From: Thermoflexales bacterium | Lineage (GTDB): Bacteria; Chloroflexota; Anaerolineae; J036; Brachytrichaceae | Direction: 5' to 3' | Length of the DNA: 35,635 nt | Assembly (NCBI GenBank): GCA_025056965.1 | Contig: JANWVF010000109.1 | Span: forward strand, 1 to 35,635 | Shown: piece by piece, positions 1 to 35,635 of the stretch | How positions within the stretch are numbered: position 1 is the stretch's first letter | Layout of the letters: every line of letters starts with the position of its first letter | Notes under the pieces: generated by a model | Seen by the model: only the letters and a program-made list of their open reading frames with translations | Database searches by the model: none | Told to the model about the DNA's origin: nothing | Program-made: the position numbers and the translations under genes

Positions 1-2
1 AG

Positions 3-1043
3 AATGCCTTCATCGAAGTCGAAACGTTCGCCTTCAAGCGCGGCTATGTGCGCGGATCGCAGGTGCGCAAGCCGGATTTTGCCGATTCTCGTGTGAAGGT
101 CGAAGATGCGCCTTTGCCCTTCGGCATTTGTGCCTGGAACTACGGGCTGCATGATCCGTTCGATCGCAACCTATTTGCCGGAAGTGGCAAGACCGGCTGG
201 GTGCTGATCACGCACCGCGTCGTGAACGGCGAGGGCTACAACTACGAGGACTGGTCGCGCAACGGCTATGGGGTGATCGCCCGGTTAAACAACGACTACG
301 GCGGCAGCGGCACCATCCCTACGCCGGAGCATTACGATGCCTTCGCCGACCAGTGCCGGCGCTGGGTGCTGAACTCGCGCGGCAACCTGATCTGGGTGAT
401 CGGCAACGAGATGAACAACCCGCGCGAGTGGCCGAATCAGGATCCTTGGAACCCTGGCAACAACCCAGCCGACGCTATCACGCCGGAGCGTTACGCGGCT
501 TGCTTCAACAAGGTGCGCGCGGCGATCAAGAGCGTACAACCGAGGGCGATCGTCGTGCCCGGCGCGATAGATCCGTTCCAAGGACCGCGCCAGAGCTGCC
601 TCGAGTACTTCGAGCGGATGCTGGCCGCGATCACCGACCTCGATGGGATTGCCCTACACTGCTACACACACGGCTACACGCCCGACTTAGTCACGTCGCT
701 TGAGCGGTTCGCGCATGATCCGCTGCGCTGGCAGTATTACCACTTCCGCTCGTATACGACGCTGCTGGATGTGATCCCGCCGCAACATCGCCTTAAGCCG
801 GTCTACATTACTGAGACCGATCCGCACGGCCCTCAGCCGTGGAGCGGTGGCGAGAACGGCTGGGTGCAGGCCGCCTATGCGGAGATTGCGCGATACAACA
901 ATCAGCCCCATGCGCAGCAGATTCAATGTCTGATACTATATCGTTGGTCGCGCGATGACATCTATAGCATCGTGGACAAGCCCGGTGTGCAGAATGATAT
1001 TCGTGCGACAATTAGGACAACTGACTATCGGTGGAGGGGTTAA
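3..1043 (+). CDS. Glycoside hydrolase-like TIM-barrel protein, 5'-truncated by the window edge
   Basis: The reading frame is open from the first complete codon at position 3, so the N-terminus lies outside the window. The GTG at 48 is only an internal valine. The protein resembles clan GH-A (GH5/GH39-like) barrels. A strand-4 motif VIGNEMNN places the likely acid/base glutamate at codon 408-410. A later VYITETD motif places the likely nucleophile glutamate at 813-815. Other barrel-like pieces are FGICAWNYG near the start and ALHCYTHG before the nucleophile. The two glutamates about 135 residues apart fit the usual spacing, so the enzyme may be active on a beta-linked glycan, but the substrate cannot be told. 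No signal peptide can be assessed. Two unrecognised genes follow on the same strand, the first only 2 nt after this stop, so they probably share a transcript. Confidence 0.62.
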   Translation, partial: NAFIEVETFAFKRGYVRGSQVRKPDFADSRVKVEDAPLPFGICAWNYGLHDPFDRNLFAGSGKTGWVLITHRVVNGEGYNYEDWSRNGYGVIARLNNDYGGSGTIPTPEHYDAFADQCRRWVLNSRGNLIWVIGNEMNNPREWPNQDPWNPGNNPADAITPERYAACFNKVRAAIKSVQPRAIVVPGAIDPFQGPRQSCLEYFERMLAAITDLDGIALHCYTHGYTPDLVTSLERFAHDPLRWQYYHFRSYTTLLDVIPPQHRLKPVYITETDPHGPQPWSGGENGWVQAAYAEIARYNNQPHAQQIQCLILYRWSRDDIYSIVDKPGVQNDIRATIRTTDYRWRG

Positions 1044-1045
1044 CC

Positions 1046-1591
1046 GTGAGCACAAACAAGAAAGCTAGTTTTGAATCGGCAAACGACGAGGCCGCAAAGT
1101 CGCCATCGGTACCGCCCGAGTCGGGAGTCAACCCGGCGATAGACGAGCTGCGCGCATTGGTGCTGCCCTCGACCAGCTTGGCAGCGATGGGCTTCGAGAC
1201 AGCAGCGACGCCCAAGGATCTGCTCAGTGGCCAGACGCTCGGCGATGCGCTGAAGTCGTTCATTCGGCAGCTCACCGATTCGCTCGGCCAGATGGCCGAT
1301 AATCTGAGCAGCCTGGAGGTGCGCACCTTCGCCAGCAACGACTTGCATCAAGTGCGCTACGACTTTGCCACGCGCGAGTTCAACGGGCCGGTGAGGCTGC
1401 GCGCGCTCACCCGCATCAACCTGGACGGCGACATGCAGGTCGTCGTGCCGGAGAAGGACGACCAACTGGACGAGATGCTGTGGGCTGCGCACGTGTCCAT
1501 GGTGAAAGAGGCACAGGCGACGCGCGCCCAGTTCATCGGCTCGATGACCGAGATGGCAATGCGGCTGATCGGGCTGTTCAGTCGGCCGTAG
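1046..1591 (+). CDS. Hypothetical protein, 181 aa
   Basis: I do not recognise this family. I chose the GTG at 1046 because GGAGGGG lies 6 nt upstream, overlapping the end of the glycosidase gene. A GTG at 1031 in the same frame would lie upstream of that ribosome-binding site. The protein has a polar N-terminal 40 residues, then a helical stretch (around SFIRQLTDSLGQMADNL), a possible beta-rich middle containing VRLRALTRINLDGD, and a helical C-terminus ending in an amphipathic IGLFSRP tail. No signal peptide, metal motif or catalytic signature is visible. Tight spacing to the upstream glycosidase and 23 nt to the next gene suggest a three-gene transcription unit. Codon use matches the neighbours, so it is probably a genuine gene. 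Function unknown. Confidence 0.7.
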   Translation: MSTNKKASFESANDEAAKSPSVPPESGVNPAIDELRALVLPSTSLAAMGFETAATPKDLLSGQTLGDALKSFIRQLTDSLGQMADNLSSLEVRTFASNDLHQVRYDFATREFNGPVRLRALTRINLDGDMQVVVPEKDDQLDEMLWAAHVSMVKEAQATRAQFIGSMTEMAMRLIGLFSRP

Positions 1592-1614
1592 CACGACGTA
1601 GCACAAGGTAAGGT

Positions 1615-2295
1615 ATGGATGCCGTCCAAGCGCTGCTCGGCGCATGGACGACCACGGCGTCGGAGGGTGCGCCGGTCTGGCGCCGCGAGTTGTCGTCGGA
1701 TCAGCACGCGCGGCACACTGCGATTGATGGGCCGGAGCCGAGCCCGGCATCCATCGAGCGGGTCATCGAGCGCCTGAGCCGATTCGCCGACGGCTGGTCG
1801 CCGACGGGGTATTCGCGCGCCAAGTCACTTGGCGCACCGGCGAGAACGCCTGAAGACGCGCTGGCCAACGCCCTGGACGACATCGCTGCGGCGCAAGCTA
1901 AGCGCCTGAGTGATCCGCTGCAGACCGTGCAGGAAGAAGTTGTCGAGTTCTTCCGACGCATGCATGACCTCATGGCGCACTATGCGGTGATCGAAACCGT
2001 GTCCAATGGTGCGGTCGTCGCGCGCACCATGGTCAGTTGGACGGGGGATTTCAAATCGCTTTGGCGCACGGGATTGACGGCGGAGGAGATTCGCCTGCAC
2101 AAGCGCAACGTGAGGGCTGCACTGGCACGGCGCGCTATGCTCATCCGGCTGATGAGCGTGATCGGCGCGAGCGCGGCGAAGATCGCCTTGCGACTAATGA
2201 CGCCCGGCGCGCAGCTCCTCGTCCTGCCGGCTTTGTGGCAGTTCGTCCGTGAGGTGCTCAAGGAGGCGCGCCGGGAAGAAACGCCCCTCAGTTGA
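1615..2295 (+). CDS. Hypothetical protein with hydrophobic C-terminal segment, 226 aa
   Basis: Unrecognised protein starting at ATG 1615, preceded by an AAGG-type weak ribosome-binding site. Residues about 40-110 look helical and charged. Residues about 170-215 are hydrophobic (MLIRLMSVIGASAAKIAL, then LLVLPALWQFV) and could form one or two membrane or membrane-surface helices before a charged tail. No enzyme motif is visible. It lies 23 nt after the 181-aa hypothetical gene on the same strand. The two may encode partner proteins, but that rests only on adjacency. Its 3' end overlaps by 8 bp the convergent GH4 gene. Confidence 0.68.
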   Translation: MDAVQALLGAWTTTASEGAPVWRRELSSDQHARHTAIDGPEPSPASIERVIERLSRFADGWSPTGYSRAKSLGAPARTPEDALANALDDIAAAQAKRLSDPLQTVQEEVVEFFRRMHDLMAHYAVIETVSNGAVVARTMVSWTGDFKSLWRTGLTAEEIRLHKRNVRAALARRAMLIRLMSVIGASAAKIALRLMTPGAQLLVLPALWQFVREVLKEARREETPLS

Positions 2296-3589
2296 AGTGC
2301 GGCAGCAGGCCGGTGGCTTCGTGTGCGGCGATGAGATCATCCACCAGCGCGCGGATCTGATTCAGGTCTAGCTCGGCGGCAGTGTGCGGATCGAGATAGG
2401 CCGCTTGGTAAATGTAATCCCGCTTGCCGGTGAGCGCCGCCTCGACGGTCAGCTCCTGCACGTTGATATTGGTGCGCATGAGGGCGGCGAGCTGGGGTGG
2501 CAACTTGCCGATCTTGGTCGGTTGCAAGCCGTTCTTATCCACCAGCACCGGCACCTCGACGCAGCAGCCCTGCGGCAGGTTGTCAATGAGGCCATCGTTA
2601 GGCACGTTGCCGTAGATCACGCGCGGCTGACCGGTTTCCATGCTGTGGATGATGAGTGAGCCGTATTCGTGGCTGCGGCGCACCTCGATGTCTTCGCCGG
2701 ATTCCAAGCGGGCGCGCATCTCCTGCCAGCCGGCGATCTGCGCCTCGCAGCGGCGAATGTATTCGTCGAGCGGGATGTTGAAGCGGTCAATCAGATCAGG
2801 CCGGTCGCGCTTGATGAACCATGGCACGTACTCACTAAAGTGCTCGCTGGACTCAGTGACGAAGTAGCCGAAATGCTTGAACACTTCGTAACGCACTAAG
2901 TTCCAAGTGGGTTGCTTACCCTCTTCCAGCACCTTGCGGATGCGCGGGTAAAGGTCCTCACCGTTGCGCTCGAACTTCAGGTAGAAGGCCATGTGATTGA
3001 TGCCGGCGCACAGGTAGTTGATTTCCTCGATCGGCACGCCGATGTCCCAGGCCAGCTGTTCGGCCGTGCCCTGCACGCTGTGGCACAAGCCGACCGTGCG
3101 AATCTTTGTTGCCCGGCTGATCGCCCAGCAGTTCATCGCCATCGGGTTGACGTATTGCAGGAAGGTCACGTGTGGGCACAGCGATTCCATCTCGCGGCAG
3201 ATATCGAGGAAGACCGGAATCGTGCGCAGTGCGCGCATGATGCCGCCGACGCCAAGCGTATCGGCGATGGTCTGGCGCAGGCCGTATTTCTTGGGCACCT
3301 CGAAGTCAATCACCGTGCTCGGCTTGTAGCCGCCGATCTGGAACATGCTGATGGCGTAGTCCGCGCCATCGAGGGCGCAGCGCCGATCCTGAGTGGCTTC
3401 GATCTTCGGCTTCGCGCCAAGCTTGGCGGCCACTTTGTGGGCCACGATTTCTGAGGTGCGCAGACGATCAGGGTCAATATCGAACAAGCTGATGTGAGCG
3501 TCGGCCAGTTCAGGGAAGCTGAGGATATCGCCGAGCAGGTTCTTCGCGAACACGGTGCTGCCGGCGCCGATGAAGGTGATCTTTGGCAT
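2288..3589 (-). CDS. GH4 family alpha-galactosidase-type glycosidase (MelA-like)
   Basis: A cytoplasmic NAD- and divalent-metal-dependent glycosidase of family GH4, 433 aa, the usual length. The N-terminus holds the nucleotide-binding ITFIGAGSTVFAKNLL. NPM is at about 148-150, the metal-site CHSV tetrad at 169-172 and GINHMAF at about 196-202. Within GH4, CHSV is the signature associated with alpha-galactosidases, whereas CHEV, CHG and CDMP mark other specificities. I therefore prefer alpha-galactosidase, without excluding other alpha-hexosides. GH4 enzymes cleave by an oxidation-elimination mechanism using NAD+ and Mn2+. The gene lies 123 bp downstream of a sugar permease on the same strand, which suggests it hydrolyses the imported oligosaccharide. 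A possible promoter of its own lies in that gap. No clear Shine-Dalgarno precedes the ATG. Its G+C is normal, unlike the transport genes upstream. Confidence 0.9.
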   Translation of the reverse strand: MPKITFIGAGSTVFAKNLLGDILSFPELADAHISLFDIDPDRLRTSEIVAHKVAAKLGAKPKIEATQDRRCALDGADYAISMFQIGGYKPSTVIDFEVPKKYGLRQTIADTLGVGGIMRALRTIPVFLDICREMESLCPHVTFLQYVNPMAMNCWAISRATKIRTVGLCHSVQGTAEQLAWDIGVPIEEINYLCAGINHMAFYLKFERNGEDLYPRIRKVLEEGKQPTWNLVRYEVFKHFGYFVTESSEHFSEYVPWFIKRDRPDLIDRFNIPLDEYIRRCEAQIAGWQEMRARLESGEDIEVRRSHEYGSLIIHSMETGQPRVIYGNVPNDGLIDNLPQGCCVEVPVLVDKNGLQPTKIGKLPPQLAALMRTNINVQELTVEAALTGKRDYIYQAAYLDPHTAAELDLNQIRALVDDLIAAHEATGLLPHFN

Positions 3590-3641
3590 ACTCAGGTGAA
3601 CTCGATTTGCGTTTTGACGTTTCGGAATCGTCTAGGCTTCA

Positions 3642-3670
3642 ATGCTAAACTGAAAGTCGCAAAACGTAAA
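3642..3670 (-). promoter_or_regulatory. Candidate internal promoter for the GH4 gene
   Basis: On the minus strand TTTACG, a 17-nt spacer and TAGCAT fit a sigma-70 promoter (4 of 6 matches in each box), about 50 nt upstream of the GH4 ATG. Related GCGTTTACGTTTTGC and, in the opposite orientation, GCGTTTTGACGTTT sequences flank it. They could be an operator pair of a LacI-type repressor. This is speculative. Confidence 0.3.
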
Positions 3671-3712
3671 CGCCCATCCTGATCCAAACTTCTTCCCGGC
3701 TCGATCACGCCT

Positions 3713-4621
3713 CTAGACCTTCAGACCGGTTAGCACAACGCCAGACACGAAGTAACGCTGTGCAGCAGCGAATAAGACCAGCACTGGAATGGTCATGATC
3801 GCAGCGCCAGCCATTAACAAATGGTCGCGCGGATCGGTAGTCTCTAATGCCATGTGTTGGAAGGTGCGCAAGCCTACAGCTGCAGTGTAACGTGCCATAG
3901 TGTTAAGGTATATAAATGGTCCAAAGAAGTCATTCCAATCTGTTAAAAATTGCAAGATTGCAACAGTGGTCAAAGCCGGCTTCATAAGTGGCACGAGTAC
4001 GCTCCACAAGATGCGAAATGGGCCAGCACCGTCTATCGTGGCAGCCTCATCTAGATCCCTAGGGATGCTCATGATAAACTGACGAAGTAGAAAAATCATG
4101 AATGCGCCACCACCCAGCCACGCGCCTATCGTTAATGGCACATACGTGTCTATCAGCTTTAGATTAAAAAACAATAGATACTGAGGAATGATCGTGACGA
4201 TCGCTGGGATCATCATTGTGCTAAGCAAAAGCACAAACCAGACGTTCTTGCCGAAGAAATTGAAGCGTGCAAAAGCATAAGCAGTCATCGTAGCAGTAAA
4301 AATCGTGCCTGGGATGTTGATGAGCACGATAGTAAAACTATTGATCATCCAGCGGGCAAAGGGCACTAGTCGAAGGACATCCGCATAGTTAGACCATTGG
4401 GGGACCTCTGGCCAAAGGCGCGGGGTATAAGATCGCAATTCCTGCCAGGTCTGCAGCGAGCTAGACAGAGTCCAGAAAAGCGGGAAGGCAAAGAAAAGAC
4501 CGAATATCGTGAGCAGGACGTAGGTAATAAGCTTCTTAGCACGATGAGATCGCTTTGCGCGTAGCGAGGCATAGCCCGCCGAAAGGGTTGACACGGACGG
4601 TTGAGTTGAGGCCATAGTCAT
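3713..4621 (-). CDS. Sugar ABC transporter permease (MalG/UgpE-like)
   Basis: Inner-membrane permease of a carbohydrate importer, 302 aa, with six predicted membrane helices beginning at about residue 30 (TYVLLTIFGLFFAFPLFW). The cytoplasmic EAA loop, which docks the ATPase, reads DEAATIDGAGPFRILWSVL near residues 200-218 and contains the conserved EAA...G pattern. The order binding protein, MalF-like, MalG-like is standard for CUT1-family importers. The gene starts 12 nt after the previous stop, so it is co-transcribed. No good ribosome-binding site is seen, which suggests translational coupling. Local base composition is unusually AT-rich: 3901-3960 has 18 G/C of 60 by hand count. No ATPase gene is nearby. 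Confidence 0.92.
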   Translation of the reverse strand: MTMASTQPSVSTLSAGYASLRAKRSHRAKKLITYVLLTIFGLFFAFPLFWTLSSSLQTWQELRSYTPRLWPEVPQWSNYADVLRLVPFARWMINSFTIVLINIPGTIFTATMTAYAFARFNFFGKNVWFVLLLSTMMIPAIVTIIPQYLLFFNLKLIDTYVPLTIGAWLGGGAFMIFLLRQFIMSIPRDLDEAATIDGAGPFRILWSVLVPLMKPALTTVAILQFLTDWNDFFGPFIYLNTMARYTAAVGLRTFQHMALETTDPRDHLLMAGAAIMTIPVLVLFAAAQRYFVSGVVLTGLKV

Positions 4622-4633
4622 TGGCTACTGGTG

Positions 4634-5572
4634 CTATTCACCGTAGTAAAAGACAAGCCGCTTGGACAAGCGTATCTGTATCAAGGTCAGAATAACGATG
4701 ATGACTGCAAGCACCCAGGCTAGGGCTGCGCCATACCCCATATTGAAGTAATCGAAGGCATGTTTCCAGATGTGTAAAGCAAAGAACCAGGTGGCAAATC
4801 CCGGCCCACCTTCAGTAGCGACGAATGCAGCTGCAAAAGTCTGCATAGCACCAATAATCCCGAGCACCGTGTTGAAGAAAATCGTGGGTGTGAGCATAGG
4901 TATTGTGACGTGGCGCGTTGACTGCCATGAATTGGCGCCATCAATGGCAGCCGCATCGTAGAGCTCTTGAGGTACGTTCTGTAGACCGGCTAGGAAAATG
5001 ATCATTTGAGTGCCGCCAATTGCTCCCCATAAGCGCAGTAATACGAGCGAAGGGATTGCCCACTGGCTGTCGGAGAACCAGCCTGGTGGACGTTCCATGC
5101 CCATCCCCCGCAGTGCTTGATTGACAATGCCGAAGTCACTGTTTAGCAACCATTTGAATAGCAGGACGGAAGCGACTAAAGGCACTAGAGAAGGCATGAA
5201 GAACAATGTGCGATAGATTGTGACACCGCGTAGCTTGGAGTTGAGCAGAATGGCCAGAAACATTGAACCGACCACGCTCAGCGGCACACTTAACAGTGTG
5301 TAATAGGCCGTGCGGCCTAGCGACGGCCAGAACAGGTCATCGCCGGTAAACATGTGCACATAGTTTCTAAGGCCGATGAATTCAGGGGGGCTCAACACGT
5401 CATATTTTGTGAAACTCAGATAGAAAGAGTAAAGACTAGGCCCAATGAACAATCCAAAGAAACCCAGGAGCCAGGGCAGCATAAAAAGATAGCCATATAG
5501 ATTCTGTCGGTAACGTGTTGCTGAAGACCTTCTTCTCGGTCTTGTCTCTTTTGCCGAAGCTATGTTTGTCAT
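4634..5572 (-). CDS. Sugar ABC transporter permease (MalF/UgpA-like)
   Basis: Inner-membrane permease, 312 aa, six predicted membrane helices starting near residue 28 (YGYLFMLPWLLGFFGLFIG). The EAA loop appears as LYDAAAIDGANSWQSTRHV, followed by IPMLTPTIFF, as in UgpA/MalF-type subunits. It would form a heterodimer with the MalG-like product of the next gene and receive substrate from the lipoprotein encoded upstream. The ATG is preceded by a strong GGGAGGAG ribosome-binding site. That site sits in a small inverted repeat and directly next to an 18-bp stem-loop. Base composition is lower in G+C than in genes outside the operon. Confidence 0.92.
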   Translation of the reverse strand: MTNIASAKETRPRRRSSATRYRQNLYGYLFMLPWLLGFFGLFIGPSLYSFYLSFTKYDVLSPPEFIGLRNYVHMFTGDDLFWPSLGRTAYYTLLSVPLSVVGSMFLAILLNSKLRGVTIYRTLFFMPSLVPLVASVLLFKWLLNSDFGIVNQALRGMGMERPPGWFSDSQWAIPSLVLLRLWGAIGGTQMIIFLAGLQNVPQELYDAAAIDGANSWQSTRHVTIPMLTPTIFFNTVLGIIGAMQTFAAAFVATEGGPGFATWFFALHIWKHAFDYFNMGYGAALAWVLAVIIVILTLIQIRLSKRLVFYYGE

Positions 5573-5576
5573 TCAC

Positions 5577-5590
5577 GCTCCTCCCGGAGC
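5577..5590 (-). promoter_or_regulatory. Shine-Dalgarno inside a small inverted repeat
   Basis: On the minus strand GCTCC-GGGA-GGAGC forms a 5-bp stem with a 4-nt loop that contains part of the GGGAGGAG ribosome-binding site of the MalF-like permease. If it folds it would partly hide the site and reduce translation. It shares its outer base with the large stem-loop at 5590-5633. Confidence 0.4.
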
Positions 5591-5633
5591 GCGCATTTCG
5601 TGTGTGGACATACCGCCACACACGAAATGCGCG
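5590..5633 (-). repeat. Perfect 18-bp stem-loop between binding-protein and permease genes
   Basis: The arms 5590-5607 and 5616-5633 are exact reverse complements, with an 8-nt loop. The structure lies in the 99-bp gap between the binding-protein stop and the permease start. It lacks a U tract, so it is not a typical intrinsic terminator. Such structures between malE-like and malF-like genes are known to protect the upstream mRNA from 3' exonucleases and to give excess binding protein. A similar stem-loop lies at the same place in the second importer operon (33919-33954). Confidence 0.85.
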
Positions 5634-5671
5634 AGGCTTACGAGAGCACGACCACGTAGAGTAGTTGCTAG

Positions 5672-7060
5672 CTATGCTGGTTCCATGTCCAAGACCTTTT
5701 GAATGTTGTTATGCAGGTCCTGCAAACCCTGTTCAAAGGGAATGTTCTCATTGGGATCCATCATCCGAGTGGCCCACTGCTGACAAGCGTCCGTATATTC
5801 TCGGCCGCGTGAGTTGGCTGGCGCATGCGCAGGAATACCGTTCTCTAGGTTGGGGACAAACCACTTGTGAACCGGATCTCGATTGATCAGCTCTTGCAAC
5901 ACGTCTGGTCTTACGAATGCACCTTGGCCGGCAACTAGGTTGAATCCCATTGTGCCCTCGAAGCTCGTGATGTGCTTGAGAAATTGAAATGCCTCTTGCG
6001 GATGCTTACAGCCCTTGAGGATGTTCCAGGTGCCACCGCGGATCTGAGATGGTGGCCTGCCATCTGTGCGCATTGGCAGGAGGCCCTGGGTTGCCTCGGC
6101 AACCGATGGGTCCTTGATGTCGCGCTTAAAGTTACGTACGTTGAGAGAGCCACCCCAGTACATGGACAATTTACCCTCGAGGAGGGCAGAGGCCATGTTC
6201 TGCATATCCGCCGGTCGCGGCAGAATCTTTTCCTCTACGGCTAGCCGGTATGCCCAGCGCAGTGCTTCCTGCGCGTTCTTATCATCCATCAACAAGCACT
6301 TCTTGCCCTCTGCGTCAATGAGATCACCATTGAATGCGCGAGTGAGCGTAACCAGGTGACCTTCGGTATAGAGAATCCCTAAACCAAAGCGTTCATCCTT
6401 TTTGTAAAGCTGGCGCGCCCATTCAGCGTAGGTATCCATGGACGTGTCGTAGGATACCGGATCAGGTGGTGTGATGCCCGCCTCCTTCAGGTGCAGCGCG
6501 TTGATGACGATAGTATCTTGTCCTGCCCATCCCCAGCTTGGTAATCCGTACAGCTGACCCTTGTAATACTGCAAACGTATGAACTGATCGAACCATTGCT
6601 TAAGATCCGTCTTATCAGCAGCCACTAGATCATCCAGAGGTCTGATGATGTTCTTGTCAATTGCTCGCCAGAAATGGAAGTGTGATGGATCGAACGCGAT
6701 TATGTCGCCCAAATCTCCAGCGGCAAACTGGGCATACATCTTCCCATAGTTGTCCTGCTGGCTAGCTCCTGTAAGTGGACGAAATTCGATCTCAATGTTT
6801 GGATACAGTGCCTTAAAAGTCTTGATGCGCTCTTCGTTCCATCCTGTGCCGGGGGCACGGAATGTATCCCACTTTAGCAGCACCTTCTCACCTGTGGCAG
6901 TGGTAGGCTCAGAGGCGGTCGACGGCTCTGATGCTAATGACTGTTGGCTTGTGCTGGGAGTCGGCGGCGCAGTCGGAGCAGCACATGCAGCTAGTATGCT
7001 GGCGGCTAGGCTGCCACCTGCTATCTGGAGAAATTGGCGGCGCGAGGTTCTCTTCGACAT
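5672..7060 (-). CDS. Sugar ABC transporter substrate-binding lipoprotein (Tat-type signal)
   Basis: Extracytoplasmic binding protein of family-1 (MalE/UgpB-like), 462 aa. The N-terminus has a twin-arginine motif SRRQFLQ at about residues 6-12, a hydrophobic stretch and a lipobox LAAC with the lipidated cysteine at 26. It should therefore be exported folded by Tat and anchored to the membrane. A Pro/Ser/Thr-rich linker follows (about 27-55). The mature part has typical features such as NIEIEFRPL, GQLYGLPSWGWAG and a C-terminal HAPANSRGREY region. A strong AGGAGG ribosome-binding site precedes the ATG. It is the first gene of the operon, with the permeases and a GH4 enzyme downstream, so an alpha-galactoside or related oligosaccharide is the likely ligand. 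Confidence 0.92.
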   Translation of the reverse strand: MSKRTSRRQFLQIAGGSLAASILAACAAPTAPPTPSTSQQSLASEPSTASEPTTATGEKVLLKWDTFRAPGTGWNEERIKTFKALYPNIEIEFRPLTGASQQDNYGKMYAQFAAGDLGDIIAFDPSHFHFWRAIDKNIIRPLDDLVAADKTDLKQWFDQFIRLQYYKGQLYGLPSWGWAGQDTIVINALHLKEAGITPPDPVSYDTSMDTYAEWARQLYKKDERFGLGILYTEGHLVTLTRAFNGDLIDAEGKKCLLMDDKNAQEALRWAYRLAVEEKILPRPADMQNMASALLEGKLSMYWGGSLNVRNFKRDIKDPSVAEATQGLLPMRTDGRPPSQIRGGTWNILKGCKHPQEAFQFLKHITSFEGTMGFNLVAGQGAFVRPDVLQELINRDPVHKWFVPNLENGIPAHAPANSRGREYTDACQQWATRMMDPNENIPFEQGLQDLHNNIQKVLDMEPA

Positions 7061-7140
7061 GGAATTTATCCTCCTAGCAGAAAAGGTTTTTCGGATCGGC
7101 CACCATGCTTCGATTAGGGGACTTTGCTGATGGCAAGCGA

Positions 7141-7169
7141 AAGATATGATTCCATCGTCAAATTGTCAA
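7141..7169 (-). promoter_or_regulatory. Sigma-70 promoter of the first ABC operon
   Basis: On the minus strand a perfect TTGACA (7169-7164), a 17-nt spacer and TATCTT (7146-7141) lie about 80 nt upstream of the binding-protein ATG. The -35 lies in a short direct repeat, TTTGACAATTTGAC, which might also bind a regulator. This is the best housekeeping-type promoter in the window. Confidence 0.65.
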
Positions 7170-7268
7170 ATGATCAGCAGCCTAGCAGCCTAGAGCTTAG
7201 TAGTCGTCGGGACTTATGCGTCTATGCAAGCTGAATAACTTTAGCGGCGAGTGACGATGCATCGTCCC

Positions 7269-7536
7269 ATGCACGACATCTTTCGACAGGCCTTTGTGCT
7301 GCTGCCGTTTGATGGCATTCGGCGCTGCCTCCATGCGGCGGTGATCGCCCTGAAAGCTGCTGGCCTACCTGGCATGCCTGCTCGAGCTACTCGCTGAGTT
7401 TATCCAGAGCGTTTGGCTCTCGGTGTGGCCATCAACTGAACATGCTGCCAGCTGCCGAGCGCTGTGGAGCGCCGGGCGCGACGCGACCGAGCGGTTCGCC
7501 AAGTCCATGGCCGGATGCCGTTGGCCGGAGGCTTGA
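7269..7536 (+). pseudogene. Possible decayed reading frame in the 7170-7612 gap
   Basis: The gap between the first ABC operon and the ATP-grasp gene holds no intact recognisable gene. From ATG 7269 a 42-codon frame (start MHDIFRQAFVLLPFDGIRR) ends at 7397. The next frame is open across that stop and continues with YLACLLELLAEFIQSVWL to a TGA at 7534-7536. The two together could be a frameshifted old gene. I cannot name a family, and chance is a serious alternative. A weak 6-bp inverted repeat (TTGGAC/GTCCAA, 7556-7574) lies nearby. Confidence 0.2.
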
Positions 7537-7612
7537 CGAGACGTCGAAGAGATGATTGGACGAAAGTAGTCCAAATATGCTTCAAAAGCGCGCTTGCCTG
7601 TTGAGACGCGGG

Positions 7613-8824
7613 TCACACCAATCTCCCGGTCTCCCAGGGCTCGGCGCGCGTCAGGAAGTCCACGGCGAAGCGTTGCGCGTAAGCATTGAGCAGGGCTTGC
7701 ACGCGCCCGGCGTCGGGTGAGGTCAGGATCAGGCCGGCATGGTAGCGCTTCTTCAGCCGCCAGACTACCTCGGGGTCGTCGTAGCCGGACAGGTCAGGGT
7801 ACTCCTGGCGTGCCAAGCAGATGAGGATGCCGCCGTGGTCGCGGCGGGCGGCAGGTGGCGCATAGCCATCGCCGCAGAAGCGGGCGACCTCGATGCGCGC
7901 CCACTCGGCCCACAGGTTGACTCCGGTGGCATACTCGATCATGTCGGCGATGTTCGCGCCGCCGACGCGCGCCCCGGCTTCGAGGAAGAGCCAGCGACCG
8001 TCGTCGAGCGTGCGGAGGTACTCGGCGTGCACGGCGCCGCTGAAGCCGGGTGGCGCGAGTGCGGCGATCACGCGCGCGTTGAGCGCGGTCAGAGTCTGCG
8101 CGTCTTCATCTTCCGGAGGCAGAGTGCGGGTGGTGAACACGCCGCCGCCATGCGATACGCTGAGCGGAGGCCGGCCGTAGGCGCAGGCGACGCTGAACAC
8201 GATCTGGCCTTGCCAAACCAGAGCGTCCACGTGGAACACGTCGCTGGGCACGAAACGCTCCAGCAAGCGACGTGACTGCTCATCGCCGAGCCGGTCGAGC
8301 CAACGCCAGACTTGCTCGGCGTCGTCGCAGCGTTTGATGCCCATCGCGCCGGCCTCGTGGCGCGGCTTGAGCAACCACGGCGGCGGCACGCGCGCCATCC
8401 AATCGCGCAGACGGTCGTAGTTGAACACAGGCGTGAACTCCGGTGTGGGGATGGCGGCTGCTTGCGCCCGCACGCGCATGGCCAGCTTGTCGTTGAACGG
8501 CTGAGCTTCCGAGGCGGTCATGCCGGGCATAACGAAGTGTTCGCGCAGCGCGCCGGCCGTCTGCACCTCGTATTCGTCCAGCGGGATGATCAGGTCGAAC
8601 TGAAGGCCGCGCGCCATGTAGCTGGCGGCGTTGATGACGTGCTGGCGGTTCGCCAGGCTGTGCATGTAGTGGATGCCCTCGAGCGATTCGTAGGGCCATT
8701 CATCGCCGCGCCAACGTTCTTCGGTCAGCAAAAACACGCGACAGCCCAAGTTCTTGAGCTCTCGAATCAGGCGCTGGCCCTTGACGGCGCTGCTGAGGCA
8801 CAGGACGGTGATCGGTTTAGCCAT
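7613..8824 (-). CDS. ATP-grasp domain ligase (carboxylate-amine ligase type)
   Basis: Cytoplasmic ATP-grasp enzyme of about 403 aa from ATG 8824. A GTG at 8860 would add 12 residues, and neither start has a clear ribosome-binding site. The N-terminal pre-ATP-grasp part begins KPITVLCLSSAVKGQRLIREL, a Rossmann-like half. The central part holds PPPWLLKPRHEAGAMGIKR (ATP lysine and glycine-rich loop) and LLERFVPSDVFHVDALV. The metal-binding end contains FSGAVHAEYLRTLDDG and WLFLEAGARVGGAN, where the Glu and Asn-type residues coordinate Mg2+. The family joins a carboxylate to an amine or thiol through an acylphosphate. The substrate cannot be predicted. The gene is divergent from a membrane phosphatase-superfamily gene, with 74 bp between the starts. 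Confidence 0.8.
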   Translation of the reverse strand: MAKPITVLCLSSAVKGQRLIRELKNLGCRVFLLTEERWRGDEWPYESLEGIHYMHSLANRQHVINAASYMARGLQFDLIIPLDEYEVQTAGALREHFVMPGMTASEAQPFNDKLAMRVRAQAAAIPTPEFTPVFNYDRLRDWMARVPPPWLLKPRHEAGAMGIKRCDDAEQVWRWLDRLGDEQSRRLLERFVPSDVFHVDALVWQGQIVFSVACAYGRPPLSVSHGGGVFTTRTLPPEDEDAQTLTALNARVIAALAPPGFSGAVHAEYLRTLDDGRWLFLEAGARVGGANIADMIEYATGVNLWAEWARIEVARFCGDGYAPPAARRDHGGILICLARQEYPDLSGYDDPEVVWRLKKRYHAGLILTSPDAGRVQALLNAYAQRFAVDFLTRAEPWETGRLV

Positions 8825-8898
8825 GTCGGCACGCTCGATTCTGGGGTTAAGCGAGTCCACGGCATGATATTCTCTAGCCTACGCTGCGGACGACTGCA

Positions 8899-11019
8899 GT
8901 GCGCAATTCTATGCGCAAACCCTCGATCGAGCGAAGGAGCCTGTTCCGAGACTTCCGAAGGTTAGCCATTAGCTTTGGGTGGTTTTTCGTCGCCGAACTC
9001 ATCATCCTAGCCATGCTGACCCTCGCTGCGCCGGGGATGGCCTGGGCCTCACCGTCCCTTGGTCTCATCCTGCGCGGCTTGGTCGTGGCTCTGGTCATTG
9101 CCGGGGCTAATTTCGCCCTTCTGCCGGCCCTGCTGTGGCTACGCGCGCCGCTCATCGTCCTAACCGTCGTAGTGGCTACGCTGGTCGTCAATGCGCTGCT
9201 GCTCATGGTAGCGGTGGAGCTGGTGCTGGATGCGCATGTTGCGCTGTCGCCGGCCGAGCTTCTGCCCAGCGCGCTCTTCTTGTCGCTGGCCAACGCGATT
9301 GCCAACGGCCTGATCGCGCTGGACGATGACTACACCTATCTGCAATTCGTGATCCAGACCGTGCGCGGCACCAGCGCGCACTTCGATCGCCCGAAAGACC
9401 CCTCACGGCGCGGGATGGTGTTGCTGGAAATTGACGGGCTCTCATACGAGCGCATCCAGTCAGCAGTCGAGCGCGGGCTGATGCCGGCGACCCGCGACCT
9501 GCTCAAGGCCGGCCATTGCTTGATGCAGTTCGACTGTGGCCTGCCCTCGCAAACCTCGGCATCGCAAGCCGGCATCATGTACGGCGACAACGAGGACATC
9601 CCGGCCTTTCGCTGGTACGACAAGCGGCGGCGTCGGCTGCGGGTGTCGAACAACCCGGATGACGCGCACTTCATCAACCTGCGCCATAGCAACGGGCGCG
9701 GCCTGCTGCGCCACGGCGCTTCGATCAACAACCTGATCAACGGCGACGCGGCGCGTTCGCTGCTCACGCTGAGCACCATTCCGCGCAACAGCAAGCTACA
9801 GACCGAACGCGCGCTGGATGTGCTCGCTGCGTTCTGGTTCAACCCCTACACCTTCGGGCGCACGCTGGCGCTATGCGTTGTAGACCTGTGCATCGAGATC
9901 TACCAGGCGCTGCGCCAGCGGGCACGAAACGTTCGTCCGCGGCTCGACCGTCGTTTCCCCAGCCCATATACCGGCCTGCGGGTGATCACCAACGTGCTCC
10001 TGCGCGACCTGGCCGTATATGCCACGATGCAAGAGATCATTCGCGGCGCGCCGGTGATCTACATGTCGTTCTTGGGCTACGACGAGGTGGCGCATCACGC
10101 CGGCCCGGACTCGCCCGACGCGATGAACACGCTCAAGGGGTTCGACCGTCAAATCCGCCACATCCAACAGACGATCCGTTACCTCGCCCCGTTCGACTAC
10201 GACCTGGTGATCCTGTCCGACCACGGCCAGTCCTGGGGCGCGACCTTTCGGCAGCGCTACGGCAAGACGCTGCGCAAGCTGATTGACGACCTGACGCGCG
10301 CGGAGGTGCACGTGGGCGAGGAGAGGGCATCCGAGGCCGGACATTCCTTCGTGCAGGCACTGATCGCCGAGCTGAACGCGACCAGCCAGCAGCTCAAATC
10401 GCAAGAGGGCCGCCGCATTCGGCGCGCGGCGATGCGCGCCACGGCGCGCACGCTCGAAGGCATCGAGAAGCGTCGGCAGCCATCCGGCATTCAGGGTGGC
10501 GACGACATTATCGTCTGCGCGTCGGGCAACCTGGCGCACATCTACTTCAATTCGGTCGGCATGCATCGCGTCTCGTTGCAGGCCATCGAAGCAGAGCACC
10601 CCGGCTTAGTGGACGCGCTCATCCGGCACGAGGGGATCGGCTTCGTCGTCGTGGCCAATGACGAAGGGCACGTGCTGGCACTGGGCAAGCGCGGCGCGCG
10701 CGACCTGAGCACCGGCGCGGTGACCGGTGAGGATCCCCTGGAGCCCTTCGCAGATGGGGACGTGCATCGGCGCGCTGAGCAGTTACTGCGCCTGGCACAG
10801 TTCGAGAGTTCCGGCGACCTGATCTTGAACAGCGCGCTCTATCCCGATGGCAGCGTAGCCGCCTTCGAGGAGTTGATCGGCTCACACGGCGGCTTGGGCG
10901 GCCAACAGACCCATGCTTTCATCCTGCACCCATGCGTCGGGCGCACCGACGGCAATCCCATCAACAACTCGGCCGATGTGTATGTGTTGTTGGAGGCTTG
11001 GAAACACCGCGCCGAATGA
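8899..11019 (+). CDS. Membrane-anchored alkaline-phosphatase-superfamily protein
   Basis: 706-aa protein with three to four N-terminal membrane helices (about residues 22-140) and a large type I phosphodiesterase/nucleotide pyrophosphatase-like domain. Metal and catalytic positions are visible. LLEIDGLSYE holds Asp179. PSQTSASQAGIMYG holds a candidate Thr/Ser nucleophile near 219. GYDEVAHHAG holds Asp395 and His399. ILSDHGQSWG holds Asp441 and His442. GSHGGLGG holds His663 near the C-terminus. The set is consistent with a two-metal active enzyme acting on a phosphodiester or phosphoryl-lipid substrate, but the side of the membrane and the substrate are unknown. The start is GTG 8899, with ATG 8911 as an alternative. 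No convincing ribosome-binding site is seen. Its neighbour is the divergent ATP-grasp gene. Confidence 0.82.
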   Translation: MRNSMRKPSIERRSLFRDFRRLAISFGWFFVAELIILAMLTLAAPGMAWASPSLGLILRGLVVALVIAGANFALLPALLWLRAPLIVLTVVVATLVVNALLLMVAVELVLDAHVALSPAELLPSALFLSLANAIANGLIALDDDYTYLQFVIQTVRGTSAHFDRPKDPSRRGMVLLEIDGLSYERIQSAVERGLMPATRDLLKAGHCLMQFDCGLPSQTSASQAGIMYGDNEDIPAFRWYDKRRRRLRVSNNPDDAHFINLRHSNGRGLLRHGASINNLINGDAARSLLTLSTIPRNSKLQTERALDVLAAFWFNPYTFGRTLALCVVDLCIEIYQALRQRARNVRPRLDRRFPSPYTGLRVITNVLLRDLAVYATMQEIIRGAPVIYMSFLGYDEVAHHAGPDSPDAMNTLKGFDRQIRHIQQTIRYLAPFDYDLVILSDHGQSWGATFRQRYGKTLRKLIDDLTRAEVHVGEERASEAGHSFVQALIAELNATSQQLKSQEGRRIRRAAMRATARTLEGIEKRRQPSGIQGGDDIIVCASGNLAHIYFNSVGMHRVSLQAIEAEHPGLVDALIRHEGIGFVVVANDEGHVLALGKRGARDLSTGAVTGEDPLEPFADGDVHRRAEQLLRLAQFESSGDLILNSALYPDGSVAAFEELIGSHGGLGGQQTHAFILHPCVGRTDGNPINNSADVYVLLEAWKHRAE

Positions 11020-11047
11020 CCCTCATCCGATGTGCCGAAATCGGCGC

Positions 11048-11794
11048 TTACTCAGCCGCGCCGGTCGCCCGCGGACCGGCCTTCTGCTCCCATAGGCGAA
11101 CCAGATCCCAGAACTCGCTCTCGAACTGGCTCTTGCCTTCTTCGCTGGGCAGCGCCTGAAATAACCCGCGATAGGCCAAATAGAAAGCCGCAGCGACCGC
11201 GACGAATGAGACCAGCGTGAAGGTGACCCGCGTGATCGCGTTCACCTCGGCTACCTGGCTGTTGAACGTCTCCGTGCCAAACGGCGCGGTCACGATGTTG
11301 AGGTTGAGCAGGAAGTTGGTGATGCCGAGCGCAGCGTTTGCCACGCCGACGAGCACCGTCGCGGCGACCAAGCCGCCCTTTACTTCCGGCCGAGCGAAAA
11401 GCACGCGAAGCGCGCGCGCTTTCTCCGCTGTATCCGGTTGCACAACCTGCGCGATGAAGAATTGGAACATCGGCTTGCCGACGATGAGCGAGCCGAAGAA
11501 CAAGACCACGGCGACGATCAGGCCGGCCGTGTCCTTCAGCGCGTAACGCCAGCCGTCCACAAACCAGAAGGCTAGGATGCCGTTCATGATCGCGGTGAGC
11601 GCGACGTAGGTAGTGATGGCGTTGAAGCGCCGACTGATGAGGAACGTGTCGGCCAGCACGTAAGTCACCGGCACCAGCGCAGCGATCACGTAGGCCACTG
11701 GCGCGCCGAGCGGCCGAGTCAGGTTGTTCAGGATGAGGATGGGGATGACTGCCCCCATCACAATGTCGAGCAGCAGCTTCGTCCAGCCTTTCAT
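11048..11794 (-). CDS. Polytopic membrane protein, VC0807-like
   Basis: 248 aa, with about six hydrophobic helices and a short charged C-terminal tail. The pattern KLLLDIVMGAVIPILILNNL, then VAYVIAALVPVTYVL and ISRRFNAITTYVAL, resembles the VC0807 family of unknown function (distantly like septation protein A). This comparison is from memory and not verified. The ATG has no Shine-Dalgarno. A CATAAT hexamer ends 8 nt upstream of it on the minus strand, so the mRNA may be nearly leaderless. The start is only 21 bp from the divergent unit of the next gene. Confidence 0.6.
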   Translation of the reverse strand: MKGWTKLLLDIVMGAVIPILILNNLTRPLGAPVAYVIAALVPVTYVLADTFLISRRFNAITTYVALTAIMNGILAFWFVDGWRYALKDTAGLIVAVVLFFGSLIVGKPMFQFFIAQVVQPDTAEKARALRVLFARPEVKGGLVAATVLVGVANAALGITNFLLNLNIVTAPFGTETFNSQVAEVNAITRVTFTLVSFVAVAAAFYLAYRGLFQALPSEEGKSQFESEFWDLVRLWEQKAGPRATGAAE

Positions 11795-11845
11795 GAGCGC
11801 CGATTATGCCCGGACATGCGCTCATCTGCCGCTCACGCGCGCGCA

Positions 11846-11851
11846 TATACT
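11846..11851 (+). promoter_or_regulatory. Leaderless-type -10 box of the alpha/beta hydrolase gene
   Basis: TATACT ends exactly 6 nt before the GTG at 11858, so transcription would begin at the start codon. There is no Shine-Dalgarno before this GTG and no good -35 box. The spacing supports GTG 11858 over ATG 11816 as the true start. Confidence 0.4.
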
Positions 11852-11857
11852 GCCAAT

Positions 11858-13492
11858 GTGTCTCGCACCGCACGAATCGCGCTCCCGACGATCGTTGCCC
11901 TCGCGTTGGCCGCCCTTGCCATCTTCAACCTGATGCAAGCCGACCGGGGCGTGATACGCCAAACCCAAGATATAGACGGCACGCCGATGACGCTCTTCCT
12001 GCCTGCCGGGCTAGAAGCAGAGCGGCCCTCTGCGAGACTGCCCGCCGCGCTGGTCGTGCATGGCTTCAGCGGCAATCGCCAGCTCATGTACGGTTTCGGC
12101 TACACCTTGGCGAAGAATGGCTACGTCGCGGCGCTGATTGACTTCGCCGGCCATGGCGGCAGCCTAGATCGTTTGCCCGATTCGTTCGCCGGGGACGCGC
12201 AATATCGCAAGCTTGCCGCGAACATCCAGGCGGCCTTGGCGCACCTGCGCAGCCGGCCTTTCGTTGACCCTGAGCGCGTGGCGATCCTAGGCCACTCGAT
12301 GGGCGCGAGCGCCGTGGCGCGCTACGGCAGCACGCATGATGATGTGCCGGTCACCATCGCGCTCTCGCTCGGCAATTTCGGCCGCCAGTTGCCCGCCGAT
12401 CCTGCCCGCCCGCGTAACTTCCTAATCTTGGTCGGCGCCAACGAGTTTGCCGGCTTCATCCAAGGCAGCACCGCCGGACTAACCTCAGCCTACCCCGATG
12501 GTGTGGCCGGCGTGACCTACGGTCACTTCGCGGACGGCACGGCGCGCCGGCTGGTCTATGTGCCCGGCGTCGAGCACATCAGCATTCTCTTCAGCCATGC
12601 GGCCTATCACGAGGTAGTGCGCTGGCTCGATCAGGCGTTCGCCTTCGGCGCGCCGGATCGCCCGATCGAGGCCGACGCGCGCATCGGGTGGGTGCTGTTG
12701 CTCTACTTGGCCGCGGTGATCGGCTTTTACCCACTGGCCGCGATGTTGTTGAACGGCGCAGCGGGCGACGTTCAGCGCCGTCCTGCGCCGGCCGGATTCG
12801 CCGTCCTCATCTCGATCGTCGCGGCGATCGCGGCGCCGGTGCTGCTTTGGCTGGGCCTCATCCCATACAAATGGATGCCGCTCACCGTGGGCAACTATGT
12901 CGGCATCTACTTTCTGATCTATGGGCTGATCGTCGGCGGGGCGTATCTCGCCCGGCAGCGGCGGCGCGCGACGCTGGCCGCCTCTGAGCCGGCTGAAGCA
13001 GCCACGTCGGCGTCGCTCGGCATCATCGGCGCCCCGTCGTCGGCCGGCGGCGCGCTGCGCCTGGTCTTCGCGCCCCTTGCCCTCACGGTCTACGCGCTGG
13101 TCACGTTCGGGCTGACCGCGCATTTGACCTGGAGCAACTTCGCGCTGGTCGGCGATCGCGCCTGGGTCGCCGGAGTGTTGTTCGCCTGTTGCTTCGTTTT
13201 CTTCTCGGCCGACGAGTGGATGGTGAGCCGGCCATCGCGCCGCGCCCGTGCCGGGCTCTACGCGCTGACCAAGCTCATCGTCATCGTCAGCTTGGTTGCC
13301 TCGGTCGGCGTCTTCGGCGCACCTGGGTTCTTGCTCTTGCTCGTCCCTGTGATCGCCGTGCTGTTCCTGTGGCACGGCATCTATTCGCACTGGTTGTTCG
13401 GCATGACGCGCCGGCCGTGGATCGCCGCTGCGCTCAACGCGGCCGTGTTTGCATGGGTGATCGCAGCGACTTTCGCCATCGTGCAATACTGA
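11858..13492 (+). CDS. Alpha/beta hydrolase fused to a C-terminal membrane domain
   Basis: About 544 aa from the preferred GTG. ATG 11816 would add 14 residues. One N-terminal membrane helix (ALPTIVALALAALAIFNLM) is followed by a roughly 250-residue hydrolase domain. VVHGFSG is the oxyanion region. GHSMGAS holds the nucleophile serine at about residue 147, and GVEHISILF the probable catalytic histidine at about 240. From about residue 275 to the end come several membrane helices (for example WVLLLYLAAVIGFYPLAAML), about seven in all. A hydrolase joined to a polytopic membrane domain suggests an action on lipids or envelope esters outside the membrane. The substrate is unknown. The catalytic acid is not obvious. 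Confidence 0.82.
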   Translation: MSRTARIALPTIVALALAALAIFNLMQADRGVIRQTQDIDGTPMTLFLPAGLEAERPSARLPAALVVHGFSGNRQLMYGFGYTLAKNGYVAALIDFAGHGGSLDRLPDSFAGDAQYRKLAANIQAALAHLRSRPFVDPERVAILGHSMGASAVARYGSTHDDVPVTIALSLGNFGRQLPADPARPRNFLILVGANEFAGFIQGSTAGLTSAYPDGVAGVTYGHFADGTARRLVYVPGVEHISILFSHAAYHEVVRWLDQAFAFGAPDRPIEADARIGWVLLLYLAAVIGFYPLAAMLLNGAAGDVQRRPAPAGFAVLISIVAAIAAPVLLWLGLIPYKWMPLTVGNYVGIYFLIYGLIVGGAYLARQRRRATLAASEPAEAATSASLGIIGAPSSAGGALRLVFAPLALTVYALVTFGLTAHLTWSNFALVGDRAWVAGVLFACCFVFFSADEWMVSRPSRRARAGLYALTKLIVIVSLVASVGVFGAPGFLLLLVPVIAVLFLWHGIYSHWLFGMTRRPWIAAALNAAVFAWVIAATFAIVQY

Positions 13493-13518
13493 TGACCTAA
13501 GCGAGCGGTTGATCGGCG

Positions 13519-13641
13519 TTACGGCCCAAGCTCCGACACGAGCTCGCGCAGGATGCCGACCACCCGCCGTATTTGATCCGGCAGCTGCCCGCCCTCTAAG
13601 ATTTGCGAGGCCGGGTTCGCTCGTTCGACGCCCGAGCCGCT
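13519..13641 (-). pseudogene. Possible 3' remnant of a gene (about 40 codons)
   Basis: The 186-bp gap after the hydrolase gene contains, on the minus strand, an open frame ending in TAA at 13521-13519. It reads like real protein (QILEGGQLPDQIRRVVGILR and a final ELVSELGP). It runs back to a stop at 13644-13642 with no start codon. An ATG at 13672 lies in another frame, so a frameshifted small gene or the tail of a deleted gene are both possible. Family not recognised. Confidence 0.28.
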
Positions 13642-13666
13642 TTATTTGCCTCTCATCTCCGTTCGC

Positions 13667-13672
13667 TAGCAT
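13667..13672 (+). promoter_or_regulatory. Leaderless-type -10 box of the molybdopterin-heme fusion gene
   Basis: TAGCAT ends exactly 6 nt before the GTG at 13679, again without a Shine-Dalgarno. A weak TTTGCC 16 nt further upstream could be a -35. The match to consensus is modest (4 of 6), so it is supported mainly by the repeated spacing in this window. Confidence 0.32.
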
Positions 13673-13678
13673 TGCTGC

Positions 13679-14728
13679 GTGCGCCCGCGGCTGGTGGATT
13701 GGACGTTATTCGTGCTGGCAGGGCTCGTCGCGGCCAGCGGCTTCGGCGCGTGGCTGTTGCTGGATGCGCAAGCTGCGCCGGTTATTGCGATCCACGCTGC
13801 CGCCGGGCTGGCCATCCTCGTCCCGCTGGCTTGGAAGTTCCGGCGTGTGCGGCCGCGGATCACGCGCGCGAGCGCCTGGGATTGGAGGACGCCGCTCTCC
13901 CTCTTCACGGCTATTGCGGCGATCGGCTCGGTTGCCACGGGCGTGTTTTGGACGCACGCGCAGGCGCCGACCGGCTACCCGAACGGGATGCACCTCCACA
14001 TCGTCTTCGGCATCGCGCTCATCGTATCCATCGTCTTACACGTGACCCTGCGCTTCAAGCTGCCGTCCCGGCGCGACCTGCAAGGCCGCCGTGATGCGCT
14101 GCGTTGGCTAGGTATGTTGGGTTTCGGCGCGCTGCTGCTGCCGGCGCAGCACGTCGCCAACCACGCGCTCAACCTGCCAGGCGCGCAGCGCCGCTTCACC
14201 GGCTCGCGTGGCGCCGGCGACGATACCGGGCCGGCGATGCCGATCACCAACTGGATGTTCGACCGCCCCGCGCCGATTGACGTGACGACGTGGCGATTGA
14301 CGGTGCGCGGCGCAGTGGAACGCCCGCTCACGCTGACGATAGACGACCTGCAACGCGATGACTGGACGACGACCCTGCGCGCTACGCTCGACTGCACCGG
14401 TGGTTGGCACAGCACGCAGGATTGGCGCGGCGTGCGCGTGGGCAATCTGCTCGACCGCGCCGGCGTGAGGCCTGCGGCGCGCTTCGTCAGCTTCGTCTCG
14501 GTCACCGGCTATCGCTGGAGTCTGCCGTTGGACGAGGCGCGCGAGGCGCTGTTGGCGACGCATTACGAGGACGTGCCATTGGAGCATTGGCACGGTGCGC
14601 CGCTGCGGCTGGTGGCACCCGGCCGACGCGGCTTCATGTGGGTGAAATGGGTGGGCGAGGTCGTCGTGTTGGCCGAGCCGGATCCCGGCCAATGGATTGC
14701 GATCTTCACCAGCGGGCTAAGCGGATGA
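13679..14728 (+). CDS. Fusion of a heme-b-type membrane domain with a sulfite-oxidase-fold molybdopterin domain
   Basis: 349 aa. The first 130 residues hold four membrane helices with histidines suited to bind heme b: His39 in helix 2, and His105, His107 and His121 around helix 4, with His93 nearby. A further hydrophobic segment (about 143-158) precedes the C-terminal domain. That domain is of the YedY/sulfite oxidase type. ATLDCTGGWHSTQDWRGVRV contains Cys239, the expected molybdenum ligand, and FVSVTGYRWSLPLDEA and LRLVAPGRRGFMWVKWV are typical of the cofactor pocket. In MsrPQ (YedYZ) the heme protein and Mo enzyme are separate proteins. Here the electron donor and catalytic parts seem joined in one chain. 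The start is GTG 13679, leaderless type. The 3' end overlaps the next gene by 4 bp. Confidence 0.82.
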   Translation: MRPRLVDWTLFVLAGLVAASGFGAWLLLDAQAAPVIAIHAAAGLAILVPLAWKFRRVRPRITRASAWDWRTPLSLFTAIAAIGSVATGVFWTHAQAPTGYPNGMHLHIVFGIALIVSIVLHVTLRFKLPSRRDLQGRRDALRWLGMLGFGALLLPAQHVANHALNLPGAQRRFTGSRGAGDDTGPAMPITNWMFDRPAPIDVTTWRLTVRGAVERPLTLTIDDLQRDDWTTTLRATLDCTGGWHSTQDWRGVRVGNLLDRAGVRPAARFVSFVSVTGYRWSLPLDEAREALLATHYEDVPLEHWHGAPLRLVAPGRRGFMWVKWVGEVVVLAEPDPGQWIAIFTSGLSG

Positions 14729-15000
14729 ACGAGCCGATGCCCGATGATCCGGCCGCCATTATCCTGAGGCTGCTCCGGGCGCGCGGGGCCGGCAAGACGA
14801 TCTGCCCGTCTGAGGCGGCGCGCGCGTATGCGCCGGATGATTGGCGGCAGCACATGCCCGCCGTGCGCCGCGCCGCGTTCGACTTGGCCGACGCCGGTCA
14901 AATCGTCATCCTGCAGCGCGGCAAAGTCGTAGATGGCCGATCGGCCAAAGGTCCAATTCGCCTGGCGTTGCGCGAGCCCGAGCCCGCTGGATCATTGTGA
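14725..15000 (+). CDS. DUF3253-like small protein
   Basis: 91 aa from ATG 14725, which overlaps the upstream stop as ATGA and so is probably translationally coupled. The sequence IILRLLRARGAGKTICPSEA, then DDWRQHMPAVRRAAFDLADAG and IVILQRGKVVDG, resembles the small winged-helix-like DUF3253 family (recalled, not searched). The function of that family is not established. Coupling to the molybdopterin-heme fusion suggests a joint role. Its last 9 bp overlap the convergent histidine kinase gene. Confidence 0.72.
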   Translation: MNEPMPDDPAAIILRLLRARGAGKTICPSEAARAYAPDDWRQHMPAVRRAAFDLADAGQIVILQRGKVVDGRSAKGPIRLALREPEPAGSL

Positions 15001-16608
15001 CGCTGGCAGCACAATCCCGAATGTGCTGCCGCTGCCCGGCGCGCTCTCGACGAAAGCATCGCCGCCGTGGGCCTGGGCGATGCTCTTGACGATGGCCAGG
15101 CCGAGGCCGCTGCCGTCGGCGCGGTGGTTCTTGCCACGGTAAAAGCGCTCGAAGATGTGCGCCTGATCCTCGGGTGAGACGCCGATGCCGTTGTCGCGCA
15201 CCATCAGGCGCACGGCGTCGCCCTCGCTTGACGCGCTCACTTCCACGCGCCCGCCGGCCGGCGTGAACTTCAGCGCATTCTCGATTAGGTTCGATAGGGC
15301 GATCTCGACGCGCGCCCGGTCGCAGCGCACGCCGAGCGACGCGGGGTGAACGACGAGCTGGATACCTTTCTGTTCGGCGGCCTGCTCGAACGGTCGCGCC
15401 GCCGACGTTAGCAGCTCCGCGACGTCGTGCTCGGCGAGTTCGAGTTGGGCGATGCCGGCCTCGAGTCGAGAGAGATCGAGCAGGTTGCGCGTGATCCATT
15501 CCAGGCGGTCGAGCTGGGCGGCGTTCTGCGCCAAGAACTCCGCTCGCGTCGCCGGATCATCACCGGCAGGACCTTGCAGCAGCTCGGTGGCCATCTTCAG
15601 CGCGGTGATCGGCGTGCGCAGCTCGTGCGAGGCGTCGGCGATGAAGCGCCGCAGCGCATCGCGCTCTGCCGCGAGCGCCTGAAAGCTGGACTCCAGTTTG
15701 GCGGCCATGTCGTTGAAGCGACCGGCGAGCTGCTCGATCTCGTCGCCCGGCCGACCGGCGGCGCGCAGCGGCGCGCGCGCCGAGAGGTCTCCTTGTGCCA
15801 TGCGCGCGGCAGCGTTCGCCAGCGCGAGCAGTGGCGCCGACAAGCCCCGGCTAACCCACAAGCCAACCAACACGGCCAGGAGCGTCGCGCCCCCCGCGGC
15901 CAACATGAAGGCGTGCTGCGCGGTTTGTAGCGCGGCCTGGTTGATCGCCGATGCGCTGCTGAGTTCGACGTAGCCGACAATCGTGCGGCCCAGCTCGATA
16001 GGCACGCGCACATGCGTCGCGGCAGCGGGCAGCGTCTCCTCTGCCGAAGGGGAGGGCGGGAGAGCTTGCTGGCGCGGTTCGGAGAAGACGAATCGGTCGC
16101 CGTAGGGGCCAGGCACGCGCTCGACGACCATGACCTGTGCGCTCGGCGGTGCTTCGCCTGCGCCAAGTGCCTCCATCAGGCGCGCCTCGAACTCCGGATA
16201 GGCCATGCGCCGCGCAAATACGCCCGCGATAATCCAGGTCTGCCGCGCAGCCGCGACGGCCTCTGGGCGCACCTGCGGCGCGATCCACATCAGCCGGTCT
16301 GCCGCACCGCGTGGGCCGGAGTCCACGATCAGGTTACCGGCGGCGTCTAAGATGCGCACCTGGGCGTTGCCGAGGAAGGCGGCCATGTCGGCCAGCTGTT
16401 GCAGGCGATGGCGGTCGGACACCGGCTGGATCGAGCGGGCGGCCTGGCGGGCAATGGCTTGGGCGTTCATCGTCAGCAGCTCGGCCTCGCGCTGGGCCAG
16501 GTTGCTGCGGATCAGCCCAAGCGCTAGCGCGCCGACCACGCTGACGGTCAGCGCGGCCAGCAGGGCGTAGCTCAACACCAATCGCCAGCGAATCGAAAGC
16601 GTCCGCAT
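14992..16608 (-). CDS. Sensor histidine kinase (HAMP, HisKA, HATPase)
   Basis: 538-aa two-component sensor. Helix 1 is at about residues 8-33. An extracytoplasmic sensor domain (about 35-225) follows, then helix 2 at about 231-253 and a HAMP linker to about 308. The HisKA box FIADASHELRTPITALKM has phospho-accepting His328. The ATPase domain shows the N box around NLIENALKF (440-448), DNGIGVSPEDQAHIFERFY (472-490) and GSGLGLAIVKSI (499-510). All catalytic motifs are intact. It likely phosphorylates the OmpR-type regulator at 18121-18828. A triple-PDZ gene and a terminator-like hairpin lie between them, so kinase expression may be lower than, or separate from, that of the other two. No ribosome-binding site is visible before the ATG. 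Confidence 0.95.
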   Translation of the reverse strand: MRTLSIRWRLVLSYALLAALTVSVVGALALGLIRSNLAQREAELLTMNAQAIARQAARSIQPVSDRHRLQQLADMAAFLGNAQVRILDAAGNLIVDSGPRGAADRLMWIAPQVRPEAVAAARQTWIIAGVFARRMAYPEFEARLMEALGAGEAPPSAQVMVVERVPGPYGDRFVFSEPRQQALPPSPSAEETLPAAATHVRVPIELGRTIVGYVELSSASAINQAALQTAQHAFMLAAGGATLLAVLVGLWVSRGLSAPLLALANAAARMAQGDLSARAPLRAAGRPGDEIEQLAGRFNDMAAKLESSFQALAAERDALRRFIADASHELRTPITALKMATELLQGPAGDDPATRAEFLAQNAAQLDRLEWITRNLLDLSRLEAGIAQLELAEHDVAELLTSAARPFEQAAEQKGIQLVVHPASLGVRCDRARVEIALSNLIENALKFTPAGGRVEVSASSEGDAVRLMVRDNGIGVSPEDQAHIFERFYRGKNHRADGSGLGLAIVKSIAQAHGGDAFVESAPGSGSTFGIVLPASQ

Positions 16609-16636
16609 CTGGAATTTCGTCTGTCGCCAATGAGCG

Positions 16637-16680
16637 AAAAGCTCCTCGGGCCGCCGCGTGCGGCTGCGCGCCCGAGGAGC
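16637..16680 (-). terminator. Terminator-like hairpin between the PDZ and kinase genes
   Basis: Arms 16641-16651 and 16670-16680 are perfect 11-bp complements (GCTCCTCGGGC/GCCCGAGGAGC), with an 18-nt loop that can itself pair. Read on the minus strand, TTTT follows at 16640-16637. The U tract is short, so partial termination is more likely than full. Confidence 0.6.
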
Positions 16681-16713
16681 AACTTTAGGTCGAACGGAGT
16701 GCAGACATCCGCG

Positions 16714-17982
16714 CTATGCGTCGCGGCCGGCTATCTCCGGTTCTGGAACCTGCGGCAGCGGCAAAGGCAGATTGTCGAAGTTGAAGTCGAACGGCAACCG
16801 GAAGCCGGGAATGATCTCCAATCCTCGGCTGCCGTCACCTTCGGCGTTGGGCAGAAGGCGCTCGAAGCGGATGAATTGGCCGAGTGATACCCCCAAGTAG
16901 GCCGCGCCGGGCTTGTCGGGATTCTCGCCCAACGTCACGGTGACCTCGGTCGGCTTATCCTCGCCCTGTCGCTGCACGCTCAGCGTGAGGCGATCACCGG
17001 GTTTGCTGTTGCGCACCAGCTCGATCAGGTCTCGCGGCGATTTGATTGGCTTGTCGTTGACGGCAAGGATCACGTCGCCCTGCTTCAGGCCGGCCTTGTC
17101 GGCCGGGCTGCCGGCGGTGACGCCGTTGACCGTCACGGCTGCCCACGTCTCGGGCACCAAGTCACCCGGCGGAGTAGGGATGGGCAGATTGCGCGGCAGC
17201 CAGCCCATCGGGTCGAAGACCGGCGCGTAACGGATGCCGAGGTAGGCTGCGCCCTTCTTATCGGGGTTCTCGCCCAACGTCACCTTCAGTTTCTGCTCCG
17301 CGTCCTTGCGCGTGATGGTGAGCGTCACGGCATCCCCGGGCTTGAACTTAGCGATCAAGTCGGCCAGCGGATTCTGGGCGTCCAACCGAGTCTCGTTCAC
17401 GGCGATGATGATGTCGTCGCGTTGCAGGCCGGCCCGGGCCGCAGGGCTACCGCTGATGACCTCGGTGACACGCACCTGGTCGGAGAAGCGCCGCATCTGC
17501 TCTTCCAGCCCTTTGCGCAGCTGCTCCGGGTTGAACGGCAGTTGCCTGGGCGTTTGGCCGGGCGGAGCCGGCGTCGCTTCGGATGGCGAGGGCAGGCTCT
17601 GGAACGGCGTCACGCCGAGGATTGCGCGGCCGTCGGCCTCGCCCAGGGTGACCTTAAAAGTCAACTCGCGATCGCCCCGCATGACGCGGACTTGCACTTG
17701 TTCACCTGGCTTGAACTTGGCCAGCGCATCCCGCAGCGCTTGAGCGTCGTTGACCTCGACGTCGTTCACCCTGAGGATGATGTCGCCACGCCGGAGGCCG
17801 GCCTTGGCCGCCGGACCGCCGCGCTGCACGGAGACGATCAGCACCCCCTTCTCATCCTCGGCCTGGGTCGCCGCAGCGGTTGGGGTTTGAGCCGTCGCGG
17901 TGTAAACCGTCGTCGCCAAGCCGGCCAGGGCGATGGCGAACGCGGCGATGATGCCTATCACTTTCGTCATGCGTTTCGTCAT
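16714..17982 (-). CDS. Secreted protein with three PDZ domains and no protease domain
   Basis: 422 aa. Residues about 7-31 form a signal peptide or anchor (VIGIIAAFAIALAGLATTVY). Three PDZ modules follow. Each carries a GSPA/GGPA-KAGL-xxGDxIL-xVN core: GGPAAKAGLRRGDIILRVND, then GSPAARAGLQRDDIIIAVNE, then GSPADKAGLKQGDVILAVND. Linkers repeat GENPDKKGAAYLGI and GENPDKPGAAYLGV, which indicates internal duplication. No trypsin-like or S41 catalytic domain is present, so unlike DegP/HtrA it should only bind peptide tails. A good AAGGAG ribosome-binding site precedes the ATG. It lies between the response regulator and histidine kinase genes on the same strand, so it may present or titrate misfolded envelope proteins for the kinase. 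That role is an inference. Confidence 0.88.
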   Translation of the reverse strand: MTKRMTKVIGIIAAFAIALAGLATTVYTATAQTPTAAATQAEDEKGVLIVSVQRGGPAAKAGLRRGDIILRVNDVEVNDAQALRDALAKFKPGEQVQVRVMRGDRELTFKVTLGEADGRAILGVTPFQSLPSPSEATPAPPGQTPRQLPFNPEQLRKGLEEQMRRFSDQVRVTEVISGSPAARAGLQRDDIIIAVNETRLDAQNPLADLIAKFKPGDAVTLTITRKDAEQKLKVTLGENPDKKGAAYLGIRYAPVFDPMGWLPRNLPIPTPPGDLVPETWAAVTVNGVTAGSPADKAGLKQGDVILAVNDKPIKSPRDLIELVRNSKPGDRLTLSVQRQGEDKPTEVTVTLGENPDKPGAAYLGVSLGQFIRFERLLPNAEGDGSRGLEIIPGFRLPFDFNFDNLPLPLPQVPEPEIAGRDA

Positions 17983-18018
17983 ATCGCATCTCTCCTTGCA
18001 TCAGTAGTCTCATGGAGG

Positions 18019-18066
18019 ATTCTAGGCAGGAAGGTTTGCGAAACGCCGATCGGTTCGGTTAAGGTT
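18019..18066 (-). promoter_or_regulatory. Candidate regulated promoter of the PDZ gene
   Basis: On the minus strand TAGAAT (18024-18019) is a good -10, but no -35 matches. In its place are three AACC repeats at 18066-18063, 18060-18057 and 18055-18052, and a fourth at 18036-18033. Missing -35 boxes with short direct repeats are common where OmpR-type regulators activate. The adjacent regulator is the natural candidate. Not proven. Confidence 0.3.
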
Positions 18067-18120
18067 CTGCAACATTCACGATGCTTGCTCCGGCGCAGCC
18101 GGGTGGATCGGCGCCGGCGC

Positions 18121-18828
18121 TCACGGCTCGAATTTGTAGCCCACGCCGCGCATCGTCACCAGCCAACGCGGCTGGGCAGGGTCGTCTTCTAGCTTCTCGC
18201 GCAGGCGACGGATGTGTACGTCTACGGTGCGGTCGTCGCCAATGCCGCCGCTATAGCCCCAGACCGCCTCGATCAGCGCGCTGCGGCTGAAAGGTCGGCG
18301 CGGATGAGTGATGAGATGCCGCAGCAGTTTGAATTCGGTCGGCGTCAGTGGGATAGTCTTGCCCTCGCGCTCGACGACTAGGCGCGCCAAGTCCACTTTG
18401 ATGTTGCCGAAGATGATCTCCTGGGCATCGGCATCGTTAGGGGCTAACTCGCCGTATGTCCGGCGCAGGGCGGCGCGCACGCGCGAGATCAGCTCGCGCA
18501 GGCTGAACGGCTTTACGATGTAATCGTCGGCGCCCAGTTCCAGCCCGAGCACCTTGTCCACTTCTTCATCGCGGGCCGTGACCATCAGGATGGGTTGGCG
18601 CTTGCCCTCGGCGCGCAATTGGCGACAGACGTCGAAGCCGCTCATGCCCGGCAGCCGTGCGTCCAACAAGATCAGGTGAATGGCCTGCTTGCGGACCGCT
18701 TCGAGCGCCGCTTCGCCGGTTTCCACCACAGTGACGGCGAAGCCCTCTTGCTTCAGGGCGAACTCCAGCCCGCGCGAGATGGCGCGATCGTCCTCGACGA
18801 CCAGGATGTGATGGGTTGCTTCGGCCAT
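18121..18828 (-). CDS. OmpR/PhoB-family response regulator
   Basis: 235 aa from the ATG at 18828. A longer frame upstream codes for a hydrophobic, non-conserved stretch and is rejected. The receiver domain begins HILVVEDDRAISRGLEFAL with the acidic pair. The phosphorylatable Asp lies in LILLDARLPGMSGFDVC, and the conserved Lys in GADDYIVKPFSLREL. The C-terminal winged helix ends with GYSGGIGDDRTVDVHIRRLR and VRGVGYKFEP-like MRGVGYKFEP. It binds DNA, usually as a dimer at direct repeats. No Shine-Dalgarno is seen before the ATG. It heads the RR-PDZ-HK cluster and probably controls it. The L,D-transpeptidase-like gene is divergent, 107 bp away. Confidence 0.95.
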   Translation of the reverse strand: MAEATHHILVVEDDRAISRGLEFALKQEGFAVTVVETGEAALEAVRKQAIHLILLDARLPGMSGFDVCRQLRAEGKRQPILMVTARDEEVDKVLGLELGADDYIVKPFSLRELISRVRAALRRTYGELAPNDADAQEIIFGNIKVDLARLVVEREGKTIPLTPTEFKLLRHLITHPRRPFSRSALIEAVWGYSGGIGDDRTVDVHIRRLREKLEDDPAQPRWLVTMRGVGYKFEP

Positions 18829-18935
18829 CGGTGAGCGTATACAAGGGCAGTATATAGAGGCACAGAATAAGAGGACGAATAGAATTTCTGTGCGCACCGT
18901 CGCGCTATAGCAGCGCATGGGCCAGGAGATTCGCC

Positions 18936-19373
18936 ATGGATCGCATCGGTAAGCTCTTCTGTGTCCTCAGCGCCTTGCTGGCTGCTTTATCTGCTTTTGC
19001 ACTGCCGCCTTCGCCCGCCGAGGCCGCTGGCCGCAAGCGCATCGTGGTCGTCCTCAGGGAGCAGCGCGTCTACGCTTACGAAGGTAACACCGTAGTCTTT
19101 GCCACGCGGGCGAACGTGCGCGGCGCCAAGCGGGGCAACTTCCGCATCCGGAGCAAGATTCCGATGGCCAAGTCCTCGGTGCTGGGATGGAAGCTGCCAT
19201 ATTGGATGGGGATCTACTATGTCGGCCGCATTGAGAATGGCTTTCACGGTTACTCAATTCGGTCGAACGGGGCGTTGGCGGCGAACTCGCTCGGCTGTAT
19301 CGTGATGCCCACCCCTGCGGCGGCATGGCTCTATCGCTGGGCTCGCATCGGCACGCCCGTCACGATCCGCTAA
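18936..19373 (+). CDS. Secreted L,D-transpeptidase-like (YkuD-fold) protein with altered motif
   Basis: 145 aa, with a signal peptide (about 1-31, ending PAEAAG) and a single YkuD-type catalytic domain. The segment LPYWMGIYYVGRIENGFHGY is typical and gives His104. After 13 residues comes SLGCIVM with the likely nucleophile Cys121. In most family members this reads SHGCIR/N. Here His becomes Leu and the Arg/Asn becomes Val, so activity or substrate may be changed. Active enzymes cross-link peptidoglycan or attach proteins to it. Start is ATG 18936 with an AGGAG site upstream. It is divergent from the response regulator and could belong to its regulon. Its stop overlaps the convergent tricorn gene by 4 bp. 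Confidence 0.8.
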   Translation: MDRIGKLFCVLSALLAALSAFALPPSPAEAAGRKRIVVVLREQRVYAYEGNTVVFATRANVRGAKRGNFRIRSKIPMAKSSVLGWKLPYWMGIYYVGRIENGFHGYSIRSNGALAANSLGCIVMPTPAAAWLYRWARIGTPVTIR

Positions 19374-22300
19374 CGAAGCCGAGGCGCAGCGCGGCTCGGC
19401 CGTGCATCGAAGTCGGGAAGGCGCGGCGGGTTGGCTTCCATCAGGCGTTGAATTTCATGGATGGCGCGCTCGAGCTGCGCATCGCAGCCGTTCACCCAGT
19501 CTTGGGGCGTGTTGTCTATCACGATGTCCGGCTCGACGCCGTAGTTTTCGAGCCGCCAATCCACGTCGTGGAACCACAGCGCAAACTCCGGCTGGGTGGT
19601 GATCGTGCCATCGGTCAGCGTATGTTGAGGCGAGATGCCGATCACGCCACCCCAGGTACGCATGCCGATGAGCGGTCCCAGCTTTAGGGCCTTGAAGCCA
19701 TGGGCGAACACGTCGCCATCGCTGCCGGTGTATTCATTAGCGATGGCGACCAGCGGGCCAAGCACCGATTCCTCGGGGTAGGGGATGGGCACTTTTGCCC
19801 AGCGCGCTACGTCGTAGCCGATGCGTCGGCGGGCCAGCTTCTCCAGGAGCAACTGAGAGACGTGCCCCCCCGCGTTGTAGCGCACATCTACGATGAGCGC
19901 GTCGCGTTCTAGCTCGGCTAAGAAGCCGCGGTGGAACTCGGCGAAGCCGCGGGGCATCATGTCGGGGATGTGCACGTAGCCGGCGCGTCCGTCGGTCGCC
20001 TCGTGCACGCGGCGACGGTTGCGCTCCACCCAGTCGCGGTACCAGGCACGCCGGTCGTCGTGCAGCGTCCGAACGATTACCACCCTAGGGCTCGGCGGCG
20101 AAGAATCCGAATTCGGTCGAGCGACGGTGAGCGCCACGTCCACGCCGGCCTGGTTAACCAGCAGCATGTGGGGTGAAAGCTCATGCGCCAGCTTGACGCC
20201 GTTGATGGCGAGCAGGCGATCCCCCGGCCGGACGCTCACGCCGGGCGCGTTGAGCGGAGAATCGTCCTTGGGGGACCACGTGTCGCCTTGTGCGATGCGC
20301 GTGACGCGCCAGACCTGCTCGCCTGCGTCCCAGGCGAACTCGGCGGCCAGCCGGCCGAGTGAGACCGAGCGCGGGTTGTGACGATAGTCGCCGCCGTACT
20401 CGTAGCAGTGCGATGTGCCCAACTCGCCCTGCATTTCCCACATCAGGTCGCTGAACTCGCTGCGGCTGCTCACCCGCTCGACCAGCGGCAGGTAGGTGTC
20501 GTAGACGGCCTTCCAGTCCACCTGCGACATGTCCGGCGTCCAGAATTGGTCGCGCTGCAACCGCCAGGCCTCGCGGAACATCTGTCGCCATTCCGCGGCG
20601 GGGTTGACGCTGACGTTGACCCGACCTAGGTCAATCCAGCCGGTCTTGCGCGGTGGGCCGTCGTTGGTCGGCTGTGCCCCCACCTTGATCACGCGCAACC
20701 GCGCGCCGGTCGAATAGACCAGCCACTGTCCGTTGGCCGACAAGGAGAAATCGCGCACGCCCTCCGCGATGTCTTCTTCCTTGCGCGACTCCAGGTCGTA
20801 GCACTTCAGCCGAGATGGCGGCTCGTGCGAATCGTTAAGTGCGCCGTTCGATGCCGACTCTGGGGCGTAGCTGGTGTAGAAGACGTGCTTGCCGTTGCCG
20901 GCACCTGCGATTTTGCGATACAAACCTTCGCGTACCGGGAAGGCCAGCACGCGCTTCTGGATGCCGTCTAGGTCAATCACCAGCTTAGGCCTTTCGCGCT
21001 TGCCTTTGTCCCTGTTGTTGGGCGTCGTCTCGTCTTCGCCTTCTCGGTCGTTCTCTTGGTCGTCCGCGTCCGCCTCTTTGGGTGGCAGCGGCATGAACGG
21101 TGATGGCGTGTCTCGCTGCAGGGTGATCAGACAGGGGATCATGCCGCGTGGGAAGCTCAGCTCGAACTGTAAGTTGTCGTATACCGGCGAGAAAACGCGC
21201 GACGAAAGGAAGAACAGATATTTGCCGGTCGGGTCGAAGGCCGGCTTAATGTCGGCCAGCACCGGATCGGTGATCTGGGTGATCTGTCCGGTCGCGCCGT
21301 GCCACAACTTGATCGCCGTGCGGCGCAGCGAGATTGAGCAGTCGTAGGCCAGCCACTCGCCGTCCGGAGACCAGTCGAAGCCTTGGATGGGTTTACTCAC
21401 GCCGCGATCTACAACGGTTAGGGTCTCGCGCTCGTGGTCGTAGACGACGATCTCGTAGCGGTGATTGGTGAACGCGATTTGGCCCTTCACCGGATTGATT
21501 TTGATGGCGGTGATGCGGCCGGTGTCCATCCAAGGCGCGCGCTCGACCGGCGCGTCGCCCGCAAAGGCGAAACTCTGCCATGTCTCCTCGCCGCCCTCAT
21601 CGGTGATGGCGAGCACGGTCTCGTCACTCGTCCAAACCGGCAGGCGGTAGCGCACACCATCGGGCACGCCGTGCTGGGTGACCGCGCCTTCGTAGTTGTA
21701 GAAGGTGTAGAGCTTGCCGCGCGTAGTGATGGCCAGCTTGTCGCCCTTAGGGCTGATGGCGAAGCCGTCTAGGCTCACGCCAGCGTAGGAGAACTTGCGC
21801 TGGCGTTGCGTTTGCGGCGATCGCCACTCGATGGGGATGATCTGCGAGCGGCCCGTCGCTGGGTCGAAGACGTATAGGTCGGCGCCGGCGTGGTATACGA
21901 TGCGCCGGCCATCGGTGGTGGCGTTGCGCACGTAGAAATCGCGATGCGCCGTATGGCGACGTAGTTGCTTGCCGCTTGGCGTGCACGAATACAGGTTGCC
22001 GATGCCCTCGTGGTCGCTGATGAAGTAGATGCGGTTGTCGTCTAGCCACATCGGCGAAGCCAAATTGCTGTCTAGCTCGATCAGCGGCTTCCAGTTGCCG
22101 TCGCCGCGCAGGTCAATCCACAAGCGGCCGGCCATGCCGCCTCGATAGCGCTTCCAGCGTGCGGGGTCGCCGGTGTTGCGGCCGATGACCGCGCCGCCGT
22201 GCGGTCCGTAGGCAATAGTGCGCGCTGGTCCGCAGGGGATGCGCTGTGGATGTGCCGGATCATCGAGGGCGACGGCGTAAAGGAAGGTCATGTGATCGAA

Positions 22301-22624
22301 GGGCTGGTTGGCGGCGCTGGCAAAGACCACGCGGCCGTCGCGCGTCCAGCCGACTACGTCGCAGTCACCACCCAGGTAGGTCAGACGTCGCGGCGCGCCG
22401 CCCAACGCAGGCATCACATAGACCTCTCCGCCGCCTTCATCTTGGCCGGTGAAGGCTAGCCATTGGCCGTCGGGTGAGAAGCGCGGCGATGATTCCTCGT
22501 CCGGCGCAGCGGTGAGCCGGCGCGGGATGCCGCCCTTGACCGAGACCAGCCACAAATCGTCCTCGCACACGAACGCAACGATGTCTCTGAAGATAGTGGG
22601 GAAGCGATAGTAGCCAGGCGCCAT
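19370..22624 (-). CDS. Tricorn protease homologue
   Basis: About 1084 aa from ATG 22624. A TTG 12 nt upstream is less likely. The order is as in archaeal tricorn: N-terminal beta-propeller repeats (LWLVSVKGGIPRRLT, SPDGQWLAFTG and others, to about 640), a mixed domain with GTSHCYEYGG (Ser738-His739), a PDZ module (LNAPGVSVRPGDRLLAINGV), and a C-terminal S41-type domain. In NEYTGSDGD the nucleophile serine falls at about 968 and Asp at 969, near the Thermoplasma positions 965 and 966. A charged, low-complexity insert (about 500-530) separates the propellers. In tricorn the complex degrades peptides released by other proteases in the cytoplasm. No signal peptide is visible here. A TAAAAT hexamer 11 nt before the ATG and the lack of a Shine-Dalgarno suggest a very short leader. 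Confidence 0.93.
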   Translation of the reverse strand: MAPGYYRFPTIFRDIVAFVCEDDLWLVSVKGGIPRRLTAAPDEESSPRFSPDGQWLAFTGQDEGGGEVYVMPALGGAPRRLTYLGGDCDVVGWTRDGRVVFASAANQPFDHMTFLYAVALDDPAHPQRIPCGPARTIAYGPHGGAVIGRNTGDPARWKRYRGGMAGRLWIDLRGDGNWKPLIELDSNLASPMWLDDNRIYFISDHEGIGNLYSCTPSGKQLRRHTAHRDFYVRNATTDGRRIVYHAGADLYVFDPATGRSQIIPIEWRSPQTQRQRKFSYAGVSLDGFAISPKGDKLAITTRGKLYTFYNYEGAVTQHGVPDGVRYRLPVWTSDETVLAITDEGGEETWQSFAFAGDAPVERAPWMDTGRITAIKINPVKGQIAFTNHRYEIVVYDHERETLTVVDRGVSKPIQGFDWSPDGEWLAYDCSISLRRTAIKLWHGATGQITQITDPVLADIKPAFDPTGKYLFFLSSRVFSPVYDNLQFELSFPRGMIPCLITLQRDTPSPFMPLPPKEADADDQENDREGEDETTPNNRDKGKRERPKLVIDLDGIQKRVLAFPVREGLYRKIAGAGNGKHVFYTSYAPESASNGALNDSHEPPSRLKCYDLESRKEEDIAEGVRDFSLSANGQWLVYSTGARLRVIKVGAQPTNDGPPRKTGWIDLGRVNVSVNPAAEWRQMFREAWRLQRDQFWTPDMSQVDWKAVYDTYLPLVERVSSRSEFSDLMWEMQGELGTSHCYEYGGDYRHNPRSVSLGRLAAEFAWDAGEQVWRVTRIAQGDTWSPKDDSPLNAPGVSVRPGDRLLAINGVKLAHELSPHMLLVNQAGVDVALTVARPNSDSSPPSPRVVIVRTLHDDRRAWYRDWVERNRRRVHEATDGRAGYVHIPDMMPRGFAEFHRGFLAELERDALIVDVRYNAGGHVSQLLLEKLARRRIGYDVARWAKVPIPYPEESVLGPLVAIANEYTGSDGDVFAHGFKALKLGPLIGMRTWGGVIGISPQHTLTDGTITTQPEFALWFHDVDWRLENYGVEPDIVIDNTPQDWVNGCDAQLERAIHEIQRLMEANPPRLPDFDARPSRAAPRLR

Positions 22625-22728
22625 GAACGACGCCAATTTTAAGGGAGCGAGGCGCGATGCTGACCAATCGTTTCAACCGGAGACGCCTCGGGCGGGCCGC
22701 GTTCTAAGCAGGGGCAGGCGTGGCAGCG

Positions 22729-23994
22729 CTATTCGTATCTGCGGGACGCAGCGGTCTCGCTGCGCGATGAGATGCCGAACCTTTTCAGCAGCGCGCGCAG
22801 CTCCTGAAGCGGAACTATACCTGAGTCAGGCGATTGCTCTTCGCGCCGGCGCGCGCCAAGCTCGTCGGCAGCTGCAAGCACCATCACGGCCACGTCGTAT
22901 GCTGCCCGAGGCTTGCCTAGTTGTCGCGCCCGCGCCGCAAATGTCGCCAACTCACGCCTCTCCGCTTGCAGCCAGTGGCAGATGTGCTCCAGCACGTCAA
23001 GCGGGGATTCGGCGATGACGCCGGCGCCGCCTTCGACCACGTAACGAGCGTTGCCTTCTTCCTGGCCGGGCAGCACTTCGATGAGGATCATGGGCAGGCC
23101 GCAGGCCAGCGATTCGGTGGTGATCAGTCCGCCGGCCTTGCAGATAATCACATCGGCGGCATGCATGAAGGTGGGCATGTCGTCCACGAAGTTGTAGAGA
23201 TGTGTTAAGGCATGCCACTCGATTGCGCGCAGCGTGCGATCTAGCTCGTCGTCGCCCCCAGCACTGATGACGAGTTGAATCGGCAACCCCGAATGGTTTA
23301 GCCCGCGCAACATCTCGCCCAGCTTGGGCACGCGCGCGCTGCCAATAGCGAGGATCGTCGTGAGGTCCGATTGCCAGCCCAGTCGGGTGCGTAGCGCGTG
23401 CTTTGGCCCGGCGTCTTTGCTCAACGCCGGATTGACCGGGATGCCGATCAGTCGAATCTTCTCTTCGTGCATGCCGGACTTCACTGCCAAGTCGTATGCT
23501 TCCTGCGTCGGCACTACGATCCGGTCGCTCGCGTCATTGAACCATACGCGATGCACGCTCACCAGGTCGGTGACCACAGTGATCAGCGCTGCGCTGCGGC
23601 CATTCAGCCGAAATAGGGCGTTGAGCGGCGCCTGATACAGAGGCCACGTGTTAACGATCGCCTCTGGGTCGTAGGCGTTCAACGTATCGCGCAGTGCCTC
23701 GTAGAGCATGAGGATGATCGCGCTCTCGAAAATAAGGCTGGTGATAGGCTGGTCGGTGGCCAGATAGCCGAGCTGATAGAGCTCCGGCGCCTGCTTGACC
23801 AGCCAGTCGTAGTCGGTCTGGCTATCGCGCAGGATGCGCGGCACGCGAGGGTGCTCCAGTGCGTTGACTATATTTACCTGAACACGATCACCGGCAAGCT
23901 CGTGTAAGGCCTCGGCAATTGCGTTGGCCGCGCTGCGATGGCCGAAGCCGGCGTCAGCGGTGAGAATGAGGATGCGCCTGCGCCCTTCCGACAT
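22729..23994 (-). CDS. MGDG-synthase/UgtP-type glycosyltransferase
   Basis: About 421 aa from ATG 23994. It resembles the GT28 group of diacylglycerol glycosyltransferases, with an N-terminal ILILTADAGFGHRSAANAI motif for lipid-acceptor binding. The C-terminal half has IICKAGGLITTESLACGLPM and EVLPGQEEGNARYVVEGGAG, the nucleotide-sugar-binding signature (GGxT-E and PGQEExN). It probably makes mono- or polyglycosyl diacylglycerols at the inner membrane, using UDP-glucose or UDP-galactose. The donor cannot be told. The start has no Shine-Dalgarno. A good promoter with its -10 ending 6 nt before the ATG predicts a leaderless mRNA. The upstream gene on the opposite strand is a sigma-like factor, 139 bp away. 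Confidence 0.88.
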   Translation of the reverse strand: MSEGRRRILILTADAGFGHRSAANAIAEALHELAGDRVQVNIVNALEHPRVPRILRDSQTDYDWLVKQAPELYQLGYLATDQPITSLIFESAIILMLYEALRDTLNAYDPEAIVNTWPLYQAPLNALFRLNGRSAALITVVTDLVSVHRVWFNDASDRIVVPTQEAYDLAVKSGMHEEKIRLIGIPVNPALSKDAGPKHALRTRLGWQSDLTTILAIGSARVPKLGEMLRGLNHSGLPIQLVISAGGDDELDRTLRAIEWHALTHLYNFVDDMPTFMHAADVIICKAGGLITTESLACGLPMILIEVLPGQEEGNARYVVEGGAGVIAESPLDVLEHICHWLQAERRELATFAARARQLGKPRAAYDVAVMVLAAADELGARRREEQSPDSGIVPLQELRALLKRFGISSRSETAASRRYE

Positions 23995-24000
23995 GGCGCG

Positions 24001-24028
24001 ATTATCGCGCACGGGATTTCATTGCCAA
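24001..24028 (-). promoter_or_regulatory. Leaderless promoter of the glycosyltransferase gene
   Basis: On the minus strand TTGGCA (24028-24023), a 16-nt spacer and GATAAT (24006-24001) match sigma-70 at 5 of 6 in each box. The -10 ends 6 nt before the ATG at 23994, so the transcript would start at or next to the start codon. This is the best of the leaderless-type promoters seen here. Confidence 0.55.
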
Positions 24029-24112
24029 CCCCGGTGGGTGAATTACGAGGACGTAGCAACGAGTTGACACGGGCACGGATGAAAGGGACGATGCAGCGCT
24101 TTCCGCTCGATA

Positions 24113-24121
24113 TGCTATATT
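24113..24121 (+). promoter_or_regulatory. Extended -10 element of the sigma-like gene
   Basis: TGC-TATATT is an extended -10, ending 12 nt before ATG 24134, so the leader would be about 5 nt. No Shine-Dalgarno precedes the ATG. A perfect TTGACA at 24064-24069 is too far away (46 nt) to be its -35. Confidence 0.35.
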
Positions 24122-24133
24122 TTGGCCAGACCA

Positions 24134-24907
24134 ATGGACGCAGCAGGCCCGGAACAGGCGGATAAGGTGCGCGAGCTGGCTGAATCGTGTAGCAGGCAGC
24201 TCAGCAGCTTCCGCAATAACCAGCTTTCCAACGACCTCCCGTGCGTCGAGCTTCTCAGGCTTGCGCTCGTCGAGCACAATCAACAAGCCTGGGAAGCCAT
24301 ATACAATATCTATTATCCTTTGGTGATGCGATGGGTGTGCGTTCATCCGGGCTTTCGCATCACCGGCGAGGACGCCGATTATTTCGCCAACCAGGCTTTC
24401 TCGCGCTTCTGGTGGTATGGCGCTCGACGCGCCCGCGCCGGGTGTTTCGGCAAAGTTGCCGACTACTTGCAGTATCTGAAGCGCTGCGTTGGGTCTGCCA
24501 TTGAGGACGAGCTGAGATGGATTCGCAAGGACGCGCTTGGGGGAATCCATCGGACAGGTGACTTCGGCGAAAGCGATGACGCGGAGAAGGCCGTGCCGGA
24601 CGAGACGGTTCTTGCAACGAATGAACACAGCACGCTGGAGAGTGACATGGCGACGAATATGCTGTTCAAGGAGCTCTGGGAGCTGCTCTACCAATCATTA
24701 TCGAACGAAGTAGAGCGCATCGTGGCCGAGTGCACCTGGCAGCATGACCTTGCGCCGCGCCAAATCTACCGCCTGTATCCCGATCGCTTCGCGGATGAAT
24801 CCGAGGTCAGTCAAATCCGGCGCAACATCGTCCGTCGCTTGAGCCGCAGGTTAATGAACGACACCGGAGTCAAGCCGCTGCGGCAGGAGCTGGAGAACCT
24901 CTCTTAG
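24134..24907 (+). CDS. Sigma-70-like (ECF-like) RNA polymerase factor
   Basis: About 257 aa from ATG 24134. A TTG 12 nt upstream is an alternative. A region-2-like part includes QQAWEAIYNIYYPLVMRWV and EDADYFANQAFSRFWWYG (about 50-105), and then FGKVADYLQYLKRCVGSAIE. An acidic linker follows (about 140-165). The C-terminal region-4-like helix-turn-helix is TWQHDLAPRQIYRLYP with SEVSQIRRNIVRRLSRRL. It resembles divergent sigma-like proteins of Chloroflexota, so direct promoter recognition is likely but not certain. No anti-sigma gene is adjacent. It is convergent with the arabinofuranosidase-like gene, 19 nt apart. Confidence 0.72.
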   Translation: MDAAGPEQADKVRELAESCSRQLSSFRNNQLSNDLPCVELLRLALVEHNQQAWEAIYNIYYPLVMRWVCVHPGFRITGEDADYFANQAFSRFWWYGARRARAGCFGKVADYLQYLKRCVGSAIEDELRWIRKDALGGIHRTGDFGESDDAEKAVPDETVLATNEHSTLESDMATNMLFKELWELLYQSLSNEVERIVAECTWQHDLAPRQIYRLYPDRFADESEVSQIRRNIVRRLSRRLMNDTGVKPLRQELENLS

Positions 24908-24926
24908 AAGTCACTCCTCAGTGGCC

Positions 24927-27035
24927 TCATCGTCGCAGTGACGGGATCCACGCCCTATGCAACGTGCCTTGATGGATGTGTAGCAGGGTGATGGAGTAGG
25001 GCGGAAAGACATACTGATACGGCGCATTAGTGACAGACCAGATCACGGGCGCCTCGCTCAGTGCATCTGAGGGGTTATGGCTACCGTTGTAGGTGACGGA
25101 GGTCGCCATCGGCCCCGTCGCGCGCACTTCCCAGGCGTATCCTCCGGAGATCGGTCCAAAGCCATGTGTGACGATCGTCGCCATAATCGCCAGGCCGGTC
25201 TTGTTGATTGCGATCAGCGAGAGCGTGTTTGAGCTGACGCGGCCGGCATATACGCTGAGCTGCGTCGCCGGGCTGAGCGTGGCCGTCGCCGAGATCATCT
25301 GGCTGCCGAAGCGCGCCCAGAGCGGATACACGTAGTATTGCGGCGCGCGGAAGTAGTTGTTGTCCTCGTGCATCAGGCCGTATTCCGTGCCTGTGCTGCT
25401 GTCGCGTCCGTTGGCTAAATCCCACTGCGCGAAGATCGGGATGCCTAGCCGCGCGGCCTGGCCGAGCGAGTCGGCCAGGAAGAGCGCGTTCACCATGCGC
25501 GTCATCAGCTGGTTGGTGTCCTGGTTCGATACCGAGACCAGGTTGAATTCGGTGACGGCGATCGGCGCGCGCCGGCCGTTGGCGTAGGCTTGAAACGCGC
25601 CGTCCAGCGCGCTCACGATGTTGGCCAGGTGGTGCTGTGGATTGCTCAGCGCTTGGTTGAGGCTCGGCGGATGAAAGAAAGGGTAAGGGTGAATCGCGTA
25701 GAAGTCGAGCCGATCTCCGGCTGCCGAGATGACGCGCGCGCCCCAGCCGGCGTAGGTCTGCCAGACGCTCTGGCCATCGCTGGGCGTGCCGGGCCATTCG
25801 TAACCTACCGCGCCAAGCCGAATTGTGCTGTCCACGGCACGCATCGCGTCGCGGAACTCCAGGTAGCCTTCCTGGCGCGTGCTGCCCGTCCCCTTGCCGT
25901 TCACGTATTCAAAGCCGTCGCAGGTCCAAGTATCTTCCCAGCCCCAGCTTTGGCACAAGCTGCCGCCAGTAGAGGGCTTGCTAGCGTATACCTCGTTGCC
26001 GAACTCCCAATAGCGAATGCCGATGGGTTCGCTATAACCGTACGAAGCACGCAAACCGGCCCAGCGGCCGACGGTGTACCAGTTCGTGCCGCGGATGTCC
26101 GTCCCGATGCTGCGCGTATCGGTGATGTAGCCGTTGAAGAAGGCGACGAGCGCGGCAGCCTCCTTCGACGTGCCTAGCGGGTTGACTACCCACATTCCCT
26201 CGGTGTGCGTTGCCTTGAGGAAGGCGATAAAGTCGGTGGGGCGGGCCGCCCATGACTCCCAGCCTGGGCCGCAGGGCTGACGGCTGGGGTCGTTTTGTCG
26301 GAGCTGGCAGCTCAGCCAGCCGTAGCTGTTGCTCCAGCTTCCGCCGGGCAGGCGCAAGAGCCGCAGGCCCGAAGCAAGCGCGCGGGCTCGAAAGGTCGGG
26401 TTGGCGAGGCGCGTCTCGCCGAGCCAGGCCGGCAAGTTGCTCGACAGCAGATAGGGCGAGATAGGGAGCGGCGTGACGTGTGCGCTGACGTGGATGGTAG
26501 CCGTTAGTGAGGCGGTCGTGCCGGCGCGGAGGTATAGGTCATCTATGTAGAACGTCGGCTGTGCGCCGCCGCTGCGATCCTGAATGTTGATGCGCTTGAT
26601 CTGCGAAGGGTTGCCGAGGGCTTGTAAAGGGACGGTGAACGCCTGCCACTGTCCGGCCTGCACATCAAGCGGCACTTGAACACTAGCCGGCCCGGTGTCG
26701 GTTTCTTGGATGTAGACCTGAATTTGGCGCGTGCCACTGCTGCCCCCGTGCGCCCAGAAGGTGATCGCCTCGTAGGATGCGCCATCCAGCGCGCTCGGCG
26801 CACGCAGCGAAAGCCCTGCCCATCCCTGGTTAAACGTGACGGCGATGGATCGGCTGCCTCGCGCTGGCGTTGTGTTGTTGAAGTTCACTGTCGTGTTCCA
26901 CGACCAGTCCTGCCAGCCTAAGGCGAGCTGATCATCGAATACGACGAAGTCGGATGAGGCTCGCGCCGGCTGGTTCAGCAAGCCAATCGCCAACAAAGTT
27001 ACGACGGCCAAGGCGCCCGGTAGCCTTAAGCTCAT
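24927..27035 (-). CDS. Secreted alpha-L-arabinofuranosidase-like (GH51/GH39 clan A) enzyme with N-terminal carbohydrate-binding domain
   Basis: 702 aa from ATG 27035, which has an AGGAGG site 5 nt upstream. A frame start 36 nt earlier is rejected because it lies upstream of that site. Residues 1-26 are a signal peptide. Residues about 30-180 form a beta-sandwich like CBM11/CIA30 modules (FDDQLALGWQDWSW, IDDLYLRAG). A barrel follows, with acid/base Glu348 in YWEFGNEVYA and likely nucleophile Glu496 in IAVTEFNLVS. A beta-sandwich end (about 590-702) completes the layout. The substrate may be arabinan or a related plant glycan, but GH39, GH51 and GH79 look alike at this level. It begins 44 nt after trpG with no terminator between, so part of its transcription may come from the T-box-controlled trp operon. 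Confidence 0.78.
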   Translation of the reverse strand: MSLRLPGALAVVTLLAIGLLNQPARASSDFVVFDDQLALGWQDWSWNTTVNFNNTTPARGSRSIAVTFNQGWAGLSLRAPSALDGASYEAITFWAHGGSSGTRQIQVYIQETDTGPASVQVPLDVQAGQWQAFTVPLQALGNPSQIKRINIQDRSGGAQPTFYIDDLYLRAGTTASLTATIHVSAHVTPLPISPYLLSSNLPAWLGETRLANPTFRARALASGLRLLRLPGGSWSNSYGWLSCQLRQNDPSRQPCGPGWESWAARPTDFIAFLKATHTEGMWVVNPLGTSKEAAALVAFFNGYITDTRSIGTDIRGTNWYTVGRWAGLRASYGYSEPIGIRYWEFGNEVYASKPSTGGSLCQSWGWEDTWTCDGFEYVNGKGTGSTRQEGYLEFRDAMRAVDSTIRLGAVGYEWPGTPSDGQSVWQTYAGWGARVISAAGDRLDFYAIHPYPFFHPPSLNQALSNPQHHLANIVSALDGAFQAYANGRRAPIAVTEFNLVSVSNQDTNQLMTRMVNALFLADSLGQAARLGIPIFAQWDLANGRDSSTGTEYGLMHEDNNYFRAPQYYVYPLWARFGSQMISATATLSPATQLSVYAGRVSSNTLSLIAINKTGLAIMATIVTHGFGPISGGYAWEVRATGPMATSVTYNGSHNPSDALSEAPVIWSVTNAPYQYVFPPYSITLLHIHQGTLHRAWIPSLRR

Positions 27036-27079
27036 GTGTATCCTCCTAGAAGTGGCATGGAAGCGGCACATTACCTACC

Positions 27080-27646
27080 CTAAAGCAACGCCAAGAAATT
27101 CGCGATGATCTGCTTGCCGCCCTGGGTCAAGATGCTCTCCGGGTGGAACTGCACGCCGAAGGTGGGGTGCTGCTTGTGACGCAGCCCCATCACCTCGCCT
27201 TCTGTAGTGAATGCGGTGACCTCCAGGACAGGCGGCAACGGCTCGGTCACGATCAACGAATGATATCGCGTGGCCTCGAAAGGGTTAGGCAGGCCGCGAA
27301 ACAGATCGCGACCGTTGTGGTGGATCAGCGATGTTTTGCCGTGCATCAGGCGCGGCGCGCGAACGACCTGACCGCCGAACACGTAGCCCATACATTGCTG
27401 GCCCAAGCACACGCCCAGGATGGGCACCTGGCCGCTGAATTCGCGCAACACGTCGTTGCTGATGCCGCTGTCTTTCTGTGGCGTGCCGGGCCCTGGCGAA
27501 ATCACGAATCCCTTCGGCTGCAGGGCTCTGAGCTGTTCGAGCGTGACCTGATCGTTGCGAAAGACGCGAGGTTGCGCGCCCAGCTCGCCCAGATATTGCA
27601 CCAGGTTGTAGGTGAACGAGTCGTAGTTATCAATGACGATGACCAT
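27080..27646 (-). CDS. trpG: Anthranilate synthase component II (glutamine amidotransferase)
   Basis: 188 aa from ATG 27646, preceded by GAGGAAG. This start gives the canonical [18 protein letters not shown] beginning, while a longer frame upstream adds unrelated residues. Class I amidotransferase triad: Cys in [11 protein letters not shown], His and Glu in [21 protein letters not shown] is the PGPGxP signature. It releases ammonia from glutamine for TrpE. It starts 7 nt after the trpE stop. In organisms without a separate pabA the same subunit can serve p-aminobenzoate synthesis. No other trp genes follow. Confidence 0.95.
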
Positions 27647-27653
27647 AGCTTCC

Positions 27654-29168
27654 TCACGAATTCTCTGCTTCGTCAATGGCGACCATCAGCGCGCGGGCCT
27701 TGTTGTGGGTTTCGTGGAACTCGGCGGTGGGGTCGCTATCGGCCACGATGCCGGCGCCGGCCTGAACGTAGCACGTGTCGTCGCGCATCACGATGGTGCG
27801 AATGGCAATGCAGGTGTCCATCTGTCCGTTAAACGAGAAGTAGCCCACGCAGCCGCCGTAGATGCCACGCCGTTCGCCTTCCAACTCCTCGATGATCTCC
27901 ATAGCGCGCACCTTGGGCGCGCCGGTCAGCGTGCCGGCCGGGAAGGTGGCACGCAGCACGTCGAAGGCGTCCAGCCCATCGCGCACGCGGCCTTCTACTA
28001 GGCTGACGATGTGCATCACGTGCGAATAGCGTTCGATGACCATGAGCTCGGGGACGCGCACCGTGCCGTATTCGGCCACACGGCCGATGTCGTTGCGCCC
28101 CAAATCCACCAACATGACGTGCTCGGCCCGCTCTTTAGGGTCTTCCAGCAGCTCCTTGGCCAATGCGGCGTCCTCGTGCTCATTTGACCCGCGCCGACGG
28201 GTGCCGGCGATCGGCCGCACGCTGGCGATGCCTCCCTCGAAGCGCGCGTGCATTTCGGGCGATGCGCCGATCAGTTTGAGATTCTCCGGCAGCAGGCCAT
28301 CGAAGTTGAAGTAAAACATCCAGGGCGAGGGGTTGAGCATGCGCAGCGCGCGATAGATGGCCAGCGGGTGCGCCGTCGTGCGTCGCTCGATGCGGCGGGA
28401 CAACACGACTTGGAAGATGTCGCCGGCGCGGATGTATTCCTTGGCCGTTCGCACCATGTACTCGAATTCCGCCTGCGACTTGTTGGCGCGCGGCGGCGTG
28501 CAAACGGCGACGGGGTTGAGCTTCGGCATCGCTATCGGCGCGCTGAGCCGGGCATGGATGGTCTTGATGCGCGCCACAGCATCATCGTAGGCTTCGGCCA
28601 GCGTGGCCGCGCCGTCCAAATAGGCGTTGGCGATGATCAACAGCCGTTGGTGGGCGTGATCGAACGCAACTAGCGTGTCGGTCAGCAAGTAGGCGGCCTC
28701 CGGCAGCCGCAGCACGTCGGTCGCGGTGGCCGGCAGTCGCTCGAACTGTCGCACGACATCGTAGCCGGTGTAGCCCACCAGCCCGCCGCAGAAGCGCGGC
28801 AGTTGCGATGACGGCACAAAGCGATATTTGGCCATCTCACGACGCACGTGATCGAGCAGGTCACCTTCGCCGGGCGGGAACGGCTGCACTGCCAGGCCGT
28901 CCGGCGTGAGGGTATGGCGAGAGAGCCGCCCGTCGCGCAGAACGATCGCCTCGCGGACGTGCACGCCGATGAACGAGTAGCGGGCCACCTGTTCGCCGCC
29001 GGAGACGCTCTCCAGTAGAAAGGCTGGGTCTTCGCCGGCCAGGCGCAGGAAGAGCGACACCGGCGTGTCTAAATCAGATGGTAGTTCGGCATAGATCGGA
29101 ATGAGATTGCCATGCGCGCTCAGCGCGCGCACTTCCTCCAGCGAGGGTTTGATCGTCAGTCGTCCCAT
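27654..29168 (-). CDS. trpE: Anthranilate synthase component I
   Basis: 504 aa, the usual length. It converts chorismate and ammonia to anthranilate, the first step of tryptophan synthesis. The C-terminal chorismate-binding domain contains [56 protein letters not shown] and [16 protein letters not shown], all hallmarks of TrpE rather than PabB or MenF. The N-terminal part has [18 protein letters not shown], with the Ser used for tryptophan feedback binding (LLES). The ATG is preceded by GGGAG at 10 nt. It is first in the operon and lies directly behind a T-box leader with a TGG specifier, so transcription should rise when tRNA-Trp is uncharged. Confidence 0.97.
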
Positions 29169-29190
29169 CGGTTATGAACTCCCATGCAAA

Positions 29191-29470
29191 CGAAACGCCT
29201 CTCATCCCGAGGGACGAGAGGCGTTGCTCGTGGTGCCACCCTGCTTCGGGCGGCGCAATAGGCCGCCCCTTATGCGCGAACCATCATTCGCTCCGCCCGA
29301 TAACGGTGGCGGTTCCGGCGCACCTACTCAGAGCGCTGTGCCAGCGCTCCGTTCGGCTTGCGGCTCGCGAGTCCATTCGGTCGTCGCTCCACGCGCGGCA
29401 CTCTCACCCAGTTGCGCCGCTCTCTGTGCGCTTCTGCGCCGACCTACTTGTCTCGTTCATCGCCTTTAGC
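29191..29470 (-). ncRNA. T-box riboswitch leader, tryptophan specifier
   Basis: Minus-strand leader of trpE with the ordered marks of a T-box. Stem I elements are AAGTAGG, AGAGAGC and CTGGGTGAGAG. The specifier loop is GAA-TGG-AC, with the Trp codon TGG at 29375-29373. The stem III helix GGGCGGC/GCCGCCC follows (about 29247-29268). Then comes the T-box AGGGTGGCACCACGAGC (29242-29226). The T-box sequence should bind the free 3' end of uncharged tRNA-Trp. A terminator-like helix follows. Boundaries are approximate, taken from the predicted start of transcription near 29471 to the end of the last helix. Confidence 0.92.
29194..29225 (-). terminator. T-box terminator hairpin
   Basis: Arms 29194-29203 and 29216-29225 are a perfect 10-bp pair (AACGCCTCTC/GAGAGGCGTT), extended by GTCCC/GGGAT inside. 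The inner CGTCCCT is the standard T-box 3' segment. The following U tract is weak (TTCGTTTGC), which is unusual for a transcription-terminating T-box. Confidence 0.8.
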
Positions 29471-29477
29471 AGCTCAA

Positions 29478-29483
29478 ATTTTA
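29478..29483 (-). promoter_or_regulatory. -10 box of the trpEG leader
   Basis: TAAAAT on the minus strand lies just upstream of the T-box stem I, which places the transcript start near 29471. The -35 is poor. Confidence 0.45.
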
Positions 29484-29499
29484 CCCTTTTCGCGATGCA

Positions 29500-29760
29500 G
29501 CAGCCGAGCCCTTGCCGCGAGAGTCAGGGGAAACGCACGACGTAATTTAAGCTTACGAGTGGGCTGATCATTGGGGCATGACTCCGATCCGCACGAGCTT
29601 GGAAAGCTACCCGAGCTAGCAGGCCCCCGCCGAGATCGCGGCAAGCAATACCTGCTGAAGACGGTCGTCGCGCGAGGTGGGCTTTGAGGCCGCAAACTTC
29701 GTGGTAGTGAGACATGTTGTGTTGAACTTGCTCAAGCTAGAGAAGACGGCCAAGGACAGC
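29500..29760. other. Non-coding stretch, nothing recognised
   Basis: Between the trp leader promoter and the tandem repeat I see no gene with a plausible start and coding pattern, no RNA motif and no mobile-element end. Small open frames here translate to Arg/Ser-rich sequences typical of non-coding high-G+C DNA. Confidence 0.5.
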
Positions 29761-30017
29761 CCACCGGGCTCTGCCCGGTCACTGACCTGAGGTCGGCACG
29801 TATGGCTAGGCAGGCTCTGCCTGGTATGCACACGCGCCGACCCGAGGTCGGCGGGACAGGACGGCTCGTACCACCGGGCTCTGCCCGGTCACTGACCTGA
29901 GGTCGGCACGTACGGCTAGGCAAGCTCTGCCCGGTATGCACACGCGCCGACCCGAGGTCGGCGGGACAGGACGGCTCGTACCACCGGGCTCTGCCCGGTC
30001 ACTGATCTGAGGTCGGC
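29761..30017. repeat. 110-bp tandem repeat built of paired hairpins, about 2.4 copies
   Basis: Copies start at 29761, 29871 and 29981 (period 110 bp), the third ending after GGTCGGC at 30017. Each full unit holds two related halves. Half A has ACCGGGC-TCT-GCCCGGT (7-bp stem) followed by GACCTGAGGTC. Half B has CAGGC-TCT-GCCTG followed by GCCGACC-CGA-GGTCGGC (7-bp stem). Copies differ at a few bases, for example TATGGCT versus TACGGCT and CTGACCTGA versus CTGATCTGA. The halves share the order [GGCTCTGCC] then [GACCxGAGGTCGGC], so the 110-mer seems to be a doubled unit of about 55 bp. No transposase is near. Confidence 0.9.
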
Positions 30018-30056
30018 CTGGACTTTGGCAATTTTCATAGTGGCGATGTGTGCACA

Positions 30057-30076
30057 AGGGCAGGCGCGTCTGCCCT
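30057..30076 (-). terminator. Hairpin downstream of the GNAT gene
   Basis: AGGGCAG and CTGCCCT (7-bp stem, 6-nt loop) lie 14 nt after the GNAT stop on the minus strand. No U tract follows, so it is a weak terminator at best. Its GGGC/GCCC composition resembles the hairpins of the adjacent 110-bp repeat and it could be a relic of that family. Confidence 0.35.
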
Positions 30077-30090
30077 GCTGCGAGAGTCTG

Positions 30091-30816
30091 CTATGGATAG
30101 GTCGCGTGAGAATGGTCGGCTGCGGAGGTGCTGCGCGGCGGCCCGTGCAACGTGCGCGGTGTGGGTAGGCCGAACTCAACGTAGTCGGGATTGCGCCACT
30201 CCAGCAGCGTGGACCATCCTTCGGTCGGCGGATCGTCTAAGTAGTTTTCCAACATGCCGCGCAGCACGAAGCCGTTGCGCAGTTGCGTGGTCAACGTGCT
30301 GTCGTAGATCAGCCCAGCCTGCACGTAGCGCACATATTCGTGAGCGGTCATCACGTGCTTGTAGGCGGCGAATCCGGGGATCATGCCGCCGATGACTTGA
30401 CCTTTGAGGTTCAGCCGTTTGCACAGCGCCTTGCGAGCGTCGTGAAATCTGCGCGCGATGCCACGCCCGCGATAGTCCGGGTGCACACACATATCCACGC
30501 CGTAGTAGTAGTTGCCGCGTGGGTTGTGGTTGGTCAGCCATCCGCCGGCGATGGCGTCAATGAATTTGTGATGCCGGAAGTATTCCGGCTCAATGCGGTC
30601 GTAGTAAGTGAGGAAGCCCGCAGTCGTGCCGACGACTCGGCCGGTCGCGCGGTCAATGGCCATGAACTGGCCTTCGGGGAACAGCCGAATATGGTTGGCG
30701 AAATGTTCCGCTTTCAACTGCTCTTCTTTGGCCAGAGTGGGATAGCAGAGCGGCTGCAGCGCGGCGCACTGTTCAACATATTCGGCCTGGGTATTGAGGA
30801 TCAGGATTTCACTCAA
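30091..30816 (-). CDS. GNAT-family N-acetyltransferase
   Basis: About 241 aa from the TTG at 30816. I prefer this start because AAAGGAG lies 4 nt upstream. The frame extends further upstream but would place that ribosome-binding site inside the gene. The acetyl-CoA-binding segment is VDMCVHPDYRGRGIARRFHD (about residues 107-126), with the R/Q-x-x-G-x-A loop as RGRGIA. The preceding strand GRVVGTTAGFLTYYD fits the fold. The acceptor substrate is unknown. A proline-rich tail follows residue 215. The 5' leader carries a perfect palindrome at 30829-30844 that could be an operator. Confidence 0.85.
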   Translation of the reverse strand: MSEILILNTQAEYVEQCAALQPLCYPTLAKEEQLKAEHFANHIRLFPEGQFMAIDRATGRVVGTTAGFLTYYDRIEPEYFRHHKFIDAIAGGWLTNHNPRGNYYYGVDMCVHPDYRGRGIARRFHDARKALCKRLNLKGQVIGGMIPGFAAYKHVMTAHEYVRYVQAGLIYDSTLTTQLRNGFVLRGMLENYLDDPPTEGWSTLLEWRNPDYVEFGLPTPRTLHGPPRSTSAADHSHATYP

Positions 30817-30828
30817 GATGCTCCTTTT

Positions 30829-30844
30829 GTTGCGTAATCGCAAC
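30829..30844 (-). promoter_or_regulatory. Palindrome in the GNAT leader
   Basis: GTTGCG-TAAT-CGCAAC is a perfect 6-bp inverted repeat with a 4-bp centre, just upstream of the Shine-Dalgarno. It could be a repressor operator or a leader hairpin. Confidence 0.4.
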
Positions 30845-30879
30845 GCGATGTTTACTTCCCAAGCAAACTGGTAGCCGCA

Positions 30880-30885
30880 AGTATA
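30880..30885 (-). promoter_or_regulatory. Candidate -10 box of the GNAT gene
   Basis: TATACT on the minus strand, about 65 nt upstream of the TTG start. The palindrome lies between this box and the start. No clear -35. Confidence 0.35.
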
Positions 30886-30958
30886 TCGCAGGCTTTTAAA
30901 CGGGCCTTAAACCGAGCGGATGGGATTGAGCGGGCGCTGCGGAGGCTGGGCTGGGGCG

Positions 30959-31906
30959 TCACGCGCCCAACACGCTGCCGGCCAGCGCGGGATGGCCGCG
31001 TGCGAACGCCTCGGCGTCCATGGCACGTTTGCCTTCGAGCTGCACTTCTGTTAGGCGCAACATCTCGCCGTCGCCGCACTTCACGTAGATGTGATCGCGG
31101 TCGAGCACCACGGCGCCGTTGGGCAGCTCCTCCCTATGGCCGACGCCGCCCAGCTCGGCGCGCAGCACCTTCAACTGCTGCCCCTGCCACGTGGTGAACG
31201 CCGAGGGCCAAGGCGACATCGCGCGCACGTGTCGCTCGAGCTCCGCTGCGCTGCGTGACCAGTCCAGCTTGCCATCCTCCTTCTTTAACCGGCCGGCCAA
31301 CGTGACGCGCGACTCGTCTTGCTTCTGTGGCGTGATTTGCCCTGCCAACCACTTCGGCAACGTCGCAACCAGCAGTTCGGCCCCGACGTGCGCCAGGCGC
31401 TCGGTGAGCGTGCCAGTCGTGTCGTCGGGGCGGATGGGTTCTTCGCGTTGAGCGAGGATCGGCCCGGAATCCAGCCCGGCTTCCATCAGCATGATGGTCA
31501 CGCCGGTGATGGCGTCGCCGGCGGCAATCGCGGCGCTGATCGGCGATGCACCGCGCCAGCGCGGTAGCAGCGAGGCATGCACGTTGAGGCAGTGATGCTT
31601 GGGCAGGTCGAGCACGTCCTGGCGCAAGATCTGACCGTAGGCAGCGACGACGATGACATCGGGCGCGAGGGCGCGCAAGGCCTCGACGACCTCAGGGGAT
31701 TTGAGCGAGTCCGGCTGGAGGATGGGCAGACCGTGCTGCTGCGCCAGCAGCTTGACGGGCGAAGGTTTGAGCTGTCTGCCGCGGCCCGCGGGAGCGTCCG
31801 GCTGGGTGACGACGGCGACGATGTCGTATTTGGCCTGGATGAGGGCAGCTAGCGACGGCACGGCGAAGTCCGGCGTGCCCATGAAGATCAACCTGGCCAT
31901 GGCCAT
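30959..31906 (-). CDS. fmt: Methionyl-tRNA formyltransferase
   Basis: 315 aa, standard length. It transfers a formyl group from 10-formyl-THF to initiator Met-tRNA. It begins LIFMGTPDFAVPSLAALI. The folate site and catalytic Asn-His pair are in CLNVHASLLPRWRGASPI. The catalytic Asp is in MEAGLDSGPIL. The C-terminal tRNA-binding domain begins near residue 205. Two ATGs (31906 and 31900) are possible and neither has a clear ribosome-binding site. It lies 63 bp downstream of a sugar permease gene on the same strand, without the usual def neighbour, so it may be read with the ABC operon. Confidence 0.97.
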   Translation of the reverse strand: MAMARLIFMGTPDFAVPSLAALIQAKYDIVAVVTQPDAPAGRGRQLKPSPVKLLAQQHGLPILQPDSLKSPEVVEALRALAPDVIVVAAYGQILRQDVLDLPKHHCLNVHASLLPRWRGASPISAAIAAGDAITGVTIMLMEAGLDSGPILAQREEPIRPDDTTGTLTERLAHVGAELLVATLPKWLAGQITPQKQDESRVTLAGRLKKEDGKLDWSRSAAELERHVRAMSPWPSAFTTWQGQQLKVLRAELGGVGHREELPNGAVVLDRDHIYVKCGDGEMLRLTEVQLEGKRAMDAEAFARGHPALAGSVLGA

Positions 31907-31969
31907 CTATTTCTATCTCGCCCGACATCACTGCGGATCGCCCTGCGGCTCGGCGGTCATTCGGATGGG

Positions 31970-32926
31970 CTACCCCTTGATCGCGCCCTCGGTCATGGCT
32001 CGGAAGAAGGTCTTGCGTGTGAAAATGAAGAGGATGACGACCGGAGCGGCGATGAGCACGCAAGCCGCGGCGACGACCTGGTAGTTGATGATGTTTTGGC
32101 TAAGGAAGTCGTACATGCCGAACATCACAGTGCGCAGGTCGCGCTTGGTGATGAGCAAATAGCCAGCGATGAACTCGTTCCAGACGTTGACGAAGCAAAG
32201 CAAGAAGGCGGCCAGCAGGCCCGGCATGGCAAGCGGCACGACGATGCGCCACATCGCGCCGATCGGCGTGCAGCCGTCAATGAATGCGGCTTCCTCTAGC
32301 TCACGGGGGATGGTGTCGAAGAAGCTCTTCACGATCCACACGCTGAACGGCAACTGGAAGCCGACATAAACCGCAATGATGAACATGCGCTCATCGTAGC
32401 CAGGGATGCCGGCCTTGCGCAGATCAACTGCCATTTGGTAGAGCGCCAGTAGGTTCGTCAGCAGCGGGATGCCGGTGATGGCGAGGATGGCGATCATCAG
32501 CTCCCGCCGGCCGCGAAAGCGATAGCGCGAAAACGCATAGCCGGCGAAACCGGATAAGACGAACACCAGCCCCGAGGATGCAAAGGCGTATAGAAGGGTG
32601 TTCGGCACGTAGGTGCTGAACATGCGGCCGGTGAGGCTGAAGCCCAGAGGGGCTTTAGGGTCAGGGCGCGGTGCGATCACCCGCTCGTAGCCCTCGACGT
32701 CGAAACGACATTCCGAGAGGCGGAATTGGCCATCCGGTCCATCGCATGGGAAGAGCACCGGCGGCTTGCGCAGCACATCGCGTTCCCGCTTGAACGATGT
32801 GGCGAGGGTGAGCGCGATGGGGAGCATCAGCACCGCGACGATGATGATCATCGCGCCGTTGGTCAGCCACGGCTGCAGCCGTTTGCGTGCAGCGTAATGG
32901 CGAGGTGAAGGCAAGCTGGCTTGCAT
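31970..32926 (-). CDS. Sugar ABC transporter permease (MalG-like), second operon
   Basis: 318 aa, six predicted membrane helices, the first at about residues 24-44 (AMIIIVAVLMLPIALTLATS). A periplasmic insert of about 50 residues with two cysteines (FPCDGPDGQFRLSECRFD) follows helix 1 and is longer than usual. The EAA loop reads LEEAAFIDGCTPIGAMWRIV. Its ATG shares one base with the stop of the upstream permease (TGATG), so the two are translationally coupled. High G+C like the rest of the window, unlike the first operon. Confidence 0.92.
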   Translation of the reverse strand: MQASLPSPRHYAARKRLQPWLTNGAMIIIVAVLMLPIALTLATSFKRERDVLRKPPVLFPCDGPDGQFRLSECRFDVEGYERVIAPRPDPKAPLGFSLTGRMFSTYVPNTLLYAFASSGLVFVLSGFAGYAFSRYRFRGRRELMIAILAITGIPLLTNLLALYQMAVDLRKAGIPGYDERMFIIAVYVGFQLPFSVWIVKSFFDTIPRELEEAAFIDGCTPIGAMWRIVVPLAMPGLLAAFLLCFVNVWNEFIAGYLLITKRDLRTVMFGMYDFLSQNIINYQVVAAACVLIAAPVVILFIFTRKTFFRAMTEGAIKG

Positions 32927-33903
32927 CAGTGGACGCGCTCCTCAGTGCGCGCGACGCGCAGCGTGAGAACAATCAGGACGAGATTGATGATAGCGATGAA
33001 GACCGACAAGGCGGCAGCCCGTCCAAATTCGAGGCGATCGAAGCCGATCGTGTATAGCAGGAAGCTGAGCACCTCGGTGGCCGTGCCGGGGCCGCCGCGG
33101 GTGAGGGTGAATACCAACCCGATGCCGTTCATGCCGCCCAACGTCAGGTTGAAAAGCGCGACGACCAGGGTGGGCAGGATGAGCGGCAGCGTGATGAAGC
33201 GTAGCGCTTGCAGGCTGGACGCGCCGTCAATCCGCGCGCTCTCGATGATCTCCTGAGGCACGGTTTTGAGCGCGGCCAGGATCAGCAGCGTGACGAAGGG
33301 CAGGGCACGCCATGCCGTAGCCAGGATCAGGTAATACATGGCCGGCGCAGGCGGAAAGGGAAAGCCCGAAATCCATGGTCGCGGTGCAGGATCGGATGGG
33401 ATCGAGAGCCCGTTCGGCGGAAAGAGCGCGGGGTTGGACAGGATGGGTGAGAGCAGCCCGTAGTCGGGAACGACGAGCAGGCCGAACACCAGGCCGGCGA
33501 TCACGTCGGCGATCACCCAGGGAATGAAGATGAGCGAAATGTAGACGCCGGAGAGCTTGAGCGTGCGATTGAGCAGCAGCGCGATAATCAATGATGCGAC
33601 CATGGTCACCGCGACGTAGCCGACCAGGAACACCACCGTGTGCCCGAGGCTCTCGCGGAATATGGCGCTGTCGAATATGCGCTGGAAGTTGCGCAGCCCG
33701 ACGAAGTTCCAGACCGCCCCTTGGCGCTCTTGGAGGCTCAGCCAGATAGAGTAGAAGCCGGGATAGAACTGGATGGCCGCGAGGACGAGCAACGTCGGCA
33801 GCAGCAACCAGAACGGGAGCGTTTGATTAAAGAAGCCGCCCTGCCGGATCTTTCGTCGCTCGGTTCGGCCGGACGCGCTTGCAGCCTGTGCCTGTGTCGC
33901 CAT
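32926..33903 (-). CDS. Sugar ABC transporter permease (MalF-like), second operon
   Basis: About 325 aa from ATG 33903. A longer frame from GTG 33954 is rejected because that codon lies inside a strong stem-loop and the added residues do not look like a permease start. The first membrane helix is at about residues 31-51 (FWLLLPTLLVLAAIQFYPGF). The EAA loop is IIESARIDGASSLQALRFI followed by TLPLILPTLVVALFNLTL. A loop with proline and tryptophan (about residues 160-190) is longer than in most relatives. No Shine-Dalgarno is visible, so initiation may depend on the stem-loop or coupling. Confidence 0.9.
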   Translation of the reverse strand: MATQAQAASASGRTERRKIRQGGFFNQTLPFWLLLPTLLVLAAIQFYPGFYSIWLSLQERQGAVWNFVGLRNFQRIFDSAIFRESLGHTVVFLVGYVAVTMVASLIIALLLNRTLKLSGVYISLIFIPWVIADVIAGLVFGLLVVPDYGLLSPILSNPALFPPNGLSIPSDPAPRPWISGFPFPPAPAMYYLILATAWRALPFVTLLILAALKTVPQEIIESARIDGASSLQALRFITLPLILPTLVVALFNLTLGGMNGIGLVFTLTRGGPGTATEVLSFLLYTIGFDRLEFGRAAALSVFIAIINLVLIVLTLRVARTEERVH

Positions 33904-33918
33904 GTGCGGATAAGGAAG

Positions 33919-33954
33919 GTGCGCAGGAGCGATGTAAGGCTCGCCCCTGCGCAC
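33919..33954 (-). repeat. Stem-loop between binding-protein and permease genes, second operon
   Basis: Arms 33919-33932 and 33941-33954 pair over 14 positions with one mismatch (9 bp, A-C mismatch, 4 bp) around an 8-nt loop. No U tract. Position and loop size match the stem-loop at 5590-5633, though the sequences differ. Confidence 0.8.
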
Positions 33955-33972
33955 CGCAATCTTAGATCGTGC

Positions 33973-35445
33973 CTAGTTGCCCTTGTTGTATTCCTCTTCG
34001 GCAGCCTTGAGCGCCGCAGAAATGTCGGCAGTTTGGTCTTCCTTGGTCAGCTTGTAGATCACGCTCTGGATGATCTTCTTGGCCTCGTCCCGTCGCTCCA
34101 GCGTGCCATACCACGGTCGGCACTCGCTGGCTGCCACCGCGGCCGCTGCCTGCTCATAGAAGGCCTTAGCCACCGGCACGCGCGCCTCAATCTCGGGGAG
34201 CATCGAGCGCAGGGCAGGGAAACCGCCGCCTGGGCCGAGCACCCAGTCAGGGTTCTGCTCCTTGCTCATGATCCAGTTGATGTAGTCGTAGGCTGCCTCC
34301 ACGTTCTTGGCGCCGGTCGGGATGACGAACCCGGAGACGCCGGTGCCGCAGCCGGGCTTCCTGCCTTGGGGGGCGAAGAAGGGCGCAATGAAGATATCGC
34401 CGGCGGTGATGGCGTCCAGCATGTCTTCCTCGTTGCCCTTGTTGTATTCCTTACCGCTCGGCGCCCGGAGCGGATTCACGTAGCGGTAGCCGAAGATGCC
34501 GGTGGGGAAGGAGGCGGCCTCGGCGGTCTTCATCGGCTCTTCCTCGATGAAGGGCGTCGTCGTGCCGTCCCAGGTGCGCGGGTGGACGTAGCCGGCTGCG
34601 ATGATCTCGCGCAGGAACTGGATGGCTGCCACGTTCTCGGGTGTATCGAGCTTCATGTTGCCCTGACCATCATCGAAGGTGCCGCCGAACGACTTGATCA
34701 GCGTGTTGGTGAAGCGCGTCGTGCCCTCGCCGTCGAAGGCGGTCGAACCAAAGTAGGTGATGGCCGCGACGCCTTTGGCCTTCAGCTGCTCGGCAGCTTG
34801 CTTGAACTCCTCGGGCGTCTTGGGATAGCCGTTGGGGAAGTGATCCCGCCAGACGAAGACGATCTGCGGGGTCATCGCCACCGGCACGCAGTAGATGCGG
34901 CCATCCGGGCCCGTGCAGGCTGCTACGGCTGAAGGATCGAGGTCGGCAAACCACGGCTGTGCTTTGATCCAGTCGGTGAGGTCTTGCACCGTGCCGTTCT
35001 TGATGAAGGGGATGATGGACGCATCGCCAGCCTGCATCAGGTCGGGCACTTCGCCTCCGGCCTGCACCGCGGCGACGAGGTTGGTGTCCATCTTGTCGAA
35101 CGGCTGCGGCTGGTTGATCCAGCGCCACTTACCCTTGAAGGCTTCGTTGAACAGCGGGATGGTTTTGCGCAGGTATTCGTTGCCTACGCGCTCATCGGAC
35201 TTGGGATCTTCGTTCTTCTCGTCGTATTGGTACCAGGTGATGAAGTCTTTGGCCTCCTCGGCCGGCGCAGCGGGCGCTTCGGTCGCTGCTGGCGCGGCCG
35301 GTTGCTCGGCCGGCGCAGTCGGCTGCTCGGCGGGCGCAGCCGGCGTGGCCGGCGCGCAGGCGGCCAACAGCAACGAGAGCGCGGCGAAAGCCGCGAGCGA
35401 CGCAGCCACGCGCTTATTTGCGGGGATGAAGTGATGCTGATCCAT
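33973..35445 (-). CDS. Sugar ABC transporter substrate-binding lipoprotein, second operon
   Basis: 490 aa. The signal peptide has a lipobox LLLAAC with Cys30. There is no twin-arginine motif, so Sec export is likely, in contrast to the first operon. A long Ala/Pro/Glu linker (about 31-66, repeating PAEQP) leads to the mature family-1 binding domain: FITWYQYDEKNEDP at the start, WVLGPGGGFPALRSMLPEI near the end. Its cysteines (CTGPDGRIYC, GCGTGVSG, ASECRPWYG) may form disulfides. GAGGAGAAG precedes the ATG. First gene of an operon with two permeases and perhaps fmt. The ligand is unknown. Confidence 0.93.
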   Translation of the reverse strand: MDQHHFIPANKRVAASLAAFAALSLLLAACAPATPAAPAEQPTAPAEQPAAPAATEAPAAPAEEAKDFITWYQYDEKNEDPKSDERVGNEYLRKTIPLFNEAFKGKWRWINQPQPFDKMDTNLVAAVQAGGEVPDLMQAGDASIIPFIKNGTVQDLTDWIKAQPWFADLDPSAVAACTGPDGRIYCVPVAMTPQIVFVWRDHFPNGYPKTPEEFKQAAEQLKAKGVAAITYFGSTAFDGEGTTRFTNTLIKSFGGTFDDGQGNMKLDTPENVAAIQFLREIIAAGYVHPRTWDGTTTPFIEEEPMKTAEAASFPTGIFGYRYVNPLRAPSGKEYNKGNEEDMLDAITAGDIFIAPFFAPQGRKPGCGTGVSGFVIPTGAKNVEAAYDYINWIMSKEQNPDWVLGPGGGFPALRSMLPEIEARVPVAKAFYEQAAAAVAASECRPWYGTLERRDEAKKIIQSVIYKLTKEDQTADISAALKAAEEEYNKGN

Positions 35446-35635
35446 TCCTGAACTTCTCCTCTTCGTTATACAAGCTGAAATTCACACGTGCTTGAGGTCG
35501 TGCGAGCAAAGATCATCGCGGGTCGCAGACGGTGTGGAAAAACGATGCTTGAACAGTGGATGTTGGGGCTAGGCAGATGTCACCTCCTCGTAGCAGACTC
35601 GATTGCAACAATTTGGCGAACGTCGGACGGTCCTC
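35446..35635 (-). promoter_or_regulatory. Leader of the second ABC operon, with an orphan Shine-Dalgarno
   Basis: On the minus strand a near-perfect ribosome-binding site, GAGGAGGTGA (35589-35580), is not followed by ATG, GTG or TTG at a suitable distance. A frame starting at CTG about 5 nt further on runs 35 codons to TAA just before the real gene. A TATAAC (35470-35465) lies 20 nt before the ATG and could be a -10. No good -35. The element might be a remnant of a lost start or a leader peptide. Confidence 0.3.

Follow-up and report, generated by a model that had tools for sequence, protein, structure and literature searches.

Two-component systems that operate together with an exported accessory protein are known from several bacterial lineages. 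In Actinomycetota, the regulator MtrA, the kinase MtrB and the extracytoplasmic lipoprotein LpqB form a three-gene unit, and proteases of the HtrA type are linked to envelope-stress signaling (HtrA/DegP/DegS, CssRS-HtrA and MprAB-PepD). In E. coli, CpxP is exported, no promoter responds more strongly to the CpxA-CpxR pair than that of its gene, and misfolded protein displaces it from the kinase (PMC4160245, PMC4817254). WalRK of Bacillota combines an OmpR-type regulator and direct-repeat operators with a PDC-type kinase domain and the operon-encoded accessories YycH and YycI (PMC10746227), whereas in Streptomyces the secreted protein HbpS, the sensor kinase SenS and the regulator SenR constitute one three-component pathway (PMC4991794), HbpS being an octameric haem- and iron-binding protein (PMC3754957). 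The sections of a survey of microbial PDZ proteins considered here describe a kinase family with a PDZ domain fused in (ComP), and a trio of regulator, PDZ protein and kinase is not among the arrangements in these sections (PMC6411480). A literature search returned no report of a PDZ protein encoded together with a kinase and a regulator, or in an accessory role; accessory exported proteins as such are established (CpxP, YycH/YycI, LpqB, HbpS), and a PDZ protein in such a role would be new. Anaerolineae are widespread and have hardly been studied by genetics; we know of no described envelope-stress pathway for this class, and the literature search found none.

The stretch of 35,635 nucleotides analyzed here (the window) belongs to a 3.1 Mb genome of the Chloroflexota class Anaerolineae; among named relatives, Candidatus Roseilinea and an uncultured Anaerolineae bacterium are the nearest to it. 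It encodes a response regulator, a PDZ protein and a sensor histidine kinase in this order on the minus strand (Table 1); coordinates and Pfam domains bear out the initial annotation in position, strand and order of the three genes. Receiver and winged helix in the regulator and HAMP, HisKA and HATPase in the kinase all exceed the Pfam gathering score, identifying the pair as a two-component system, and the regulator orthologues of seven genus relatives are 91–95% identical. The best NCBIfam models of the regulator are YycF, MtrA and PhoB, every one below cut-off. MtrA and MtrB are among the best models for the pair, yet their cut-offs are not reached (239/300 and 231/450), nor are the equivalog cut-offs of WalRK (241/340 and 217/725 bits). 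The accessory proteins differ as well: YycH and YycI find their counterpart here in a PDZ protein, encoded between regulator and kinase, and neither LpqB nor HbpS is a PDZ protein. SenR is of a different class from the OmpR/PhoB-type regulator found here. With CpxP-CpxA-CpxR the locus shares an accessory protein that is predicted here to be exported and to have its gene under its own two-component system; CpxP is, however, a small LTxxQ protein, the gene order differs, and contact of the accessory protein with the kinase is putative here.

Table 1 Features of the regulator-PDZ-kinase locus, in window coordinates.
Feature	Position	Strand	Basis
Response regulator, OmpR/PhoB type	18124–18828 (start codon 18828, stop codon 18121–18123)	−	Pfam Response_reg and Trans_reg_C
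Triple-PDZ protein, predicted secreted, 422 aa, no protease domain	16714–17982	−	Three Pfam PDZ_2 stretches; AlphaFold2 model
PDZ1 (residues 42–113), without the LGV strand with which a complete HtrA-type PDZ begins	17644–17859	−	Pfam profile matched from position 9; alignment
C-terminal part of PDZ protein: extra LGV strand (residues 360–370), Pro-rich tail, GRDA-COOH	16717–16905	−	Alignment; low pLDDT
Predicted PDZ promoter	17999–18075	−	Conserved block in genus alignment; one site per genome; class-wide fixed spacing to −10
Predicted operator, from TTGCAGAACCTTAACCGAA	18072–18054 (TTGCAGAACCTTAACCGAA); six-mers near 18063–18058, 18052–18047, 18039–18034	−	
−10-like TAGAAT of predicted PDZ promoter	18024–18019	−	
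Terminator-like hairpin, PDZ-kinase gap	16637–16680	−	−31.7 kcal/mol, followed by TTTT
Sensor histidine kinase, 538 aa, extracytoplasmic PDC/Cache-like domain	14992–16608	−	Pfam HAMP, HisKA, HATPase_c; low-confidence sensor model
YkuD (L,D-transpeptidase-like) gene, divergent	18936–19373	+	

The middle protein was initially described as three PDZ domains behind a signal peptide without a protease, and this description holds. Its N-terminus, MTKRMTKVIGIIAAFAIALAGLATTVYTATA followed by Q, looks by eye like a signal peptide of the classical kind, cleaved at an AxA site, suggesting export. All families detected by the Pfam scan are of the PDZ type, with neither a trypsin or other peptidase domain nor the LTxxQ domain of CpxP. 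The PDZ units are closest to those of HtrA/DegP, which carry a protease domain that is absent here; a broken HtrA was considered as the origin and rejected, there being no protease remnant and the three units being kept across families. AlphaFold2 models three PDZ cores (pLDDT about 70–88) joined by disordered linkers. The LGV strand missing from PDZ1 and the extra one after PDZ3 recur in all family members, and the latter may complete PDZ1 within or between molecules. The glycines of the PDZ-groove loops are invariant. Across the class, most of these proteins have three units, and some have two or four. Membership of the PDZ family suggests that the protein would bind unfolded or damaged client proteins; the parallel drawn initially to DegS and porins fits poorly, because the general view is that Chloroflexota have no outer membrane with porins. 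The last residue of the tail is hydrophobic, namely A, L or I, in 20 of 24 genus groups (with ends such as GRDA, GESL, GNTL, GNEA and GPQA) versus 26% of the other proteins encoded at the loci, with a p-value of 1e-8 that is optimistic, as genus groups are not fully independent. Such an end is the kind of C-terminus that PDZ domains bind, and binding of the protein to its own tail is therefore a serious possibility. An aromatic stretch before the tail, LPFDFNFDNLPLP (within 16717–16905), looks conserved in kind.

The trio was followed at the level of sequence through the 28 genomes of the window's family and 396 genomes of the class Anaerolineae, many of them draft assemblies. Within the family, PDZ protein and kinase orthologue occupy the same four genera and are absent from the other four, and the PDZ gene immediately precedes the kinase gene in every genome that has both. 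Across the class, the PDZ protein is present in 66 genomes and 63 kinase orthologues were counted (E up to 1e-69), 58 of which have the PDZ gene directly upstream (57 on the same strand by search, and G186 on inspection); the other five are one locus split by a contig end and four without an intact PDZ gene. The regulator lies upstream in most class loci, and the gene order is retained at 30–55% identity across many families. A phylum sample of 400 genomes, for which the number from other classes is not given, contained no match outside the class at 1e-40. A PDZ gene apart from the pair in related genomes would have refuted the initial annotation by its own test; this test did not refute it, the gene order being conserved far beyond chance. 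In G001, G002, G004 and G026 the single regulator orthologue lies elsewhere in the genome and the PDZ-kinase pair is intact; the link between these two is therefore tighter than their link to the regulator.

Losses occur in both directions. G018 (97% complete) keeps the PDZ gene (54–57% identical) and has no orthologue of kinase or regulator, and G108 keeps the PDZ gene and has no kinase match. Conversely, regulator and kinase follow each other with no gene between in G126, and in three g17 genomes other genes, for example a PIN-domain gene, are inserted, with the signal-peptide end of the PDZ protein recognizable in two. Given these PDZ-only genomes and the four that have the kinase without an intact PDZ gene, neither protein strictly needs the other. 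At loci L205, L206 and L207, where the PDZ gene is missing or reduced to the part for the signal peptide, a PIN-domain gene is inserted between regulator and kinase in all three and a TnpB-like transposon gene in L205.

The gap between regulator and PDZ gene is variable in the genus alignment except for a single block, TTGCNNAACCTTAACCGAA..., which ends in the −10-like TAGAAT. Aligning the sites class-wide resolves a predicted operator of three repeats, CTTAAC-N5-GGCAAC-N5-TTTCAA, followed at constant distance by TACACT as −10; TGTAAC replaces CTTAAC in the loci of family f14. Tandem six-mers at about 11 bp beside a −10 are the arrangement of OmpR/PhoB-type activators, for which the WalR motif TGTHH-N6-WGTNDD may be compared (PMC10746227). 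The operator precedes the PDZ gene in all 19 family loci with the system and, at no fewer than 12 of 13 positions, in 21 of 32 loci outside the family (0.03 expected); the score was built from the family loci, so that the extra-family count is the independent test, and related genomes are not independent events. Two sets of control regions yielded no operator: 24 lying upstream of regulator genes and 29 immediately preceding kinase genes.

Regulon scans were carried out as pattern searches. Eight genomes of the genus each have a single copy of TTRCNNAACCTTAAC, in every case before the PDZ gene, and the ninth genome, G018, has none. With two mismatches allowed, the sole addition was a tandem second copy in G023, and no broader regulon appeared in the window's genus. 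Six sites away from the PDZ gene were found in genera g2, g4 and g8, about as many as with a reversed-pattern control. At two loci of genus g8 (L109 in G025 and L105 in G027), operator-like sites lie in the same gap, which has an ABC transporter operon on one side and the gene of a Gfo/Idh-type oxidoreductase on the other; they may represent a further target or chance.

The natural losses separate the operator from the gene that it precedes. In G018 part of the conserved block is left (TTAGAATCC) and the operator is gone, and the PDZ gene of G108 has no operator before it; G126 and the three g17 genomes still carry an operator-like site between regulator and kinase (11 of 13 positions), in which all three repeats can be made out by eye. 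The presence of the operator thus goes with that of the regulator and not with that of the PDZ gene, in at least two events each way, which are few but all concordant. We consider it very probable that the regulator directly controls transcription of the PDZ gene, and the operator evidence is strong for a gene that would be induced by its own regulator, activation being the indicated direction of control because the operator sits at the −35 position. The PDZ protein would then be the main, and in the genus possibly the only, direct output of the system. The initial view of regulator, PDZ protein and kinase as one functional unit is sustained by the class-wide pairing of PDZ protein and kinase and by an operator that tracks the regulator.

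A second target is predicted in genus g129. The operator precedes the PDZ gene in all 15 genomes of this genus, and in four of them (G348, G321, G291 and G250; loci L238, L239, L240 and L254) a second site with the same repeats and the same −10 spacing lies about 8 kb away, before the gene of an M16 metallopeptidase. The peptidase has a lipobox-like N-terminus (read by eye) and is a predicted surface lipoprotein. Upstream of this gene in the other g129 genomes, a weaker but recognizable array is found in several and none in the rest. The regulon offers no other hint at function, and this one points to turnover of proteins outside the membrane and to quality control in the envelope.

The extracytoplasmic part of the kinase spans about residues 35–232. 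The best-matching chains to a model of this region are WalK (Z 12.4), the closest, and CitA (Z 9.2), with DctB also among the neighbors; as the model is poor (pLDDT 52), only a low-confidence resemblance in fold to the PDC-type domains of WalK and CitA is claimed. No solved structure matched the sensor region by sequence except at HAMP. Domains of the PDC-like type usually bind small ligands. A mirror-tree test gave no specific signal between PDZ protein and sensor (partial correlations of 0.20 for the sensor, 0.16 for the kinase core and 0.38 for the regulator).

We lean toward a three-component envelope signaling module in which the PDZ protein would probably serve as principal output and, in the manner of CpxP, act back on the kinase to modulate it, and rate this complete scheme somewhat better than even. 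The phosphorylated regulator would bind the three six-mers, which stand in for a −35 element, on one face of the DNA (11-bp period); bound there, it would activate the PDZ promoter, the comparative evidence being strong and the activation following from operator position. The transcript would continue into the kinase gene, attenuated by a hairpin in some genomes. Once exported, the PDZ protein would use its grooves to bind damaged envelope proteins, either at an exposed C-terminus or at an extended segment, and, when unoccupied, damp the kinase via the extracytoplasmic PDC-like domain. Clients, or the protein's own C-terminal tail, would compete for it, which would free the kinase and raise production of the PDZ protein, a negative feedback of the CpxP kind. 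In this scheme export, client binding, contact with the kinase and feedback on it are inferred. Should the kinase indeed receive a signal from the PDZ array, sensing of unfolded proteins by PDZ domains would extend from proteases (DegS) to two-component kinases. For the Anaerolineae, the locus amounts to a predicted envelope-stress pathway: three genes conserved together, a defined DNA site whose regulon in the genus of the window is a single gene, and natural losses in both directions. The operator makes the relation between regulator and target directly testable.

A rival reading, plausible and to us the less probable of the two, keeps the same control of the PDZ gene by the regulator and dispenses with any signal back: the PDZ protein would be a secreted holdase or adaptor made on demand, while the kinase senses through its PDC-like domain. 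Retention of the PDZ gene without regulator and kinase in G018, and without kinase or operator in G108, indicates that the protein has a use of its own, and regulator and kinase persist in four genomes whose PDZ gene is missing or incomplete. The small ligands usual for PDC-like domains, with CitA and DctB as neighbors of the sensor, and the lack of PDZ-sensor co-variation agree with this reading too. It leaves unexplained, however, why PDZ and kinase genes stay adjacent when the regulator moves away, and why other small signal-bearing proteins are encoded in the same slot beside distant kinases. Upstream of such kinases (same type, 30–42% identical), the slot encodes a protein with one PDZ domain at L208 and L210. 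Elsewhere (L212–L221) it encodes unrelated proteins of about 200 residues whose N-terminus resembles a signal peptide, and no Pfam match was obtained for the two of the latter that were scanned. From this variety, the position before kinases of this type seems to be a general one for accessory exported proteins. At several of the L212–L221 loci, a gene for an ABC-type MacB-like permease lies just before that of the slot protein.

Beyond the feedback module of the window, a tentative proposal, which we regard as having a limited chance of being correct, is a class-wide envelope quality control in which a protease-free PDZ array is both client sensor and regulated output, its own tail (GESL, GNTL, GRDA) would compete with clients and set the threshold, and the slot would take exchangeable secreted sensors. 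That the PDZ protein is instead a detached HtrA-like array handing C-termini to a separate envelope protease (M16 in g129, HtrA or S41 elsewhere) is improbable: HtrA/DegP has the PDZ units most similar to its own and the operator also stands before the M16 gene in g129, but most loci have no linked protease gene, and the M16 gene, found only beside g129 loci, is missing from the two g92 loci inspected. Strongly disfavored, with hardly any probability left, is a PDZ gene merely lying between regulator and kinase by descent without a regulatory link, since the order, which relatives all found in one class could partly inherit passively, is kept across many families at such low identity, with an operator far above chance that comes and goes with the regulator.

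Two neighboring elements of the window are of narrower distribution. The hairpin before the kinase gene lies exactly where the initial annotation had placed it, as a 40-nt stem-loop, and is not universal: terminator-like hairpins of differing sequence occur there in 13 of 48 loci (3.1 expected), and a terminator as a universal feature was rejected. The L,D-transpeptidase gene, initially placed in the same regulon, is absent beside the regulator in 3 of 8 genus loci, and the PDZ promoter is the one place in this genome with the operator; on both grounds it was discarded as a co-regulated gene. The gene of a Tricorn-like protease (Tricorn_C1, PDZ_Tricorn, peptidase S41; 19370–22636, minus strand) adjoins the YkuD gene, and only some genus relatives have it there. 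In genus g2 (L040 and L063), the gap between PDZ and kinase genes contains arrays of the short repeats GTTAATG/ATTAACC in both orientations, able to form a long stem.
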